A stretch of 64,000 bases of DNA from Anabaena subtropica FACHB-260 (GTDB lineage: Bacteria > Cyanobacteriota > Cyanobacteriia > Cyanobacteriales > Nostocaceae): positions 1-64,000 of the forward strand of contig NZ_JACJRF010000023.1 in assembly GCF_014697105.1 (NCBI RefSeq), in the 5' to 3' direction. The translations under genes and the position numbers were made by a program. Below the pieces are notes generated by a model. The model saw only the letters and a list, made by a program, of their open reading frames with translations, searched no databases and was not told the origin of the DNA. This document shows, piece by piece, positions 1-64,000 of this stretch (position 1 is its first letter; each line of letters opens with the position of its first letter).

Positions 1-219
1 TCAAAAACCTCCTGGTATTACTACTTTGGTTCGCGGTCTTGAGCAATTTGAATCCACTTTTTTTGGCTGGAAACTCGCTCTGGGCAAACTTGTGTGTACA
101 CCGTAGCCCTAGAGGTGAGGATAACCGAGAGGTTTTCACCCTAAGTAGGAGTCACGAGTTAAATTAAACTCATAACTTATAACTCATCACTCTCATAACA
201 ACTATCACCGCTACCTGCA
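1..219. other. Window edge and leader region upstream of ftsY
   Basis: No gene can be identified here. A 34-codon open frame runs from base 2 to a TAG at 104-106 and could be the tail of an upstream gene, but I do not recognise it. A stretch near 90-115 (GTGTGTACACCGTAGCCC) resembles text at 42988-43010, so it is probably dispersed intergenic repeat. Bases 155-205 hold degenerate 7-bp-like repeats of the ACTCATAA kind. Confidence 0.4.
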
Positions 220-1827
220 ATGGTCTTTAATTGGTTCCGTCGTCAAAATAACGATTCCTCCGACACACAACAACAAGAAACACCCCCAGTCACAGAATCA
301 CAACCAGAGCCAGACGCAACGTCAACTCCTTCTCCCACTGTCTCAGACTCGACAGCCGACTTGTTGGCGTTTGCGAAAGCTGCTTACAAAAATATTCAGG
401 AAAAACAAAAACCCCAAGAAGCAGAAGCTACAACTGAATTGGCAGATGTCCAATTACCAGTAGAAACAACTGAAGTAGAAGAAGAGGTCACTGCTGAGGC
501 AGAAACTATACAATCACCAGTAGTAGGAACTACTGTAACTGAAGTTTTAGAAACTATCCCAACTCCAGAGATAGAAGTAGCTAATGAAGAAGTACAGGAA
601 ATCATTGCTACTACACAACAAGATGTAGAAAGCGAGCCAGAACCAGTAGAATCGGAAACAACATCACCGACTACATTATCTTTCTTAGAAAGAGCAGCCG
701 CAGAACGAGAAGCCAAACAAGAACGGCTAATAGCCAGTGCCATTGAAGTACCAGAACCAGAAGTAGTACAGCCAGTAGCAGCTACTACATCAGAAACAGC
801 CTCAGAAATTGATGGAATTTCCTTTGATGAAGGATTTGTTTGGTCAGCAGAAGTATTGGCCGCCCAAGGTAGACGGGCAGAAGATATATCTATTGAAGAA
901 ATTACTTGGCTCAAAAAGCTACGGCAAGGATTAGATAAAACTCGCCGGAATATCCTGAACCAACTAAAGGCAATTGTCGGACAAGGGCCTCTCAACCAAG
1001 AGGCTGTAACGGAAATTGAAGCTTTACTTCTGCAAGCCGACGTGGGTGTAGAAGCCACCGATTACATTATTAGTGCGCTCCAGAAAAAATTGCGGGAAGA
1101 AGTCACCCCACCAGAAGAAGCGATCGCCTACCTCAAGAAAATCTTGCGGGATATGCTAGATGCACCCCTCAAGACATCCCACAAAGCCAGTTTTGCTCCA
1201 GACAAAGACAGCTTAAATATTTGGTTAATTACCGGAGTCAATGGTGCTGGTAAAACTACCACCATCGGTAAAATCTCCCACTTAGCTCAACAATCAGGTT
1301 ATCGATGTTTGATTGGTGCAGCCGATACCTTCCGGGCGGCGGCGGTGGAACAGGTGAAAGTTTGGGGTACAAGAAGCGGTGTAGAAGTAATCGCCAATCC
1401 TGGCAAGAATACAGATCCAGCCGCCGTAGTCTTTGATGCGATCGCCGCAGCCCAGTCACGAAATACCGAATTACTACTAGTAGACACAGCTGGACGACTG
1501 CAAAATAAGAAAAACTTAATGGATGAACTCAGCAAAATCCGGAGAATTATCGACAAAAAAGCCCCTGATGCCAAAATAGAGTCTCTCTTGGTGTTAGATG
1601 CTACTCTAGGGCAAAATGGATTGCGACAAGCCGAAGTCTTCTCCCAAGCAGCCCAACTCAGTGGCGTAGTCTTAACCAAGCTAGATGGTACAGCCAAAGG
1701 TGGTGTGGCTCTAGCTGTAGTGCAGCAGCTAGGTTTACCCATCCGCTTTATTGGTGCAGGCGAAGGTATTGAAGACCTACGTCCCTTTTCCAGCTATGAA
1801 TTTGTGGAAGCCCTTTTGAGTGGCTAG
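220..1827 (+). CDS. ftsY: Signal recognition particle receptor FtsY
   Basis: This is the membrane-associated GTPase that receives SRP-bound ribosomes and hands them to the Sec/YidC translocon. Residues 1-210 form a long acidic Glu/Thr/Pro-rich A domain of low complexity. The SRP54 N four-helix domain follows (about 225-310), then the NG GTPase domain. Its motifs are visible: P-loop GVNGAGKT near 338-345, DTFRAAA near 369, DTAGR near 422 and TKLDG near 486. At 535 aa it is longer than E. coli-type cores mainly because of the acidic extension. ATG at 220 is the first plausible start. The family call is secure; the acidic domain is poorly conserved in this family and probably mediates membrane contact. 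Confidence 0.97.
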   Translation: MVFNWFRRQNNDSSDTQQQETPPVTESQPEPDATSTPSPTVSDSTADLLAFAKAAYKNIQEKQKPQEAEATTELADVQLPVETTEVEEEVTAEAETIQSPVVGTTVTEVLETIPTPEIEVANEEVQEIIATTQQDVESEPEPVESETTSPTTLSFLERAAAEREAKQERLIASAIEVPEPEVVQPVAATTSETASEIDGISFDEGFVWSAEVLAAQGRRAEDISIEEITWLKKLRQGLDKTRRNILNQLKAIVGQGPLNQEAVTEIEALLLQADVGVEATDYIISALQKKLREEVTPPEEAIAYLKKILRDMLDAPLKTSHKASFAPDKDSLNIWLITGVNGAGKTTTIGKISHLAQQSGYRCLIGAADTFRAAAVEQVKVWGTRSGVEVIANPGKNTDPAAVVFDAIAAAQSRNTELLLVDTAGRLQNKKNLMDELSKIRRIIDKKAPDAKIESLLVLDATLGQNGLRQAEVFSQAAQLSGVVLTKLDGTAKGGVALAVVQQLGLPIRFIGAGEGIEDLRPFSSYEFVEALLSG

Positions 1828-2390
1828 AGGAGATGAGGCTTATAAGGTCAGGGCGCAGGGAATAAGGGGGCGAAACTTACAAAAATCTTTCCCTTTTTCC
1901 CCTGCACCCGCCCCCTATAACCACTTCCTACTCCCCTTCGACTGCGCTCAGGGCAAGCTTACTCTCCAGTTTCCACTGTGTGTAATTGTTGATTTTTGCC
2001 AATTTAATTAATTTTCTATAACATTACGGATGTTATTTGCTAAAATTTCACTCTAATGATTTCTTGGTAGCGACCATACGAAGTTATTAGGTGCAGCATT
2101 GAGCTTTTCGGTAGTGACAGGAAACTTTCCTGAAGCTACATTCACTTAACGGTTCATAGTAATGTTCAATAAAATTTCATGTAGTATCAGTAGATTGAAG
2201 TACATTAATTGATATTCCACTCTGGAAATAGAAAATTTCTGGGCAAATCAATACTTACGTCAATTTAAGTCTTACGTCTTTTTACTCTTGCAAAAGCGCT
2301 AAAGTTTAACCCAATATGGTTTAGCGATCGCCAAACAGAAAATTTATCCATTGTTCACCTAAAATTCACCCTTTTCCAGTGCAATAACCT
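1828..2390. other. Long intergenic region with dispersed repeats
   Basis: No coding region is supported here. Bases 1855-1920 carry the GCAGGG/CCCCTGC-rich text common between genes in Nostoc-type genomes. Bases 1935-1956 contain an imperfect palindrome (CCCTTCGACTGCGCTCAGGG), and a HIP1 octamer lies at 2324-2331. The AT-rich part from about 2030 to 2380 probably holds the promoter of the phosphatase gene, but I cannot place -10/-35 boxes convincingly. Confidence 0.5.
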
Positions 2391-3782
2391 GTGCCTGTGC
2401 CTCCATTTCCCTCCCAACCCACGGACAACAATAATAGTGCTACGACAGATGTCACACCAGTCGTAGCACTCAAAGAACTTGTGTCACGACTGCACCGGGA
2501 ACAGAACAAAATCCAAGATTTGCTGAGTTCTTTAGGATTTGCCCTCAGAAGTTTCAATAATTTGAATCAGTTTTTGGAACTGATTCCCTTGATGGCAACA
2601 AGAGTGACAGATGCTGATGGTAGCGCCCTCTTCCTCTACAAACCCAATGGCCAAGTCAGATTAGAACAACTACACTGGCAGGACAGTCGCCAGCGTAAAA
2701 ACATCCGCAAAGCGCTGGAAACAGCTAGTAGTCAAATCACACTTTTGCCTAACACTGCGCCTCTATCCGCCGCCACAGGAATGTTAGATGACCAGATGCA
2801 CCGCTATCTGGGGCCGGATGTGCAAATATTTGGCACAGCAATTTTGGTGAAGCATACAGAACGGGGTTGGCTATATGTTTTAAGCCGCGATCCTGAATAT
2901 AGTTGGACAGAAACTAGACAAAAGTTGGTGCGGTTAGTAGCAGACCAAACCGCAGTCGCCATTGAAAACGATGAATTAGCAGTAGAACTAAGGAAAAAAG
3001 AACGCCTAGACCAAGAACTAGAAATTGGTGCGGAGATTCAAAGACGACTACTACCGCGTCAGTGTCCTTACATTCCCGGTGTTAGCCTAGCAGCACGCTG
3101 TAGACCTGCCAATCGGGTTGGTGGAGATTACTATGATTTTATTCCCACCAATGAAAACCAAATTCACCCACTTACAAAAATTGGTCACGATTCCGGTCGT
3201 TGGGGTTTGGTGATTGGTGATGTTATGGGTAAGGGTGTACCTGCGGGGTTAATTATGACCATGATGCGGGGAATGCTGAGGGGAGAAGTTTTACACGGTA
3301 ACTCTCCGGCTGGTATTTTGCAAAACTTGAATCGAGTCATGTATGCGGATTTGGAAAATTCCCACCGCTTCATCACGCTGTTTTACTCAGAATATAATCC
3401 CCACAAGCGTATTTTGTCTTACAGTAATGCTGCACATAATCCCCCTTTGTGGTGGCACGCAGCTACAAAAACTGTCAGCCGCTTAGATACCTTGGGAATG
3501 TTAATTGGCTTGGATGCTAATAGCCAGTATGAAGATGCTCATGCACAGTTAGAGCCTGGTGATACAGTTATTTATTATACAGATGGATTGACCGATGCGG
3601 CGGCTGCTAGCGGCGATCGCTTCGATGAAGAAAACTTTGTTGCTGCTTTTAATACTGCTTGTAGGTATTGTAATGGGCCAGAGGAAATTGTTGATTACCT
3701 ATTCGATAGAGTCCAGCAATTTATCGGTGCTGACAGACAAAATAACGATGATATGACTTTAGTTGTCTTACAAATTGAATAA
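2391..3782 (+). CDS. GAF domain/PP2C-type (SpoIIE/RsbU) protein serine phosphatase
   Basis: A predicted signalling phosphatase that removes phosphate from Ser/Thr of a partner, typically an anti-sigma antagonist. Residues 45-195 look like a GAF sensory domain. After a short coiled linker (about 200-225) comes the PP2C/SpoIIE domain (about 235-463). Metal-binding signatures are seen in GGDYYDF (near 244), IGDVMGKGVPAGL, YYTDGLTDA and NNDDMTLVVLQ at the C-terminus, so the enzyme should be active. The start is GTG at 2391; another GTG at 2397 is equally possible. No anti-sigma or antagonist gene lies beside it, so its target is unknown. It precedes ftsX by 40 bp, but co-transcription is only possible, not shown. 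Confidence 0.88.
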   Translation: MPVPPFPSQPTDNNNSATTDVTPVVALKELVSRLHREQNKIQDLLSSLGFALRSFNNLNQFLELIPLMATRVTDADGSALFLYKPNGQVRLEQLHWQDSRQRKNIRKALETASSQITLLPNTAPLSAATGMLDDQMHRYLGPDVQIFGTAILVKHTERGWLYVLSRDPEYSWTETRQKLVRLVADQTAVAIENDELAVELRKKERLDQELEIGAEIQRRLLPRQCPYIPGVSLAARCRPANRVGGDYYDFIPTNENQIHPLTKIGHDSGRWGLVIGDVMGKGVPAGLIMTMMRGMLRGEVLHGNSPAGILQNLNRVMYADLENSHRFITLFYSEYNPHKRILSYSNAAHNPPLWWHAATKTVSRLDTLGMLIGLDANSQYEDAHAQLEPGDTVIYYTDGLTDAAAASGDRFDEENFVAAFNTACRYCNGPEEIVDYLFDRVQQFIGADRQNNDDMTLVVLQIE

Positions 3783-3822
3783 TTGATCGAGTATAAAAGG
3801 GAGCAGACTATTAGGGTGAGTT

Positions 3823-4725
3823 GTGTTTAAATTTCTCACGAAACTTGACTATCTGCTGAAAGAAACCTTCCTGGGTTTGCTGCGTGGTGGTTGGATGAAT
3901 TGGGCTGCTGTCAGTACTGTGACAGTGTTACTATTTTTGTTTGGCTTGAGTTTGCAAACCTCTTGGCAAGTGGAAAAGCTCCTGAATCAGTTTGGTAGCC
4001 AGTTAGAAGTATCAGTGTATCTCGATGCTGGTAGGACAGCCCAAACTCTTGAACCATTTGTCGCGCAAATGCCAGATGTGGTAGGAATGGAAGTAATTAC
4101 TAAAGAGCAAGCTTGGACTAAGTTAGTTAAAGAACTAGGAATTTCTGATATTGAAGGTGCTACACAACAGCTAGGGGAAAATCCTCTGGTTGATGAGATT
4201 AAAGTTAAAGCCCGTAACTCTCAGGCTGTACCGATTTTGGCAACCCAATTGGCTAAGTTACAAGGGGTCGAGAGGGTGCAATATATCGATGAAGCCGTCA
4301 AACGTATTGCCCAGTTGCATCGAGGGCTAAATTGGATTACTTTAACAATTACAATTATTTTGACATTAACGGCGATCGCTGTGACAACAACAACCATTCG
4401 TCTAATTGTCATGGCGCGCCGTCGGGAAATTGAAATTATGCAGTTAGTGGGTGCAACTTCCGCTTGGATTTATCTACCATTTATTCTACAAGGAATAGCT
4501 TTTGGTTTATTTGGTGGTGCGATCGCTTGGAGTTTTATTTCTGTAATTCAACAGTTTATCGGTAAGCTACTCAGCAATCAACCAGAATTTATTCAATTTA
4601 TTACCAATGGATTGCAACTTACTCACACCCAAATTTTACTATTACCTCTCATCCTTTTAAGCTTCGGTGCAATCGTAGGATTAATGGGTAGCTTATTTGC
4701 AGTCCGCCGCTTTGCAAAAAGTTAG
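3823..4725 (+). CDS. ftsX: Cell division protein FtsX (permease-like)
   Basis: Integral membrane partner of the FtsE ATPase; the complex controls peptidoglycan hydrolases at the division site. The 300-aa protein has the expected layout: a membrane segment at about 20-45, an extracytoplasmic domain at about 50-165 and three more membrane segments near 170-195, 215-245 and 265-295. The conserved stretch VMARRREIEIMQLVGA sits in the cytoplasmic loop before the last two helices. The start is GTG at 3823 with an AGGGTGA ribosome site just upstream. ftsE is not adjacent in this window, so the usual ftsEX operon is split here. Confidence 0.92.
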   Translation: MFKFLTKLDYLLKETFLGLLRGGWMNWAAVSTVTVLLFLFGLSLQTSWQVEKLLNQFGSQLEVSVYLDAGRTAQTLEPFVAQMPDVVGMEVITKEQAWTKLVKELGISDIEGATQQLGENPLVDEIKVKARNSQAVPILATQLAKLQGVERVQYIDEAVKRIAQLHRGLNWITLTITIILTLTAIAVTTTTIRLIVMARRREIEIMQLVGATSAWIYLPFILQGIAFGLFGGAIAWSFISVIQQFIGKLLSNQPEFIQFITNGLQLTHTQILLLPLILLSFGAIVGLMGSLFAVRRFAKS

Positions 4726-4740
4726 TAGTAAGGACTTTAG
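4724..4740. repeat. Half of a GTAGTAAGGACT-type palindromic repeat
   Basis: AGTAGTAAGGACTTTAG overlaps the ftsX stop codon. It matches the left half of the palindrome at 42874-42899. The text at 4852-4880 (ACTAAAGAGCTGACTACAAACCCTC) resembles that repeat's right half, so this copy seems split by the 63-bp element between them. Confidence 0.6.
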
Positions 4741-4757
4741 TTCTCAATTTCAGTTAT

Positions 4758-4820
4758 TAGGGTGCGTCAGTATGAATAATTTCTTGGTACAGCTAAATTT
4801 TCTCGCACTGACGCACCCTA
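4758..4820. repeat. 63-bp inverted-repeat mini-element, copy A
   Basis: The termini are a perfect 14-bp inverted repeat, TAGGGTGCGTCAGT (4758-4771) and its complement (4807-4820). A second copy of the same length, about 53 of 63 bases identical by eye, lies at 22240-22302. It has no coding capacity. It is a MITE-like or REP-like dispersed element and would also fold into a hairpin downstream of ftsX. Confidence 0.8.
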
Positions 4821-4907
4821 CATTTTGGATATTTTTTTATCTGGAAGTCACTAAAGAGCTGACTACAAACCCTCAAAACTGAAATCCTACTCGGCACTAT
4901 TATTACT

Positions 4908-5723
4908 ATGTCATCTCAATGGGAACGTTTATTACTTAATCTCGGTGAATGGCAAGGTTCATTCACACGATTTTCACCCCAAGGTCAACTTTTAAATGAT
5001 ATTCCGACCGTTGTTTCTTTGGAAGGATTGAATAACAATCAGACAATCCGCCAGATTATTCGTCAAGCAGACACAGAAAAAGTTCTAGAATACAGTTCCC
5101 TGGCGAAAAGTGTCCTGTTTTTTGCCAATGGCGCTTTTTCTCAAGGTTCAATTCAGTTCGGCCCATTTTCGGAATTTGGTGCAGAACTGGGTTTAATTCA
5201 TGAAAATCGCCGCCTGCGTCTAGTGCAGTTATTTAACAAAAATGGTCAGTTAGACCAGATTACTTTAATTCGTGAACATTTAGCAGGTACACAAACAAAA
5301 GAGAATCCACCCTTACAAGTAGATGATTTGCTGGGTGAATGGCAAGGTGAAGCCACAACCATCTATCCTGATTGGCGATCGCCTGATACTATTTCTACAA
5401 ATCTGAAATTGCAGCTAGATGACAATGGACGCTTAATTCAAACCTTGAATTTTGCCGGACGCACTATCACCACAAGTGCTAAAATTCAAAATTCAATTAT
5501 CCTCTTTGATCAAAACCCAGCCAAACAAGTACAAGTATTACTATTACCCAACGGTACTTCTGCAACTTCTCCACTCAAAGTAGAGGTACGCCAGAGTTTT
5601 ATTTTAGAAGTGGGTTGGTTAATTCAACCAAACTTACGCCAACGGATGATTCGTAGTTACAGCGATAAAGGCGAATGGGTAAGTTTAACTTTAGTGACGG
5701 AACAGCGAGTCAAAACTTATTAG
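4908..5723 (+). CDS. DUF3598 family protein
   Basis: A 271-aa soluble protein of a family found mainly in cyanobacteria and plastids. Two related halves are visible. Each begins with a W..L.GEWQG motif (residues 6-17, LLLNLGEWQGSF; and near 141-150, DLLGEWQGEA), a pattern typical of lipocalin-like beta-barrels. No signal peptide or membrane segment is seen. ATG at 4908 is the natural start. A role in pigment or lipid handling has been suggested for lipocalin-fold relatives, but nothing in the sequence fixes it, so function is left open. Confidence 0.75.
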   Translation: MSSQWERLLLNLGEWQGSFTRFSPQGQLLNDIPTVVSLEGLNNNQTIRQIIRQADTEKVLEYSSLAKSVLFFANGAFSQGSIQFGPFSEFGAELGLIHENRRLRLVQLFNKNGQLDQITLIREHLAGTQTKENPPLQVDDLLGEWQGEATTIYPDWRSPDTISTNLKLQLDDNGRLIQTLNFAGRTITTSAKIQNSIILFDQNPAKQVQVLLLPNGTSATSPLKVEVRQSFILEVGWLIQPNLRQRMIRSYSDKGEWVSLTLVTEQRVKTY

Positions 5724-5761
5724 TTGTGAATGTATTAAAATCCGAAAAAGGAAAATTTGAT

Positions 5762-5822
5762 TTTGTAGATAAGATTATACAAACTGAAGGGAAATATAAG
5801 TTTGTAGACCAAGCTATACAAA
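5762..5822. promoter_or_regulatory. Pair of 22-bp TTTGTA-N10-TACAAA palindromes
   Basis: Two copies of the same dyad, 5762-5783 and 5801-5822, start 39 bp apart just upstream of the exported-protein gene at 5839. The half-sites are exact and the N10 centres differ slightly (GATAAGATTA, GACCAAGCTA). This looks like a tandem operator for a dimeric regulator. The spacing does not fit NtcA (GTA-N8-TAC). Confidence 0.45.
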
Positions 5823-5838
5823 CTTACAGGAATTAACT

Positions 5839-6237
5839 ATGAAAGTCTTAAATCGCCAACCCGCAAAATCTCTGTTGGGAGTTTTAGCTACACTTACAGG
5901 AGCAGTTTCTATACTAACAGCTACAGTAGGATTACCAACTGCTGCCTTTGCTTCTCAAGCTGTATTTAGCTGTAGCGCAAGGAATGTGTTTATTGAAGTA
6001 TCTCGCCTCAATAATGGAAAACTACGTTATGCAGCATATAATATTCCTACTACACTAAAACGTCCTGATCTGTTATTAAATAATGGTACAGTTGGACGTA
6101 ATCAAAATGGAGATACAGTTTACAGATTTAGAAACGGAAATCATCTGTATGCGGCTGTGCAAGATAGTGGTTATGGCAAAGTGTTAGTTTACAGAAATAA
6201 CCGATTAATTGATACAAATTATTGTGGTGATGTGTAA
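5839..6237 (+). CDS. Small exported protein of unknown function
   Basis: The 132-aa product has a Sec signal peptide: basic start (KVLNRQPAK), a hydrophobic core from about 12 to 36, and likely cleavage after AFA near residue 38. The mature part is about 94 aa and basic, with two cysteines (VFSCSA near the new N-terminus and NYCGDV at the C-terminus) that could form a disulphide. I do not recognise the family. ATG at 5839 is preceded by an ACAGGA ribosome site. It may be controlled through the paired palindromes upstream. A periplasmic or extracellular location is inferred from the signal only. Confidence 0.7.
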   Translation: MKVLNRQPAKSLLGVLATLTGAVSILTATVGLPTAAFASQAVFSCSARNVFIEVSRLNNGKLRYAAYNIPTTLKRPDLLLNNGTVGRNQNGDTVYRFRNGNHLYAAVQDSGYGKVLVYRNNRLIDTNYCGDV

Positions 6238-6281
6238 GATTAATTCGTAATTTGTAATTACGTTACGCCTAAGTAAGATAA

Positions 6282-6875
6282 ATGAATAAACGCATCATCG
6301 GCTTAACTGGAGGTATTGCGACTGGTAAAACTACTGTCGCTAATTATTTAGCTAGTGCTTATAGTTTGCCTGTTTTCGATGCAGATATTTATGCTAGAGA
6401 CGCAGTATCTCCAGGTTCGCCAATTTTGGATGCGATCGCCAGTCGTTACGGTAACGAAATATTATTACCAGATGGTAGCCTCAACCGTCAAAAGCTGGGA
6501 GAAATTATCTTTCAGCAGCAAACAGAACGCCATTGGATAGAAAGTATCATACATCCTTACGTGCGCGATCGCTTCCTGAAAGCAATTGCTGAATCCACCT
6601 CCACCACATTAGTATTAGTCATACCCTTACTAATTGAAGCCCAAATGACTAATTTAGTTACAGAAATTTGGGTAGTAATCTGTTCCGAATCACAGCAATT
6701 GCAAAGGTTAATTGAGCGCAATCATTTAACTCCAGAACAAGCACAAGCCCGAATCAATAGCCAATTATCCCTTGCAGAAAAAGCAGCGATCGCAGATATA
6801 GTTCTAGACAACTCCTCATCTTTAGAAGCCTTGATCAAACAAGTAGATACTGCTCTTAATTTTGTTCCCACTTAG
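6282..6875 (+). CDS. coaE: Dephospho-CoA kinase
   Basis: Catalyses the last step of coenzyme A synthesis, phosphorylating the 3'-hydroxyl of dephospho-CoA with ATP in the cytoplasm. The 197-aa length is normal. The N-terminal P-loop GGIATGKTT is at residues 9-17, the substrate-binding FDADIYARDAV motif near 32-42, the LVIPLLIEA strand near 110 and the lid-like IERNHLTPEQAQARINSQL segment near 143-161. ATG at 6282 gives the standard MNKRIIGLTGG start. No operon partner of the CoA pathway is adjacent. Confidence 0.96.
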   Translation: MNKRIIGLTGGIATGKTTVANYLASAYSLPVFDADIYARDAVSPGSPILDAIASRYGNEILLPDGSLNRQKLGEIIFQQQTERHWIESIIHPYVRDRFLKAIAESTSTTLVLVIPLLIEAQMTNLVTEIWVVICSESQQLQRLIERNHLTPEQAQARINSQLSLAEKAAIADIVLDNSSSLEALIKQVDTALNFVPT

Positions 6876-7074
6876 AGGATGTTTGAAAAGTCGAAAACTA
6901 TACTCATAACCAGGAATGAAGTTAAATTTTTACTATAATGATATTATTATGCGTTGCCTTACTGTGTAATTTTTTATAGCAACAAAGATTTTTAAGTATC
7001 TCAACCTCATCTATAGAGCAGTTTGCTTACCTGATAGGTTTTGCTTTAATGGCAAACTTTTTTGGCTAAATGAC

Positions 7075-7101
7075 AAAAAGGCGGATAATACCCGCCTTTT
7101 T
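7075..7101. terminator. Bidirectional rho-independent terminator
   Basis: A 10-bp perfect stem, AAAAAGGCGG (7075-7084) with CCGCCTTTTT (7092-7101), around a 7-nt loop. It is T-tailed on both strands. It lies 24 bp beyond the stop of the minus-strand 173-aa gene and also downstream of coaE. Confidence 0.85.
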
Positions 7102-7124
7102 GTTATGGTTTCTGGATTTAAAAC

Positions 7125-7646
7125 CTATTTACGGCTACCCAACCACTTAGCGGCTGCAATTCCGATAATCCCTGCAACTACAGGATTGCTGAGGAATTTG
7201 ATAATTCCTGGTTGTTCTGCTAGAACTTCGCGGAAAATATCGGGGTGGTTGTGGTAAGCGAAGGATGCAAGTTTGCTTACGTCATCTGCATTCATGCGAT
7301 TGGGATGACGGGTGGAAAGACCTAGTTGTTGTTCTAGATGTTTATCATCCAATCCCCGTTGTTTCAAATGTTTGAAAAAGGCGCGGGCGACATCATCCCG
7401 TTCGTTGGGCTTGATTTGGGCGATCGCTTTTTGCAATTCTGGTTCCATTTGACTGGAAGGAATTTGGTTTGGTTGAAAAGACCTACCGAACAATTGACGA
7501 CGCTGATCTGGGGTTGTCCGTTGCGCGAAATCGTCAAAGGTTTCGTATTCAGTCGCAGGCTCACCTGTTGGGGTATCCAAAGATTCGACATTTCCTTGTG
7601 CCAAATCTTTCATTATTTGCCGTCTGTATTCTTCACTACTTGTCAC
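7125..7646 (-). CDS. Conserved hypothetical protein, 173 aa
   Basis: No named family is recognised. The protein is hydrophilic and acidic in its first 60 residues, then has a helical region containing ERDDVARAFFKHLKQRGLDD (about 100-119). The C-terminal stretch FLSNPVVAGIIGIAAAKWLG (about 151-170) is hydrophobic and could be one membrane anchor or amphipathic helix. The start is ATG at 7646 with an AAGGAGAAGAG ribosome site. It heads a block of small minus-strand genes whose neighbours (lipoprotein, CsbD-like) suggest stress or envelope roles, but that is context only. Confidence 0.7.
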   Translation of the reverse strand: MTSSEEYRRQIMKDLAQGNVESLDTPTGEPATEYETFDDFAQRTTPDQRRQLFGRSFQPNQIPSSQMEPELQKAIAQIKPNERDDVARAFFKHLKQRGLDDKHLEQQLGLSTRHPNRMNADDVSKLASFAYHNHPDIFREVLAEQPGIIKFLSNPVVAGIIGIAAAKWLGSRK

Positions 7647-7680
7647 TTTTCTCTTCTCCTTGTTAATACCAATTCAGAAA

Positions 7681-8121
7681 TTAGGTGTACTGAATTTGGT
7701 TAGACTGAACATCGTACTTAGCCGTCAAAATCAACTTTTTGTCAGGCCCGTATACGAGAACAGTTAAATCTTGATTAGGAAAGTTTTTGCGGAAACCTTG
7801 TGCTAAAGATTTTGCTAAAGGTCGCACTTCATTAGGACGCACTTGACGCGAAATCACAACTCCTAGTTTGTTGTTATCGCGGACATAAGCATCTTGAACC
7901 AATCCTTGAGAGTTTTGTACAACCCAGTCGCCAAAACTTTGTCCAGATGGGGAATTACCTCTCTCTAATTGAGAATAAGCTACATCACTACCAGTTGCTG
8001 ATGGTGTGCTTGGGCGATCAAGTTGAGCCACATTTCCACCACCACAAGCGGTAGTAAGCATCAACACTAAAACCAAGACAACAGTAGTCAAGATTTTCCG
8101 ACCCTGCTGAACCAAAATCAT
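7681..8121 (-). CDS. Putative lipoprotein, 146 aa
   Basis: A type II signal peptide is evident: a hydrophobic core at about 10-22 followed by the lipobox LTTAC with Cys26 as the lipidated residue, then a GGG spacer. The mature domain (about 50-146) contains VRPNEVRPLAKSLAQGFRKN and ends in a beta-rich KKLILTAKYDVQSNQIQYT stretch. I do not recognise the family. The product should sit on a membrane face. It is 34 bp upstream of the 173-aa gene on the same strand, so the two may be co-transcribed. ATG at 8121 has a GGGAGGCAAAAG ribosome site. Confidence 0.75.
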   Translation of the reverse strand: MILVQQGRKILTTVVLVLVLMLTTACGGGNVAQLDRPSTPSATGSDVAYSQLERGNSPSGQSFGDWVVQNSQGLVQDAYVRDNNKLGVVISRQVRPNEVRPLAKSLAQGFRKNFPNQDLTVLVYGPDKKLILTAKYDVQSNQIQYT

Positions 8122-8231
8122 CTTTTGCCTCCCATATAAATCTATTGATTAACAGCTTTTTTATTTGGGATATTGAGGTTATATTTTTAATTTTTCAACC
8201 TAATGAAATTTAATAAATTAACCTAATAAAT

Positions 8232-8259
8232 GTAGAGATATGATTGATCATACCTCTAC
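8232..8259. repeat. Intergenic palindromic repeat (GTAGAGATATGA type)
   Basis: GTAGAGATATGA and TCATACCTCTAC form a 12-bp inverted repeat with one mismatch around a 4-nt centre. It resembles the dispersed cyanobacterial GTAGAGACGT-type palindromes, one of which lies at 48129-48151. Confidence 0.6.
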
Positions 8260-8369
8260 AAACACCTTGCAAATAAGCCTCCATCTCCCAAATCAAACCA
8301 TTCACTAACAGGTAATCAAAAGAGTATTTCATCCATTTGTGATCACCTGAGATTATGGCTAAATCAGAT

Positions 8370-8552
8370 TTAGTCAAGATTTTTCTTTACATTGTCTTTG
8401 ACATCTTCAATGCCATGACGAACTTCGCTTTCGGCTTGTTTAGCTTTGCCTTCGGCTTTATCTTGAGGATCACCAGTTATATTACCCCAAGCTTCTTGAG
8501 CTTTACCTTCAATATTTTTACCAGTGGCTTTTGCTCTATCTTCTGTACTCAT
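8370..8552 (-). CDS. CsbD family stress-response protein
   Basis: A 60-aa, very hydrophilic, lysine/glutamate-rich protein. It carries the CsbD pattern of a central GKAQEAWGNITGDPQDKAEG (about 16-35) followed by an amphipathic helix KQAESEVRHGIEDVKDNVKK. CsbD proteins accumulate in general stress responses in many bacteria; their molecular activity is not known. ATG at 8552 has an AGGAGTGC ribosome site. It appears to be monocistronic, with AT-rich flanks. Confidence 0.88.
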   Translation of the reverse strand: MSTEDRAKATGKNIEGKAQEAWGNITGDPQDKAEGKAKQAESEVRHGIEDVKDNVKKNLD

Positions 8553-8782
8553 TTTGCACTCCTAATTTTATAGAATTTAGTTTCAAAGCTTTTCAGTTAA
8601 CTTTGAATTGTTTGTTATTACATTTACAACGTAACTTAAAATTTTTATAAAAGCCTTCTGCCACAAGATATATTCATTACCTATGCAAAAAGAGAGACAA
8701 AATCAACAAATCTATTCCATTGAGGCAACATATTCCCGATTTTTTCAAAATCTAGGATATGTTGTCTCACCAATAAATTAAA

Positions 8783-8809
8783 AACCCAGTTACATCAAGC
8801 AACTGGGTT
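8783..8809 (-). terminator. Rho-independent terminator of the GxRP-repeat gene
   Basis: A 9-bp stem, AACCCAGTT (8783-8791) with AACTGGGTT (8801-8809), and a 9-nt loop. Read on the minus strand it is followed by TTTTAATTT, and it lies 38 bp past the stop at 8847. Confidence 0.85.
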
Positions 8810-8846
8810 AGTCGAGTTATATAAATTAATGAAATTATTTTCTGGT

Positions 8847-9335
8847 CTAATCCATAAAACCCATTAGAGTATCAGAATCATCAATAGTATTTGATGCTAC
8901 CGGACGATTACCCATCACTGAGTAGCTACTAGCCAATACCAGCGTACTAGCACCAATTGGACGAATTCCAGAAAGGTTAATACTATCAACGATATGGAAT
9001 GTATGGGCAGTAATGGGACGAATTCCCATTACATCCATTGTTTCAATTACTTGTAAATGACTGATGCCGATGGGACGTAATCCAGCAACTGAGATTGTTT
9101 CCGCTACTTGCAAGTCACTACTGGCAATGGGACGCATCCCAGCAACGGCGAGTGTTCCGTGAACCTCTGTTTGACCTGATGCTTCCACTTCTGCTGACAG
9201 TTCAGTACTTGGCTCCACTTGCTCTTTATTCAAGCTCTGACCCTGATTATTTTCCACTTCCACTGTTGTTTCTCCTTTGAGCTTGGCGCTTTTTTGCCGA
9301 GGACTGACCGCTTTGCCAGTACTGCTGATGGTCAT
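8847..9335 (-). CDS. Protein with 19-residue GxRP repeats, 162 aa
   Basis: After a polar Glu-rich N-terminus (1-60) the protein is built from tandem 19-residue units beginning G-x-R-P-[IV]: GMRPIASSDLQVAETISVA, GLRPIGISHLQVIETMDVM, GIRPITAHTFHIVDSINLS, GIRPIGASTLVLASSYSVM, then a partial GNRPVASNT. Each unit alternates polar and hydrophobic residues and would suit a small beta-solenoid or stacked hairpins. There is no signal peptide. I do not know the function. ATG at 9335 has a GAGGTG ribosome site, and a strong terminator follows the gene, so it is probably a single-gene transcript. Confidence 0.75.
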   Translation of the reverse strand: MTISSTGKAVSPRQKSAKLKGETTVEVENNQGQSLNKEQVEPSTELSAEVEASGQTEVHGTLAVAGMRPIASSDLQVAETISVAGLRPIGISHLQVIETMDVMGIRPITAHTFHIVDSINLSGIRPIGASTLVLASSYSVMGNRPVASNTIDDSDTLMGFMD

Positions 9336-9706
9336 AATTAAACACCTCTGGGTTATTAACTTAACTTTACAATACTTAAGGAAAAATGAGATTATTTCCT
9401 ATATGTATGAGTTTACCCTTAAAGAACCTTGCATATATATAAGTATCTTCAAAAGTGACATATAAGTAAACTTAAATTCTGAAAATTTGTAAAATAAGAT
9501 TGCTGAGTTGAAATGAGGGCTAGGAGCTAGAGACTAGGGGAAAGAGATGAGATATTTTGATTTTTGCTTATGTACTAATTTAGTAATTAACTCAAAGCAG
9601 TGCTTACTTTGCTCATGAAAAAAACCAGATTCTAACTTTTAACCTCTTTCCCGCAAATACAGAGCAATATCGCTACCATGAGATAGGGTATCTTTAGTAC
9701 AAATGT
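9336..9706. other. Divergent intergenic region between GxRP-repeat gene and uvrB
   Basis: These 371 bases are AT-rich and must contain promoters for both divergent genes. No LexA-like box or other clear operator could be recognised by eye. The stretch GGGCTAGGAGCTAGAGACTAGGGG (about 9518-9541) has a weak 7-bp-like periodicity. No coding region is seen. Confidence 0.4.
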
Positions 9707-11704
9707 ATGACGGAATTTTGTCTGCAAGCTCCCTTTAGTCCGACAGGTGATCAACCGCACGCGATCGCCCAGTTAGTTGATAGTATTAAGGGTAATAACC
9801 GTTACCAAACCTTACTAGGCGCTACGGGAACAGGTAAGACATTTTCCATAGCCGCAGTGATTGAAAAAATTGGCAGACCGACTTTAGTATTGGCGCATAA
9901 CAAAACCTTGGCGGCGCAACTTTGTAATGAATTGCGAGAGTTCTTTCCTAAGAACGCCGTTGAGTATTTCGTCAGTTATTACGATTACTATCAGCCAGAA
10001 GCCTATATTCCCGTTACCGACACGTATATTGAAAAAACGGCGGCGATTAACGATGAGATTGATATGTTACGACATTCAGCCACGCGATCGCTATTTGAGC
10101 GTCGTGATGTGATTGTTGTCGCTTCTATTAGCTGTATCTACGGTTTGGGAATCCCCGCCGAATATCTCAAAGCGGCTATCCCTCTGCAAATTGGGATGGA
10201 AGTAAATCAGCGTGAGATTTTGCGGGATTTAGCCTCTGTACAGTACAGTCGTAACGATGTGGAAATGGGACGAGGACGTTTCCGTGTCCGGGGTGATGTG
10301 TTAGAAATCGGCCCGGCTTACGAAGATAGAATAATTCGGGTAGAATTTTTTGGCGATGAGATTGACGCAATTCGCTACATTGACCCAGTAACAGGGGAAA
10401 TTATCAACAGTTTAGAAGCAGTAAATATTTATCCTGCACGTCACTTTGTCACTCCAGAAGAACGTTTAGAAATCGCTTGTGAAGATATCGCCGCCGAATT
10501 AAAACAGCGCAAAGTTGAACTAGAAGAAACTGGTAAATTATTAGAAGCGCAACGCATCGACCAACGCACACGTTACGACTTAGAAATGTTGCGGGAAGTG
10601 GGTTATTGCAACGGCGTAGAAAACTATTCTCGCCATTTAGCAGGAAGACAAGCAGGGGAACCACCAGAAAGTTTAATTGATTATTTCCCTAAAGATTGGC
10701 TGTTAGTAATTGATGAATCTCACGTTACAGTTCCGCAAATTCGGGGGATGTATAACGGTGACCAAGCTAGGAAGAAAGTTTTAATTGAACATGGATTTAG
10801 GCTTCCTAGTGCTGCTGATAATCGTCCTTTAAAAGCAGAAGAATTTTGGCAAAAAGTCAACCAGTGTATTTTTGTTTCTGCTACCCCTGGAAATTGGGAA
10901 TTAGAAATTTCCGAAAACCGGATAGTTGAGCAAGTAATTCGCCCCACAGGCGTAATTGATCCAGAAATTTCCGTGCGTCCTACAGATGGACAAATTGATG
11001 ATTTATTAGGAGAAATTAAAGATAGAATCGACCTCCATGAAAGGGTATTGATTACCACTTTAACCAAGCGTATGGCGGAAGATTTGACTGAATATCTGCA
11101 AGAACACAGTGTGAAAGTGCGTTATTTACACTCAGAAATTAATTCCATTCAACGGATTGAAATATTACAAGATTTGCGCCAAGGTAGCTTTGATGTATTG
11201 GTGGGAGTGAACCTACTGCGGGAAGGATTAGATTTACCAGAAGTTTCCCTAGTGGTAATTATGGATGCCGATAAAGAAGGTTTCTTACGCGCTGAACGTT
11301 CTTTGATTCAAACTATTGGTAGAGCAGCAAGACACATTAGAGGACAAGCAATTCTGTATGCTGATAATTTGACAGACAGCATGATTAAAGCCATTGAAGA
11401 AACAGACAGACGGCGCAATATTCAAATGGCATATAATAAGCTGCATGGAATTACACCGCAACCAATTATTAAAAAATCGGGTAATGCGATTTTGTCTTTC
11501 TTAGAAGTGTCTCGACGGTTGAATGCAACAGACTTAAAAATTGTCGAAGAACATATCGATGAATTGCCTTTAGAAGAGATTCCTAATTTGATTGACAAAT
11601 TAGAAGCACAGATGAAAGAAGCATCGAAAAAACTGGAATTTGAAGAAGCAGCAAAATTGCGCGATCGCATCAAGCAATTGCGAGATAAATTAGTAGGAAG
11701 ATAA
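9707..11704 (+). CDS. uvrB: Excinuclease ABC subunit UvrB
   Basis: Damage-verification helicase-like subunit of nucleotide excision repair; it is loaded by UvrA and recruits UvrC for incision. At 665 aa it is full length. Motifs in order: Walker [10 protein letters not shown] (about 38-46), the beta-hairpin [12 protein letters not shown] (about 91-102) that inserts behind the lesion, the DExx box VIDESHV, the superfamily 2 motif [23 protein letters not shown], and a C-terminal UVR domain ([16 protein letters not shown], about 645-660) that binds UvrC. ATG at 9707 is used. It stands alone, as is common for uvrB in cyanobacteria. Confidence 0.98.
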
Positions 11705-11804
11705 TTTGTAATTCAAGAATGGTTGGGTTGTGCTGCTCTTAACCCAACCTGCTTTTATGCTTAAATGTAGTCGGTGAAAACAGGTAGAGAAATTTGCTGA
11801 CTGG

Positions 11805-14753
11805 TCATTCTGAGAAGCTTGCTCTTTCAAAGTTTGCTGGTAAAATTCTAGGCCATTCAAGATTCGCCCGTTGAAGATTCGCCCGTTGAAGATTCGCCCG
11901 TTGAAGATTCGCCCATTCAAGATTCGCCCGTTGAAGATTCGCCCGTTGAAGATTCGCCCATTCAAGATTCGCCCATTCAAGATTCGCCCGTTGAAGATTC
12001 GCCCATTCAAGATTCGCTCCTTGAAGATTCGCCCGTTGAAGATTCGCCCGTTGAAGATTCGCCCCTTCAAGAATCACCCCTTGAAGATTCGCCCGTTGAA
12101 GATTCGCCCCTTCAAGATTCGCCCCTTCAAGATTCGCCCCTACAAGATTCGCCCCTACAAGATTCGCCCCTACAAGATTCGCCCGTTGAAGATTCGCCCG
12201 TTGAAGATTCGCCCCTACAAGATTCGCCCCTTCAAGAATCGTCCCTTGAAGATTCGCCCGTTGAAGAATCGCCCCTTGAAGAATCGCCCCTTGAAGATTC
12301 GCCCCTTGAAGATTCGCCCCTTCAAGATTCGCCCGTTGAAGATTCGCCCCTTGAAGATTCGCCCTAAAGAAGTCTTTCACAATTAAAAGACAGTCTTGTA
12401 AATCTAAAAAACTCATGTAATTCAGGCACAATATATCAGCGTCAAAACCAACTCTTTGCCCTTGCAAGCGGGAAATCCAAGTACCAAAAGCTTCAGGAGT
12501 AGGCCATTCAATTTTAGAAATCTTTTGCGTCACCCTAGCACAAGCATTTAAAACAACTAACAAAGCTTCTTCGGCATTACGTGCTTGTTGATTAGCTTGA
12601 TGAAAGTTCTTAATCTCAGGCAAAAGTTCCATCGGCATTCCGTGATTGAGCATAAAACCAATTAAGTGACACAAGGTTTGTTGCCAATTTTCAACATCTG
12701 AGGGATTTTGTAAACGTATTTCGTCGCAAATGAAGTCGAACAAATACTGATCAATTGGGGATGTACCACAAAGAATTGCCCAGTTTTTTAAAGCCTCAGT
12801 TTCATCCCATCCTTTACGATGATATTTGTCTTTTTGACGTTCTTCTAACTGTTCGTGAATCCAACTCAGTTCATGCACTATGCGCCTTGCTGTGAGATAT
12901 TCACCAAAACTCTTGTGAGTGAATTCAAACGTTTTTTCTTCTTCTCTAACTCCACTCTGCCGGAAATAAAATGCTGTTAACAGACGAGTTACACCCGCTT
13001 CTGCTGCTTGCTGATATTTAATAAAAAGTTCCTTGATATGATAGTTACCACTGCATTTCTTTTCAATTTCCCTCACTGTTGTAGTTCTACCATTGCCATG
13101 CCAACAAGCTAGGGCAATTTCTTCTAGAATGAGGGCAAAGTCTTCATCATCTGCTATGGTGAACTCTTGAGTGATGGGATGCTTTTGTCTATCTCCCCAA
13201 CGGCGTTCATAAACAGCTTTGAGTAAGTCTGCATAGATAGTATTTAAGTTGCTATTTTCTGAAAATTCTACTTCGCCCCGGTCATAACTCAAAGCCACTA
13301 AATAATTTAACAGAGGTTGAGCAGTAATTTCTATCAGCTTTCCTTGGTCTAAAGCTGCGGGTAAACCATTATATTGCTTATCCTTGGCTACCGAATATTT
13401 TTGCCACCAAGATTGCCGTTGATCTGCCTCAAGCAAATTATTTTCGTCTGCGTAATTAGACTTCTCATCTTCAGGCAGGAAATAAGGCAGGATATGTAAT
13501 ATTTCTTGTGGAGATTTATCAAATTGATTTGTATTGGCTTGTACTACTAATTCACGTCCAGTAATTAAAACTTGTAAGTAAGTTTTCTGTTGATTAGAGT
13601 TATTTATTTTTCTTTCTACTTTTTGAATAAATTCTTTCGCTACTTCTGCACCCAGTTTACCCTGCATAGCAAGTTCATCTAAACCATCAAAGATAATTAG
13701 TAACCGTGATGGCTGATTATCTTCTAAGGGGTTATGCTCAAAGAATTTATTCGCCTTAACAAACTCACCAACTGCATTAACTAAATTATCTTCGACCTCA
13801 AAACGATGCAAGGGAATAAATAAAACTTGTATTTCTCCTTTTGCAGCTTGTTCAGCAGCAAAGATTTTAGCAAAAGAAGATTTACCACTACCAGGGCCGC
13901 CACTAATTACCCGAATAGCATCTTGAGATGAGGCTTTGTTTAGCCAAGCTTCTAGTTCAGTTTTTAAATCAACGACAACTTGCTCAACTTTTTTTGCTTC
14001 TTGACGTTGACGATCAGAATAACTATTCTTTGGAGTTTTAATTGGGATTTTATAGTAAGCCCGCAAGGGCATATAAATTTTTTCTAAGCCAAAAGTTTCA
14101 TCAAATATTGGCTCTGCTACTTGTTTTTGTAGCCAAGCTGCATAACGCATCCATAAGCGCTCTTGTTCGTTAGCTTGAGTAAAGGGAGTATCAACTTCTG
14201 CGTTTAGACAAGCATATTTATCTGGATGTTCTGCCCACTCTTGATGTAAAGCAAATATAAAATAAGTAGGTAAGCGATCGCCAATTGTCTGGGCTTGAAC
14301 TGCATTTAAGCTAAAATATTGCAGCCAATCACCAAAAGCACTTTTAATTGTTGTGAGAATGGGTAAATCTTTAGGATTGTTAAAAAAATCCTGGTCAATA
14401 CGTAACTCTTGGCTTTCTAAGGATTCCTTAAGGTGACTATACAATAACTCAAGGTCACTGGAATTGGGCGTTTCCCAGAGTAAAGCTCGATTCTCTTCTA
14501 CCAAACTGAGCATTGCTTGAATTAAAGAACGGTAGACAAGTAACCAGCCAATTTCCTCTGGTGTTTCTGCCAAACCAATTGCTGCTAATGCTTCTACCGC
14601 ATCTTTTGCTACCTCTGTCCAATTTTGCAAAGCCCCATCTATAGCAGCTTTACTAAGAGATTTAAACAGTTCTGTAAAATCTAACTTTGGTGGTTTTTTC
14701 CAAAATGGAATAGGCTTACTAATTAGCTTTCCAGATTCACTGCTCATGCTCAT
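11805..14753 (-). CDS. NACHT/STAND NTPase with C-terminal pentapeptide repeats
   Basis: A 982-aa NLR-like protein. Residues 1-240 form an alpha-helical N-terminal region of unknown type. The NACHT NTPase follows, with Walker A GGPGSGKSS at 285-293 and Walker B LLIIFDGLDEL at 351-361. Next comes a helical arm region (about 480-780) with FEFTHKSFGEYLTARRI. From about 795 to 970 it is nearly pure A(N/I)Lxx pentapeptide repeats, a right-handed quadrilateral beta-helix likely used for ligand sensing or packing. STAND NTPases of this layout act as switchable oligomerising sensors, and bacterial NACHT proteins include antiphage effectors; defence here is inference. Either ATG, 14753 or 14747, could start it. 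The gene looks intact. Confidence 0.88.
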   Translation of the reverse strand: MSMSSESGKLISKPIPFWKKPPKLDFTELFKSLSKAAIDGALQNWTEVAKDAVEALAAIGLAETPEEIGWLLVYRSLIQAMLSLVEENRALLWETPNSSDLELLYSHLKESLESQELRIDQDFFNNPKDLPILTTIKSAFGDWLQYFSLNAVQAQTIGDRLPTYFIFALHQEWAEHPDKYACLNAEVDTPFTQANEQERLWMRYAAWLQKQVAEPIFDETFGLEKIYMPLRAYYKIPIKTPKNSYSDRQRQEAKKVEQVVVDLKTELEAWLNKASSQDAIRVISGGPGSGKSSFAKIFAAEQAAKGEIQVLFIPLHRFEVEDNLVNAVGEFVKANKFFEHNPLEDNQPSRLLIIFDGLDELAMQGKLGAEVAKEFIQKVERKINNSNQQKTYLQVLITGRELVVQANTNQFDKSPQEILHILPYFLPEDEKSNYADENNLLEADQRQSWWQKYSVAKDKQYNGLPAALDQGKLIEITAQPLLNYLVALSYDRGEVEFSENSNLNTIYADLLKAVYERRWGDRQKHPITQEFTIADDEDFALILEEIALACWHGNGRTTTVREIEKKCSGNYHIKELFIKYQQAAEAGVTRLLTAFYFRQSGVREEEKTFEFTHKSFGEYLTARRIVHELSWIHEQLEERQKDKYHRKGWDETEALKNWAILCGTSPIDQYLFDFICDEIRLQNPSDVENWQQTLCHLIGFMLNHGMPMELLPEIKNFHQANQQARNAEEALLVVLNACARVTQKISKIEWPTPEAFGTWISRLQGQRVGFDADILCLNYMSFLDLQDCLLIVKDFFRANLQGANLQRANLEGANLQGANLQGAILQGAILQRANLQGTILEGANLVGANLQRANLQRANLVGANLVGANLVGANLEGANLEGANLQRANLQGVILEGANLQRANLQRANLQGANLEWANLQRANLEWANLEWANLQRANLQRANLEWANLQRANLQRANLQRANLEWPRILPANFERASFSE
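11848..12365. repeat. 15-bp tandem repeat array encoding the pentapeptide region
   Basis: The 3' part of the NACHT gene consists of more than 30 near-identical 15-bp units of the GATTCGCCCGTTGAA kind (plus-strand reading), varying between CCCGTTGAA, CCCATTCAA, CCCCTTCAA and CCCCTACAA. Such uniform DNA-level repetition points to recent expansion or gene conversion rather than only protein-level selection. It also keeps antisense frames open. Confidence 0.9.
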
Positions 14754-15257
14754 AGCAATTTGGTAAAAAATACTGCTTTAACAAAAAATTAAGCAGCACT
14801 TTATACTAACATTCTCAAAATCCACGTTAAAAATTAATAATTTGTCTGTAAAAGGCTCAACTGTCAGCCTCAAAGGTTCAACCGTCAGTATCAAAGGCTC
14901 AACTGTCAGCCTCAAAGGCTCAACCGTCAGCCTCAAAGCCTCAACTGTCAGCCTCAAAGGTTCAACCGTCAGCCTCAAAGCCTCAACCGTCAGCCTCAAA
15001 GCCTCAACCGTCAACATCAAAGGCTCAACTGTCAGCCTCAAAAGCTCAATCGTCAGCATCAGAGCCTCAACTGTCAGCCTCAGAAGCTCAATTGTCAGCC
15101 TCAAAGCCTCAAAAATCTCTTGACGATGGGAAGTTGGAACTATAAAAACAAAATTCGCCCGTGTGGGCTGAAAAAATTTTTAGGGAGTATATATAAGAGG
15201 GACACAAAAATTTTGTGTCCTTATCTCAATTATTGGTGCGATCGCCTATCTTAAATC
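14754..15257. other. Intergenic region upstream of the NACHT gene
   Basis: About half of this 504-bp stretch is the 21-bp array described separately. The remainder is AT-rich, with a small GCCCGTGTGGGC hairpin near 15157-15168. The NACHT promoter should lie between 14760 and 14850 if transcription starts downstream of the array; no clear promoter boxes were seen. Confidence 0.45.
14853..15104. repeat. Minisatellite: 12 units of 21 bp
   Basis: Twelve contiguous 21-bp units of AGGCTCAACTGTCAGCCTCAA, with a partial thirteenth, fill exactly 252 bp. Units differ at few positions (GGT/GGC/GCC, ACTG/ACCG, GCC/GTA/ACA/GCA). There are no spacers, so it is not CRISPR. The period is a multiple of three and both strands stay open: plus reads heptads like SLKGSTV, minus reads LRLTVEP. 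Both frames have only TTG starts, so expression as a small protein is unproven. Confidence 0.92.
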
Positions 15258-15731
15258 TTATCCAGCGACAACTTCGGCTTTCTTTTTCTTAGAACGGCGG
15301 GTAAACCTACGTCCCATCTCATCAATCACTGCATCTAAACCAGCGACATCACCACTAGCTTTGGCATAGTTATAAACTGCTAATGCTGCTGTGTATGCTT
15401 CGCTACCAGATGCCATACAGGTATCATCCACGAGTTCTTGCAGTTGGGTTAAAGACAATAGCACTGGATACAACGCTTCATACAGTGTTAAATCCCGACG
15501 CATTTCTTCTATATCAAAAGAACGGGGTAAAAAGTTGGGGTTTTGTGTGGCTACTTCCAAAGCTTTGCTCACAAATGCTCGACTTTTATCCCCCATTTTG
15601 ACTATTGTGCGACGATCTTCTGTTGTCAAATCAATTAAAAACGGTAATTTTTCGCGGATAGTAGCGATCGCCTGCATAACTGCATCCCTATCTGCTGCGG
15701 ATAGGTTGGCACTGATACGATTTTCTGGCAT
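15258..15731 (-). CDS. Conserved hypothetical protein, 157 aa
   Basis: A helical soluble protein with no signal peptide or membrane segment. Notable parts are an N-terminal helix region (SAADRDAVMQAIATIREKLP, about 10-29), a central region LYEALYPVLLSLTQLQELVD (about 89-108) and a basic tail FTRRSKKKKAEVVAG that could contact nucleic acid or membrane. I do not recognise a named domain; it resembles helical-bundle proteins of unknown function that are common in cyanobacteria. ATG at 15731 is the natural start. It is transcribed toward the NACHT gene but 500 bp separate them, so co-regulation is unlikely. Confidence 0.7.
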   Translation of the reverse strand: MPENRISANLSAADRDAVMQAIATIREKLPFLIDLTTEDRRTIVKMGDKSRAFVSKALEVATQNPNFLPRSFDIEEMRRDLTLYEALYPVLLSLTQLQELVDDTCMASGSEAYTAALAVYNYAKASGDVAGLDAVIDEMGRRFTRRSKKKKAEVVAG

Positions 15732-16330
15732 ATTTACTACAATCTTGTATACTGTTCATTTCAGTATTCCCCAAGTCAGTTAGGCAGCTATAGTTAGTTT
15801 TAAGCAATTAAGGAAAATTATTTATACTAATGAAAACACAGCATTTTGCTTGTGACCAGACTTAGGGGAGGTTTGAAAAGTCATGAAGGATACTAAAGAC
15901 CTCTCTCCATAGCGCGGAGCGCTTCTCGTAGAGTACCTCTCCCCGAAAGGTCGATAGGCTTTGAAACCCCCAATCCCTTGTAGCTACGTTGTATACACAA
16001 GTACTAATCGCCTCCGGCAGAGAGGCACGCCATCGCACAACCTAAAGCTAGATAACGAAACCAAGTACTAGGGGGAATTTTAATACTTGTGTGTACAACC
16101 GTAGGTTCCGAAAAAGAGGTGTCCTAGAGCAATTTAGGCATCGACTCTCAATACGGTTCGGATAAGCAGGAGGTGCAGGAGGTGCAGGGGAGGCAGGGGA
16201 GGCAGGGGAGGGAAGAGAGTTATTATTAAGCAATTTCTCTTCCCCTGCTTCTATTCTCCCCCTGCACCCCCTGCTCGCCTCAACAGATAACTCTGTTAAC
16301 CGAACCGTATTGCATTGACTCTAATCACTG
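15732..16330. other. Repeat-rich intergenic region
   Basis: No gene is supported in these 599 bases. The text at 15900-16040 (TAGCGCGGAGCGCTTCTCG, CTCCGGCAGAGAGGC, TTGTATACACAAG) is typical of dispersed non-coding repeats in Nostoc-like genomes. The right part holds the TIR-bounded element at 16138-16322. A 61-codon frame on the minus strand (16048-16233) only reads through the GGAGGTGCA repeats and is not a gene. Confidence 0.55.
16138..16322. mobile_element. MITE-like element with 13-bp TIRs and GCAGGGGAG core
   Basis: A perfect 13-bp terminal inverted repeat, CAATACGGTTCGG (16149-16161) and CCGAACCGTATTG (16300-16312), encloses 138 bp made of GGAGGTGCA/GGCAGGGGA tandem units and a complementary CCCCTGC-rich stretch, so the whole can fold into one long hairpin. 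The flanks GCATCGACTCT (16138-16148) and GCATTGACTCT (16312-16322) are an 11-bp direct repeat with one mismatch, resembling a target duplication. No transposase is present. Confidence 0.6.
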
Positions 16331-16564
16331 CTAGGTTAAATTACTTGCTTTCTCAACTGCTTTCTTTAACTCTTCAAAGGTAATGCTACCGTCTTCGTCT
16401 GAATCATACTGTACTAGCAACTCTTGGGGGCTATTGGTATTCGTTTCTGATGAGATGACTGCACTTAAACCAGGACTTAAAAAAAGCTCATTAATGGAGA
16501 TTTTGCCGTCTTGATCACGATCTAAGGTATTAAAAAGAGATTGAAGCTCTTGCTCGGTTGCCAT
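16331..16564 (-). CDS. Small EF-hand calcium-binding protein (CSE-like)
   Basis: A 77-aa protein made of one EF-hand pair. Loop 1 has D15, D17, D19, S23 and E26 in ligand positions; loop 2 has D54, D56, D58, S60 and E65. Both are canonical 12-residue calcium loops, so both sites should bind. There is no signal peptide, so it is cytoplasmic. It closely fits the Calcium Sensor EF-hand (CSE) protein described in filamentous cyanobacteria, linked there to photosynthetic electron transport and calcium homeostasis; that identity is by recall of length and layout. ATG at 16564 starts it, and the gene is monocistronic. Confidence 0.9.
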   Translation of the reverse strand: MATEQELQSLFNTLDRDQDGKISINELFLSPGLSAVISSETNTNSPQELLVQYDSDEDGSITFEELKKAVEKASNLT

Positions 16565-16750
16565 AAGTTTTTATCTGAATTAATGTTTCACTTTAATATT
16601 TCAGAATTAAATAAACTTATATCCTGAGAAGTAGAAATAGGTATCGCTGGGGCTGAGATTAGTAAAATGGGAATGTGAGCATGAAACACTGTTTGGTCTA
16701 AAAAACGGGAAATATAACTTAAATACACCCATTGAAATAGGTCTTACTTT

Positions 16751-17320
16751 ATGATTTTTGGTTTAAAAAGTCTCACTAATTTATCTATATTACTGATATT
16801 GGTCGGTATTAATAATCTTAATTCGTCAGCTATAGCTAATACGAATAATCAAACGCAACTATTAGCACAACGACCAGCTAAAACAACTATTTTTCAGCCG
16901 CATCGGGTTTTTAAATCTATTCTTCCTAAATTAAAGCAAAAGACTCAAATTAAGATTTTATTACCTAAGTATATTCCTGAGTCGGATGGGACAAACCCAA
17001 TTTACGCCATTGTAGAAACTTCTACACCGAAGAAATATGACATTTTGTTGGGTTTCAGTCCTGACTGTACTGGTGGGACGGCTTGTCGTTTGGGTGTGGT
17101 TTCGGCGGAGGCTGTCACCCGCAAAACACCGCGCCTCACGGGAAGAAGGGTGACTTTAGCTAAGGGTATTACTGGCTATTTTGTGGATTTTCGTTGTGGT
17201 GCTAATTGTTCTGATGCGACTTTGAGATGGCGACAACAAGGGGTGCAGTATAGTTTTGGGTTGAAGGCAGGCGATCGCAATTCTCTCATCAAAATGGCTA
17301 ATTCTGCTATCAATCCTTAA
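16751..17320 (+). CDS. Exported protein of unknown function, 189 aa
   Basis: The N-terminus (about 1-29) is a Sec signal peptide with a hydrophobic core NLSILLILVGI and probable cleavage at SAIA. The mature protein contains ILLPKYIPES (about 73-82) and a cysteine-rich middle: CTGGTAC (about 111-117) and CGANC (about 152-156). Four cysteines in two close pairs suggest disulphides and a periplasmic or surface location. I do not recognise the family. ATG at 16751 is the start, and the hairpin terminator follows directly. Confidence 0.7.
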   Translation: MIFGLKSLTNLSILLILVGINNLNSSAIANTNNQTQLLAQRPAKTTIFQPHRVFKSILPKLKQKTQIKILLPKYIPESDGTNPIYAIVETSTPKKYDILLGFSPDCTGGTACRLGVVSAEAVTRKTPRLTGRRVTLAKGITGYFVDFRCGANCSDATLRWRQQGVQYSFGLKAGDRNSLIKMANSAINP

Positions 17321-17328
17321 CCAAAAAA

Positions 17329-17360
17329 TTAAACCTCTCCTATTTGTAGGAGAGGTTTAA
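17329..17360. terminator. Hairpin terminator between convergent genes
   Basis: A 12-bp perfect stem, TTAAACCTCTCC (17329-17340) with GGAGAGGTTTAA (17349-17360), and an 8-nt loop. It sits 8 bp past the plus-strand stop at 17320 and 17 bp past the minus-strand stop at 17378, so it can serve both genes. The T-runs are short. Confidence 0.7.
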
Positions 17361-17377
17361 TCATGAATTACGAATAA

Positions 17378-18358
17378 TTAATATCCGCCTTCTTCTTCGT
17401 ATTCTGGCTGTCTTTCTTTGACTTTTTTGGGAATATTCACTGGTTGCGGTGGTGTGTCGTCCCAAGCGTCACTTTCTACATCATCGTCATAATCGTCGTA
17501 ATCTTCAGTGTATGGTTTGCTGTAGGGTTGAGACGGAGGCTGTTGATATCTGTCTCTACCTGTGGCTTCACTCCAGTTATCTTCTTCGTCTTCTTCGTAT
17601 TGAATCGACTCGTATTGTCGCGCTCTCATGACTTGGCGCTGTGGTCTTTCTTCTTCGATGTAGTCTTCAGTCCATTCTTCCTCGGCTACGGGTTCGGGGG
17701 TGCGGACTTTTGGTCTTGGTGGCTGCAATGGTACGCCGCTAGGTAGCTGATTTGATGGTGCAACGGCGCGGGGTGCAGAATAGCCATATTCTTCATCTGC
17801 GTCGCGTTCCCAAGGTGCTTTACCAATTCCCAAGCGTTCTAAAACACCCACGGTTAACTGATTTACCCGTTCTTCGGCTCCTTCAAAGACAATCAATCTG
17901 TTGGGGCCAGTGCTGACGACTTCTTCTATGGATATTTCGTAAGTACTTAAGAATTGGTCAGGGATTTGGGGAACGCCCAAGGAGGCGATGATGATGGAGT
18001 TGAGTTTACCTGTTTCTGCTTCAAATTTGAAACCGCGTACTCTACCTAAAACTTCGCCTGTTTCGGTAATTACTTCCCAGTTCATCAGGTTACTGAGGGC
18101 TTCCACTTCAATATCTTCGATGACATCTTCGTTATCAACTAAGATGACATCACCATATTGGTGGATGCTACTCAGGTACATATAGCGCGGCAGACCAGAG
18201 ATAGAGATCAGGCTGTCTCGCAAACCAAGAGCCACAACCTCTCTTTGATCAATATCTACCCAGACTTGACTGACGATGCCTAAGCGTTTGCCATTGTCGC
18301 GGGTGATTACCTGGGTATTTAATATGTCGGAACGCCTAATTATTTGTTCAGAGGTCAT
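17378..18358 (-). CDS. PRC-barrel domain protein with acidic tail
   Basis: A 326-aa protein with two PRC-barrel domains in tandem, about 8-80 (RRSDILNTQVITRDNGKRLG..VWVDIDQREVVALGL) and about 88-165 (MNWEVITETGEVLGRVRGFKF). PRC barrels occur in photosynthetic reaction centre H subunits and the RNA-processing factor RimM, and bind proteins or RNA. The C-terminal half (about 200-326) is disordered, rich in Glu, Asp, Pro, Gln and Tyr, with YDDYDDDVESDAWDD. ATG at 18358 is the start. It lies 58 bp downstream of smc on the same strand and may share its transcript. Such proteins are common in cyanobacteria; the role is unknown. Confidence 0.85.
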   Translation of the reverse strand: MTSEQIIRRSDILNTQVITRDNGKRLGIVSQVWVDIDQREVVALGLRDSLISISGLPRYMYLSSIHQYGDVILVDNEDVIEDIEVEALSNLMNWEVITETGEVLGRVRGFKFEAETGKLNSIIIASLGVPQIPDQFLSTYEISIEEVVSTGPNRLIVFEGAEERVNQLTVGVLERLGIGKAPWERDADEEYGYSAPRAVAPSNQLPSGVPLQPPRPKVRTPEPVAEEEWTEDYIEEERPQRQVMRARQYESIQYEEDEEDNWSEATGRDRYQQPPSQPYSKPYTEDYDDYDDDVESDAWDDTPPQPVNIPKKVKERQPEYEEEGGY

Positions 18359-18416
18359 TCTATACGGAGTCCTGATCTCGAATCCGGTTTATCTATACAC
18401 TATTATTAACAAAAAC

Positions 18417-21400
18417 TCAAGCGGATGTATTCGAGGATGATAACTTAATTCCCAAAACTTGAGTATAAGCTCCCCGTGCCTGAGTAACGCCAATTGTGCG
18501 TTCGGCTGATTCTATCATCGGACGGCGCAAACTCACAACTATAAACTGGGCTTGCTGCGCTTGTTGTTTAATCATTCTTGATAATCGCTCTACGTTTGAC
18601 CCGTCGAGAAACATATCTACTTCATCAAAGGCGTAAAAGGGTGAGGGGCGATAGCGTTGTAGGGCAAAGATGAAGCTTAAGGCGGTGAGGGATTTTTCAC
18701 CCCCAGACATGGAAGCGAGTCTTTGGACTGGTTTTCCTTTGGGGTGGGCGACTAAATTTAAGCCACTGTTAAAGGGGTCTTCAGGGTTATCTAGTTGCAG
18801 GTAGCCGTCGCCGTCGGAAAGGGTGGCGAAGATTGATTGAAAATTTTCATTTACAGCGTCGAAGGCTTCTTTAAAGGCGATTTGGCGTAAGGTGGTGAAG
18901 TTTTCAATGCGGAGGAGTAGTTCGGTGCGTTCTCCTTCTAATGTCTGTAATTTTTGGGTTAATTCTTCCAGGCGTTTTTGGGTGCGTTCGTATTCTTCCA
19001 ACGCCAGCATATTCACAGGTTCCATTGCTTGGAGACGTTTGGCGAGCGATCGCAATTCTTTCTGTAATTCTTCTAAGTCAACCTTGTCTGGGACTTCTGG
19101 CAAAGGGTTGGGCAGTTCTGGTACTAGTTCCTGTAACTGGCTTTGTAAGGTGGTTAAATCTTCCCGGCGTTTGAGTTGGCTTTCTTGGAGCTTTTGAATT
19201 TCCCATTCTAATTGTTGCTGACGCAGGAGATGCGATCGCACTTCTTGTTCTATTGTGTCGCGTTTTTGTTTTTCTACACCCAGGTGTTGTTCCATCTCCG
19301 TCAGTTTGGCGCGGGTTTCGGTGATTTGTGTGCTGAGTGCTGAGTGTTGAGTTGTGAGTGTAGAGAGTTGGGTTTGTTGGGTTTGTTGTTGTTGCTGAGA
19401 TTGAGTAATCCGTTGTTCACCTTCTTGGATGCGTTCTTGTAAACGCTGTTGTTGATTTTCCAGGTTTTTTAGTCTTTGTTCGGCTTCCCTAAAGGCGGTT
19501 TCCCGTTGTTGTAGCTGTTGTTCTTGGGTTTTAATTGTCGCCTGAATTTGTTGCCATTCGCTGGGGGTTTGGGAGGCTTCCAACTCGGCTAGGGTGTGGC
19601 GTAGTTGTTGCAATTGGCTTTCTTGTCCTGGTAATTCCCTATCGAGAATTTCCAGACGAGATTGAGCTGTGGTAAATTTTTCGGTGTTTTGGGTGAGTTG
19701 CGATCGCGTTCCTGTCAACTGGGCTGTTAAACTCTTGATATCTTTTTGCAATTGTTCCAACTGTAACTGCTGTTCTCGTCGTGCTTGTCGAGTTTCGGTG
19801 AGTTCTTGGGATAGTTGTTTGGTTTTGATAGATAAATTAGCGATCGCATCACCACAACGGTTTAAAATCCGATCAATATCTGCCAAACGCTGTTTTAGTG
19901 CAATCGCTTCATCTGATTCTGCTGCTTCTGTGTTTCCAAACCGCAAGGAGGAACGCTGATTACTACTACCGCCAGTCATCGCGCCACTGGTTTCTAGTAG
20001 TTCCCCATCCAAGGTGACGATGCGATATAAGCCGAGATTTCTTCGCGCCGCTTCCAAGTTGGCAAATACTACCGTGTTACCAAAAACGTAATTGAAGATG
20101 TCTTTATAACGGCGATCGCAGTCTACCAAATTCACAGCATAGTTAACAAAACCGTTAGCTAAACGCAGCGTCGCATCTTGGGTAAATCTAGAAGTCTGAA
20201 TTTTATTTAACGGTAAAAACGTCGCTCTCCCAGCCCGTTTTTGTTTAAGTAGTTCAATCCCGGCTGCTGCTATACCATCATCTTCCACCACAATGTGTCC
20301 CAGACGCGCCCCAGCCGCAATTTCTAACGCTAATTGAAACTTGGGTTCTACTCGTCCCAAATGTACCACCAAGCCGCAGACACCAGGCATTCCCGATTGG
20401 ATGATGACTTTACTGGCTTGGGTTCCTTGTACCTCTTGCTGTGCTTGTGCTTGCGCCTCAATTCTATCCAGTTGGCGTTGCTTATCTCGTTGTTCTTGCA
20501 ATAGCCGCTTTTGAGTATCTTGCTGGATTTGTAATTCCTGTTCTGTGGCTGCAAGATTTTGGGCTAAATCTTGGATTGGTTCGCTGGAGGTATTGAATTG
20601 TGTTTCGATTCGCTCACAATCAGCTTGTTTTTCTAGCAATTGCGGTTCTAAACTGGCAATTAATTCGGTTTGTTCTTGGATTGACTGCTGTAACTGGTTG
20701 TTCCTTTCCCGCAGTTGCGCTTGTTCTGTGCGTTGTGGTTCCAAAGTTTGCAACACAGCCTCAATTTGCCGATTTAACGCCGTTTGTTGCTGTACCCATG
20801 CTTCCGACGCTGAGGCGATTTCTGCTGCGGCTTCGCGGGACTTTTCCACAGCTTGTTGTGCTTCATCCCGTTGCTGCTGACAATAGACAATCGATTGTTT
20901 TTCTAAATCCTGTGCTTGCGCCAGTTCACCCAAACCTTGTTGATGCTGTTGAATATCTTGCTGAGTTTGCGCCAAACGCCTAGTACTTTCTTGCAAAGCC
21001 GCTTCTAATTCTGTTTGTTGACGCTGGAGTTGCTTCCGTTCTGCTTCCTGGGTAGCTAGGGTAGATTGTACCGCTAACAGTTCCTCCTCCCCCATTGCTT
21101 TCACATGAGCATTTAACTGTTCCAGTTCAGCCGTTTTTTGGTTAATTTCTGTATTTAAGCTTGCAAGTTGGGTTGTCAGTTCCCCATAATGGCGATCGCC
21201 TGCTTGAATATCTGTAACTAACTTCTCTTGCTGTGCTTGCAAAGAACGCCAAGATAACACCGCTTCCCAACATTGCTTTTCTAAAAATTCCGTGCGTAAC
21301 TTTTGATACTTCTCCGCCTTCGCTCGGTCTTGGGAGAGGCGATCGCGTTGTAAAGTTAACTCAGACTCAATAATCCGACAACTGTCTTCCTTATCTTTTA

Positions 21401-22043
21401 CCTCATCCAAAGTTCCCTTGGCTTGATGAATCTTCCTATCAAACGCCGCCACACCAGCCAACTCATCAATAATTTCCCGCCGTTCCTTCCCCTTCATGGA
21501 GATAATGCTGGTGACATCCCCTTGCAGCACCACGTTATAACCTTCAGGATAAATCCGCAGGCGTTCCAACTCCTCATGTAACTCCGTCTGCGTCGCCGAT
21601 ACCCCATTGATGTAGTAATTCGACGTATAACTACCCTGATGCGTTACCCGCAGCTTCCGAGTCACACTCCATTCTGTGGCTTTATGACCATTCCCATTTA
21701 CACTAGGCGCTTCATTTTGTAATAATTCTTCATCACCACTGACAACTGAAAACTGATCACTAGCATCTACCAAATCAGATAAATCAAACGTCACCGTCAC
21801 CACAGCTTCCACCGCCGCACGACTTTTAGCCGTTTGATTATTATTAACCAAATCGGGCAAGCGATCGGCCCGCATCCCCTTAGAACTGGCTAGTCCTAAG
21901 CAAAACAGCAGCGCATCCAAAATATTAGACTTACCTGAACCATTAGGCCCAGATATGACAGTGAACCCCGGCAATAATGGGACTGATGTAGTACCGCCGA
22001 AGGATTTAAAATTGGTAAGTTCTACGCGCTTAATATGCACCAT
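18417..22043 (-). CDS. smc: Chromosome segregation protein SMC
   Basis: The chromosome condensation ATPase that works as a homodimer with ScpA and ScpB. The 1208 aa show the full plan: N-terminal Walker A GPNGSGKSNILDA (about 33-45), coiled coil (about 170-510), hinge (about 530-670) with MPGVCGLVVHLGRVE and ASRA-type glycine turns, a second coiled coil, then the signature LSGGEKSLTALSFIFALQ and Walker B FYAFDEVDMFLDGSN near the C-terminus. An insertion near 80-120 (DQFSVVSGDEELLQNEAPS) is rarer in other phyla. Heptanucleotide repeats at 19330-19371 lie within the second coiled coil. scpA/scpB are not adjacent. ATG at 22043. Confidence 0.97.
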   Translation of the reverse strand: MVHIKRVELTNFKSFGGTTSVPLLPGFTVISGPNGSGKSNILDALLFCLGLASSKGMRADRLPDLVNNNQTAKSRAAVEAVVTVTFDLSDLVDASDQFSVVSGDEELLQNEAPSVNGNGHKATEWSVTRKLRVTHQGSYTSNYYINGVSATQTELHEELERLRIYPEGYNVVLQGDVTSIISMKGKERREIIDELAGVAAFDRKIHQAKGTLDEVKDKEDSCRIIESELTLQRDRLSQDRAKAEKYQKLRTEFLEKQCWEAVLSWRSLQAQQEKLVTDIQAGDRHYGELTTQLASLNTEINQKTAELEQLNAHVKAMGEEELLAVQSTLATQEAERKQLQRQQTELEAALQESTRRLAQTQQDIQQHQQGLGELAQAQDLEKQSIVYCQQQRDEAQQAVEKSREAAAEIASASEAWVQQQTALNRQIEAVLQTLEPQRTEQAQLRERNNQLQQSIQEQTELIASLEPQLLEKQADCERIETQFNTSSEPIQDLAQNLAATEQELQIQQDTQKRLLQEQRDKQRQLDRIEAQAQAQQEVQGTQASKVIIQSGMPGVCGLVVHLGRVEPKFQLALEIAAGARLGHIVVEDDGIAAAGIELLKQKRAGRATFLPLNKIQTSRFTQDATLRLANGFVNYAVNLVDCDRRYKDIFNYVFGNTVVFANLEAARRNLGLYRIVTLDGELLETSGAMTGGSSNQRSSLRFGNTEAAESDEAIALKQRLADIDRILNRCGDAIANLSIKTKQLSQELTETRQARREQQLQLEQLQKDIKSLTAQLTGTRSQLTQNTEKFTTAQSRLEILDRELPGQESQLQQLRHTLAELEASQTPSEWQQIQATIKTQEQQLQQRETAFREAEQRLKNLENQQQRLQERIQEGEQRITQSQQQQQTQQTQLSTLTTQHSALSTQITETRAKLTEMEQHLGVEKQKRDTIEQEVRSHLLRQQQLEWEIQKLQESQLKRREDLTTLQSQLQELVPELPNPLPEVPDKVDLEELQKELRSLAKRLQAMEPVNMLALEEYERTQKRLEELTQKLQTLEGERTELLLRIENFTTLRQIAFKEAFDAVNENFQSIFATLSDGDGYLQLDNPEDPFNSGLNLVAHPKGKPVQRLASMSGGEKSLTALSFIFALQRYRPSPFYAFDEVDMFLDGSNVERLSRMIKQQAQQAQFIVVSLRRPMIESAERTIGVTQARGAYTQVLGIKLSSSNTSA
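19330..19371. repeat. Heptanucleotide (STRR-type) repeat inside smc
   Basis: Six consecutive 7-bp units, GTGCTGA GTGCTGA GTGTTGA GTTGTGA GTGTAGA GAGTTGG, 42 bp in all and thus frame-neutral. On the coding strand they give STLTTQHSALSTQITE in the C-terminal coiled coil. Confidence 0.7.
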
Positions 22044-22239
22044 GCAGTGCCGGTTAACTGAGCTAATAGGCTAATGAAGAACAAGTGTATCAATTAATTA
22101 AAAATTAGCAACAGGTTAGCGCTAAGAATTTAAGAATGTCTCACCCAGAGAAGGAAATAAGCAACATTTACGTAGTATGTTGATCACTTATTTTCTCAAT
22201 CAATACTGACATTGAAAATTCAAAATAAATCTTAGTAGG

Positions 22240-22302
22240 TAGGGTGCGTCAATATTAGTCATTTCTTAGTACAGTTAGGTTTTCTTGCACTGACGCACCT
22301 TA
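22240..22302. repeat. 63-bp inverted-repeat mini-element, copy B
   Basis: TAGGGTGCGTCA (22240-22251) is matched by TGACGCACCTTA (22291-22302) with one mismatch. Length and internal text (ATTTCTT.GTACAG.TA..TTTTCT) agree with copy A at 4758-4820. It lies between smc and the rhomboid gene and codes for nothing. Confidence 0.8.
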
Positions 22303-22341
22303 CTAACCATCAATTTGGAATAACTTATTTTTTGGTGTTCC

Positions 22342-23061
22342 CTAACTGTACCAAGATTCTTCTTTAGCTTTATCACTAAACAAACCCAACAAAGGGCCAA
22401 GGAGTGCGCCGAAAATAAAACCGCCAGCATGGGCCCAGTAGGCGATACCGCCGCTTTCCATGCCGATGTTAGTGCGGGTTTGTAAACCAGCAAGCCCATA
22501 AAAAGACTGTTGGAGGAACCAAAAGCCGAGAAAGAAGTATGCAGGAACGCGGAAAGTCGGGAAGAAGAAGCCTAAGGGAACAACACCAAGAATTTCGGCG
22601 TTGGGAAAACGCAGAATGTATGCACCCATAACACCAGCGATCGCCCCACTTGCTCCCAAGGAAGGGATGCTAGAATCTTGTGAGAAATACCATTGGCTCA
22701 AAGACGCTAAAACACCGCAGGCTAAATAAAATAGTAAATATTTGGCATGACCTAACTTTTCTTCTACGTTGTTACCAAAAATCCACAGGAACAACATATT
22801 CCCCGCTAGGTGTAGAAAACCGCCGTGCAGAAATTGGGAAGTAATTAATGTTGCCCACTCTGGTACTGGTTGATGCACAGAAACACCAGCAAAGCTTAAG
22901 CTAAGTTCCCGTGGAACCACAGCCGCTAAATGTAGAAAACCGTCTAATGCTTGTGGAGGAAGATTAGCTTCATAAAGAAATGCCAGGACGTTAGCAGCAA
23001 TCAGCCCATAAGTAACATAAGGCGTAATTGATACAGGATTATTATCTCGAATGGGAACCAC
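22342..23061 (-). CDS. Rhomboid family intramembrane serine protease
   Basis: A predicted membrane protease that cleaves transmembrane substrates. The catalytic dyad is visible: Ser138 in GASGAIAG and His211 in AYWAHAGGFIFGA. The oxyanion/helix 2 motif HGGFLHLAGNMLFLWIFG is at about 79-96. Six hydrophobic segments fit the minimal rhomboid fold: about 15-30, 80-98, 105-125, 135-150, 170-190 and 205-225. At 239 aa it is a plain bacterial-type rhomboid without an extra sensor domain. ATG at 23061 is preceded by AAAAGGAGG. The physiological substrate cannot be read from the sequence. The neighbours smc and ileS are not functionally related. Confidence 0.94.
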   Translation of the reverse strand: MVPIRDNNPVSITPYVTYGLIAANVLAFLYEANLPPQALDGFLHLAAVVPRELSLSFAGVSVHQPVPEWATLITSQFLHGGFLHLAGNMLFLWIFGNNVEEKLGHAKYLLFYLACGVLASLSQWYFSQDSSIPSLGASGAIAGVMGAYILRFPNAEILGVVPLGFFFPTFRVPAYFFLGFWFLQQSFYGLAGLQTRTNIGMESGGIAYWAHAGGFIFGALLGPLLGLFSDKAKEESWYS

Positions 23062-23308
23062 TAGCGTTTTCCTCCTTTTGGGGTTACTTGCCTTAGGGTA
23101 CTAAATTTTACTAGTATTTTCTTCTATCTAGTGGATTGGGGATGATTAAGACTATGGGAATAGATGCGATGGCGTTCCGCCCACCGTAGGTGATCGCCAA
23201 CTAGGGCAAATTGGATGGATCAGGGGTGAGGAAAAGAGGAAATTCTGGGATTCATGGCATCTTCTATAATTGATAGAACCTGTACACATAAAACTTAGGC
23301 ATGAAGCT

Positions 23309-26191
23309 GTGACAGAACCTGGAAGCTACAAAGATACCGTAAATTTACCGAAGACTAATTTTGATATGCGGGCGAACGCCATCAAGCGGGAACCTGAGAT
23401 ACAGAAGTTTTGGGAAGACAATCAAATTTTTGAGAGTCTGTCGCAAAATAACCCAGGCGAATTATTTATACTGCACGATGGGCCTCCCTACGCTAATGGC
23501 TCACTTCATATTGGTCATGCCTTAAATAAAATTCTCAAAGATATTATTAATCGCTACCAACTGCTGCAAGGTCGTAAGGTGCGTTATGTGCCTGGTTGGG
23601 ACTGTCACGGCTTACCAATTGAGTTGAAAGTTTTGCAAAACATGAAGTCAGCAGAACGGCAAAATTTAACACCTCTGCAATTGCGACAAAAGGCTAAGGA
23701 GTTTGCCTTGGCTACTGTTGATGACCAACGCCAAAATTTTAAACGTTACGGTGTTTGGGGTGACTGGGATAACCCATATCTGACGTTGAAGCCGGAATAT
23801 GAAGCGGCTCAAATCGGTGTGTTTGGGCAGATGGTGTTGAAAGGATACATTTATCGGGGGTTGAAGCCTGTTCACTGGAGTCCGAGTTCTAAGACGGCTT
23901 TGGCTGAGGCGGAGTTGGAATATCCAGAAGGTCACACTTCTCGGAGTATCTATGCAGCTTTCCCTGTGACTGGTCTTTCTGAGGCGGTAAAACCTCTTTT
24001 GGGTGATTATTTGCCTGATTTGGGTGTGGCTATCTGGACGACTACACCTTGGACAATTCCGGGGAATTTGGCGGTGGCGGTGAATGGGGATCTTAACTAC
24101 GCTGTAGTAGAAGTGTTACGCCCAGACGCACAGACGCAAAGTAATTTCCAATATCTTATCGTCGCGGCGGATTTGGTGGAACGTTTGGCTGCTACTATCT
24201 CGGCACAGTTGACGGTGAAGGCTACTTTTAAGGGTAAGGAGTTAGAACATACTACTTACCGTCATCCGCTATTTGACCGGGAAAGTCCCGTGGTTGTGGG
24301 TGGTGATTACATCACAACTGAGTCGGGTACTGGATTGGTACATACTGCACCTGGTCATGGTCAAGAAGACTACATTGTGGGTATGCGTTATGGTTTGCCT
24401 ATCCTTGCACCAGTGGATGATAATGGCAACTTTACCCAGGAGGCGGGACAGTTTGCTGGGTTGAATGTGTTGGGTGATGGGAATCAGGCGGTAATTGATG
24501 CGCTGGCGGCGGCGGGTTCACTGTTGAAGGAGGAAGCTTATGCACACAAGTATCCTTATGATTGGCGGACGAAAAAGCCAACGATTTTCCGGGCGACTGA
24601 ACAATGGTTTGCTTCAGTGGCAGGTTTTCGGGATGAGGCACTAAAGGCGATCGCTGCTGTAAAATGGATACCAGCCCAAGGTGAAAATCGCATCACGCCG
24701 ATGGTTGCAGAACGTTCTGATTGGTGTATCTCTCGTCAGCGCTCCTGGGGTGTACCAATTCCGGTATTCTACGATGAGGAAACCGGCGAACCTCTACTAA
24801 ACGAAGAAACCATCAACTATGTGCAAGCCATCATTGCCGAGAAAGGGTCTGATGCTTGGTGGGAATTATCGGTAGGGGAATTATTACCAGCATCTTACAG
24901 AAATAATGGTCGGTCTTACCGTAAGGGTACTGACACTATGGATGTGTGGTTTGATTCTGGTTCTTCTTGGGCATCCGTAGTTAAGCAACGTCCAGAGTTA
25001 CGCTACCCGGCTGATATTTATCTGGAGGGTTCTGACCAGCATCGCGGCTGGTTCCAGTCGAGTTTGCTGACTAGTGTGGCGGTGAATGACATTGCACCTT
25101 ACAAAACTGTCTTGACTCACGGCTTTGTTCTCGATGAACAGGGACGGAAGATGAGCAAATCTGTGGGGAATGTGGTTGACCCAAAAATTCTGATTTCTGG
25201 GGGTAAAGACCAGAAGAAGGAACCCGCCTATGGTGCTGATGTTTTGCGCTTGTGGGCATCTTCTGTAGATTATACCGGTGATGTGCGGTTGGGTGGCAAT
25301 ATCATCAAGCAACTCAACGATGTCAGGGGTAAGATTCGCAATACGGCGCGGTTCTTGCTTGGTAGTTTGCATGATTTTGACCCAGAAAAAGATGCTGTAC
25401 CCTTTGAAGAGATGCCGCAGTTAGATAAATATATGCTGCATCGCATCCGTGAGGTGTTTCAGGAAGTGACAGAAGCGTTTGAAAGTTTCCAATTCTTCCG
25501 CTTTTTCCAAACGGTGCAGAATTTCTGTGTGGTGGATTTATCTAATTTCTACTTAGATGTGGCTAAGGATAGGCTATATATCAGCGCCACCGATGCTTTC
25601 CGTCGCCGCAGTTGTCAGACAGTGATACATATTGCTTTAGAAAATTTAGCACGAGCGATCGCACCGGTTCTCTGTCACACAGCAGAAGATATCTGGCAAT
25701 ATCTCCCCTACAAAACACCATATAAATCAGTGTTTCAAGCCGGTTGGGTGCAGGTGGAGGAGAAATGGCATAACCCAGAACTGGCAGAATTTTGGCAACA
25801 ACTGCGCCAATTGCGTAACGATGTAAATAAGGTCTTAGAACAAGCCAGGGTAGAAAAAATCATTGGTTCTTCCCTAGAAGCAAAAGCCTTGATTTATGTC
25901 AAAGATGCGAACTCCCGTACCGCCATCGCCACGTTAAATCCTGAAGTTGGTAACGGTGTCGATGAACTGCGTTATTTATTCCTGACATCCCAAGTAGAGT
26001 TGTTAGATTCTCCTGACAAACTGCAAGATGGGAAATATACATCCCAGTCTGATAGCTGGGGAATTGGGATAGTCAATGCAGAAGGGCAAAAGTGCGATCG
26101 CTGTTGGAACTACTCCACCCATGTGGGAGAATCAGCAGAACATCCCCTGTTGTGCGAACGGTGCGTTCCAGCCCTAGCCGGAGAGTTTTAG
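23309..26191 (+). CDS. ileS: Isoleucyl-tRNA synthetase
   Basis: Charges tRNA-Ile with isoleucine, editing valine, in the cytoplasm. It shows the class I signatures HIGH (in ANGSLHIGHALNK) and KMSKS (GRKMSKSVGN), a CP1 editing insertion (about 190-400) with TTTPWTIPGN and TAPGHGQEDY, and a C-terminal zinc finger formed by CDRCW and CERC. I start it at the GTG at 23309, giving 960 aa beginning MTEPGSYKDTVNLPKTNFDM, because this is where family similarity begins. A longer TTG start at 23270 adds 13 residues that look non-homologous. It is apparently a single gene. Confidence 0.95.
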   Translation: MTEPGSYKDTVNLPKTNFDMRANAIKREPEIQKFWEDNQIFESLSQNNPGELFILHDGPPYANGSLHIGHALNKILKDIINRYQLLQGRKVRYVPGWDCHGLPIELKVLQNMKSAERQNLTPLQLRQKAKEFALATVDDQRQNFKRYGVWGDWDNPYLTLKPEYEAAQIGVFGQMVLKGYIYRGLKPVHWSPSSKTALAEAELEYPEGHTSRSIYAAFPVTGLSEAVKPLLGDYLPDLGVAIWTTTPWTIPGNLAVAVNGDLNYAVVEVLRPDAQTQSNFQYLIVAADLVERLAATISAQLTVKATFKGKELEHTTYRHPLFDRESPVVVGGDYITTESGTGLVHTAPGHGQEDYIVGMRYGLPILAPVDDNGNFTQEAGQFAGLNVLGDGNQAVIDALAAAGSLLKEEAYAHKYPYDWRTKKPTIFRATEQWFASVAGFRDEALKAIAAVKWIPAQGENRITPMVAERSDWCISRQRSWGVPIPVFYDEETGEPLLNEETINYVQAIIAEKGSDAWWELSVGELLPASYRNNGRSYRKGTDTMDVWFDSGSSWASVVKQRPELRYPADIYLEGSDQHRGWFQSSLLTSVAVNDIAPYKTVLTHGFVLDEQGRKMSKSVGNVVDPKILISGGKDQKKEPAYGADVLRLWASSVDYTGDVRLGGNIIKQLNDVRGKIRNTARFLLGSLHDFDPEKDAVPFEEMPQLDKYMLHRIREVFQEVTEAFESFQFFRFFQTVQNFCVVDLSNFYLDVAKDRLYISATDAFRRRSCQTVIHIALENLARAIAPVLCHTAEDIWQYLPYKTPYKSVFQAGWVQVEEKWHNPELAEFWQQLRQLRNDVNKVLEQARVEKIIGSSLEAKALIYVKDANSRTAIATLNPEVGNGVDELRYLFLTSQVELLDSPDKLQDGKYTSQSDSWGIGIVNAEGQKCDRCWNYSTHVGESAEHPLLCERCVPALAGEF

Positions 26192-26203
26192 AAAGTTTGT
26201 TCC

Positions 26204-26233
26204 TAGTTGCGCTTTAGCGCTAAAGCGCAACTA
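26204..26233. repeat. 30-bp perfect palindrome downstream of ileS
   Basis: Bases 26204-26233 are fully self-complementary around the centre GCGC (left half TAGTTGCGCTTTAGC). It lies 12 bp past the ileS stop and belongs to the GCGCTTTAGCGCTAAAGCGC-type palindromes scattered in Nostoc-type genomes. It can form a strong hairpin but no T-tract follows it. Confidence 0.8.
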
Positions 26234-26412
26234 TCAGCAGAAAACTTATGAATAATCTCTTGCAAGCAAGAATGGTTTGCTGTTGTCTCACAGCTACCTG
26301 AAGCTGAAGAGAGTGACAGCTTATGTCTTCCTTAATCGTAGCATTCAGACTTTAAGCGAATGGTGTTTTTCTAGAAATAATTGTGATTTCTGGTGAGTTT
26401 TAAAAACAAGTA

Positions 26413-26466
26413 TTTCTCTGCGTCTCTGTGGTGAATAAATTATTTTTAACCACAAAGACACAAAGA
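26413..26466. repeat. Imperfect inverted repeat (CGTCTCTGTGGT type)
   Basis: TTTCTCTGCGTCTCTGTGGT (26413-26432) pairs with ACCACAAAGACACAAAGA (26449-26466) with a few mismatches. This is another dispersed cyanobacterial intergenic repeat. It lies between the convergent ileS and parA-like genes, where it could end transcription of either. Confidence 0.6.
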
Positions 26467-26473
26467 TGAAAAT

Positions 26474-27358
26474 TTATAACTTCTGCAACAACTCCTGAGT
26501 TAACTGCAAAAATGCCTTAGAACCGGCTGACTGGGGTGCGTTCAACACAACCGGCATAAAACTATCTACAGCTTTAGCAACATTAATATCAACTGGAATT
26601 TGTGCCTTACAAATCTGTTCTACACCAAAATCTTCCACAACTCGGTGCATCACTTGTTTGTAATATCTACCAGTAAGTAGATTAGTGTTGCACATACTAA
26701 AGACAATTCCCAGCATTTTTATATTTATCTTCGCTTCTTGTTCATGACTATCTTTTAACTGCCCAATACGTCTTTCTAACAGTTGAATTCCCACCACAGA
26801 TAAGGGTTCAGGTTTAGCAGGTAACAGATAGAAATCACTAGCAGCCAAGGCGCTACGAGTCATTAAATTATAGCCAGGGGCGCAATCTAAAAGAATAAAA
26901 TCATATTCGTCGCGCACTGGTTTTAAGATGTTATTAATCAAGACTCTTTCAAAGCGATTCCAAACATTTTCAAAGTTTTGTTCACCTAACGCAACTGTTT
27001 GTCTATGCAGCATTTCTGAGACGACAAATTCATCATATAAGTCTATATCTCCTGGTAATAAATTTAGGTCGGAGAGATTACAGACGTTATTTTGAATAAT
27101 ATCCTTGATTGTCAGCTTGCCGTTGGGGTCTGGATTAATAACATCATCAATTAGATATCTAAATGTTAGTCTTTGTTTGCGCCGCTTGGCAAAGTCTAAA
27201 GGCGACATCAAACTAAGTGTGGCGCTGATTTGTGTATCTAAATCCAGCACCAGCACCCGTTTACCGTAGTTTTTCGCCAAACAGGTAGCTAAGTTCACGG
27301 TGAGGGTTGTTTTCCCGACACCGCCTTTCATGTTTGCTGTAGCAATTACATATCCCAT
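26474..27358 (-). CDS. ParA family ATPase
   Basis: A deviant Walker-type partition ATPase. MGYVIATANMKGGVGKTT holds the deviant Walker A KGGVGKTT with its signature lysine, at residues 11-18. Walker A' follows in VLVLDLDTQISATLSL and Walker B in YDFILLDCAPGYNLMTRSAL. The C-terminal part has PKAVDSFMPVV-like ParA helices. I start it at ATG 27358 (294 aa) because the 10 residues encoded upstream are unlike the family. No parB gene or parS-like repeats are adjacent. It could be an orphan ParA that positions a protein cargo, or a relic of an integrated element, which would fit its TA and FtsK-type neighbours. Confidence 0.9.
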   Translation of the reverse strand: MGYVIATANMKGGVGKTTLTVNLATCLAKNYGKRVLVLDLDTQISATLSLMSPLDFAKRRKQRLTFRYLIDDVINPDPNGKLTIKDIIQNNVCNLSDLNLLPGDIDLYDEFVVSEMLHRQTVALGEQNFENVWNRFERVLINNILKPVRDEYDFILLDCAPGYNLMTRSALAASDFYLLPAKPEPLSVVGIQLLERRIGQLKDSHEQEAKINIKMLGIVFSMCNTNLLTGRYYKQVMHRVVEDFGVEQICKAQIPVDINVAKAVDSFMPVVLNAPQSAGSKAFLQLTQELLQKL

Positions 27359-27571
27359 TTGTGATTTCCTCTGATGACGCGTTCCCATTTGGTAGCGTAC
27401 ACCCGTTCTGAATAGTTTAATCTTCTGGTAAATTTAATATTTACAGTAAATCGAACCCACATTCCGCACATAAGCAAGATAAATCATCGTCCACATCAGT
27501 TCGTAAATATAACCTGTTCCCCAATTTATGGGAAATTAAAATCTATTAATATTCATTTGATACAAATTTTA

Positions 27572-27874
27572 CTACTCATTGGGATCTGCAAATAAAGATT
27601 CTAAATCTCGATAACCACTGGCAACATGAGTAACACTAATTCCATCTTCGTTAGGGTAGTAAAAAATAATGTAATCATCCACAACAAACCCGCGCAAATT
27701 CGGCAGAAGTCTTCCATAACTTTTACCCATGTTGGGAAAACTAGCGACTAACTTACACTTCTGGCGAATTTCATCAAAAAGCTTACTGGCTGCTTTTGGG
27801 TTACTGTGAGCAATATATTCACAAATTTCATTTAAGTCTTGAATTGCTGCATCTGAAAATGAATAATTACTCAT
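27572..27874 (-). CDS. RelE/ParE superfamily toxin
   Basis: A 100-aa protein with the ParE-type fold pattern: YSFSDAAIQDLNEICEYIAHSNPKAASKLFDEI (two N-terminal helices), then FPNMGKSYGRLLPNLRGFVVDDYIIFYYPNEDGISVTHVASGYRDLESLF, with the R..P.LR.....YIIFY.. strand motif typical of ParE. ParE toxins inhibit gyrase and RelE toxins cut mRNA; the sequence alone does not decide which. Its ATG (27874) overlaps the antitoxin stop by 4 bases, the usual translational coupling of TA operons. The operon is probably autoregulated by the antitoxin complex. Confidence 0.88.
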   Translation of the reverse strand: MSNYSFSDAAIQDLNEICEYIAHSNPKAASKLFDEIRQKCKLVASFPNMGKSYGRLLPNLRGFVVDDYIIFYYPNEDGISVTHVASGYRDLESLFADPNE

Positions 27875-28128
27875 TCAGAAGAGTCCTCAGCAATTTGATG
27901 AATTTTCTCTTGTAATTTAGCAAATACAAATTCGCCATCAGTTACTTTTCCCTTAGCAATTTGTTCAGTTCCTACAGCAATTTTTTGGCGTAATTCTTCA
28001 ATTCGCTGTTCTCTTTCTTGTAGCAGCTTAAAGGCTTCATTGATGACTTCATCCGCGCAAGCAAATCTACCACTTGCAAGCTGTGCCTGAATAAATTGCT
28101 CTAGCTCTGGTTTAATTTGGATGTACAT
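27871..28128 (-). CDS. ParD-like antitoxin
   Basis: The cognate antitoxin of the downstream ParE-like toxin. From the ATG at 28128 it has 85 aa: MYIQIKPELEQFIQAQLASGRFACADEVINEAFKLLQE forms the ribbon-helix-helix DNA-binding part (about 1-40), and the acidic, helical rest would wrap the toxin. An upstream in-frame start at 28164 would add 12 residues without RHH similarity, so the shorter start is preferred. The pair sits between the parA-like gene and the three-gene nuclease/motor operon, where it could stabilise that region. Confidence 0.88.
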   Translation of the reverse strand: MYIQIKPELEQFIQAQLASGRFACADEVINEAFKLLQEREQRIEELRQKIAVGTEQIAKGKVTDGEFVFAKLQEKIHQIAEDSSE

Positions 28129-28266
28129 ACTTTCTAATTTGAAATAATTAGTACTACAACTCATCCTAGCAATATTGCCTCGATTGAGGCTTTCAAATTA
28201 TAGCAGTGTAGGAAGTTTGAATTTATCTCAGGCAGAGGTGCAGAGAGGGGAACTAAGGCTAATTGT

Positions 28267-30858
28267 CTAAATTGATGGTATCTGAATTGTTTTAGCAAAT
28301 AAGCTTTGTAGGCGGTGCAATTGGGGGCCAAGTTGGTAGAGTAAATCACCTTTACCCAAAAGGTAAGCGGCGGATGTTTCGGTTCCACCTAGAACAATTT
28401 TTGAGTCGGCTTCACTGGCAGTTCGTAAAGCAACTCTTCCTGGTAGATTTGAACGGATAATTGGGGTGACAATACTAGCTTCTGGGCGTTGAGTGGCAAT
28501 AATTAGATGAATACCCGCAGCCCTTGCCATTGCACCTAAACGTTTAATGCTCTGTTCTAAAGCTTTGCGAATCTCTTTTTCGGCCATAAAATCTGCATAT
28601 TCATCAAATATACAGACAATGCGGGGTAGAGGTTGATGAGAACGCTGATTGTAGGTAGTTAAATCAGCACAACTAGCTTTTTCAAACTGCTGATAACGGA
28701 ACTCCATTTCTAAAACTAATTCTTCCATAAGTTCAGTAGCGCGATCGCTTTCTTTGACGACTGGTGAATATAACCACGCCATACGTTCAAACTCTGGAAA
28801 GGTAACACGCTTAGGATCAACTAGGGCTATTTTGAGATTTTTCGGGGAATAACGATATAGTAAGCTGAGGAGGAGCGATCGCAAAAACTCACTTTTACCG
28901 CTACCAGTTGTCCCACCAACTAAAAAGTGACAAGTATTGGGGTCAGATAAATCAGTTTCTACTAATTTTCCCTCTAAATTTATACCAATGGCAATTTTTA
29001 CGGGTGCAGTTGCAGGTAAAGGTTGCTGTTGAATATACTCTGTAAAATTAGCAGCCTGTCTATCTGGACGGGGTAAATCAATACTGACATAACCAGCTTG
29101 GGGAGTAATTAAGGGTTTATCGGCTAAACTCAACTGCACTTGCAAGTCATTTGATAATCTTAGGAGTGCGCTGACTTTCACGCCCAAATTAGGTTTGAGC
29201 TTCACCCTGATAAAACTAGGCCCCACAGCAGCACCTAAGTAGTCAACACCAACACCAAAAGATTGCAAGGTATTAACCAAAGCTTCCCCCGTTTCATCAG
29301 CATTAGGTATTTGTTCCTTAACTCTAATCTCAGACTCAATAGATTTCTCCCCCCTTTTTAAGGGGGGTTGGGGGGGATCAGATATTACTTCACCAAAAAA
29401 AGTCTGACATTTTTGCTGCTGGGGGCAAATTTCGCACAGATGAAGCTGAGTTGTTCGCGGTGGTGGGTTGGGATTAGGCGATTCCCAATTCAACCATTGC
29501 TGCATTTGTAACAACTTGTAGGGAATTAATTGATGTACTGTATTTTCTAACTGTTCCCAAGAATAACGATACTCTTTAAACTCAGGTAATACACAATAAA
29601 CTGCTGAATCAACGGCTACTTTCTTCTTTTGGTAAAGCATATAACTATAAAGTGAAACCTGAGCCAATTGTCCTGAAGGGTCTACAGGTTGATAGGTTTT
29701 AAACTCCACCACACATAGGCGATTTAGTTCAAAATTAAATACTAAACAATCAAATTCACCTCTAACTCTTTGCTTGCTTCCATCAGGTAGAATAAAGTAA
29801 TTTTCAATGCTGCGTTCTGTAGATAAAAAAGTGTTGCTAATAACTGTGTCTGCATTACAATATTGACGATTAATTAATAGCAGTTCTGTAAAGTGTTTAA
29901 TTAATCCTTGTAATCCCTGCCAAACTTGTAAAAGTGCTTGTGCTTGGCTGGCATCTTTTTGAATTGCTGCTTGTAAATAGGGAAAAAATTCTATTTGATA
30001 AAATATTTGTTGAATTTGTGATGTAATTGTTTCAAGATTTATTTGGGAAGGGTTCGGTTTAAATAGGTTTTTAAATTGTGGTTCAATAACAGCCAATTTA
30101 ACAAAGTTATCTGCTAGATGATGAAATGGATTACCGATACCAATGGCTGTATTTTTGGGTAAAAATATTGCCTTGTCGCCAAATTGATGATTTAGATAAA
30201 ATAGTCGAGGACATTCAAAAGCAACTCGGACTTTAGTAACACTTAAAGATGGGTTTTCCATTTCTTTGCTTAACTGATTTAATTCATCGTTTTCTATAAA
30301 AATATTACCGACAGCATTGGGATTAGATATTTCAAGTAACCGACGATGTACAGCCGCTAGATAAACTGTATCCATCGCCGCATATTCCAACTGTTTTTGG
30401 CTGAGGGGGCGCTTTCCCCAATCACTTGATTGTTCTGCTATATCTACATTGGAAAAATGACAAAGTTCGACTGCTAAAGTCTTTAATTTTAAATTTGAAG
30501 TTTGTAACCGTTGGCGAGTAATTTTTCTGGCTATTTGTAAAGTGCAAATGACATTTTTAGCTAATTGTCCACCTAAATATTTAATGTCAAAACTAGCATT
30601 GTGAAAGACTTTGATAATGCTAGAGTTAAGCATGATTTGGTTAATAAAATCTGTTGCTAAATCATGTTTATCAAGTACATCAAGAATATAAGCAGATGTG
30701 CCTGTTGTGTCTGTATGTTCAGCCAATACCTGAATCAGCGATAATTTTGGTTGAGAGGTATGCCAATGAGCAATTTCTGTGTCTACCCACAGTGTTTTAG
30801 CTGTTGCTAATCTGGATATAACATCTATAATTTCTGTTGCTTCTTTCAGGTAGTGCAT
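28267..30858 (-). CDS. DEDDy exonuclease-Cas4/RecB nuclease-FtsK/HerA motor fusion
   Basis: An 863-aa three-part enzyme. (1) Residues 1-185 are an RNase D/DnaQ-type 3'-5' exonuclease with D26 and E28 (WVDTE), D91 (HNASFD), and Y159 with D163 (QLEYAAMDTVYL), the full DEDDy set. (2) Residues 205-490 are a Cas4/RecB-type PD-(D/E)XK nuclease with D370 (RGEFDCL), E385-x-K387 (VVEFKTYQ) and Q397/Q400; C216 plus C475, C478 and C484 match the four-cysteine Fe-S arrangement. (3) Residues 520-863 are an FtsK-type motor with Walker A GGTTGSGKS (648-656) and Walker B RIVCIFDEYAD (746-756). The linker residues DPPQPPLKRGE (494-504) come from an absorbed repeat. It is the last gene of a three-gene operon, 27 bp after the ATPase gene. 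Confidence 0.9.
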   Translation of the reverse strand: MHYLKEATEIIDVISRLATAKTLWVDTEIAHWHTSQPKLSLIQVLAEHTDTTGTSAYILDVLDKHDLATDFINQIMLNSSIIKVFHNASFDIKYLGGQLAKNVICTLQIARKITRQRLQTSNLKLKTLAVELCHFSNVDIAEQSSDWGKRPLSQKQLEYAAMDTVYLAAVHRRLLEISNPNAVGNIFIENDELNQLSKEMENPSLSVTKVRVAFECPRLFYLNHQFGDKAIFLPKNTAIGIGNPFHHLADNFVKLAVIEPQFKNLFKPNPSQINLETITSQIQQIFYQIEFFPYLQAAIQKDASQAQALLQVWQGLQGLIKHFTELLLINRQYCNADTVISNTFLSTERSIENYFILPDGSKQRVRGEFDCLVFNFELNRLCVVEFKTYQPVDPSGQLAQVSLYSYMLYQKKKVAVDSAVYCVLPEFKEYRYSWEQLENTVHQLIPYKLLQMQQWLNWESPNPNPPPRTTQLHLCEICPQQQKCQTFFGEVISDPPQPPLKRGEKSIESEIRVKEQIPNADETGEALVNTLQSFGVGVDYLGAAVGPSFIRVKLKPNLGVKVSALLRLSNDLQVQLSLADKPLITPQAGYVSIDLPRPDRQAANFTEYIQQQPLPATAPVKIAIGINLEGKLVETDLSDPNTCHFLVGGTTGSGKSEFLRSLLLSLLYRYSPKNLKIALVDPKRVTFPEFERMAWLYSPVVKESDRATELMEELVLEMEFRYQQFEKASCADLTTYNQRSHQPLPRIVCIFDEYADFMAEKEIRKALEQSIKRLGAMARAAGIHLIIATQRPEASIVTPIIRSNLPGRVALRTASEADSKIVLGGTETSAAYLLGKGDLLYQLGPQLHRLQSLFAKTIQIPSI
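29347..29379. repeat. Palindromic repeat absorbed into a coding region
   Basis: CTCCCCCCTTTTTAAGGGGG followed by GTTGGGGGGGATC is the well-known intergenic cyanobacterial repeat whose minus-strand reading gives DPPQPPLKRGE. Here it is in frame inside the 863-aa gene, at residues 494-504 between nuclease and motor. A related fragment (CCCCCTTTTTAATGGGGATC) lies near 42942-42961 between genes. Confidence 0.85.
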
Positions 30859-30885
30859 TGACTAATTTTTCACAACTAATAATAA

Positions 30886-33006
30886 TCACGCAACTAAACA
30901 AATCAGCTGATCTTGTAACCCAGCTTCTGGGTTAATTATTTGTATTTCTTTGTCTTGACATAATAGCTGAATTACACTTTTAACGTCAGTTTCTTTCACA
31001 TCAGGAAACTGCCCGATAGACTGTTTAACTAAAGTAGGTAGTCCCATAAACCCTTGAGTTCTAACTATATTTAACAAAAATTCTTTGACTGGTTGTAAAT
31101 TTTCTTCACCTTTACCGTTCGATGTTTTTTGCTTATTGACAATTTTTAAATCTTGCAATAAGGTACATGAATGCAAAATCTTTGTATCTCTGATAAGAGA
31201 TTGTAGTTCCTGCAAATTAACTGCTTTCCCTTTGCTAGTTAATACTAAATCTTGAGATAATGCAGAATTTACCAAACTTTGGTATGTTGCCAGGTAATGA
31301 ACAGAATTTAAGTTTGGCTTAATATGATGATGACTAGTGTGTGTAAAAATTTGTTGATATATTTGATTACCAGCAAGTCTTGGTGTCCCCACTCCTCCAA
31401 TCCTAATTAAGTATAGAATTTGACATGATTTTTTTTGAATTACATTTTGGCAAGCACTCATTACGTTGTAAAAATTCCTCATACTCAAGTCTTCTGTCCA
31501 GACTATTCCTATACGTTCGAGCTTGCCAGGATTATGATAGCTAAATGAATAACTAGCATACTTTCCACTTAAGAGTTTAGGCTTGATTTCATGTATTTTG
31601 AATGTAGTTAAAGCCTCTTGTAACATCCGTATCAAGTCAGATGATGATAACAGGGTAATTTTGGTATATTTCTCCTGAATTTTTCTATATTCTTTCTGCC
31701 ACAGTAGTTGAAATTCTGCGGCAATTTTCTCTGTATCTTCTTGAGGTTGTAACGGGGAGATGCTGACTGTACCATCAGACTCTCTAATTATTGAGATATT
31801 AACTTTTTCGGGATCTAATTTTGTTTTCTTTAGCGGTATAACATCTATAGATATAGGTGGTTTAATAGAAATTTTATATTTTTGATATTCCTGCCGTCCT
31901 AAGATTAGAGTATTCCTCGGCATAGTCTTACCACCGGGAAAATGTTGTTCTAATACTTGTCGAGTTAGTGGAAAAATAGGCGAATCAGGCTGAATACTAG
32001 CTTCTTGATGTATAGGCTTAAGATTATACGCCCAAATTGCTTCTGCTTGGTCTAAGGTAATATTTTTTAACTTAACTAATCGATGAATTCCGGCTCTGTC
32101 AGCTGGTTGAATTCGGTCTATATTTCGTTTCCATGTACTAGTAATAACACTAATAATTACTAGAAAATTTTTGAGATAATCACTATGAATAGTCGTATTT
32201 ACATTAAAAAAAGGCTGTATATCTAGATAACCATCTGACAAGGGGGGCATACTATCCAAATTATCAAAGCACAAAACTATAGGTTGAGTTTCTGTAGAAA
32301 TCCTTCCGAAGTTCGCTAGAATATTTTTAGCTGCATCTTCAGTATCAATGCAGATTTTAACTTTTAACATTTGCATTGATTCTTCGCTGAGGTCGTCTCC
32401 ACGCAACCATTCACAAGCTAAATCATATAATTCTGGGTCAGTAAGATCGTGTAATACTCCAAAGAAAATATCAGGATTATAAATATTGGCTTTTCTGTAA
32501 GTCTCCTTGAGATGTTTGATAAATTTCTGACGATCATTTTGTAAAAGCTGCCAAATACTATCATTAAAAATTTGATTTTTAAGATTGCGCTTGGTGAATG
32601 CCGATAAACTTTTGAGCCACAACATTAATTGTGAATCTTGCTGCCCTTCAGGAATTTGGACTAAACTGTCAACAGTATGGCGTAAAATATGCCGCCAAAT
32701 ATTACCACTATCCGCCCAATTGCATTGAATATAAGCAAAAAAAGCTTTGGTGTTTAGTGTACGTTTAATTCTTCCTAATAAATAACTTTTTCCAGAGCCA
32801 GAATCGCCAAGTAACAATGCTGTGCGACTGCGGTGATCTATAGCTACTAAATCAAGTAGCTCCTCAATTTCATTTAAAGCCTCTTTATGAATTGACTCAA
32901 CTGTTAGTGCTGTGTTTTGGTTTTCAGCCCAAAAGTTTATTGACTTGAAGTTGATTAGATCAAAAGGGTTAACTTCGCGTTTAATGATTTCATTAATTTC
33001 TGTCAT
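30886..33006 (-). CDS. P-loop (AAA/Orc-like) ATPase, 706 aa
   Basis: The middle gene of the operon. Walker A is GDSGSGKS (67-74) and Walker B IVLCFDNLD (243-251), with an Orc/STAND-like layout to about residue 350 that includes ISVITSTWKRNIDR and DRAGIHRLVKLKNITLDQAE. Residues 430-570 contain a possible alpha/beta domain (ERIGIVWTEDLSMRNFYNVM, SCQILYLIRIG). The C-terminus (about 630-706) looks like a winged helix (GFMGLPTLVKQSIGQF). It resembles ATPases of DNA-transaction and defence cassettes, such as the BrxD/DUF2791-type proteins, only in general plan, and I would not assign that family. ATG at 33006. It likely loads or regulates the downstream nuclease-motor. Confidence 0.8.
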   Translation of the reverse strand: MTEINEIIKREVNPFDLINFKSINFWAENQNTALTVESIHKEALNEIEELLDLVAIDHRSRTALLLGDSGSGKSYLLGRIKRTLNTKAFFAYIQCNWADSGNIWRHILRHTVDSLVQIPEGQQDSQLMLWLKSLSAFTKRNLKNQIFNDSIWQLLQNDRQKFIKHLKETYRKANIYNPDIFFGVLHDLTDPELYDLACEWLRGDDLSEESMQMLKVKICIDTEDAAKNILANFGRISTETQPIVLCFDNLDSMPPLSDGYLDIQPFFNVNTTIHSDYLKNFLVIISVITSTWKRNIDRIQPADRAGIHRLVKLKNITLDQAEAIWAYNLKPIHQEASIQPDSPIFPLTRQVLEQHFPGGKTMPRNTLILGRQEYQKYKISIKPPISIDVIPLKKTKLDPEKVNISIIRESDGTVSISPLQPQEDTEKIAAEFQLLWQKEYRKIQEKYTKITLLSSSDLIRMLQEALTTFKIHEIKPKLLSGKYASYSFSYHNPGKLERIGIVWTEDLSMRNFYNVMSACQNVIQKKSCQILYLIRIGGVGTPRLAGNQIYQQIFTHTSHHHIKPNLNSVHYLATYQSLVNSALSQDLVLTSKGKAVNLQELQSLIRDTKILHSCTLLQDLKIVNKQKTSNGKGEENLQPVKEFLLNIVRTQGFMGLPTLVKQSIGQFPDVKETDVKSVIQLLCQDKEIQIINPEAGLQDQLICLVA

Positions 33007-33059
33007 GATTTAAATTGAGTGAGAGGAGGAACTAATTTGAGGAAAAATTACTAGAAATA

Positions 33060-33905
33060 TTAATTGTCTACTGTAATAAAAAATAGAGAACCACCAATAT
33101 TTTGAGGTATACCAGCATCTATTTGTTCAGGGGTATAGGCGCTTACTTCTTGTAAGGAACTTAACTCTATTTGATCACTCTTTTGCAAACGATACAATGC
33201 CTGATCTAATTCATCGCGTGATAGAGGGGGTTGTAATTTTTGTCTTAGATGGAAAATTGGTAAATAATTCTCTGTACCTAATTCCCGATCTAATTTCTCA
33301 ATAATCAGTAAAATTTCTTCATCATCAATTGTTTCAACTGATGACTCAACCTTCACAGGAGGCAATGTATTTATCGTCTCTGACTTAACAGCTAAAGTCT
33401 TGCGTAAAAAACGGACGTAATTTCCTAAGAGTTCTTGACTGATGACAGGGTTAGAGCTTTTATTGGGGTTATAATCATCCCGCAAATACTCAATCCCTCT
33501 TTCAGTCAGCCAAACCTCACCTTTAGCTTTCTTGAGTTGTTGTTCAGCTTCAATTAACCCGCGTTCACTGAGGGTTTTTAATATCGTGTCTCGTTCACCA
33601 GCCTTTAATGAGGTAATTTTGCTGGGTGCGATTTTACCCGAAGCTTTACTGATTTTCTCTAGTACCTTGAGTTCTTTGTCTGTTATGGGTAATTGTCCTA
33701 CTTCGAGTGTTAGGACAGCTTGACCTGCTGGTAAAATCTTAACAGTGGCAATCTCACGGGAATAGTCTACCAGTTCGCGATCGCTTAAGTCTCGACAAAT
33801 TTTATCTTTACCTTTAAAACTACTAAAGGCGCTTGCACTTAGTCCTGTTCGATAATTCGGAAATCCCAATAACTTTAAGAGAAACTTTAATTCATTTGTA
33901 TCCAT
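33060..33905 (-). CDS. Probable winged-helix protein, 281 aa (operon leader)
   Basis: First gene of the three-gene operon, 53 bp before the ATPase gene. Residues 75-150 read like a winged helix-turn-helix (ITDKELKVLEKISKASGKIA, LKTLSERGLIEAEQQ, GEVWLTERGIEYL). Residues 195-260 form a second candidate (IEKLDRELGTENYLPIFHLR, LSRDELDQALYRLQKSDQIE). The N-terminal KFLLKLLGFPNYRTGLSASAFSSF is conserved-looking but unknown. There is no catalytic motif. It may act as the DNA-binding or specificity subunit, or as the operon regulator. ATG at 33905. I do not recognise the family by name. Confidence 0.75.
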   Translation of the reverse strand: MDTNELKFLLKLLGFPNYRTGLSASAFSSFKGKDKICRDLSDRELVDYSREIATVKILPAGQAVLTLEVGQLPITDKELKVLEKISKASGKIAPSKITSLKAGERDTILKTLSERGLIEAEQQLKKAKGEVWLTERGIEYLRDDYNPNKSSNPVISQELLGNYVRFLRKTLAVKSETINTLPPVKVESSVETIDDEEILLIIEKLDRELGTENYLPIFHLRQKLQPPLSRDELDQALYRLQKSDQIELSSLQEVSAYTPEQIDAGIPQNIGGSLFFITVDN

Positions 33906-34115
33906 ACTGGTAACTTGTATAGTATCTACACCAGGACTACTTTAACTTAAAGAGCAACAATTTACACACATTTTTATATAGTAGCTCTAATTGTTACCAG
34001 TTGCCATAAACTAAAATGTTTTCTGGAAGATAAGTAAACATACTTGTCTTCCAAATAAAAGAGAATGTGCTGTATAGATTAATGTCTATACTTAATATTT
34101 TATTGCTGGAAAACT

Positions 34116-35084
34116 CTATATTTTACTCATCTCTGTTTTTTTCAACTTCGTTAACTTTATTTTCACACTCCTAGCCCAAGACTTAGGAATAGTGTGCATC
34201 TGCCAAAATATCAGATTCCATAAATACCCATACTGGGGATAACATTTAAGTAACAATAATTCTGCTAATAAAATTGGTCTAGATTCTTTTAAACTACCAT
34301 CTCTGACAATATATCTAATTTGTTCTGGCTTTGGTGGTGCATGACCAATTATGATATCTTTTTCATAAAACTTAGCTTGTACGAATAAGCCTAATAATCT
34401 ATCTAAACTCCATGCAGGTAGCCAAGTTAATGCACCTGTAATCTTCATCGCATTTGATAATTCCTGTAAGGCTGGCTTAACCCGCGCAGTTTGCCAAATT
34501 CTGTTATTAAAGTTTTCAAAATGAATGCCATTTTGGTCTGTTCTTTGATGCCAAGGAATAATTATATGGCGAATGTCTATTGATTTATCTAAAGGCGCAA
34601 TGGGAACTTCTAGCAAACCTTTGTAATTACCTTTTTGATAAGGAAAAGGATTATCTGGTGTTTTTTTACATATTTCTAATTGTTCGATATCTGGATTTGG
34701 TTCCCATGCTTGTTTAATTCGTTCTTCATCAGTATAGGGAATATTTTGAATTTTTAGTCTTAAAACCCAACTTTCGGGAAAGAGTTGGAAATATTTTGAT
34801 GTAAAATCTACAATATCTGGATGAGCAAAATCATCATCATCTAATGCCAAAACATAATCACTTTCGACATTAAGCAATCCTGTAAACCTTTGAATAACTT
34901 CGCCTTTATATGGACTTCTTAAATTACGCACTCTGGGGTCATCGATATTTTTAATAGTTGCTTCTGGCGGATAAACTAAAATAAACTGCACATCACCGTT
35001 AATTTTTAATAATTGTTCTAACCAATAATCAGAAAAGTTGCCGCGTGTCGCAGTCACAATTGTTAAAAGAGGTTTGTTGTTCAT
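34116..35084 (-). CDS. GT-A fold glycosyltransferase-like protein
   Basis: A 322-aa protein with the start of a family 2-type nucleotide-sugar transferase: LLTIVTATRGNFSDYWLEQLL (about 6-26), a strand QFILVYPPEA, and the metal-binding acidic cluster VLALDDDDFAHPDIVDF (about 78-94), the equivalent of the DxD motif. The C-terminal half is unlike ordinary GT2 enzymes and basic at the end (KIKLTKLKKTEMSKI), perhaps for peripheral membrane contact. The acceptor and sugar are unknown. It is divergent from the GT4 gene at 35259 across 174 AT-rich bases that must contain both promoters. ATG at 35084. Confidence 0.75.
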   Translation of the reverse strand: MNNKPLLTIVTATRGNFSDYWLEQLLKINGDVQFILVYPPEATIKNIDDPRVRNLRSPYKGEVIQRFTGLLNVESDYVLALDDDDFAHPDIVDFTSKYFQLFPESWVLRLKIQNIPYTDEERIKQAWEPNPDIEQLEICKKTPDNPFPYQKGNYKGLLEVPIAPLDKSIDIRHIIIPWHQRTDQNGIHFENFNNRIWQTARVKPALQELSNAMKITGALTWLPAWSLDRLLGLFVQAKFYEKDIIIGHAPPKPEQIRYIVRDGSLKESRPILLAELLLLKCYPQYGYLWNLIFWQMHTIPKSWARSVKIKLTKLKKTEMSKI

Positions 35085-35258
35085 TTATTTATGTTTGTGG
35101 GCGTTTATTGATGCAAATAATGTTTACATATAAATAAATTTTTTATGTTAAAAATAATATGTAAATCTAATAGTTTTATTTTGGAATAATAACGTTTTTA
35201 TAACTATAGTATATGAGTTATAAAACATAATTATTACATTTAGGAGTATAACAATTAT

Positions 35259-36497
35259 ATGCGTATTCTCATGCTTTCATCGACGTTCCCTTATCCGCCT
35301 AGTCGTGGGGGAACGGAAATTAGAACTTTTAATTTACTCAAATACCTCCAACAAAATCATGATGTGACTTTAGTGACACAGTATAACAAGGGTGTGTCGG
35401 ATGCTGAAGTGTCAGAACTACGTAATTATGTTAGTGAACTACTGATTTTTCCCTTACCACCAGAACCCCAGTCTAAAAATGTCATTACTAAATTATTAGC
35501 GAAAACTAGACGGTTTCTAGAGTCGGTGGGGAAAGCGACACCGCCTAATGTTCTCTATCGCTACTCTCCCGAAATTCAGGCTGTAGTGGATAGTTGCGTT
35601 GCGGCGAAGAAATATGATGTGATTACCTGTGAGCATAGTGTAAATGAAATCTATATCCGTCCAGAATTTCGTAACAGTGTGAACACAGTTATAGATGTCC
35701 ATAGTTCAGTTTACGGTTGGATTCGTGACCATTTAGAAATGGGTGCAGCACAGAATGTATTACGCGATCGCCTTTATCTTTCTCTTGTTTTGAAGCGTTA
35801 CGAACAGCGATACTGTAGTAAATTCTCTCAGATTGTGGTGACAACACAAGACGATCGCCAGGAATTTCTCAAACTCCGCCCCGATATTGATATTAAAGTA
35901 ATTCCCAACGGTGTTGATTTAGAATTATTTCCCAATCGTTCCCAAGACCCAGGCGGACATAGTTTAATCTTTGTTGGGGCTATGGATGCTTCTCATAACA
36001 TCGATGCAGCGCGTTTCTTTGCAGTGGAAGTCTTACCCCAACTACAAAAGCGTTATCCTGACGCTACATTTAGTATCGTTGGCGCTAGACCAACACCAGA
36101 AGTTTTAAATCTAAAAAATATTCCAGGGGTAATAGTTACTGGTCGTGTACCTTCAATGGTAGATTATTTCCATCAATCTACCGTGTGTGTAGTGCCGCTA
36201 CGTACAGGTTTTGGCATTAAAAATAAAACTTTAGAAGCAATGGCCGCAGGTGTGCCAGTAGTAGCCAGCGATCGCGGTTTAGAAGGACTAGCCGTTGATG
36301 GTAATGATACACCTTTAGCAGCATTCAGAGCCAATCAACCAGCAGAATATGTTGATGCTATTAGTCAATTGTTCGAGAATCCACAGATGCGATCGCAATT
36401 ATCCCAAAATGGTAGACAACTTGTAGAAACTGAATTTACCTGGAATATCGCAGGTAAGCGTTATGAACAAGTTTGTCTGGGAAAAAGCGGTGTTTAG
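35259..36497 (+). CDS. Glycosyltransferase family 4 protein
   Basis: A 412-aa GT-B fold transferase. The N-terminal domain begins MRILMLSSTFPYPPSRGGTE with the glycine-rich acceptor-side loop. The C-terminal donor domain has VIPNGVDLELFP (about 212-223), FVGAMDASHNIDAARFF and the GT4 E-x7-E region KTLEAMAAGVPVVASDRGLEGL (about 325-346). It probably adds a sugar to a surface polysaccharide or lipid. A TAGGAGT ribosome site precedes the ATG at 35259. It lies about 13 kb from the main polysaccharide locus, so it may serve another glycan. The closest related architecture is the PEP-CTERM-associated Stp1-like transferases. Confidence 0.9.
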   Translation: MRILMLSSTFPYPPSRGGTEIRTFNLLKYLQQNHDVTLVTQYNKGVSDAEVSELRNYVSELLIFPLPPEPQSKNVITKLLAKTRRFLESVGKATPPNVLYRYSPEIQAVVDSCVAAKKYDVITCEHSVNEIYIRPEFRNSVNTVIDVHSSVYGWIRDHLEMGAAQNVLRDRLYLSLVLKRYEQRYCSKFSQIVVTTQDDRQEFLKLRPDIDIKVIPNGVDLELFPNRSQDPGGHSLIFVGAMDASHNIDAARFFAVEVLPQLQKRYPDATFSIVGARPTPEVLNLKNIPGVIVTGRVPSMVDYFHQSTVCVVPLRTGFGIKNKTLEAMAAGVPVVASDRGLEGLAVDGNDTPLAAFRANQPAEYVDAISQLFENPQMRSQLSQNGRQLVETEFTWNIAGKRYEQVCLGKSGV

Positions 36498-36507
36498 CTG
36501 ATGAGAA

Positions 36508-36537
36508 AACCCCGATTTTCACAGAGAGATCGGGGTT
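36508..36537. terminator. Hairpin between convergent GT4 and peroxiredoxin genes
   Basis: A 9-bp stem, AACCCCGAT (36508-36516) with ATCGGGGTT (36529-36537), and a 12-nt loop, 10 bp after the GT4 stop. The T-tract is poor (CTAAATTT), so it is a weak or merely stabilising hairpin. Confidence 0.55.
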
Positions 36538-36591
36538 CTAAATTTGGCTGATGTTTTGTAATCAGTATTTGAGTGCTTAAAGCATCAAAAA

Positions 36592-37149
36592 CTAAGAAGC
36601 TGCGGACTGCAATTGTTCAAGTCGCGCTAGAACTTCCGTACTGTGAACAGATGGATTAACTTTGACAAAAGTATCGCGGAGGATGCCTTGAGGATCGATG
36701 ATAAAGCTATGACGCATAGATACATAACCGATCCAAGAACCATAGGCCTTACTAACTGCGCCAGTAGTATCAGCTAACAACGGAAATTTTAGCCCCTCGG
36801 AATCACAAAACTCTGCATGGGAATCTATATCATCCGCACTGACACCGATAATCTGGACGTTTTTATCTAGGTACTTTGGTAAATCTTGCTGAAAACGGCG
36901 GGCTTCAATCGTACAACCCGCAGTAAAGTCCTTGGGGTAAAAATAAAGGACTACCCACTTACCACGCAAGTCAGCCAGGGATAACTTACCGTCACCTGTA
37001 TTGGTTGGTAGGGTAAAATCTGGTGCAGGTTGATTGATAGGGGGGAGTTTACCCCCAAGTGCATCAGCAGTAGGGGCAAAATTTAACCAACTCATGACAG
37101 CAAAACAGCTGACAAGCAAGATGTGGAGAAAATGGCGACGGGAAATCAT
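36592..37149 (-). CDS. Exported PrxQ/BCP-type peroxiredoxin
   Basis: Reduces hydrogen peroxide and lipid hydroperoxides. The start is set at ATG 37149 (185 aa), giving SRRHFLHILL, a twin-arginine-like signal, with cleavage near ADALGG (about 28-33). The upstream extension lacks sense. The thioredoxin-fold core has the peroxidatic Cys79 in YPKDFTAGCTIEA. The usual resolving cysteine five residues later is replaced by R84; the only other mature cysteine is C115 (AEFCDSEG). It may therefore be a 1-Cys or atypical 2-Cys enzyme. The export signal points to lumen or periplasm. It lies 57 bp downstream of sipA on the same strand. Confidence 0.88.
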   Translation of the reverse strand: MISRRHFLHILLVSCFAVMSWLNFAPTADALGGKLPPINQPAPDFTLPTNTGDGKLSLADLRGKWVVLYFYPKDFTAGCTIEARRFQQDLPKYLDKNVQIIGVSADDIDSHAEFCDSEGLKFPLLADTTGAVSKAYGSWIGYVSMRHSFIIDPQGILRDTFVKVNPSVHSTEVLARLEQLQSAAS

Positions 37150-37206
37150 GATGTAAACAAGAATAATAACTTTACACAAGTTTACAATTCTTGGCTACGA
37201 AAGATA

Positions 37207-37458
37207 TCACAAAGTCTCCGCATCATTAATTTCTGGCAGTTTATCTACACTTTCAATGTATTGACTATCTATCAGAAAAGCTCCTTTAGTAAAGCGGACA
37301 CCCCAATATCCACCAGGACGACGGTCAAGTACTATACCTTCTTCTCCTAGATGAATCACATCTGGGGGACGTAACATAGGCATAGGGTCGGCGGTTTTGA
37401 TGTAGGGCGGTAATGCCACAACACGGACTTTACTACCAACAATAAATTCTTCAGACAT
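37207..37458 (-). CDS. sipA: SipA-like regulatory protein (DUF3148)
   Basis: An 83-aa protein, starting at ATG 37458, with the highly conserved cyanobacterial core VGSKVRVVALPPYIKTADPM, RPPDVIHLGEEGIVLDRRPG and GYWGVRFTKGAFLIDSQYIE, an SH3-like small barrel. In Synechococcus, SipA binds the sensor kinase NblS (Hik33), which controls high-light and nutrient-stress genes. The identity rests on recall of this family's pattern. The longer frame start at 37494 would add 12 unconserved residues. A hairpin at 37477-37509 lies just upstream of the start. It may be co-transcribed with the peroxiredoxin, which would link light stress and oxidant defence. Confidence 0.85.
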   Translation of the reverse strand: MSEEFIVGSKVRVVALPPYIKTADPMPMLRPPDVIHLGEEGIVLDRRPGGYWGVRFTKGAFLIDSQYIESVDKLPEINDAETL

Positions 37459-37476
37459 AATGATTCGTGAGAAACG

Positions 37477-37509
37477 AGAATCCCAGTATCTCAAAGATAC
37501 CGGGATTCT
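37477..37509. repeat. Stem-loop in the sipA leader
   Basis: AGAATCCCAGTATCT (37477-37491) pairs with AGATACCGGGATTCT (37495-37509) with one mismatch and a 3-nt loop, ending 19 bp before the sipA ATG. It could terminate an upstream transcript or shape the sipA 5' UTR. Confidence 0.55.
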
Positions 37510-37651
37510 GAAGCCTTGAATATGCTGTTTTGTTGGGAAGTAAGTAAAGGGAAGGGGAGGGAACTTTTCCCCTTTCCTGTCTTCTGCAAGAAGTCTGTTA
37601 ACTGTGAGTGATGGCCTAAACCCTACCAGAGGTGGCGATCGCCAACAACTC

Positions 37652-37837
37652 TTATACTTCTGTCAAGGGTAAGTGCCAAAATAATTCTGGTTGCAATTGA
37701 GGAAGCGATCGCAGTTTTTCTATTTCCACAATTGGGGGAAATTTTTGTCCCCTTGCTTCAGCCAGGCGATCAACCAAATCTAAAAATTGCTGTAGGCGAG
37801 GAGTAGAGCCAGGGGAAGTAGCAAGGGGTTGCATCAT
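37652..37837 (-). CDS. Small conserved hypothetical protein, 61 aa
   Basis: It begins MMQPLATSPGSTPRLQQFLDLVDRLAEARGQKFPPIVEIEKLRSLPQLQPELFWHLPLTEV, read as: a short polar start, one helix, then a Pro/Leu-rich tail. Its ATG overlaps the stop of the upstream Spy-like gene by one base (TAATG), a strong sign of translational coupling, which is the main reason to call it real. There is no signal peptide, so it is cytoplasmic while its partner is exported. Function is unknown. Confidence 0.6.
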   Translation of the reverse strand: MMQPLATSPGSTPRLQQFLDLVDRLAEARGQKFPPIVEIEKLRSLPQLQPELFWHLPLTEV

Positions 37838-38349
37838 TAGCTTTGAGGTGCGGGTTGATTATTGCGTCTTTGCTGCCAACGCTGACGGCGATTAGCCTTC
37901 ATTTCTTGTAGTTTTGTACGTTGTTCAGGAGTTAAGACTGCTTCAATTTGTTGTTGTGATGTTTGGCGGATTGTCCGCATTCTGGTTTTTTGCTCTTCTG
38001 TCAAATTCAACTCAGCAAAATTCTTGCCACCACGTTGACCTCTTTGTCCTGCTTGTGGACGTTGACCTTGTTGACGCTGCGCCTGACGTGCTTGGCGCGC
38101 GGCTGCCATTTTAGCTTTTTGTTCAGGAGTAAAAACTGCCTCCATTTGGGCGCGGCTGTTACTCATTATTTGTTGGATTCTGGTCTTTTGTTCGTTGCTG
38201 AGTCCCAAAGCTTCCCAAGGGCCTCTCTTAGCAGATTGTGCAACTAAAAACGGAGAAGAAGAGGCTGATTGTGCTTGAACAGCAAAGGGAGTTGCAGTTA
38301 GAGTCAGAGCGAAAACGCCAGCTAACAGAGATAATGACTTGAGTTGCAT
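37837..38349 (-). CDS. Exported Spy/CpxP-like LTxxQ protein
   Basis: A 170-aa protein with a Sec signal (MQLKSLSLLAGVFALTLTAT, cleavage near AVQAQS). The mature part has repeated LTxxQ-type motifs: LSNEQKTRIQQIM, FTPEQKAKMAAA, LTEEQKTRMRTI and LTPEQRTKLQEM. It is very rich in Arg and Gln (QRQQGQRPQAGQRGQRGG). Such periplasmic proteins act as chaperones or stress sensors (Spy, CpxP) or metal-binding modulators; the exact role is open. ATG at 38349 with an AAGGTAA-like ribosome site. The small gene downstream is coupled to it. Confidence 0.82.
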   Translation of the reverse strand: MQLKSLSLLAGVFALTLTATPFAVQAQSASSSPFLVAQSAKRGPWEALGLSNEQKTRIQQIMSNSRAQMEAVFTPEQKAKMAAARQARQAQRQQGQRPQAGQRGQRGGKNFAELNLTEEQKTRMRTIRQTSQQQIEAVLTPEQRTKLQEMKANRRQRWQQRRNNQPAPQS

Positions 38350-38906
38350 GGATTACCTTGATTTGTTTTCCAGTGGGGATGTCACTATCTTAGGAACTCA
38401 GATCAGCTGTTTACATGAGGATAAAGTCATGAATATATCCATGACTTTTGTCATACTTTAATCCTGATTCAAGTGACTGGTGATCTTCTACTAATTAAAG
38501 TAAATATTAAGTAAGTCGGCGAGAAAAATTCAATGTCTATGAAGAAATATCAATTGTCTGTATGGTGTATTATGCCGTAGGCTAATGCACCTATAATTCT
38601 TGATGGTGCGGCGCTTGGTGACAACACACCCTTGTATATTAGTACCGATTTACTTAGAGAACAAAGCACAATTTAGAATCCAGTATGAAAAAACTTTGAA
38701 TGAAAATAGAGCAGTCTAGTTTGATTTCTTTTAGCGTAGCCTGTGCTGAAAAGAAAACCGTATATTTACGCTTTAAACATAGATTGATTAATTCCTACTC
38801 TCAGTATATCTTAAAAAATAAAATATTAGCCCAGTAAAAGTTTCTATAATTTTTCAATTTCCTCATAAATTTGAATTTTCAATCCTTATTCTTTTCGGGA
38901 TTAACT
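38350..38906. other. Divergent intergenic region before the kinase gene
   Basis: There is no coding region. An inverted repeat, AAAGTCATG (38423-38431) with CATGACTTT (38440-38448), lies 74 bp upstream of the Spy-like gene start and is a candidate operator. The rest is AT-rich, with a stretch AGCGTAGCCTGTGC near 38733-38746. The kinase promoter should be within about 38760-38860. Confidence 0.45.
38423..38448. promoter_or_regulatory. Candidate operator upstream of the Spy-like gene
   Basis: A 9-bp perfect inverted repeat AAAGTCATG-N8-CATGACTTT. Its position, about 75-100 bp upstream of the exported LTxxQ gene, suits a regulator site. No partner is known; the neighbouring NarL-type regulator is one candidate. 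Confidence 0.35.
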
Positions 38907-40112
38907 ATGGCTAAATATATTAAAATTCATAATCATCCTTTTCCTTTTCTACTCTATTTAGAATGGATACTACTAGCAATTTCTATCATCACATCTGTCT
39001 TGCCATATCCTTCACCAAGATTTTCTAGTAGATTTCCCGAACTCACAATTCTTAGTATCACTATATTTGGCTTAATGGGTTTGCGTTTACCCACTAGTAA
39101 CAACATAACTAAAATAATTTATGCCGCTTGTGAAATCATATTGATTTTTATTACTGGGTTATTTGAAGGTAGAGCAGCTCGAATGTTTCCCTTTCTCTAC
39201 ATTATCTTGGTGACTCGTAGTTGTTTAATGTTTCAGTTACCAGGACGTTTATCTGTTACTTTTATCTCGTTTAGTTTATTTTTATTCACTCTCATAAATC
39301 GATTACCCCGTACTACATTACCAATACAAGCACAAGAGCGTTTCCGCTTTTTTACTTTAAGCTTAACCTTAGTGTTTGGCTTGAGCTTAATTTTCGTATT
39401 ACTGTTAATGAATAGTTTATTATCTGAAAGGCGGAGTCGAGAAGAGTTAGCAGTTGCTAATGAAAAACTACGTCAGTATGCTCTACGTATTGAAAATCAA
39501 GCGACTCTAGAAGAACGTAATCGTATTGCCAGGGAAATACATGATTCTTTAGGTCATTCTTTAACGGCTTTAAATTTACAATTAGAAACTGCATTAAAAC
39601 TGGCACAATCTAATCCCAATAAAGCACAAAGTTTTTTAGCTAGAGCCAAAGAACTTGGTTCTAAAGCTTTACAAGATGTACGAAATTCTGTTTCTACTAT
39701 GCGTTCTCATCCCTTGCAAGACAAAACTTTAGAAGCAGCAGTTGATATTATTGCTGAGGATTTTCAACGCAATACTGGGATTTTATTACATCGCAATCTG
39801 CATATTAATTATCACTTATCAATGGAAGTTAATACAGCTATATATCGCATTATTCAAGAATCATTAACAAATATTTCTAAACACGCTATAGCGACAGAAG
39901 TTAATTTGGAAATTTCCCTTAATCGAGGTAGCTTATATCTAATAATTCAGGATAATGGAAGAGGTTTTGATATCCAAGAAAATACTACAGGTTTTGGATT
40001 ACAAAGTATGCGCGATCGCACCTTAGCATTAGGAGGAAAATTCCTCATCAATAGCGCTATTGGTTGCGGTTGTCAAATTACAGTTGATATTCCCTTAGGC
40101 AGATTAACATGA
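38907..40112 (+). CDS. NarL-type sensor histidine kinase
   Basis: A 401-aa membrane kinase. About six hydrophobic segments (residues 12-180) form a membrane sensor without a large outside domain. A short coiled linker leads to the HisKA_3 dimerisation helix, with the phospho-acceptor His212 in AREIHDSLGHSL. The HATPase_c domain follows, with N-box-like IIQESLTNISKHA, G1 DNGRGFDI and G2 GFGLQSMRDR. I start it at ATG 38907; a TTG at 38871 adds 12 unlikely residues. Its stop overlaps the regulator start (ATGA), so the two form a coupled two-component operon. The signal is unknown; membrane-buried sensors of this DesK-like type often sense membrane state. Confidence 0.93.
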   Translation: MAKYIKIHNHPFPFLLYLEWILLAISIITSVLPYPSPRFSSRFPELTILSITIFGLMGLRLPTSNNITKIIYAACEIILIFITGLFEGRAARMFPFLYIILVTRSCLMFQLPGRLSVTFISFSLFLFTLINRLPRTTLPIQAQERFRFFTLSLTLVFGLSLIFVLLLMNSLLSERRSREELAVANEKLRQYALRIENQATLEERNRIAREIHDSLGHSLTALNLQLETALKLAQSNPNKAQSFLARAKELGSKALQDVRNSVSTMRSHPLQDKTLEAAVDIIAEDFQRNTGILLHRNLHINYHLSMEVNTAIYRIIQESLTNISKHAIATEVNLEISLNRGSLYLIIQDNGRGFDIQENTTGFGLQSMRDRTLALGGKFLINSAIGCGCQITVDIPLGRLT

Positions 40113-40768
40113 TTAAAGTGCTATTGGTAGATGATCAAAATCTGATCCGTCAAGGATTAAAAGCATTATTAGAACTAGAAGCAGATTTAACAATTATTGG
40201 AGAAGCAGAAAACGGTAAAATCGCCATTGATTTGATTTCTCAATGCCACCCAGATGTAGTGTTGATGGATGTCAGAATGCCGATTATGGATGGAGTTGCA
40301 GCCACACGAGAAATTCAAAAAAGTTTTCCTGGTGTTAAAGTTTTAGTCCTGACAACTTTTGATGATGATGAATATGTAAAAGCCGCTTTGCAACATGGAG
40401 CAATGGGTTATTTACTCAAAGATACACCCTCAGAAGAATTAGCTGTGGCGATTCGGGCAGTTTATAAGGGGTATACTCAATTAGGGCCAGGAATAGTGAA
40501 AAAACTCTTAACGCAGTTTCAGGCTACACCAAACCAAACACCACCTGTTCCTCCTAATTTAGCTGAACTTACCCCCAGAGAAAAAGAAGTTCTGCGATTA
40601 ATCGCTACAGGTGCTAGTAACCGAGAAATTGCTCAGGAACTCTACATTTCTGAAGGGACGGTGAAGAATCATGTTACTAATATTTTAAATCGGTTGAGTT
40701 TGCGCGATCGCACCCAAGCCGCTATTGTTGCCAATACCTATTTGAGTCATTTAAATGAATCTGAATAA
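40109..40768 (+). CDS. NarL/LuxR-type response regulator
   Basis: A 219-aa partner of the upstream kinase. The receiver domain (1-120) has acidic residues D8 and D9, phospho-acceptor D54 in VVLMDVRMPIMDG, T82/T83 in VLVLTTFDDDEY and K104 in GYLLKDTP. The LuxR-type HTH (about 150-210) reads LTPREKEVLRLIATGASNRE then IAQELYISEGTVKNHVTNIL. It is a DNA-binding transcription factor. Overlap by 4 bases with the kinase gene ensures matched production. Targets are unknown; the adjacent Spy-like gene and amylase gene are candidates by location only. Confidence 0.95.
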   Translation: MIKVLLVDDQNLIRQGLKALLELEADLTIIGEAENGKIAIDLISQCHPDVVLMDVRMPIMDGVAATREIQKSFPGVKVLVLTTFDDDEYVKAALQHGAMGYLLKDTPSEELAVAIRAVYKGYTQLGPGIVKKLLTQFQATPNQTPPVPPNLAELTPREKEVLRLIATGASNREIAQELYISEGTVKNHVTNILNRLSLRDRTQAAIVANTYLSHLNESE

Positions 40769-40909
40769 GAACTATGGCGTTTCCCTGTATATTGAACCTT
40801 TTGTCACCTAAGGTCATCAAATACCTCCGTGGATAAATGAAAATATCACTTAAGTAGTATCAAAATTAAAGGTGCATCTTCTCGCATTAATATCGATGCG
40901 TCAATCCTC

Positions 40910-42766
40910 ATGGCTAAAGTTGAAGAATTTGCACCGCAATACCTCTCTGATGCAGACCTGAAACCACGAGGTAGAATCCAGCTAAGTCCAGTCAGTTGGC
41001 GAGACCAAGTTTTATACCAACTGCTACCAGATAGATTTAGTGATGGTAATGAATCTCAACGAGAACTTTTTGACCGCACCAACCCCTTAAGGTTCCAAGT
41101 TAAAGACAAAGCTAGCTGGATGAGAGCCGGTAAAAAATTTGTAGGTGGAACTCTCAAGGGTATCAGGAGTAAGTTGGATTATTTGCAAGGGTTAGGAGTA
41201 ACTACACTGTGGATTAACCCCCCTTGGAAACAACGTAAAGATTTAGAAACTTACCACGGCTACGGTATTCAAAACTTCTTGGATATTGACCCCCGCTTTG
41301 GTACGCTTCAAGATTTAAGAGATTTAATCGATGCTGCTCACGATCGCCTGATGTATGTCATCCTCGATGTGATTTACAATCATAGCGGCAACAACTGGTT
41401 TTACTCTGATGAAAGTGGTAATCCCAGAAATACCTTATCTTATCGTTCCTGGCCTCACTATCCCGTTCATGGTTGGCGCTCTCAAACAGGTGAATCGATT
41501 CCAGAAATCACTAACCCTGAAGATGGTGTTTGGCCGCAAGAATTTCAAAACCTTGACTGGTACACTCGTGCAGGTGAGATTGGTAACTGGGATGTCCCAC
41601 CAGAACAAGACCCACTAAGTCCCCATGCAGAATTTCGCCGGGGTGACTTCTATGATTTAAAAGACTTAAATCTAGAAAATGACCAAGTAATTGCAGCTTT
41701 GGCGAAAGTCTATCAATATTGGATAGCTCTTTCTGATTGTGATGGATTTCGCATTGATGCAGTCAAACACGTTTCGCCAGAACATTCCCGCAAATTCTGT
41801 AGCGCCATTCGTCAATATGCCCAATCTATAGGTAAAGATAATTTCTTATTAGCTGGGGAAATCACCTCAGAGACGATGGCGGAAGCTTACATAGATATTA
41901 TTGGTCGCAACCTCAGTTCTGTACTCGATATCGTCAGCGCACCTAATGCTTTGACCTCAATGGCTAAGGGTTTAGCACATCCCAACGTCTTTTTTGACCT
42001 GTATAACGAACATCAACTGGCGGGGAAATATCGGCAAATAGGTCTACATCACGTCTCAGTTTTGGATGACCATGACATGATATCCCGTGGCTGGAAACAG
42101 AGGTTTGCTGCACATAACAACATCCCGAACCTATATGAACAGGTAGCTCATGTTGTTGGTATACAGTTAACTATGCCAGGAATTCCCTGCATTTACTATG
42201 GGACAGAACAAGCTTTTGATGGCAATGAAGGCTATCACGATGACAGTGTAGAACCTGGACACAATGGGAAAGACCGATATATCAGAGAAGCCATGTTTGG
42301 CGGTGCGTTTGGTGCATTCCAAACCGCAGACTGTCATTTCTTCAATCACGAACATCCTACCTATTTGCGAATAGCCGCGATCGCTCGCATCCGTAATAGT
42401 CACGATAGAATTGGCAAAGCCTTGCGCCGTGGAAATCACTATCCGCGTGAAACTTCATTTTGTGGCTACCCATTCTCCATACCCGGCCCAGGGGAGTTAG
42501 TTGCTTGGTCACAGATATTATTTAACACTGAAGTATTGATGGCACTCAATACCCACGGCTTAGAAGACCGTGGTGCAGAAGTGACAGTTGATGCTTCCAT
42601 CCATCCTCAAGGCTCAACCATGAGCTTTTTATATAAGAGCGATTGGAGTGAGAAAAACTTGCACTACCCACCAGATGAGCAAACTGTAGTAGTGCAGTAT
42701 CAAGATGATGGCAGAGCAACAGTCAGGATTGATTTACCACCTTCTGGAATGGCGATTTTAGTTTGA
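40910..42766 (+). CDS. GH13 alpha-amylase family enzyme
   Basis: A 618-aa alpha-glucan-acting enzyme. The (beta/alpha)8 barrel has the catalytic triad: nucleophile D283 in GFRIDAVKH, acid/base E317 in LLAGEIT and transition-state D389 in VLDDHD. The region I motif VILDVIYNHSG is also clear. A C-terminal beta domain (about 530-618) ends with PPSGMAILV. No signal peptide is present, so it is cytoplasmic and may work on glycogen-derived glucans or maltodextrins. Subfamily specificity (amylase, trehalose-forming or transferase) cannot be fixed. ATG at 40910. Confidence 0.93.
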   Translation: MAKVEEFAPQYLSDADLKPRGRIQLSPVSWRDQVLYQLLPDRFSDGNESQRELFDRTNPLRFQVKDKASWMRAGKKFVGGTLKGIRSKLDYLQGLGVTTLWINPPWKQRKDLETYHGYGIQNFLDIDPRFGTLQDLRDLIDAAHDRLMYVILDVIYNHSGNNWFYSDESGNPRNTLSYRSWPHYPVHGWRSQTGESIPEITNPEDGVWPQEFQNLDWYTRAGEIGNWDVPPEQDPLSPHAEFRRGDFYDLKDLNLENDQVIAALAKVYQYWIALSDCDGFRIDAVKHVSPEHSRKFCSAIRQYAQSIGKDNFLLAGEITSETMAEAYIDIIGRNLSSVLDIVSAPNALTSMAKGLAHPNVFFDLYNEHQLAGKYRQIGLHHVSVLDDHDMISRGWKQRFAAHNNIPNLYEQVAHVVGIQLTMPGIPCIYYGTEQAFDGNEGYHDDSVEPGHNGKDRYIREAMFGGAFGAFQTADCHFFNHEHPTYLRIAAIARIRNSHDRIGKALRRGNHYPRETSFCGYPFSIPGPGELVAWSQILFNTEVLMALNTHGLEDRGAEVTVDASIHPQGSTMSFLYKSDWSEKNLHYPPDEQTVVVQYQDDGRATVRIDLPPSGMAILV

Positions 42767-43336
42767 GTGGGGAGTGGGGAAGAATTAGGAATTGGGCAGG
42801 GGGGGAAATGGCAGGACGCCCTCGCCTACGCCCTAGTAGATCATCAAGTTTGAATTGATGGATAAGTAAGTTTGTAGTAAGGACTAAAGTCCTTACTACG
42901 AACCTTCAAAACTAACTTGACAGCCTACTAGAATCAAAGTCCCCCTTTTTAATGGGGATCAAACCACATTTTCACCTAGCACAGAGATGTGTGTACACCT
43001 TAGCCTTGCAGGGGAGAGGTGTTTTTTGTATCCGTCGAACTCTACTTAATTTAGATCCTTAACTTTCCTCAATTTATCCCAATCGACCCGACTGGGATTA
43101 ACGCATAAAGTATAGGAGTCCTGAAAAACGGATGGACTCGCACCAGACAAACAGGACAGAGCATTCATTAAAGCTTGAACTAAAACTCAAGCATGATATC
43201 TGCGATCGCAGCGACTGAATCCATGCACTGACTTGTAAATGCAAGTTATGCCTAGCGTGGTTCACTTGGCTGATATTGCCATGCTCTTTCACAAATATGA
43301 CTGAAATTCTCAACTATTTATTAAGGAGATTCAATT
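42767..43336. other. Repeat-rich intergenic region upstream of the cysteine-rich exported gene
   Basis: No gene is supported in 570 bases. In order it holds a GGAGTGGGG/GGGCAGGGG tract, the palindrome at 42874-42899, a CCCCCTTTTTAATGGGG fragment (about 42942-42961), a GTGTGTACACCTTAGCC copy (about 42988) and a HIP1 octamer near 43203. The last 100 bases presumably hold the promoter of the next gene. Confidence 0.5.
42874..42899. repeat. 26-bp palindromic repeat
   Basis: GTAGTAAGGACT (42874-42885), AA, AGTCCTTACTAC (42888-42899). The 12-bp arms are perfect. The following text CGAACCTTCAAAACTAAC is also shared with the split copy near ftsX (4724-4880), which shows it is part of a longer dispersed repeat. 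Confidence 0.8.
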
Positions 43337-43774
43337 ATGTCAGTTACTCAAAACTTAGTATCAACTTCTCAGTCCAACCAAGCAACTCAAACCAAGAAAT
43401 TTATGGCTCGCAAACCTTTAAAAATCGTGACTGCATTAATCGCTGCTACCCTTCCCTTTTTGGCGGTTACTTCTACCGATAGTATGGCTAATGCTGGAAC
43501 TGTAAGATGTGTGAAAACAATTAAAGGTGTATCTGTGTGTGCCGAGTCTAGAGGACAAGGCTATGAGATTTACTCCAAGTTAGGGCCTGTTACCAGCCAA
43601 AAGCAATACATCGGTAAAGACGGTGGTTGTGCCACTTTCGGCACAGTGGATCTTGCTGGTACTCGCGCTCAAATTCGCGGTTGTATGAAAGTTCAGCCAT
43701 TGCGAATGGAAGGTAAAGCAGAAGCTTGTTTTTTCAGAAAATGTAAAAGTGACAATTTCACTCTAAATTTTTAG
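43337..43774 (+). CDS. Cysteine-rich exported protein, 145 aa
   Basis: The ATG at 43337 follows an excellent AAGGAG site (43323-43328), which fixes the start despite an internal ATG at 43403. The N-terminus is long and polar (1-25), then comes a signal core KIVTALIAATLPFLAVTSTD with likely cleavage near MANAG (about 50). The mature part of about 95 residues has six cysteines (VRCV, SVCAE, GGCATF, RGCMK, EACFF, RKCKS) and is basic, suggesting a disulphide-stabilised secreted domain. I do not recognise the family. A peptide-like or surface role is possible but unsupported. Confidence 0.75.
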   Translation: MSVTQNLVSTSQSNQATQTKKFMARKPLKIVTALIAATLPFLAVTSTDSMANAGTVRCVKTIKGVSVCAESRGQGYEIYSKLGPVTSQKQYIGKDGGCATFGTVDLAGTRAQIRGCMKVQPLRMEGKAEACFFRKCKSDNFTLNF

Positions 43775-43894
43775 TAGTCTTAAAGCACATAGAGAGAAAC
43801 GATCAACTGGGATTGCTTCTCTCCGAGACGCTACCGCGAACACTTGCAATGACTTGATGATTCATTCACGAGTATCAAACATTCATCCAAAAAT

Positions 43895-43943
43895 AAAAGG
43901 TGAAAGAATGACTTTTGCCTTTTGGTTCATCCTTTCACCTTTT
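43895..43943. terminator. Bidirectional rho-independent terminator
   Basis: AAAAGGTGAAAG (43895-43906) pairs with CTTTCACCTTTT (43932-43943), and the stem extends inward through ATGA/TCAT. T-tracts occur on both strands. It separates the plus-strand exported-protein gene from the minus-strand 67-aa gene ending at 43959. Confidence 0.85.
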
Positions 43944-43958
43944 TTATGTACCTGATGC

Positions 43959-44162
43959 TTATTTAATGTTAGCCTTTGCGTCCCTCACTGCGGCAAGAAA
44001 AAATAATCCTGTGAGAGGAATACTCAAACCCAGGATAATTGCTGTGGTTTGGAAGCCTAAATCTGGTTGTCCATAACTGAGTTCAAACACGGAGCCAACA
44101 GCTGCGATCGCACTTATGCAAGAGCCAAGGAGAAATAAACCGCTTTTTGGAGTTAAATACAC
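43959..44162 (-). CDS. Small two-helix membrane protein, 67 aa
   Basis: Two membrane segments are visible: LFLLGSCISAIAAVGSVFEL (about 9-28) and TAIILGLSIPLTGLFFLAAV (about 40-59), with a short polar tail RDAKANIK. The start is GTG at 44162 with an AGGGTGG ribosome site. It lies 12 bp after the peptide deformylase stop, so it is probably co-transcribed with def. No family is recognised. The strong bidirectional terminator follows. Confidence 0.65.
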   Translation of the reverse strand: MYLTPKSGLFLLGSCISAIAAVGSVFELSYGQPDLGFQTTAIILGLSIPLTGLFFLAAVRDAKANIK

Positions 44163-44174
44163 TACTAGTCCACC

Positions 44175-44738
44175 CTATGCTACTGGTTTCACAGCCTGAT
44201 ACGAGAAGCCATTTTTAGATAACTCCTGTGCCAAAGTCAAGGAATTATCTACACGGTCTACAAATACTACACCGTTGAGGTGATCCATCTCGTGTTGAAT
44301 GCAGCGTCCGAGTAAGTCAGTAGCTTTTAATGTCTGGGGACGGCCATTTTCATCTTTATAGGCAACTTCTACGACTTCCGGGCGTTTAACGTCCATATAC
44401 ACCCCCGGAATGCTCAAACAGCCTTCTTGAGCAGTACAAATTTCTCGGCTTACCTGTTTGATTGTGGGGTTAATTAATATCAGTGGTGGATTCGCTGGGT
44501 TATCGGGTTCGCAATCGATGACGATTAGTTGTTTATTAATTCCTACCTGGGGTGCAGCCAACCCAATGCCATCATTGCTGTACATAGTTTGTAGCATATC
44601 GCGGATCAATTGCCGCGTTTCATCATCTACTTTTGTGATCCGCTTTGCCGGTTGACGCAGCACGCGATCGCCTAAATAGTGGAGTTGCAAAGGTGGATTT
44701 TTTAACTTTTTTTTCTCAACAGCAATTTCAGAAGGCAT
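44175..44738 (-). CDS. def: Peptide deformylase
   Basis: Removes the formyl group from the N-terminal methionine of new proteins. All three catalytic motifs are intact: motif 1 GIGLAAPQVG (57-66), motif 2 EGCLS (105-109, metal ligand C107) and motif 3 QHEMDHLNG (148-156, ligands H149 and H153 with catalytic E150). At 187 aa it is a normal type 1B-like length, with an N-terminal Lys-rich extension of about 17 residues. ATG at 44738. The partner fmt is not adjacent; a small membrane protein gene follows closely. Confidence 0.97.
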   Translation of the reverse strand: MPSEIAVEKKKLKNPPLQLHYLGDRVLRQPAKRITKVDDETRQLIRDMLQTMYSNDGIGLAAPQVGINKQLIVIDCEPDNPANPPLILINPTIKQVSREICTAQEGCLSIPGVYMDVKRPEVVEVAYKDENGRPQTLKATDLLGRCIQHEMDHLNGVVFVDRVDNSLTLAQELSKNGFSYQAVKPVA

Positions 44739-44799
44739 GACTTTTGTCGGCTAGATTGTGCAAATTCCTACTAACCTAATTCTATCAATTTAGTTATTA

Positions 44800-44848
44800 G
44801 TCAGTGGTCAGTTGTTAGTTGTTAGTTGTCAGTTGTCATTAGTTATTC
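44800..44848. repeat. STRR heptanucleotide repeat, seven units
   Basis: GTCAGTG GTCAGTT GTTAGTT GTTAGTT GTCAGTT GTCATTA GTTATTC: seven contiguous 7-bp units between def and the DUF2278 gene. This fits the short tandemly repeated repetitive sequences known in heterocystous cyanobacteria. Confidence 0.8.
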
Positions 44849-44888
44849 TTTGCTTCCCCTGCTTTCTTCGCCTGATTCTTCTACTCCC

Positions 44889-45893
44889 TCAAAACAGAAT
44901 TGTCCAACCTTGTTTTTGAGCTTCTTTCCTGGTATAAGCAACACCGTCAATTTTGATGCCTTTGGCATCTAAGAGGGTAATAATACCACCATTATTGTCT
45001 AATTGAATACTATCGCTATCAATAATTACTCTGAGAACTTCACCAGGATGAATAACCCCATTCAGGCTTTGTTTGCGCTTGACTTTATCTGCTAATGACC
45101 AACCATTCAAGTCTACTTTTTCGGGTGAAATATTCATTAAAGTAACTGTCTCTTTCCCTACATCATCCCCTGGAGGATTTACTAATGCAGCTATAATCCG
45201 AATTGCCCCAGTTGTGACAATTGGTGTGATTGTATCTGTATCATCGATTCTGTTACCTGTAATATCGTCGGTATGGAATGCTTGAGACTGGAAGGCTAAG
45301 AAAATACCCACCCATTGATTCCGTGTTGGGTAGTGAATCAACAGTCCGCCATCTTGCCAAACACCGTTATCTTTTTTAAATTGGGCGGCGTTCCCCTGGT
45401 TCATGTGGATGTCATGAATACCGTTACCAGGGAGAAAACCGAAATATTTGTCTTTGATATCTATTTCTGGCCCCCACCTTTCACCAAAGGGATAGAGGAT
45501 TGCGTCAGTAGAGGCGATCGCTCTGGCAATGTATAATTCCAACAATTCATTCAGGTCGTTGTCAGGCCCTGGTACATCATAAGGCAATGGCTTCATCTGT
45601 TTGGGGTCAAACAAATTCCCCCGAATATAATCTAAAGCAATCCCTCCTGGTTTTCGGGGCAATTCATAAAAGCCGAAATCTAACTCTAGCAATTCTTTAG
45701 TAATGGGATGGGAGAAATTTTCATCCACTAAATAAAGCAATTCTGAAGGGCTTTGCTTTGATTTAACGTTGATAGCAATCCGGTGTTTCTGTTTGTTGTC
45801 GGTGACAAGTACTTGGTAATGGGGACTAGGGCCTTCGCCCAATTTACGATTTAAAGCACGACTTTTCAGTACACCGTAATTCTTTAAGGGCAT
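44889..45893 (-). CDS. DUF2278 (YukJ-like) protein with C-terminal lamin-tail domain
   Basis: A 334-aa protein. Residues 1-215 match the YukJ/DUF2278 pattern: MPLKNYGVLKSRALNRKLGE, HYQVLVTD, ALDYIRGN, GIHDIHMNQGN and GGLLIHYP. Residues 230-334 look like a lamin-tail (LTD) beta-sandwich: VTLMNISPEKVDLNGWSLAD, then VIHPGEVLRVIID and GGIITLLDAKGIKIDGVAY. There is no signal peptide. The function of YukJ proteins is not established; LTD domains in bacteria are often joined to nucleases or surface proteins. The fusion suggests a binding accessory. ATG at 45893; the upstream 207-aa gene is on the same strand 129 bp away. Confidence 0.82.
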   Translation of the reverse strand: MPLKNYGVLKSRALNRKLGEGPSPHYQVLVTDNKQKHRIAINVKSKQSPSELLYLVDENFSHPITKELLELDFGFYELPRKPGGIALDYIRGNLFDPKQMKPLPYDVPGPDNDLNELLELYIARAIASTDAILYPFGERWGPEIDIKDKYFGFLPGNGIHDIHMNQGNAAQFKKDNGVWQDGGLLIHYPTRNQWVGIFLAFQSQAFHTDDITGNRIDDTDTITPIVTTGAIRIIAALVNPPGDDVGKETVTLMNISPEKVDLNGWSLADKVKRKQSLNGVIHPGEVLRVIIDSDSIQLDNNGGIITLLDAKGIKIDGVAYTRKEAQKQGWTILF

Positions 45894-46022
45894 CTATTTC
45901 TCCTAGTTTTCAAGGTGCAAAATGCTACAACTGGATAGTTGCTGGATATTTAAGATAATTACTAGATATTACTGGAATTGGCTAGTACCCGATAGGGTGA
46001 TTTTTGTAGATTGGGTAGTGAA

Positions 46023-46646
46023 TCAGTAATCTAATATACTTAACCAATGAGGATAAGCATAAGAATTAATAGCTAATAATTTTGCGCCTCTATAAGTAGT
46101 GAATATCGATTCGGCGGTCACTTGAAGATTTGTCATCAACCGGAAATCCTCGCCATTTGCTTCTAAAGCTAGACTCCACCATGTATTATTTTGAATAAGC
46201 AACTCAGTAATTTCCAGACTGCAACCATTATCAATATTTTCATCACTAACCACTGGTTGCACTGAAAAATCAGGTAAAACTTGATAAGGCTGTAAATAAC
46301 GAACTTTCTGCATAGTTACCCAGGAAGATTTGTCTAAAACTGTTGCAGGCTGAAAAATTTCTCCTGTGGAATCGCTACAAGTCCATTTAGCCCATTTTTC
46401 GGCTTTTCCGGCTACTAATTCCCCAAAACTCAATACACCTAATTCTGCTGTCCGCCATTTAACTTCTAAGTTACCTTGTCGGAGTTTAATTCCCAAAAAA
46501 TCAGATTCAGGGACGTAGAGATACACATCGTCTCGTTTTTCTGGTGATTGCTCCTGGTTAATTAAACAATGCTGCTGAAACCAAACTTTTATATCTTCCG
46601 GTATTCTACCAGGATAAAACCAGCGCAATTCGTTACTTGTGAGCAT
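46023..46646 (-). CDS. Hypothetical protein, possibly CYTH-like
   Basis: A 207-aa soluble protein without signal or membrane segments. The text ESDFLGIKLRQGNLEVKWR (about 48-66) and GCSLEITELLIQNNTWWSLALEANG (about 146-170) has the alternating charged strands of CYTH/triphosphate-tunnel proteins, but the family signature ExExK at the N-terminus is missing, so this is only a fold guess. ATG at 46646. It lies head-to-head with the CyanoP-like gene and upstream of the DUF2278 gene. Function is unknown. Confidence 0.6.
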   Translation of the reverse strand: MLTSNELRWFYPGRIPEDIKVWFQQHCLINQEQSPEKRDDVYLYVPESDFLGIKLRQGNLEVKWRTAELGVLSFGELVAGKAEKWAKWTCSDSTGEIFQPATVLDKSSWVTMQKVRYLQPYQVLPDFSVQPVVSDENIDNGCSLEITELLIQNNTWWSLALEANGEDFRLMTNLQVTAESIFTTYRGAKLLAINSYAYPHWLSILDY

Positions 46647-46756
46647 AATATTGTGAGTTCTTTTTGGTCATGCGAAGCGAGCCAGTTGATGGGAGAATAA
46701 ACATGAGAAATCATACTTACCTTAATATTGCTTCCAGCCTAAAGGAATCTGTAAAG

Positions 46757-47302
46757 ATGTGGAAAAGAATTGCATTGATGTTGCTATTGGTGTTGACCTT
46801 TAGCTTAAGTAATCCTGATGTAGCCAAGGCGGCGGGATTTAAGAGCTTTGTAGACACTGCTGATGGCTATGAGTTTTTATACCCTAATGGCTGGTTGCAG
46901 GTAAAAGTTGCTAACGGCCCCGATGTGGTGTTTCACGATTTAATTGAAATTTCTGAAAATGTCTCCGTGGTGATTAGTCCCGTTCCCGATGACAAAACTT
47001 TAAAAGAACTGGGGACACCAACAGAAGTAGGCTACAAATTGGGAAAAGCCGCTTTAGCACCTCCTGATTCTGGTCGTTCGGCTGAACTAGTCAACGCTTC
47101 AGAGCGAGAAGTAGATGGTAAAACATACTATAATCTTGAGTATTTAGTGAAGTTGCCTAATCAGCAAGAAAGACATAACATTGCCAGTGTGGCTGTTAGT
47201 CGTGGCAAACTTTTTACCTTTAACGCGTCGATTCCTGAAAAACGTTGGCGCAAGGTTAAACGAACTATGGAAGATGTTGTAAGTTCTTTTTCAGTGTATT
47301 GA
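46757..47302 (+). CDS. PsbP/CyanoP-like protein
   Basis: A 181-aa protein from the ATG at 46757, which has an AAGGAAT ribosome site and yields a proper signal sequence (MWKRIALMLLLVLTFSLSN, cleavage near VAKAAG). The longer frame from 46664 is unlikely. The mature part starts FKSFVDTADGYEFLYPNGWL, the hallmark of PsbP-family proteins, and ends ERWRKVKRTMEDVVSSF-like. CyanoP binds photosystem II on the lumen side and helps early assembly. Most CyanoP proteins are lipoproteins; here no lipobox cysteine is present, so this may be a soluble paralogue. Confidence 0.88.
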   Translation: MWKRIALMLLLVLTFSLSNPDVAKAAGFKSFVDTADGYEFLYPNGWLQVKVANGPDVVFHDLIEISENVSVVISPVPDDKTLKELGTPTEVGYKLGKAALAPPDSGRSAELVNASEREVDGKTYYNLEYLVKLPNQQERHNIASVAVSRGKLFTFNASIPEKRWRKVKRTMEDVVSSFSVY

Positions 47303-47320
47303 TGGAGAATAAACGAATTT

Positions 47321-47369
47321 GAGTAAGGAGTAATGAGTAATGAGTAAGGAGTAATGAGTAAGGAGTAAT
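47321..47369. repeat. STRR heptanucleotide repeat, seven units
   Basis: GAGTAAG GAGTAAT GAGTAAT GAGTAAG GAGTAAT GAGTAAG GAGTAAT: 49 bp of exact 7-bp periodicity downstream of the CyanoP-like gene. A weaker series (CTGTTGA, CAGTTAT, TAGTTAT) follows near 47437-47478. Confidence 0.88.
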
Positions 47370-47505
47370 GAGTATTTACTTATTACTTATAAAGCCTTCG
47401 TAAAACGACGGGGTTTTCAACCCGGTTTTCTGATAACTGTTGACTAATGGCTGTTGACAGTTATTAGTTATCAGATAAATGTACAAGTGAAATGCTTAAC
47501 AGCGT

Positions 47506-48111
47506 ATGAAAACTCCTCAATTTGTACTCGCTTCTGCTTCCCCGGCGCGTCGTCGTCTACTACAAACTGTGGGTATTGAACCAATAGTTTGTCCGAGTGA
47601 TTTTGATGAGTCGCAAATTGAAGAAACTGAACCGGGACAGTTGGTGCAAATTTTAGCTAAATGCAAGGCGGAGACGGTAGCCCCACAGTTTGCATCAGGG
47701 TTGGTGATGGGGTGTGATTCCGTATTAGCTATTGATGGTAAGATTCACGGTAAACCAGTAGATGCTGATGAAGCGATCGCTCGTTGGAAATTGATGCGGG
47801 GTCAGGTTGGCAACCTTTACACTGGTCATGTTTTGATTGATAATACACAAGATACTACTTTAGTAAAGTGCCAAGTAACAAAAGTTTATTTTGCAGATAT
47901 TAGCGATCGCACCATTCAAGCTTATGTTGCCACAGGTGAACCCCTCAAATGTGCGGGTGCTTTTGCCTTAGAAGGTTTTGGTAGTTTATTTATTGAAAAA
48001 ATCGCCGGCTGTCATAGCAATGTTATTGGTCTAAGTTTACCTTTGCTGCGGCAAATGCTGGAGGAATTAAATTACGATGTTACTGATTTTTGGCAAAACG
48101 CGAGGGAATAG
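47506..48111 (+). CDS. maf: Maf-type nucleoside triphosphate pyrophosphatase
   Basis: A house-cleaning enzyme that hydrolyses non-canonical or modified nucleoside triphosphates to monophosphates. The 201-aa protein has the conserved start [13 protein letters not shown] (7-19), the acidic FDESQIEE site, the DSVLAIDG motif (about 70-77) with the catalytic Asp, [19 protein letters not shown], and C-terminal [20 protein letters not shown] and IGLSLP motifs. ATG at 47506. It is a single gene. Maf relatives can affect septum formation, but the pyrophosphatase call rests on motifs. Confidence 0.95.
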
Positions 48112-48128
48112 GGATTATGGGTGATGTG

Positions 48129-48151
48129 GAGACGTTGAAATGCAACGTCTC
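48129..48151. repeat. GAGACGTTG palindromic repeat
   Basis: GAGACGTTG (48129-48137) pairs with CAACGTCTC (48143-48151), loop AAATG. It is a common cyanobacterial intergenic palindrome lying between convergent maf and lpxD, where it may also act as a hairpin terminator. Confidence 0.75.
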
Positions 48152-48210
48152 TACAGGAGTTCTTATTGTAATAACTTAAATCTTGCCAAAAACTAGAATT
48201 TTTCGGTTTC

Positions 48211-49266
48211 TTACTCTTTTTTTTCCTGTCCTAATTGACGTTGTAATTGTTTAAAAGCTTGATACATCTCTGGTAATCGACTATAAATAGCAGCCATTTT
48301 GAGATAGATTTTGTGAGGGATAGCTGGAGTCCCAGAGACAATTTCGCCTGGCTTGACATCGTGCAGAATACCTGTTTGAGCAGATGCGATCGCTCCATCA
48401 CCCATTTTCGCTTGATTGGCAATTCCCACTTGTCCAGCTAAGATGACGCGATTACCTAATTTTACACCGCCAGCCATACCAGTTTGACCAGCGATCGCAC
48501 AGCCAGCCCCGATTTGACAACCGTGGCCGATCTGCACGAGGTTATCAATCTTAGTATTGCGTCCTATCCGTGTTTCACCAACCGATGGGCGATCAACTGC
48601 GGTATTGCAGCCTATTTCTACACCATCCTCTAAAACTGTGTAGCCTGATTGTTGCATTTTGTACCAACCAGTGCGAGTAGGGACAAAACCAAAACCTTCT
48701 GCACCAATGACAGCACCACTATGAATGACGCAATCTGCACCAATTTGGCTACGTTCCTGGATAGTACAGTTAGCGTGTAAGATAGTGCGATCGCCTATCT
48801 TCACGTCAGGATAAATGACTACGTTGGGATAAATAATTACACCATCACCAACTTCTACCCCTGACTGAATTACTACGTGAGGGCCGATATAAACATCATT
48901 GCCAATTTTGGCGGTGGGGTGAATGACGGCGGTAGGGTGAATTTCTGGGGTTGGGATGTATGGGTGATAAAATAGGGCGATCGTTTGAGCAAACAACAAT
49001 CGTGGTTCTGATGTCGCTATCCAAACAATACCCCGCTCTTGGGCTTGGGCTTGCATTGCTTCATCTCGTGGCAAAATCAAAGCACTAGCACTAGTCTCAC
49101 CTATCAAAAATGCAAATTTCCCACCTTCTACATAGCTAAGAGTACCACTTGTAGCTTCATCAATAGCAGCTACTCCCGTGATCTCTGGATCATAGTCTGG
49201 GTTAAAAGTAAGGCTATGATCGTTAGTTGTAGGGTTTAATTGACCTATTATTTTACTGAATTTCAT
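48211..49266 (-). CDS. lpxD: UDP-3-O-acyl-glucosamine N-acyltransferase LpxD
   Basis: Adds the N-linked acyl chain in lipid A synthesis. The 351-aa protein has an N-terminal uridine-binding domain (1-100), then a left-handed beta-helix of hexapeptide repeats (about 105-310; for example IHPTAVIHPTAKIGNDVYIG) with the catalytic-region motif QIGHGCQIGAGCAIAGQ and GMAGGVKLGNRVILAGQ. A C-terminal helical tail follows (KMAAIYSRLPEMYQAFKQLQ). ATG at 49266. It ends the minus-strand polysaccharide locus, 88 bp after the GT4 gene. Cyanobacteria often carry more than one lpxD-like gene, so an O-acylating variant for other glycans is possible. Confidence 0.92.
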   Translation of the reverse strand: MKFSKIIGQLNPTTNDHSLTFNPDYDPEITGVAAIDEATSGTLSYVEGGKFAFLIGETSASALILPRDEAMQAQAQERGIVWIATSEPRLLFAQTIALFYHPYIPTPEIHPTAVIHPTAKIGNDVYIGPHVVIQSGVEVGDGVIIYPNVVIYPDVKIGDRTILHANCTIQERSQIGADCVIHSGAVIGAEGFGFVPTRTGWYKMQQSGYTVLEDGVEIGCNTAVDRPSVGETRIGRNTKIDNLVQIGHGCQIGAGCAIAGQTGMAGGVKLGNRVILAGQVGIANQAKMGDGAIASAQTGILHDVKPGEIVSGTPAIPHKIYLKMAAIYSRLPEMYQAFKQLQRQLGQEKKE

Positions 49267-49354
49267 TGCTTAGTGTGTTCTAATCTAACAAGATTGAAAC
49301 ATAGAGATGTAGGAAGCAACACATTCATTAGCAAATTTCTGTAAAAACTTATGT

Positions 49355-50485
49355 TTAATTTTCAACTGCACCGATTCCCAATACATCAAGATATTGTTGA
49401 GCAACAGTTTCTATGGTGAATTTCTGCAACCAATCTGCATCTACAGTTTTAAAATCACCTGATAGTACACTAGAAATTGCTACAGCCATTTCTTTGTAGT
49501 TACCCACAGGTACTAAATGCCCATACTTACCATAATCAAGAATTTCCCCAGGGCCGCTTTGACAATTGGTAGAAACTACAGGTGTACCCACGGCTAAAGC
49601 TTCAACAACTACATTGCCAAAACCTTCCCAAGCCGAGGATAAAACAAACACAGATGCTTTAGCCATATAAGCATAAGGATTTTCTGCAAAACCAAGCATT
49701 GCTACATCATCTTCTAGTCCCAACTCAGTTATCAAATTCTTTAGTTTATCCGCCTCATCACCTTGACCTAAAATAACTAATCGGCATCGGTGAACTTGTT
49801 TTACAAGAGCAAAAGCTTTGATTAAAGTAGGGAAATCTTTTTGTAATTTTAATCTCCCCACTCCTAAAACTATTGGAGGTTCACCTGGTTGGAACCAAGG
49901 GTGATTTAACGGTTCTTGAGACTTCTCCCATATACTAGAAGTTATGGCAGGATTATAGATGACTGATACTCTTTGCTGATCTAAACCAGTTATTTGCATT
50001 ACATCTTGAGCTACACCTTGGGATATGGCAACAATACCATCAGCCACTAAAGGATACAAAAATTTAGAGAAATAAGGAATCCAACGTAATTTATCAGTTG
50101 CTTTTGCTGAATGCAAAGACAGAGTGTTATCTTCGCGTACAAAGACTCGGGTAGAAGTAAACGCTAATAATTTAGCTAGTAAAGCAACCTCAACGTGAGG
50201 ATGCACAGTAGCCATTAATACGGAAGGACGTTCTTTTCTTAAGTAACGGATTAATGGCAAAATTCCATTTTTAAATGGTAGTTTCGCTTTCAAATCAGTA
50301 ATCCTCACTTCTGGTGGCACTTGAGATAGGTAAGGACCTGATACACTGTTCAGCACTAAATCAACATTAATACCCCGTTTTACAAAGTCTTGCATTAAGT
50401 TGACATATATTCTTTCTGCGCCTCCACCATGAAGATTGTAGGTATAAAAAGCAATTTGAGGCTGATATTTAGACATATTTAGCAA
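49355..50485 (-). CDS. Glycosyltransferase family 4 protein
   Basis: A 376-aa GT-B enzyme. The N-terminal domain begins with IAFYTYNLHGGGAERIYVNL (glycine-rich loop). The donor domain has ILGVGRLKLQKDFPTLIKAF-like text and the GT4 motif SSAWEGFGNVVVEALAVGTP (E-x7-E) with VVSTNCQSGPGEIL. It resembles transferases that add GalNAc or hexose in capsule and O-chain assembly. ATG at 50485 (MLNMSKYQPQ); an internal ATG three codons on is an equal choice. It is the last glycan gene before lpxD and lies 20 bp after the flippase gene. Confidence 0.92.
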   Translation of the reverse strand: MLNMSKYQPQIAFYTYNLHGGGAERIYVNLMQDFVKRGINVDLVLNSVSGPYLSQVPPEVRITDLKAKLPFKNGILPLIRYLRKERPSVLMATVHPHVEVALLAKLLAFTSTRVFVREDNTLSLHSAKATDKLRWIPYFSKFLYPLVADGIVAISQGVAQDVMQITGLDQQRVSVIYNPAITSSIWEKSQEPLNHPWFQPGEPPIVLGVGRLKLQKDFPTLIKAFALVKQVHRCRLVILGQGDEADKLKNLITELGLEDDVAMLGFAENPYAYMAKASVFVLSSAWEGFGNVVVEALAVGTPVVSTNCQSGPGEILDYGKYGHLVPVGNYKEMAVAISSVLSGDFKTVDADWLQKFTIETVAQQYLDVLGIGAVEN

Positions 50486-50504
50486 TCTCAGTTACTGACT
50501 TTGA

Positions 50505-51779
50505 CTAACTTTTGGAAAATGCGAAAAATTTATCCTTGCTAAACACACATTTAACAGCCCAGATATTAAATGCTAATGACATTAGAGAATGAGTAACTAA
50601 CACAGTGATAGCTACCCACAAGACACCCCATTTCACTGCTGCTATTAAAGCGATGCCAAATATTGCTGTATAAATTACATCAAAATAGAGCATGAGATGA
50701 GTTTTATCTATTGCTTTAAAAAGAGTACTTGATGCCCATCTAAAACTAAGTGGAATAACTGAAACACAAATTATCATCAAGACGGGAGTTGCTTTTACCC
50801 ATTTCTCTCCAAATATAATTGGCACATAGAATGGAGCCAAAAATGTCTGTAGAGAAACTATTATAACTACAAATATACTTAGTGATTTTAAACTACTGAA
50901 GTAGCGCTTTTTCAATTGTTGATAATCATCTTTGACAGCACAAATATGGGGATATAAAGCTGACATAAAAGCATATACAATATTAGATGTAATTCCTACA
51001 CCAGCATTAAATGCAAAATAATAAATTCCTAATTGTTCAATACTCAAGAACTTTCCTACTATTAAGTAGTCCATGTTGAATCTAAGTTTGTTTAGTAATT
51101 CAACACCAAGCATATTTGTACCGAAACTAGAAACTTGTTGCCATTGTTCTAACTTAAAAGATTTAGGAGGTTGCCAAGAATAATTTATTTGATTGATTAT
51201 AATTAATATGGGGGTAGATAAGACCATAGCCCATACTATAGACCATAAGCCCATACCCAACAGGGCTAAAACTACGGTAATAAGATTATTAACAAATGAC
51301 TGTATGGCACTACCCAAAGCTCTAATTTTTAAACGATTTTCTCGTTCAATCATGGCAGATTGAACCAAAAAAAATGGATACATCAAGTAAACTAAAGCCA
51401 AGGTACAAATTGGCAAAACTAGCTGTTGGTTGCCATAAAAATAAGCTACGGGAAAAGCAGCTAAACATTGTACAACAAACACAGATATGCAGAGAATCCA
51501 GTTCAGCCAATAAGATGTATCACAGATAGTTTTGACATCTTTTTCTTCGGCTTGAACAATTTTCGCACCGATTCCACCTCTGAGAGTAAAAACAATAGCA
51601 AATTCATACACTGTATAAACAATTGCCATTAGACCGTAGTCTTGCGGACTAAACATCCGAGCTAGTGTAACTGTTGTCCCTAGTCGGAATATTCTATTAA
51701 CCAATTCTGCTATCCATAACCACCCAATGTTACGGACAAATTGGCTAGATAATTTCTGTTTTACTTTACCGATAAGCAT
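50505..51779 (-). CDS. Wzx-like polysaccharide flippase (copy 1)
   Basis: A 424-aa MATE/MOP-type exporter that turns lipid-linked oligosaccharide across the membrane. About 12 hydrophobic segments are seen, and the start KQKLSSQFVRNIGWLWIAEL, then LVNRIFRLGTTVTLARMFSP, is typical of lipopolysaccharide-export flippases. It is clearly paralogous to the copy at 56462-57733; both share the start segment, YDYLIVGKFLSIEQLGIYYF-like text and PFYVPIIFGEKWVKA. ATG at 51779. Its neighbours GT4 and GT2 fit Wzx/Wzy-dependent assembly. Confidence 0.93.
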   Translation of the reverse strand: MLIGKVKQKLSSQFVRNIGWLWIAELVNRIFRLGTTVTLARMFSPQDYGLMAIVYTVYEFAIVFTLRGGIGAKIVQAEEKDVKTICDTSYWLNWILCISVFVVQCLAAFPVAYFYGNQQLVLPICTLALVYLMYPFFLVQSAMIERENRLKIRALGSAIQSFVNNLITVVLALLGMGLWSIVWAMVLSTPILIIINQINYSWQPPKSFKLEQWQQVSSFGTNMLGVELLNKLRFNMDYLIVGKFLSIEQLGIYYFAFNAGVGITSNIVYAFMSALYPHICAVKDDYQQLKKRYFSSLKSLSIFVVIIVSLQTFLAPFYVPIIFGEKWVKATPVLMIICVSVIPLSFRWASSTLFKAIDKTHLMLYFDVIYTAIFGIALIAAVKWGVLWVAITVLVTHSLMSLAFNIWAVKCVFSKDKFFAFSKS

Positions 51780-51844
51780 CTGATTGTAGCCCTGTGTTTC
51801 CCAGTGGATGATATTGAATAATTATTCTGGTTGTATCGATGAAA

Positions 51845-52807
51845 TTATTTTGCTACTTTTCTGAGCATTGAGCCTGATATGAAATGAGATAAATTAATGC
51901 AATTTTTATAGAATTGAAAACCAAACAACCGTATTAATGAAATAGCTATGGAAAGTCGGATATAATTGCGCGAAAATACTAATTGTGGAAGATGTGCGAT
52001 CGCTTGTTGTCTAAAATGAATTGCTTGTTGATAGTTTCTACTATCAATTGCTTTCCAAGCTAAGTAAAGATTTAGAGAGCCATAACTACGATTTCTTAAA
52101 TGTAGTATTTCGGTGGGAGCAGAAGCAAAAGCTCTCTCTATAACTATGCGACAATTTTTTAGCATCACACTAAAGTCTTTAGACATATTTCCTTGATGCT
52201 GTCTATAAAGTACTAAAGGTTCTTTAATTACCGCAAAAAGATATTTAGAGGCAATTCTTAACCACATATCTCTGTCTTCATTTGAAGACAAATTTATATC
52301 AAATAATCCGACATTATCAAAACAATCACGACGAATTAGAGGATTACTACCACTGGCAACTACATTAACTTCTAAGAGGGTTTGCCAAACATTACCTTCT
52401 GCATGGTGTGCAACAATCCGACCTGTGGGTTTACTATACTGATCTATTAATGCTGTCCATGTATACACTAACCCAACTTCTGGATTTGCCTCTAAACAAA
52501 GCACTTGTTTTTCTAATTTAGTCGGTTCCCAAAGGTCATCAGCATCTAATAAAGCTATGTAATCACCTTGAGCATATTGAATTCCTGTGTTACGTGCGCC
52601 GGATAAGCCTTGGTTTTCTTGTGAAATCAATTTTACTCGCGGGTCTTTTACGTTTTGAGTAAACCATTCTTCTGTGGCATCTGTACTACCATCATTAATA
52701 ACTAAGACTTCAAAATCTTTAAATGATTGGGATAATACACTATTTATTGTTTCTGGCAAATATGCTACAGAATTATAGGCAGGAATAACAACAGAAACTT
52801 TTGGCAT
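51845..52807 (-). CDS. Glycosyltransferase family 2 protein (copy 1)
   Basis: A 320-aa GT-A enzyme: PKVSVVIPAYNSVAYLPETI start, VINDGSTDAT nucleotide-binding loop (about 36-45), the DxD equivalent ALLDADDLWEPTKLEKQ (about 87-103), and the acceptor-side motif SSNEDRDMWLRIA (about 179-191). The C-terminal part is amphipathic and may touch the membrane. It transfers an unknown sugar in repeat-unit assembly. It is one of four close paralogues in this locus. ATG at 52807. Confidence 0.93.
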   Translation of the reverse strand: MPKVSVVIPAYNSVAYLPETINSVLSQSFKDFEVLVINDGSTDATEEWFTQNVKDPRVKLISQENQGLSGARNTGIQYAQGDYIALLDADDLWEPTKLEKQVLCLEANPEVGLVYTWTALIDQYSKPTGRIVAHHAEGNVWQTLLEVNVVASGSNPLIRRDCFDNVGLFDINLSSNEDRDMWLRIASKYLFAVIKEPLVLYRQHQGNMSKDFSVMLKNCRIVIERAFASAPTEILHLRNRSYGSLNLYLAWKAIDSRNYQQAIHFRQQAIAHLPQLVFSRNYIRLSIAISLIRLFGFQFYKNCINLSHFISGSMLRKVAK

Positions 52808-52857
52808 ATTACATCTCTTAAATACAAAATTTTTGACTTAGCAATCAAACAGCTAAT

Positions 52858-53850
52858 TTAAGATTTGTTGGTGGGTTGTGAAACAGATGAAACACGCCGA
52901 CGTAGAGCATACATTAACTGGACAAACTGGTTGTATCCATTAGGACTAAACCTTTTCATGATAGCGATCGCTACACTTAGACGAATATACTCTTTAGAAA
53001 AGATTATTTTAAAATCATGTTTAAGAGCTTGGCGACGAAATAAGTCTGCTTTTTTATAATCTTTATCTTTGCTCTGTATACATTTCCAGGCTATTAGTAA
53101 GTTCAGATTACCATAACTACGGTTTCTGAGGTGTAAAACTTCAAAGGGTGCAGATTGAAATGCTTTTTCGATAATTGTGCGAAAGTCGTGCAGCAACTTA
53201 GGATAATTTTTGGACTTATTATTAGAGTGCTGACGATAACTAACTAAAGGCTCTTTAATAACTGCAAAAGGATAACAAGCTGCAAGACGCAGCCACATAT
53301 CCCAATCTGGTGCAGCATCAATACTAGTATCAAATAAACCTACATTTTCAAAACAATGGCGACGAATCATCGGTACACTGCCACATTCGATGAGGTTACG
53401 CTCTGTAAATTTCTCCCATACCTGGCCTTCTGCATTATGTTTAACAATTCTACCTGTTGGTTTTCCAGCCTCATCTATGTAAGCTACCCAGGTGTAAACT
53501 AAAGCTACCTCTGGTTTTTTTTGCAAAGCTTCTACTTGTTTTTCTAGTTTAGTTGGTTGCCAAAAATCATCAGCATCCATAAATGCAATAAACTCACCTT
53601 GTGAGTGTTTTATACCTGTATTTCTAGCTCCTGACGAGCCTTGATTTACTTGAGTAATAAGTTTAATACGTGGGTCTTGTAATTGAGATACCCATTGTGC
53701 AGTTTCATCCAAACTACCATCATCAACGATTATTACTTCAAAGTCATCAAAGGTCTGTTTGGCAAGACATTTGATAGTTTCGGGAAGATAAGTAATGGCA
53801 TTATATGCTGGAATGACTACAGACACTTGTGGCATAGATTTTAATCTCAA
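52858..53850 (-). CDS. Glycosyltransferase family 2 protein (copy 2)
   Basis: A 330-aa paralogue of the preceding gene: MPQVSVVIPAYNAITYLPET start, VDDGSLDETAQW loop, AFMDADDFWQPTKLEKQ metal site, DAAPDWDMWLRLA acceptor motif. The start at 53850 gives MRLKSMPQVS; an internal ATG at residue 6 aligns better with the paralogues. A longer basic tail (ALRRRVSSVSQPTNKS) distinguishes it. It is separated from copy 1 by 50 bp. Confidence 0.93.
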   Translation of the reverse strand: MRLKSMPQVSVVIPAYNAITYLPETIKCLAKQTFDDFEVIIVDDGSLDETAQWVSQLQDPRIKLITQVNQGSSGARNTGIKHSQGEFIAFMDADDFWQPTKLEKQVEALQKKPEVALVYTWVAYIDEAGKPTGRIVKHNAEGQVWEKFTERNLIECGSVPMIRRHCFENVGLFDTSIDAAPDWDMWLRLAACYPFAVIKEPLVSYRQHSNNKSKNYPKLLHDFRTIIEKAFQSAPFEVLHLRNRSYGNLNLLIAWKCIQSKDKDYKKADLFRRQALKHDFKIIFSKEYIRLSVAIAIMKRFSPNGYNQFVQLMYALRRRVSSVSQPTNKS

Positions 53851-53925
53851 TGTTTAAAATTTGGTAACATCATGAAAACACTCAAATCCTATAAAGACAA
53901 ATGATGACTGGGAATAATTGTGATT

Positions 53926-55002
53926 CTAGGCTTTAGCTAATTTAGGCTTAAAAATTAAGAACAGTGGTTTTTCTATATAAGTATAAAAAATACATCCAAT
54001 AAAGGTAGCCACAAAGACAAGAAGAAATCCTAAAATATTCAAACTTAAAATGTCTTGTGTAATTGCTGGATAAATTTTCAAAACAATTTTTGTGAGATTA
54101 TTAATAATAAATCCATGAACTAAATAGATAGAATATGAGGCATCACCAATGTAAACAAGCCAATTAGGAATTTGAATATTGTTTCTATTTTCCCAGGATG
54201 CACATCCTAGTACCAAGAAAGTGGACGGAATACCAAAAGAAATTATTGTTGATAATTTTATGATGCCGTAGTAAGAATTAACTGCTGAAAAAGTATATAA
54301 GAAAGCCCCTAGAAAAATCAGAGGCATTCCCAAATTAATTTTACGTGTAGAAAATAAATATGCTGCACAACAACCTAGTGCAAATTCTAAGTTATAAGAA
54401 TTAAATAAAAAATTTAGTAACAAGCTTTCTTCTGGTATATTAATCACATCCATGAAATTACTAATTGTCATTAATAACCAAGCAAAAACTATTGGATAAG
54501 AAAATTTTCGTGGCAAAATAATTAATAAAGTAAACACTAGGTAAAATAACAATTCAAAGCTTAAAGTCCAGCTAACCCCTAAAAAACTATCGGAAAGAAT
54601 ATTTCTATCTTGGGGCAATAATAAAAAAGCTTTAATTACTTCAACAATATTTCTTTGGTTGATATCAGCTTCATAACTGGGAAGTAGATTTAAAGATAAT
54701 TTGAGTGATAGAATTAGCCAGTATATAGGGTATATTCTAGTAAACCTTTTAAATAAAAATGATTGAATTTTGTTTTTATGTCCAATGTCATGTTGGTGAA
54801 TATACAACATAATAAATCCACTTAATACAAAAAAGAAGTCTACCCCAGAGCCACCAAAATTAAATATTCTAAAGAAAAAATCTTGTTCATAGTTTTGATT
54901 AAATATTAAGTTGCAATGGACTAGGACTATTAAGATGGCGGCTACTCCACGTAAAACTTGGATAGTATAAAGCCTTTTTTTGGATTTGGGATGATTATTC
55001 AT
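53926..55002 (-). CDS. Acyltransferase 3 family membrane protein (copy 1)
   Basis: A 358-aa OafA/NolL-type acyltransferase, probably O-acetylating the polysaccharide. Ten or so membrane segments are seen. Motifs are LRGVAAILIVLVHCNLIF, whose histidine is catalytic, FFVLSGFIMLYIH, FLFKRFTRIYPIYWL (R-x10-R type loop) and SYSIYLVHGFII near the end. It is paralogous to 60970-62049 with the same YTIQVLRGVAA-type start. ATG at 55002 with a GAGGGGA ribosome site. Confidence 0.93.
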   Translation of the reverse strand: MNNHPKSKKRLYTIQVLRGVAAILIVLVHCNLIFNQNYEQDFFFRIFNFGGSGVDFFFVLSGFIMLYIHQHDIGHKNKIQSFLFKRFTRIYPIYWLILSLKLSLNLLPSYEADINQRNIVEVIKAFLLLPQDRNILSDSFLGVSWTLSFELLFYLVFTLLIILPRKFSYPIVFAWLLMTISNFMDVINIPEESLLLNFLFNSYNLEFALGCCAAYLFSTRKINLGMPLIFLGAFLYTFSAVNSYYGIIKLSTIISFGIPSTFLVLGCASWENRNNIQIPNWLVYIGDASYSIYLVHGFIINNLTKIVLKIYPAITQDILSLNILGFLLVFVATFIGCIFYTYIEKPLFLIFKPKLAKA

Positions 55003-55217
55003 TGGTTCCCCTCATTTTATTAATGTTTATCTGTGATGAAGATTGGGCAATTTCTTAGGACTGTACAGTCATCTAGAGTTTTGTATTTGGTACTAATCCA
55101 AGCAGCTACTGCTATGTAAAGTGAAGCAATAAAATAAAAGTTATACCATAAGAGGTATGTTAGACTGAAAGCGTAACACACCGATTAATATTACGAAAAA
55201 TTTACCATAAGTGGTAA

Positions 55218-56423
55218 TCAAACTTTAGGTAAAATATAGTTACTCTTATTCTGTCTTTCTACTAAATCAGCAAGTGTCTCATAAGCAAGATAGCCGGATT
55301 CAATTTGTTTTTGCGCTGAATTCAAAAGTGGAATTTGTAAATATTCTGCTTTTTCCCAAGCGTCTTGAATACTCTGTGAAATTTCCTCTTTTAAGGTATT
55401 TGGATAATTACTAAAAAGAATAACTTTACAGCCGACTTCAAACTGATCTGCTAATCCTAAAAACTTCTCTTGATAATATTTAGAGCTAGCTAAAGCCACC
55501 ACAGGTATACCTTGTGATAATGCAAAAACACCTGCATGATAACTACCAGTAACAACTACACGGCAACGCCCTACTTGTTGAATAACTTTCAATGGTGAAT
55601 CTAATCCTTGTCCATCTTCATCCAGATTCAAAGCTCTGGCTGTAGCCACATCTGATTCCTCATCAACCAATGAAATTGGTGTAGAAATTAGCTTAGTATT
55701 GAAAGCTTTTGAAGCTTCTACTAATGCTTCTTTGATACAATTAAATGCTTCGCGCTCAATATTTGAATAGTTAGACATTCTAATATTGACACCAATAGCA
55801 TCTCCTTGTTTATCTCTGCGATTTTGATAGGCAAGTTCAACTGCATCATCACCCGTGATAGCAATCTGGTTCTTAGTCACACCGAAAGACTTCAGTAAAG
55901 GAACACTAGTAATTTGCTCTCGAACTGCAATTAAATCTACTTCAGAAAGTAGGTTTGTTAATTTTTTACGAAACAATTGATCTTTTGTTGGGCTAAAGCC
56001 ATGACCCAAAATAGCAGTAGTTTTTCCTGCATTATTAGCTAATTTCACTAAGTCTATAACAGATATAGCGTGATATTTAAATGCGTCTACACCTAAATAT
56101 CCACCACCTGCTGTTACAATCAGGTCAGCTTCATCAATAATCTGTTTGATTGCTTGGTTAAACTGATATTTGTGTCCTACTAAAAAGTCACTTGTTTTCC
56201 TTTTGATAGCTGAAAAATAGTCACCATGATACTTGTTTTCAATGGGAATTGCACCTGGACAATATTTGTTTAATTCCTCCGCAGGTACATCTGTGAATAC
56301 TTTAATTTGCGCTGTGGGGAAAATTTTATTTAGCCTTTGTACAGCAACCTGCAACATAGCTAAATCGCCCATATTTTTGAGGTGATGGCTACCATTTTCA
56401 ACTACAATTCTCATGTTCAACAC
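55218..56423 (-). CDS. Polysaccharide pyruvyl transferase family protein
   Basis: A 401-aa enzyme that adds ketal-linked pyruvate from phosphoenolpyruvate to a sugar of the polysaccharide, giving negative charge. The family start IVVENGSHHLKNMGDLAMLQ (AMLQ helix), the glycine strand ADLIVTAGGGYLGVDAF (about 104-120), and GSYHAGVFALSQGIPVVALA (about 286-305) with the conserved H are seen. ATG at 56423, or three codons later. It occurs once in the locus, between the two duplicated blocks. It lies 38 bp after the second flippase gene. Confidence 0.9.
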   Translation of the reverse strand: MLNMRIVVENGSHHLKNMGDLAMLQVAVQRLNKIFPTAQIKVFTDVPAEELNKYCPGAIPIENKYHGDYFSAIKRKTSDFLVGHKYQFNQAIKQIIDEADLIVTAGGGYLGVDAFKYHAISVIDLVKLANNAGKTTAILGHGFSPTKDQLFRKKLTNLLSEVDLIAVREQITSVPLLKSFGVTKNQIAITGDDAVELAYQNRRDKQGDAIGVNIRMSNYSNIEREAFNCIKEALVEASKAFNTKLISTPISLVDEESDVATARALNLDEDGQGLDSPLKVIQQVGRCRVVVTGSYHAGVFALSQGIPVVALASSKYYQEKFLGLADQFEVGCKVILFSNYPNTLKEEISQSIQDAWEKAEYLQIPLLNSAQKQIESGYLAYETLADLVERQNKSNYILPKV

Positions 56424-56461
56424 CTTATTGAGTTTACAAAATTTTTAGCTAACTTTCCGAA

Positions 56462-57733
56462 TTACTTGAGATAGGAAACAGATACATCCTTCACAAAAAC
56501 ATTTCTAGCAGCCCAAACACCAAAAACTAATGCCATTACAGAGTGAACTACGAGAACAGTTATAGCGACACCAAATATACCCCATTGGACGGCTACAAGT
56601 ATAGAAGCAGCAAAAATGAAAGTATAAATGATATCAAATGACAATAGTAAATTTGTTCTATCTGTAGCTTTTAGGAGGGTAGAATTTGCCCATCTAAATG
56701 TTAAAGGAACAACAGAAATACATATAATAATTAAAATTGGTATGGCTTTTATCCATTTTTCACCAAAAATGATGGGTACATAAAATGGTGCTAAGGATGT
56801 TTGTAGAGTCACAATAAAAGTGATCACAAAAAGCATTAATTTAAGACCATGAATATAAGTTTTTTTCATCTCATGATAATTTTGCCGCACAGCACAAATT
56901 TGAGGGAATAAAGCTGATATAAATGAATAGGCTACATTAGAAGTAATGCCAGATCCAGCATTAAAGGCGAAATAATAAAGTCCTAATTGTTCAATACTTA
57001 AAAATTTTCCTATTATTAAATAATCAGAGTTAAGTCTGATTTTATTTAATAATTCTATACCTAATATATTTCTACCAAAATTCACTATAATTTCCCATTT
57101 TTCGAGGGAAAACTGTTTGGGGAATTTCCATTTTTCATATTTTCTTGTGATAATAATCCAAGGTACATTAGATAATACTATTGCCAAGACTATAGACCAG
57201 ATACCCATACCTAACAATGCTAAGGATACAGTTATTAGGTTTGTTAAAAATGACTGGACAGCATTACAAATTGCTATAATTTTTAGCCGATTTTCTCTTT
57301 CAATTAGAGCAGCATGAACTGTGAATAAAGGTAAAGTTAAGTAGGATATAGCAGTTACACAAATTGGTAAAACAAGACTGTTGTTTTCATAAAAATTAGC
57401 AATAGGAAAAGCTAATAAACATTGAATACAGAAAAGGGAAATACCCAATATCCAATTTAGCCAGTAGGATGTATTACATATAGTTGCGAGGTATTCTTGA
57501 TCTGCTTGAATAATTTTTGCACCAATCCCCCCTCTTAAGGTGAAAGCATTGGCAAATTCAAAGATTGTATAAATTATCGCCATTGCTCCATAATCTTGGG
57601 AGCTAAACATTCGAGATAGAGTGACAGTTGTTCCTAAGCGAAAAATACGGTTTACTAGTTCTGCTGTTCCTAGCCAACCAACGTTGCGGATAAATTGACC
57701 AGATAATAATTGTTTTATCTTGTTGATTATCAT
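56462..57733 (-). CDS. Wzx-like polysaccharide flippase (copy 2)
   Basis: A 423-aa MOP-superfamily flippase, paralogue of 50505-51779. Shared stretches include QFIRNVGWLGTAELVNRIFR, LGTTVTLSRMFSSQDYGAMA, SDYLIIGKFLSIEQLGLYYF and APFYVPIIFGEKWIKAIPIL. About 12 hydrophobic segments are present. ATG at 57733. Having two flippases suggests two repeat-unit products, or a duplication in the course of diverging. Confidence 0.93.
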   Translation of the reverse strand: MIINKIKQLLSGQFIRNVGWLGTAELVNRIFRLGTTVTLSRMFSSQDYGAMAIIYTIFEFANAFTLRGGIGAKIIQADQEYLATICNTSYWLNWILGISLFCIQCLLAFPIANFYENNSLVLPICVTAISYLTLPLFTVHAALIERENRLKIIAICNAVQSFLTNLITVSLALLGMGIWSIVLAIVLSNVPWIIITRKYEKWKFPKQFSLEKWEIIVNFGRNILGIELLNKIRLNSDYLIIGKFLSIEQLGLYYFAFNAGSGITSNVAYSFISALFPQICAVRQNYHEMKKTYIHGLKLMLFVITFIVTLQTSLAPFYVPIIFGEKWIKAIPILIIICISVVPLTFRWANSTLLKATDRTNLLLSFDIIYTFIFAASILVAVQWGIFGVAITVLVVHSVMALVFGVWAARNVFVKDVSVSYLK

Positions 57734-57796
57734 TAGAATTGTGTTGATATTGCCAGGTAAAACTTATACAAGTATTTTGTTGTGTAACCAGAAATA

Positions 57797-58753
57797 TCAG
57801 GTAACAGCACCCAGAACTAATCTTCGTAAGTTGCGTGTGAGCGATCGCAAGTTATCATAGCCTTGAGAACCCAATAGGCTCATAATCACGATAGCTACAC
57901 TCAAACGTAAAAAATAGGTTGTGAAAAAAATCTGTGGGTAATGTAAAAGAGCCTGGCGACGATATTTTATGGCTTCTTGGTAATTTTTTTCATCCATACA
58001 AGTCCAGGCTGTATATAGATTTATCCATCCATAGCTACGATTTCGCAAGTATAGTAACTCGGTTGGCGCTGATTCAAAAGTTTTTTCAAAAACTCGGCGG
58101 ATATTTTTGAGCATTTTGGGACGATTTTTGCTCATACTTTGTGAGTGTCGGCGATAGAGTGTCAGTGGTTCTTTGACTACTGCAAAATGATAATGAGCAG
58201 CTAGTCTTATCCACATATCACGGTCTTCAGAACTGGTTAATTCTGCGTCAAATAAGCCTACTTTGTCAAAACAAATACGGCGAACCATCGCCGAACTACC
58301 GTTAGATATTTTGTCATTGACAACCATTTGTTCCCAGACATATCCTTCGACATTAGACGCTACTATCACACCTGTAGGTTTGCCAGTTTCATCAGTCCAG
58401 GCTGTCCATGTATAAACTAAACCAGCTTGTGGTGAATTATCCAAACATTTTACTTGTTTTTCTAATTTAGTCGGCAACCATAAGTCATCAGCATCAATAA
58501 AGGCTATGTATTCTCCAGATGCGTGAGTAATCCCAGTATTACGCGCTCCCGATAATCCTTTATTTTCTTGTGAAATTACTTGCACTCGTGGGTCGGTAAT
58601 TTTGGTAGTCCATTCGATAATATTATCTGTACTACCATCATTAATAATTAAGATTTCTATGTCGGTAAAGGTTTGCTGTAAAACACTTTCCAATGTAGCT
58701 GGAAGGTATTTCATGGCATTGTAGGCGGGAATTACAACAGATACTTTTGGCAT
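57797..58753 (-). CDS. Glycosyltransferase family 2 protein (copy 3)
   Basis: A 318-aa GT-A transferase: MPKVSVVIPAYNAMKYLPAT start, IINDGSTDNI loop, AFIDADDLWLPTKLEKQ metal site, SSEDRDMWIRLA acceptor-side motif. It is closest by eye to copy 1 (52 kb), sharing VYTWTAW/VYTWTAL and the same SSxEDRDMW motif. The tail GSQGYDNLRSLTRNLRRLV is amphipathic. ATG at 58753. Confidence 0.93.
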   Translation of the reverse strand: MPKVSVVIPAYNAMKYLPATLESVLQQTFTDIEILIINDGSTDNIIEWTTKITDPRVQVISQENKGLSGARNTGITHASGEYIAFIDADDLWLPTKLEKQVKCLDNSPQAGLVYTWTAWTDETGKPTGVIVASNVEGYVWEQMVVNDKISNGSSAMVRRICFDKVGLFDAELTSSEDRDMWIRLAAHYHFAVVKEPLTLYRRHSQSMSKNRPKMLKNIRRVFEKTFESAPTELLYLRNRSYGWINLYTAWTCMDEKNYQEAIKYRRQALLHYPQIFFTTYFLRLSVAIVIMSLLGSQGYDNLRSLTRNLRRLVLGAVT

Positions 58754-58791
58754 AATTTATTAAATGGATTTAATGAAGATTTACAGAGTAT

Positions 58792-59748
58792 TTAAGGTAT
58801 TAAAGCTAGGATATTTCTTCGCAAGGAACGACTAATATTTCTGACTCCATCTAAGCCTGAAGAACCAAATAGACGGGTGACAATTATGGCAAATTTTTGA
58901 GATAAGCCAGACTTAGAATAAATTACTTGAGGATCATTGGCGTAGGCTTGTTGACGATAATAAAGAGCTTGTTCATAGTTGCGGTTATCTAAAGCTCTCC
59001 ATGCTAAATATAAATAAACTAAAGCATAGGCACGTTGCTTTAGTTTCTGTAATTCTGGTGGTACAGATTTAAAGGTTTTTTCGATCACAGATTGATTTTC
59101 TCGAAAAACGCGATCGCAGTTTTTTGACATACTACTACGATGTTGTCGATAAAGAGTTAATGGTTCTTTAATTAAGCCAAAAGCATAACGATATGCAATC
59201 CGAATCCACATATCCCAATCGGATGAACCACCCATTTCTGGATCAAATAAACCTACTTTTTGAAAACAAGAGTTGCGGACTAAAGGAGAGCTACCACAGA
59301 CAACAGTAGGACATTGAATAATTTGCTGCCAAACATTACCTTCGGCATTAGTTTTAAGTACAGTTCCTGTAGATATTCCATCCTCATCGATTAACATGAC
59401 CCAAGTATCCACTAAGCCGACTTCTGGATTCTTATCTAAATAAGAGACTTGTTTTTCTAATTTGCTTGGTTCCCAAAGATCATCAGCATCTAAAAATGCT
59501 ATATATTCACCTTTGGCTTCTATTACACCTGTGTTGTGTGCGCCAGTTAAGCCTTGGTTTTCTTGGGTAATTAAGCGGATTCTAGAATCTGTGAGACTGG
59601 ACACCCAGTCAATAATATTGTCGGAACTGCCATCATTAATTATTAATATTTCAAAATCAGTAAAGGTTTGTTGAAAAACTGTTTCTAATGTTGTTGGCAA
59701 ATAAGCCATTGCATTGTAAGCCGGAATCACTATAGAAACTTTTGGCAT
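58792..59748 (-). CDS. Glycosyltransferase family 2 protein (copy 4)
   Basis: A 318-aa paralogue: MPKVSIVIPAYNAMAYLPTT start, IINDGSSDNIIDW loop, AFLDADDLWEPSKLEKQ metal site, GGSSDWDMWIRIA motif. The SxDWDMW form matches copy 2, so the order of motif types in the two blocks is the same (EDRDMW upstream coordinate-wise, DWDMW next). ATG at 59748, 38 bp before the copy 3 start. Confidence 0.93.
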   Translation of the reverse strand: MPKVSIVIPAYNAMAYLPTTLETVFQQTFTDFEILIINDGSSDNIIDWVSSLTDSRIRLITQENQGLTGAHNTGVIEAKGEYIAFLDADDLWEPSKLEKQVSYLDKNPEVGLVDTWVMLIDEDGISTGTVLKTNAEGNVWQQIIQCPTVVCGSSPLVRNSCFQKVGLFDPEMGGSSDWDMWIRIAYRYAFGLIKEPLTLYRQHRSSMSKNCDRVFRENQSVIEKTFKSVPPELQKLKQRAYALVYLYLAWRALDNRNYEQALYYRQQAYANDPQVIYSKSGLSQKFAIIVTRLFGSSGLDGVRNISRSLRRNILALIP

Positions 59749-59754
59749 ATTTTT

Positions 59755-60936
59755 CTACTTAATTTTTTGATAATTTTGAATAGTGTCTAAAATTAAATCA
59801 CGATAGCTGAGTGATATGTTTTTCCAACTAAAACTTAGAGCATTCTGGCGCGGTTTCACTTGCCAATATTGAGTTAAAATTTCTCCAATAGCCGCAGCAT
59901 AAATATCAGGGTTAGTCACATCACAGACTATGCCAGCATCACCAACAATCTGACGACGCATTTGATCATCGGTAGCAACTACAGGTAAACCACTAGCCAT
60001 TGCTTCCACATAAGCCAGTCCAAATGGCTCATCAATTGAAGGTAGGGTAAATACGTCTGCACTGCGATAAACTTCCGGCATTTGTTCATAGGGGAAACTT
60101 TGAATACGAAAACGCTCCTCCCCTAATAATTCATTACCTTTGGCTTGGAAGAAATCACGATCAATACCATCACCACATAATAATAAACTCGCTTGGGGTA
60201 ATCGTGCGACTGCCTGCATAGCCAATTCGATCCGCTTATGGCTATTACGCTTGAGAGAAGCGACACACAAAACAATAGGTTTTGGCAAACCAAAATCTAT
60301 GTGATTTCCTTCTGGTGTGAACTTCTCAACATCAACACCATTAGGGATAATAGTTACATTTTGGTTCGGTTCTAAACTACGAACAAATGCTGCTGTTTCT
60401 TCGGAAAAAACTACTAATTGATCAGGATGAAAACGCAAGTTACGTGTTAATGATTTCCCTCCTCCCATTAAGCCGACGTGTTCAGTAAAAAGTATTGGTG
60501 TACCTTTGATAGCTCGTACAAAAGATGCCATTGCTAGTCCACCATAATCATTACAGGGAAATATCAAATCAGCAGGTTTCGTTAATAGGTGAATGGCGCA
60601 AGGTAAAAAATTGCTGAAGTGTTCAATCACTATTTCTGGATGGCTAGCAAATTTATTTACGATTCCAGAAATAAGTGGATGACGCACAATTTTAAAAGCT
60701 TGTGTGCGCGATATACCACCAGACGGGGAGGAAAAAGAGCCACAATCAACGCCACTCAAAAGTTCCACATCGAAGTAGGAATTGAGATATCGCGCTAATT
60801 CGATGGCAAAAATTTCTGATCCACCACTCCAATTTACTCCGGCACTAGGATGTACCAACACAACCCGATAACGCTTTTTGTCTGGTGATGTTGGTAGATA
60901 ATTGTTGTTCTTATAATCAATGACTTGCTGTTTCAT
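59755..60936 (-). CDS. Glycosyltransferase family 4 protein
   Basis: A 393-aa GT-B transferase. N-terminal YRVVLVHPSAGVNWSGGSEI carries the glycine-rich loop. The donor domain has IIPNGVDVEKFTPEG (about 193-207), PIVLCVASLKRNSHKRIELA and the E-x7-E region FTLPSIDEPFGLAYVEAMAS, then GLPVVATDDQMR. It probably starts or extends the repeat unit. ATG at 60936, with only 6 bp between its stop and the copy 4 start, which indicates tight co-transcription. It is not obviously paralogous to the GT4 at 49355. Confidence 0.92.
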   Translation of the reverse strand: MKQQVIDYKNNNYLPTSPDKKRYRVVLVHPSAGVNWSGGSEIFAIELARYLNSYFDVELLSGVDCGSFSSPSGGISRTQAFKIVRHPLISGIVNKFASHPEIVIEHFSNFLPCAIHLLTKPADLIFPCNDYGGLAMASFVRAIKGTPILFTEHVGLMGGGKSLTRNLRFHPDQLVVFSEETAAFVRSLEPNQNVTIIPNGVDVEKFTPEGNHIDFGLPKPIVLCVASLKRNSHKRIELAMQAVARLPQASLLLCGDGIDRDFFQAKGNELLGEERFRIQSFPYEQMPEVYRSADVFTLPSIDEPFGLAYVEAMASGLPVVATDDQMRRQIVGDAGIVCDVTNPDIYAAAIGEILTQYWQVKPRQNALSFSWKNISLSYRDLILDTIQNYQKIK

Positions 60937-60969
60937 TATTATCTATCAAAATAAGCTTTCATTGACTAA

Positions 60970-62049
60970 TCAAGCATTGGCTATTTTTTTAGGTTTAAAG
61001 CTGATAATCAATGGCTTTTCAATCAAAGAAAAAACTAGGCAGCCAAACATGATAGAGATACAGGATATTACCAGACCAAAGCTATTGAGCAAGAAAATAT
61101 TTTCAGTAATATTGGGATAAATCTTCTGGACAACTTTACTAATGTTATTGATAGCAAATCCATGTGCTAGATAAATAGAATAAGATGCGTCACCTATATA
61201 CACCAGCAATCTAGGAATCTGAAGATTTTTTACATTTTCTATGTAGGCGAAACCTAGTAAAAGTAACATAGAAGGAATGCCAAAGGTAATTACTTGGGAA
61301 ATGCTGACGATTTGGTGATAGTAATTTATTGCTGATAAGGTATAAAGGAAAGCTCCTACAGATATTAGTGCCATCCCCCACTTAATTTGGTATTTGGCAA
61401 ACAAATAGGCTGCTAAACAACCTAGAGCAAATTCGATATTGTAACTACTGAAAACGAAATTAAGAATTAAACTATCCTTTGGTAATGGCATGATTCCCAC
61501 AAAATTTGCTAAGACACCTAAGAACCAAATACTAACTATTGGGTAAGCAATTCTGCTAGAGAAACCAATGAATAGAGCAAAAATTAGGTAAAATAGAATT
61601 TCATAACTTAAAGTCCAACTTACACCTAAGAAGCTACTCGAAAGAATGTTTCTATCTTGGGGGAATAAAGTAAACGCTTTGATGATTTCGATAAAGTTCC
61701 TCTCGGTAGATTCTGGATTGTAAGAAAAAATGAAAGAAGCAGACATTTTTAAAATTAAAAATACCCAATATATAGGGTAGATACGAGCAAATCTTTTGAA
61801 TAAAAAAGGAAATAATTGGCTACTATGACCAATTTCGTATTTATGAATATAGACAATAATAAATCCACTGAGTACAAAGAAAAAATCTACACCTGAACCA
61901 CCAAAATTAAATATCTTAAAGAAAAAGTCTTTACCATAATTTTGATTAAATATCAGGTCGCAATGAGCAAGTACTACTAATACTGCTGCCAAACCACGTA
62001 ATAATTGGAGAGTATAAAGTCTCTTCTTAACTTGGGAATTATCAGGCAT
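60970..62049 (-). CDS. Acyltransferase 3 family membrane protein (copy 2)
   Basis: A 359-aa integral-membrane O-acyltransferase, paralogue of 53926-55002. Shared motifs are LYTLQLLRGLAAVLVVLAHC, FFFKIFNFGGSGVDFFFVLS, FKRFARIYPIYW, FPQDRNILSSSFLGVSWTLS and YIGDASYSIYLAHGF. The catalytic His lies in VLAHCDLIF near residue 28. ATG at 62049 with a GAGGAGAAT ribosome site. With the other copy it could decorate two positions of the same polymer or two polymers. Confidence 0.93.
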   Translation of the reverse strand: MPDNSQVKKRLYTLQLLRGLAAVLVVLAHCDLIFNQNYGKDFFFKIFNFGGSGVDFFFVLSGFIIVYIHKYEIGHSSQLFPFLFKRFARIYPIYWVFLILKMSASFIFSYNPESTERNFIEIIKAFTLFPQDRNILSSSFLGVSWTLSYEILFYLIFALFIGFSSRIAYPIVSIWFLGVLANFVGIMPLPKDSLILNFVFSSYNIEFALGCLAAYLFAKYQIKWGMALISVGAFLYTLSAINYYHQIVSISQVITFGIPSMLLLLGFAYIENVKNLQIPRLLVYIGDASYSIYLAHGFAINNISKVVQKIYPNITENIFLLNSFGLVISCISIMFGCLVFSLIEKPLIISFKPKKIANA

Positions 62050-62097
62050 AGATTCTCCTCATTTTCTCTCAATACTAGGCTAGGAATTGACAGTTTT

Positions 62098-63516
62098 TTA
62101 TGTTGTTGGCTTTGTATTCCAATCCCAACCGGCGACTGCGATTAAAGTGAACCAATAAAAGAACAGCATGGTATGACTCCAGATATTTTCAGTAATCATA
62201 CCTACTGGCATTGTTAAAATCAGTGCTAACAAAATCAAGCACAGACTATTTTGGGTTTTATTAGAGAGCGATCGCTTCATTAATTCGACAATTCGCCCTA
62301 TCTGTACGCCAAAAAAGGCGATAAAACTCACTAACCCGATAATTCCGCCTTCTGTTAACGCCCGGACATAATCGTTATGTGCGTATAAACCATTACTGGC
62401 AATATGTGTAGTTACCCCCAACCCATAACCTAGAAGTGGGTACTGTTTCCATGCTTCTAGTAATTCGTGCCACTGAGCAATCCGCCAGTTGAAGCTGTTA
62501 TTGTCGCTATAAGACAGGAGAATCGCTCGCCAGATATCTATATCGGGATTCAGAAGCGGTGTTTGTCCTATTGATTCTAGGCGTTGTTGTCCAAACTCTG
62601 TACTACCAAAGAGAATGATGACTAAACTCAAGAAAAATACTGCGCCGATCAGTTTCAATAAACTTAACCGGGGAGAAATGAACACCAGAATAAATACTGC
62701 CAACATCATCAAGCTAAACAATGCCTTTGTGCTGACATAAAAGAAGGCAAGTAAGCCTAGCAAAAGTAGCCAAGGCCAGCGTACTTTAGTTATAGTTATC
62801 TTCCAGGTGGTAAGACCAATAAACAATAATAAGAAGGTGGCAAAACTATTGGGATGCCCAATACTGCCTCTAATCCGAGAACCTTCCGATAAAGCTTCGC
62901 CAATCCCAGACAAAGGTGCAAAATGGGATGGCAAAATTCCCGGCACAAACATTTGCAAAAGTGCGATCGCCAGAGGTATGACTAAAGCCCAAAACAGCAT
63001 ATTGATCAATGTTTCCGGGTGAATCCGTCCTTTTAGCTGCATGACTAGTAAATAAACCATCAGCCAGGAAAACAAGCGAACCCATTCTCGTAGACTAGTT
63101 CCGAAAACAGAACCATCTAGTCCTAGACCACCTATAGGCAAAAGAACTAGCCACATTGCCTGAAAAAACATCCAAGCAACCAGAAACCACCACAACCAAT
63201 CAGTATGTACAGTACGTTTCCGAAATAAAAGTACTGTGACGTAAAGCAAGGTGAGTATGTCAATGGCGATCGCAAAAGCAGAGGGTAGGGGTGGAGAAAT
63301 GATACTATCTATAGCGCTGCGAATAATCAAAGCACTCAACACGGCTTGCTCTAGGTTTCTGAAAAACACAGCCAGTATCACTAATGAAACTATTGCTAAA
63401 CCAGGTAAAACTGGACTAGCACTGGCAGCAAACCCCGCAATTAAACCGACAATTACCACTCCCAGCCAGATGGCTACAGCAGAAAAGTTAATTGAGCGCT
63501 GATAATTATTCCACAT
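62098..63516 (-). CDS. O-antigen polymerase/ligase (Wzy/WaaL-like) membrane protein
   Basis: A 472-aa protein with about 12 membrane segments and the large loop near the C-terminal half that defines the Wzy_C family. The loop ends in WHELLEAWKQYPLLGYGLGV, then SNGLYAHNDYVRALTEGGII, with the conserved H-N-x-Y motif AHNDYV. It would polymerise repeat units or ligate glycan on the outer leaflet side. ATG at 63516; only 2 bp separate it from the stop of the tyrosine kinase gene, consistent with one operon. Confidence 0.92.
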   Translation of the reverse strand: MWNNYQRSINFSAVAIWLGVVIVGLIAGFAASASPVLPGLAIVSLVILAVFFRNLEQAVLSALIIRSAIDSIISPPLPSAFAIAIDILTLLYVTVLLFRKRTVHTDWLWWFLVAWMFFQAMWLVLLPIGGLGLDGSVFGTSLREWVRLFSWLMVYLLVMQLKGRIHPETLINMLFWALVIPLAIALLQMFVPGILPSHFAPLSGIGEALSEGSRIRGSIGHPNSFATFLLLFIGLTTWKITITKVRWPWLLLLGLLAFFYVSTKALFSLMMLAVFILVFISPRLSLLKLIGAVFFLSLVIILFGSTEFGQQRLESIGQTPLLNPDIDIWRAILLSYSDNNSFNWRIAQWHELLEAWKQYPLLGYGLGVTTHIASNGLYAHNDYVRALTEGGIIGLVSFIAFFGVQIGRIVELMKRSLSNKTQNSLCLILLALILTMPVGMITENIWSHTMLFFYWFTLIAVAGWDWNTKPTT

Positions 63517-63518
63517 AT

Positions 63519-64000
63519 TCAGTTCGAGCTAGAATCGTTGGATGAATTTCTGGCGCTACTACCCAGGGATTTTATTCGCTTCAAGGGTCTAGATAATATC
63601 GAGGAATATTCCTCTGATGGATAGCGATAGTACTTTTCTGTTCCACTCGTCATGCCATTGACGACTACTCCCAAAATCGGGATACGATTTTGGTTGAGTT
63701 CTGATACAGCTCGTTGTAATACCTCTTTGAGGGTAAAACCTGGGCGTGTGGTAAGGATGACTCCATCACTCATCTGACTCAATGTGGAAGCATCAGCGCA
63801 GGCGCTCAAAGGTGGAGTATCGATAATCACTAAATCGTAGCGTTGTGCTGCTTCGGCCACCAACGCCTTCATCGCCTCTGACTCTAGCAACTGTGAAGGT
63901 CTTCCCCTTAATTCCCCACAAGTCAACACCGAAAGATTTTCTATCTCCGTTGACTGCACCGCATTCAGTAAAGGTCTTGTCCCATCAATTACATCTGTAA
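63519..64000 (-). CDS. BY-kinase/Wzc-type chain-length regulator, 3' part (truncated by window)
   Basis: The frame stays open to the window edge. The codon at 63957-63959 is an internal GTG, preceded by ...DVIDGTRPLLNA, so only the C-terminal 160 residues are seen. The part contains the Walker B-like strand YDLVIIDTPPLSACADA, DGVILTTRPG, LGVVVNGM and a tail with several tyrosines (KYYRYPSEEY) and serines. BY-kinases autophosphorylate such tails and, with a Wzz domain, set polymer length. The N-terminal Wzz domain and Walker A lie outside. It is the upstream gene of the polysaccharide operon. Confidence 0.9.
   Translation of the reverse strand, partial: TDVIDGTRPLLNAVQSTEIENLSVLTCGELRGRPSQLLESEAMKALVAEAAQRYDLVIIDTPPLSACADASTLSQMSDGVILTTRPGFTLKEVLQRAVSELNQNRIPILGVVVNGMTSGTEKYYRYPSEEYSSILSRPLKRIKSLGSSARNSSNDSSSN

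Follow-up and report, generated by a model that had tools for sequence, protein, structure and literature searches.

The window, by which we mean the whole 64,000-nucleotide stretch of DNA analysed, contains a cassette of three open reading frames on the minus strand, separated by 53 bp and 27 bp and referred to here as HTH, ATP and NUC. The frames confirmed the three same-strand genes and the two gaps given in an earlier sequence-only reading. The features of the locus, including neighbours outside the system, are the following.

33060..33905, minus strand: HTH, wHTH protein, 281 aa
30886..33006, minus strand: ATP, predicted ORC/Cdc6-like ATPase, 706 aa
28267..30858, minus strand: NUC, exonuclease-nuclease-motor fusion, 863 aa
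27572..28164, minus strand: toxin-antitoxin-like pair between NUC and ParA, outside the system
27871-28164, minus strand: small ORF upstream of the ParE-type toxin, antitoxin by position only
27572-27874, minus strand: ParE-type toxin (ParE_toxin, E 1e-15)
26474..27388, minus strand: orphan ParA, 304 aa, not counted in the system

Domain composition of the three proteins

Four Pfam families were matched along NUC (residue numbers).

3-175: DNA_pol_A_exo1, E 3e-28, DEDDy 3'-5' exonuclease
204-485: PDDEXK_1, E 1e-9, Cas4/AddB-type PD-(D/E)XK nuclease with four conserved cysteines
515-596: FtsK_alpha, E 2.5e-10
618-792: FtsK_SpoIIIE, E 1e-38, FtsK motor extending from 618 to about 844

In a PDB profile search residues 510-844 matched the DNA translocase FtsK (2iuu, E 2e-67), and matches within residues 3-185 were to diDNase, NrnC, RRP6 and RNase D. 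The FtsK gamma and FtsK membrane families were both missing from the Pfam matches of NUC up to E 1, so that at that limit the gamma DNA-reading domain at the C-terminus of cellular FtsK was not found.

Conservation of the residues picked out in the sequence-only reading was examined in 38 aligned cyanobacterial NUC loci, window included. The DEDDy set (D26, E28, D91, Y159 and D163) was complete in 34 of them, the exceptions being L048, which lacks D91, L051 and L058, which lack the set, and L059, which has only D163. The PD-(D/E)XK core (D370, E385 and K387) was present in 36/38 (L065 has N370 and E387, and L067 has D385), the cysteines C216, C475, C478 and C484 were conserved in all 38, from which we infer an Fe-S cluster, and the Walker A and B motifs of the motor were found in 37/38, being missing in one broken copy (L063). 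With each set kept in 34 to 38 of the 38 loci, the catalytic residues are conserved, and the domain reading of the parts proposed earlier is upheld by the Pfam matches and the alignment. From the PDDEXK_1 match and the conserved core, NUC is predicted to carry an active-type REase-fold nuclease. In L065 the active site of the fused nuclease is gone, and a separate nuclease copy retains D370 and K387 but has D in place of E385, which suggests that nuclease activity is under selection. In a midpoint-rooted tree of DEDDy domains, RNase D-like proteins were placed among those from NUC, inside a clade with support 0.73; three of the 11 rows labelled RND in this tree are really NUC remnants.

Sequence and structure model alike predict that ATP is an AAA+ ATPase of ORC/Cdc6-like type. 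Residues 45-252 of its 706 matched AAA_16 above the Pfam cut-off (E 2e-8), which bears out the P-loop ATPase of the sequence-only reading, and Walker A and D248 are conserved. In a Foldseek search of the AF2 model (pLDDT 86, pTM 0.84) against PDB, 12 of the 17 rows at E 0.001 or better were titled ORC, OCCM or Cdc6 and the remaining five were VCP/p97 or ATAD2; the top row was an ORC subunit and ranks 2 and 3 were VCP, with low TM-scores. The model places an alpha/beta domain at 422-590, after the AAA+ part, which is possibly an inactive REase fold (a conserved D..ExK was not seen at 480-536), and a wHTH-like helix-strand segment at the C-terminus (638-706). A role as loader or licensing subunit would fit the ORC/Cdc6-like fold matches.

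The AF2 model of HTH (pLDDT 83, pTM 0.52) can be read as three winged-helix units at about 1-66, 67-150 and 195-281, each with a helix-helix-hairpin appearance; the last is the best-conserved region (mean identity 74%). A fold search against PDB gave no match at E 0.001 or better, some of the weaker rows being winged-helix proteins. No Pfam family was matched above cut-off, and there was one weak sequence match of residues 193-249 to a Z-DNA-binding type domain (E 0.0035).

Co-occurrence, genomic site and alternation with a ParA fusion

Among 386 cyanobacterial genomes, including that of the window, NUC was found in 38, and all 38 also contained both ATP and HTH (Fisher's exact test, p = 5e-45 for each pairing with NUC, kinship ignored). 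The cassette was contiguous, with the same gene order and strand, in 33/38, and HTH-ATP lay distant from NUC in only three genomes (G051, G233 and G101), so that the homologues are mostly found together. That the three genes are linked without any joint function, by chance neighbourhood or hitch-hiking, might be argued from the 11 genomes with ATP or HTH and no NUC, but is ruled out as extremely improbable by the complete co-occurrence, which includes the unlinked cases. Together with the conserved residues, this upholds the earlier view of the three genes as one system.

HTH, ATP and the motor occurred together in 61 of the 78 named loci, which were drawn from the best 80 of 218 confirmed matches; going by names, the titles listed among these 80 are presumably all cyanobacterial. 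Organisms with the cassette include cultured and genetically tractable strains. The presence of the cassette is patchy, with decayed remnants (L070-L072 and L074) and decay of NUC in several close relatives, and Pseudanabaena PCC 7367 carries a copy on a conjugative plasmid. A plasmid collection gave one record each for ATP and HTH, relatives of ATP were not found in phage and viral collections, and the comparison of NUC with viral contigs gave one weak motor match (27% over residues 644-812).

A ParA, IleRS or glycosyltransferase marker of the site was present in 59 of the 78 named loci (again from the best 80 of 218), and the orphan ParA adjoined the cassette in 18/22 carriers of the host family and 2/16 others, being retained even where the cassette was lost or decayed. 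Among the 16 carriers outside the host family, 13 were without the genes that flank the cassette in the window and three had markers, which narrows a suggestion of varied sites outside that family. Of the conserved linkage in genomic islands set as a test by the sequence-only reading, the linkage was found, but the cassette often occupies one inherited chromosomal site. Such recurrence also agrees with vertical inheritance and a maintenance role. Clustered flanking ORFs and locus maps revealed no recognisable constant neighbour able to protect self DNA, and none resembling sspBCD was seen when the flanking ORFs were compared as clusters.

The alternative to NUC is a fusion of a restriction-type nuclease with ParA, which usually has a ParB-like protein as its neighbour. 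In 105 genomes of the order, NUC was found in 38, the full-length fusion in 39 and both in none; in three NUC genomes (G300, G121 and G360) the fusion is present as a partial or broken copy. Strict mutual exclusion was ruled out by the partial copies and by four of the 78 named loci from the best 80 of 218 (L124, L136, L165 and L120, the last with a divergent copy), in which the full-length fusion and the motor occur together; three further loci (L127, L155 and L156) combine the motor with a partial copy.

The cassette might serve chromosome or plasmid maintenance (segregation, dimer resolution or end processing) instead of defence, as could be read from the site next to an orphan ParA that 18/22 host-family carriers have in common, the alternation with a ParA/ParB-type pair and the FtsK alpha domain retained in the motor. 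We regard this as unlikely, as NUC is found in only 38/386 genomes and has decayed in several close relatives, its two conserved nucleases better suit DNA destruction, and neither FtsK gamma nor the FtsK membrane family is among its Pfam matches up to E 1.

Relation to known systems

A class of Orc/CDC6-HerA/FtsK capture systems is predicted in PMC10853773 (Rakesh, Aravind and Krishnan, 2024). The main text of that paper describes systems that combine an Orc/CDC6 ATPase with REases, both active and inactive, a motor of FtsK-alpha/FtsK type and a multi-wHTH protein, and in some of them the motor is joined to a 3'-5' exonuclease; restriction of invaders by these systems is there a prediction only. 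Measured against that main text, the cassette shares the Orc/CDC6-clade AAA+ ATPase, in ATP, which also carries an alpha/beta domain and ends in a wHTH-like segment, the active REase-fold nuclease (here predicted), the HerA/FtsK motor with FtsK-alpha, in NUC, the separate multi-wHTH protein and the exonuclease-motor fusion (full residue set in 34/38 loci). It is therefore a predicted member of this class, set apart, from the main text only, by one protein that joins a DEDDy exonuclease, a four-cysteine Cas4/AddB-type nuclease and the motor, with a separate multi-wHTH gene as well. The claim that no named system has this set thus fails at class level, the cassette being in part a described system under another name; the main text does not use the words 'cyanobacteria' or 'Cas4', and the exact form may be drawn in Figure 7 or the supplements of that paper.

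PADLOC models gave no confident match to ATP or HTH and matched NUC only in parts, the motor as SspH, mad8 and HerA and the exonuclease as BrxHI. The motor match to SspH, of a phage-restricting system, was strong (E 1e-66). Like the cassette, SspFGH consists of three genes and includes a Walker-A ATPase and a protein with an FtsK-like C-terminus, in the sections of PMC8092258 drawn on here, and DndFGH shares its translocase-plus-nuclease logic, in the main text of PMC10853773. However, SspH (about 1770-1815 aa) aligns with NUC only in the motor (36% identical over 281 columns), the alignment of SspF with ATP was confined to the P-loop region (hhalign probability 5.4%, E 0.007) and SspG did not align with HTH (probability 0.1%), both with 3-sequence profiles. 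PADLOC SspF and SspG matched none of the three proteins, SspFGH adjoins sspD in L080, dnd_assoc (DndF/G/H) families were absent from the NCBIfam matches of the three proteins up to E 1, and DndH is described in the main text of PMC10853773 as having eight domains and about 1700 residues. With the motor alone shared, membership in SspFGH or DndFGH was ruled out. BREX type 2 also combines an ORC/Cdc6 ATPase with a DNA motor protein (BrxD/BrxHI, in the sections of PMC12839542 drawn on here), and the NUC exonuclease matched the C-terminus of PADLOC BrxHI (E 8e-12), but BrxHI is described there as an SF2 helicase, unlike the FtsK of NUC, and ATP matched BrxC_BrxD at E 0.096 only.

Archaeal end resection by HerA-NurA likewise pairs a hexameric ring of the HerA/FtsK clade with a nuclease, but these are separate polypeptides, the nuclease fold is unlike that of NUC and we know of no ORC-like or wHTH partner.

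Proposed function and the phosphorothioation genes

Taken together, the co-occurrence of all three genes, also when unlinked, their common order, the plasmid copy, the patchy presence, the remnants, the absence of the window's flanking genes from 13 of the 16 carriers outside the host family, the suggested selection on nuclease activity, the SspH-like motor and the match to a published class favour a role in defence, and the cassette probably encodes a nuclease of three proteins that acts against invading DNA and belongs to the Orc/CDC6-HerA/FtsK capture kind. Antiphage or anti-plasmid defence, as first proposed from sequence, is plausible. DNA binding would fall to HTH and ATP, which would load the FtsK-type ring onto its target or license it there, by comparison with ring loading by ORC/Cdc6; the ring would pump double-stranded DNA past the Cas4/AddB-type nuclease, which would cut, and the DEDDy domain, where present, would trim or degrade 3' ends, so that plasmid, conjugative or phage DNA would be destroyed. 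Self DNA might be spared through the host's unlinked dnd phosphorothioation (PT) genes, or through topology, ends or replication structures.

In a special form of this explanation, the cassette would be the restriction half of a PT system with dndBCDE elsewhere in the genome, attacking PT-free DNA as DndFGH and SspFGH do. The genome of the window has dndB, C, D and E and a second DndD/PbeC-type ABC ATPase on another contig, and Nostocales, with which we count the host's order through its named relatives, are reported to have dnd modification genes without dndFGH. The relation of the NUC motor to SspH points the same way, and in the order NUC or the ParA fusion was present in 73/93 genomes with dndC and 4/12 without (p = 0.0024, kinship ignored). 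dndC also exceeded the curated cut-off in 36/38 NUC carriers, but this is little above background because dndC is near-core in the order (93/105 genomes), and NUC alone was not significantly associated with it (p = 0.20, 105 genomes, kinship ignored). Furthermore, G051, a single-contig genome that has all three cassette genes and an intact set of active-site residues in NUC, lacks dndC and dndD, another carrier (G159) is without dndC too, and 20 of the 93 genomes with dndC have neither NUC nor the full-length ParA fusion. This special form is rather unlikely.

At three Calothrix-type loci (L146, L148 and L149) HTH, ATP and the double nuclease are kept and ParA/ParB-type genes stand in the place of the FtsK motor. 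These loci suggest a reading, in itself quite unlikely, in which an FtsK ring or a ParA-based pair could power the same DNA-destroying machine. Filamentous cyanobacteria, an order reported to be without dndFGH, would then draw on either the cassette or the nuclease-ParA/ParB pair as the exchangeable and unlinked restriction half of their near-universal PT system.

The cassette, which we judge likely to act in defence, is a compact, well-delimited representative of a defence class known, in the main text of PMC10853773, as a prediction. It raises two testable questions, namely why the FtsK-motor nuclease and the ParA-nuclease pair stand in for one another, often at a shared locus, and what, if anything, uses PT marks in cyanobacteria reported to be without dndFGH.

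Composition, conservation and linkage of the cassette

The cassette is read on the minus strand in the order HTH, ATP, NUC with gaps of 53 and 27 bp, exactly as the sequence-only reading had described this three-gene set. Its genes and neighbours in the window are the following:

33060-33905, minus strand: HTH, 281 aa
30886-33006, minus strand: ATP, 706 aa
28267-30858, minus strand: NUC, 863 aa
27572-28164: ParE-type toxin gene and small preceding ORF, between NUC and ParA
26474-27388: orphan ParA; copies adjoining the cassette site are 80-94% identical across the host family

Pfam searches identified a DEDDy-type exonuclease, a PD-(D/E)XK nuclease, FtsK alpha and an FtsK motor in NUC and AAA_16 in ATP, and no family above the cut-off in HTH. 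The small ORF before the ParE-type toxin gene is a probable antitoxin, and ORFs related to this pair also adjoin NUC in locus L034.

NUC was searched for in a sample of 386 cyanobacterial genomes, the window's genome included. Matches at E <= 1e-20 were found in 83 genomes, many of them to an RNase D-like protein alone or a motor alone, and NUC genomes were defined by the presence of both nuclease and motor (n = 38). The catalytic residues named from the sequence alone are kept across most of the 38 aligned loci, with the complete DEDDy set (D26, E28, D91, Y159, D163) in 34, the PD-(D/E)XK residues (D370, E385, K387) in 36 and the ATPase motifs of the motor in 37; the four cysteines (C216, C475, C478, C484) were found in all 38. 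Given that the exonuclease is absent or truncated in four loci (L048, L051, L058, L059) and that a plasmid copy from Pseudanabaena PCC 7367 is alignable from residue 199 only, the DEDDy domain is the part of NUC that can be dispensed with. At locus L065 the nuclease within the fusion has lost its site and an additional free-standing copy retains D370 and K387 with D replacing E385; the free nuclease copy at L073 lacks the site and retains the cysteines.

Profiles run against these 386 genomes matched ATP in 57 of them at E 1e-10, 46 being strong matches; HTH was found in 47 genomes, and 46 of these were retained. Both partners were present in 38/38 NUC genomes, and in 33/38 the three genes were adjacent in the order HTH-ATP-NUC on a single strand, which supports the earlier proposal that they form one linked system. 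These 33 include L043 (HTH cut by a contig end), L053 (ATP broken) and L063 (NUC split by other genes); of the remaining five genomes, G051, G233 and G101 have HTH-ATP at a large distance from NUC, in G207 a contig end intervenes and in G131 the genes are rearranged. That the three co-occur even when separated is the strongest evidence for joint function. The parts of the cassette, the conserved active sites and the gene linkage are established.

HTH, ATP and motor were found together in 61 of the 78 named loci (those ranked best among 218 confirmed). The named relatives of the window's order are of Nostoc and Oscillatoria type. Among 72,556 plasmid records ATP and HTH were matched once each, on a Pseudanabaena PCC 7367 conjugative plasmid where a NUC-like gene adjoins them. 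An HTH-ATP-ATP arrangement with two or three ATP genes was seen at L052, L114, L150, L160-L162, L164, L165, L171-L175, L177 and L186, several of these lacking NUC and adjoining a ParA pair. In Oscillatoria-type genomes (L162, L165, L171-L173) a few genes separate HTH-ATP from an RNase D-like gene (309-311 aa), an adjacency that might account for the exonuclease joining NUC.

Chromosomal site and the alternating nuclease-ParA/ParB pair

The window's orphan ParA adjoins the cassette in 18/22 host-family carriers compared with 2/16 other carriers, and it is retained also where the cassette is gone. At least one site marker (ParA, IleRS or the two glycosyltransferases) was present in 59 of the 78 named loci (best of 218 confirmed). 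Among the 38 sampled carriers, 13 of the 16 outside the host family have none of these markers. Cassette remnants occur at L070-L072 and L074. Much of the distribution therefore reflects one inherited site from which the cassette has at times been lost, with a minority of copies in other places, and this makes a mobile defence cassette less convincing. That the cassette serves maintenance rather than an anti-invader role is, in our judgement, rather improbable.

Many HTH/ATP genes are adjoined by an opposite-strand gene pair. The first member (about 450-520 aa, maximum 579) joins ParA to an HsdR-N-type nuclease domain that scores close to the Pfam cut-off, and the second (about 230-310 aa) has a ParB N-terminal domain. 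An alignment of 16 fusions shows E70 and K72 invariant and D46 nearly so. Fusions, in most cases accompanied by a ParB-N protein, lie beside HTH/ATP genes or replace the FtsK motor at these loci:

L146:11670-13850: HsdR-N nuclease-ParA fusion region
L148:10577-12654: HsdR-N nuclease-ParA fusion region
L149:11266-12741: HsdR-N nuclease-ParA fusion region
L160-L162, L165, L171-L173, L182-L185, L189-L208: HsdR-N nuclease-ParA fusion

At L146, L148 and L149 HTH and ATP are open, as is NUC over its first 485-492 residues, which span both nucleases, and genes of the ParA-pair type occupy the expected motor position. L148 has a 71-residue motor remnant past the pair; the L149 fusion is divergent, and no ParB partner was recognised for it.

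Full-length fusions were present in 43/386 genomes (57 when partial, broken or divergent copies are added), none of them among the 38 NUC genomes, three of which (G300, G121, G360) have partial or broken copies. In the order (n = 105) 38 genomes had NUC, 39 a full-length fusion, 0 both and 28 neither (p = 8e-11, uncorrected for phylogeny), and in the host family (n = 43) the corresponding numbers were 22, 17, 0 and 4 (p = 1e-8, likewise uncorrected); G074, one of these four, has a divergent fusion at the same site. Both types occur within four genera (g1, g4, g6, g13), but in different species. Strict exclusion was rejected, since L124, L136 and L165 carry both, and so does L120, where the copy is divergent. 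Four of ten host-family fusion loci examined adjoin the same ParA (L191, L193, L195, L196) and a fifth has a glycosyltransferase marker, so the alternation is explained in part by one type replacing the other at a common site.

Relation to known and predicted systems

PADLOC covered only parts of NUC, matching the motor to SspH (E 1e-66), mad8 and HerA and the exonuclease to the BrxHI C-terminus (E 8e-12). In profile comparisons SspF aligned with ATP around the P-loop only (probability 5.4%, E 0.007), SspG did not align with HTH and SspH aligned with NUC in the motor only; no dnd_assoc family was among the NCBIfam matches of the three proteins. An identity with SspFGH or DndFGH was rejected on these grounds. 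An SspFGH cluster with sspD, all four named by PADLOC, is present at L080, and related genes at L081 and L079; a neighbouring gene resembles a cysteine desulfurase by its motif. On a Hymenobacter plasmid (L087:6126-13261) a 993-aa FtsK protein with an SspH-like motor is encoded alongside three hypothetical genes, with a DruA gene a short way off at a distance of a few genes, and this row is possibly another FtsK defence set.

Read by eye, the HTH model appears to have three winged-helix-like units, and it matched no PDB fold at E <= 0.001. The ATP model has an AAA+ core, an alpha/beta domain (422-590) and a C-terminal helix-strand segment. In its fold search 12/17 PDB rows at E <= 0.001 carried ORC, OCCM or Cdc6 titles; VCP/p97 took ranks 2 and 3, and TM-scores were low; a sequence search against solved structures gave zero matches, and no conserved D..ExK pattern was found in the alignment of 480-536. 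NUC 510-844 matched a solved FtsK motor and the N-terminus matched diDNase, NrnC, RRP6 and RNase D structures.

Section 22 of PMC10853773 describes neighbourhoods with an Orc/CDC6 ATPase, an active REase and HerA/FtsK, in sections that offer prediction only. There an inactive REase is placed between AAA+ and a C-terminal wHTH, FtsK alpha occurs in one HerA/FtsK set, a subset has a protein with 2-4 wHTH, and in other members the motor carries a fused 3'-5' exonuclease; the same theme recurs in PMC12839542 (BREX, 2026). Since Pfam and the models give the same list of domains as section 22, with the alpha/beta domain of ATP a possible inactive REase, the cassette is a further member of this already predicted Orc/CDC6-HerA/FtsK class. 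The words 'cyanobacteria' and 'Cas4' are absent from the main text of PMC10853773.

Phosphorothioation and the proposed role

On a contig other than that of the window, the same genome carries a region of dnd modification genes:

L219, contig C39:17500-37400: dndB, C, D, E and a second DndD/PbeC-type ABC ATPase

Judged from ORF sizes and starts, dndFGH was not recognised there. The part of PMC8569181 on Nostocales reports enrichment in dnd clusters, with dndFGH absent, and in dndH genes; our guess is that some of the latter are motors like that of NUC. In a same-genus dnd region a 797-aa protein (L220:12498-14891), whose N-terminal part matches PADLOC PDC-M55C and HEC-05, is a possible local restriction partner.

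An anti-invader cassette gated by phosphorothioate marks would be a specific form of the anti-invader role. The gene dndC was found in 36/38 NUC genomes, and since it is also present in 93/105 genomes of the order the association with NUC alone was not significant (p = 0.20). NUC or fusion was found in 73/93 dndC-positive compared with 4/12 dndC-negative genomes of the order (p = 0.0024, uncorrected for phylogeny). However, G051, assembled as one contig, has ATP, HTH and a NUC with intact active-site residues and gave zero matches to dndC and dndD, and we consider such gating unlikely.

An anti-invader role of the capture-system kind is the probable function of the cassette. HTH and ATP would locate the target DNA or license it and would load the FtsK ring, which would drive the DNA past the NUC nuclease, while the DEDDy domain may trim DNA ends.
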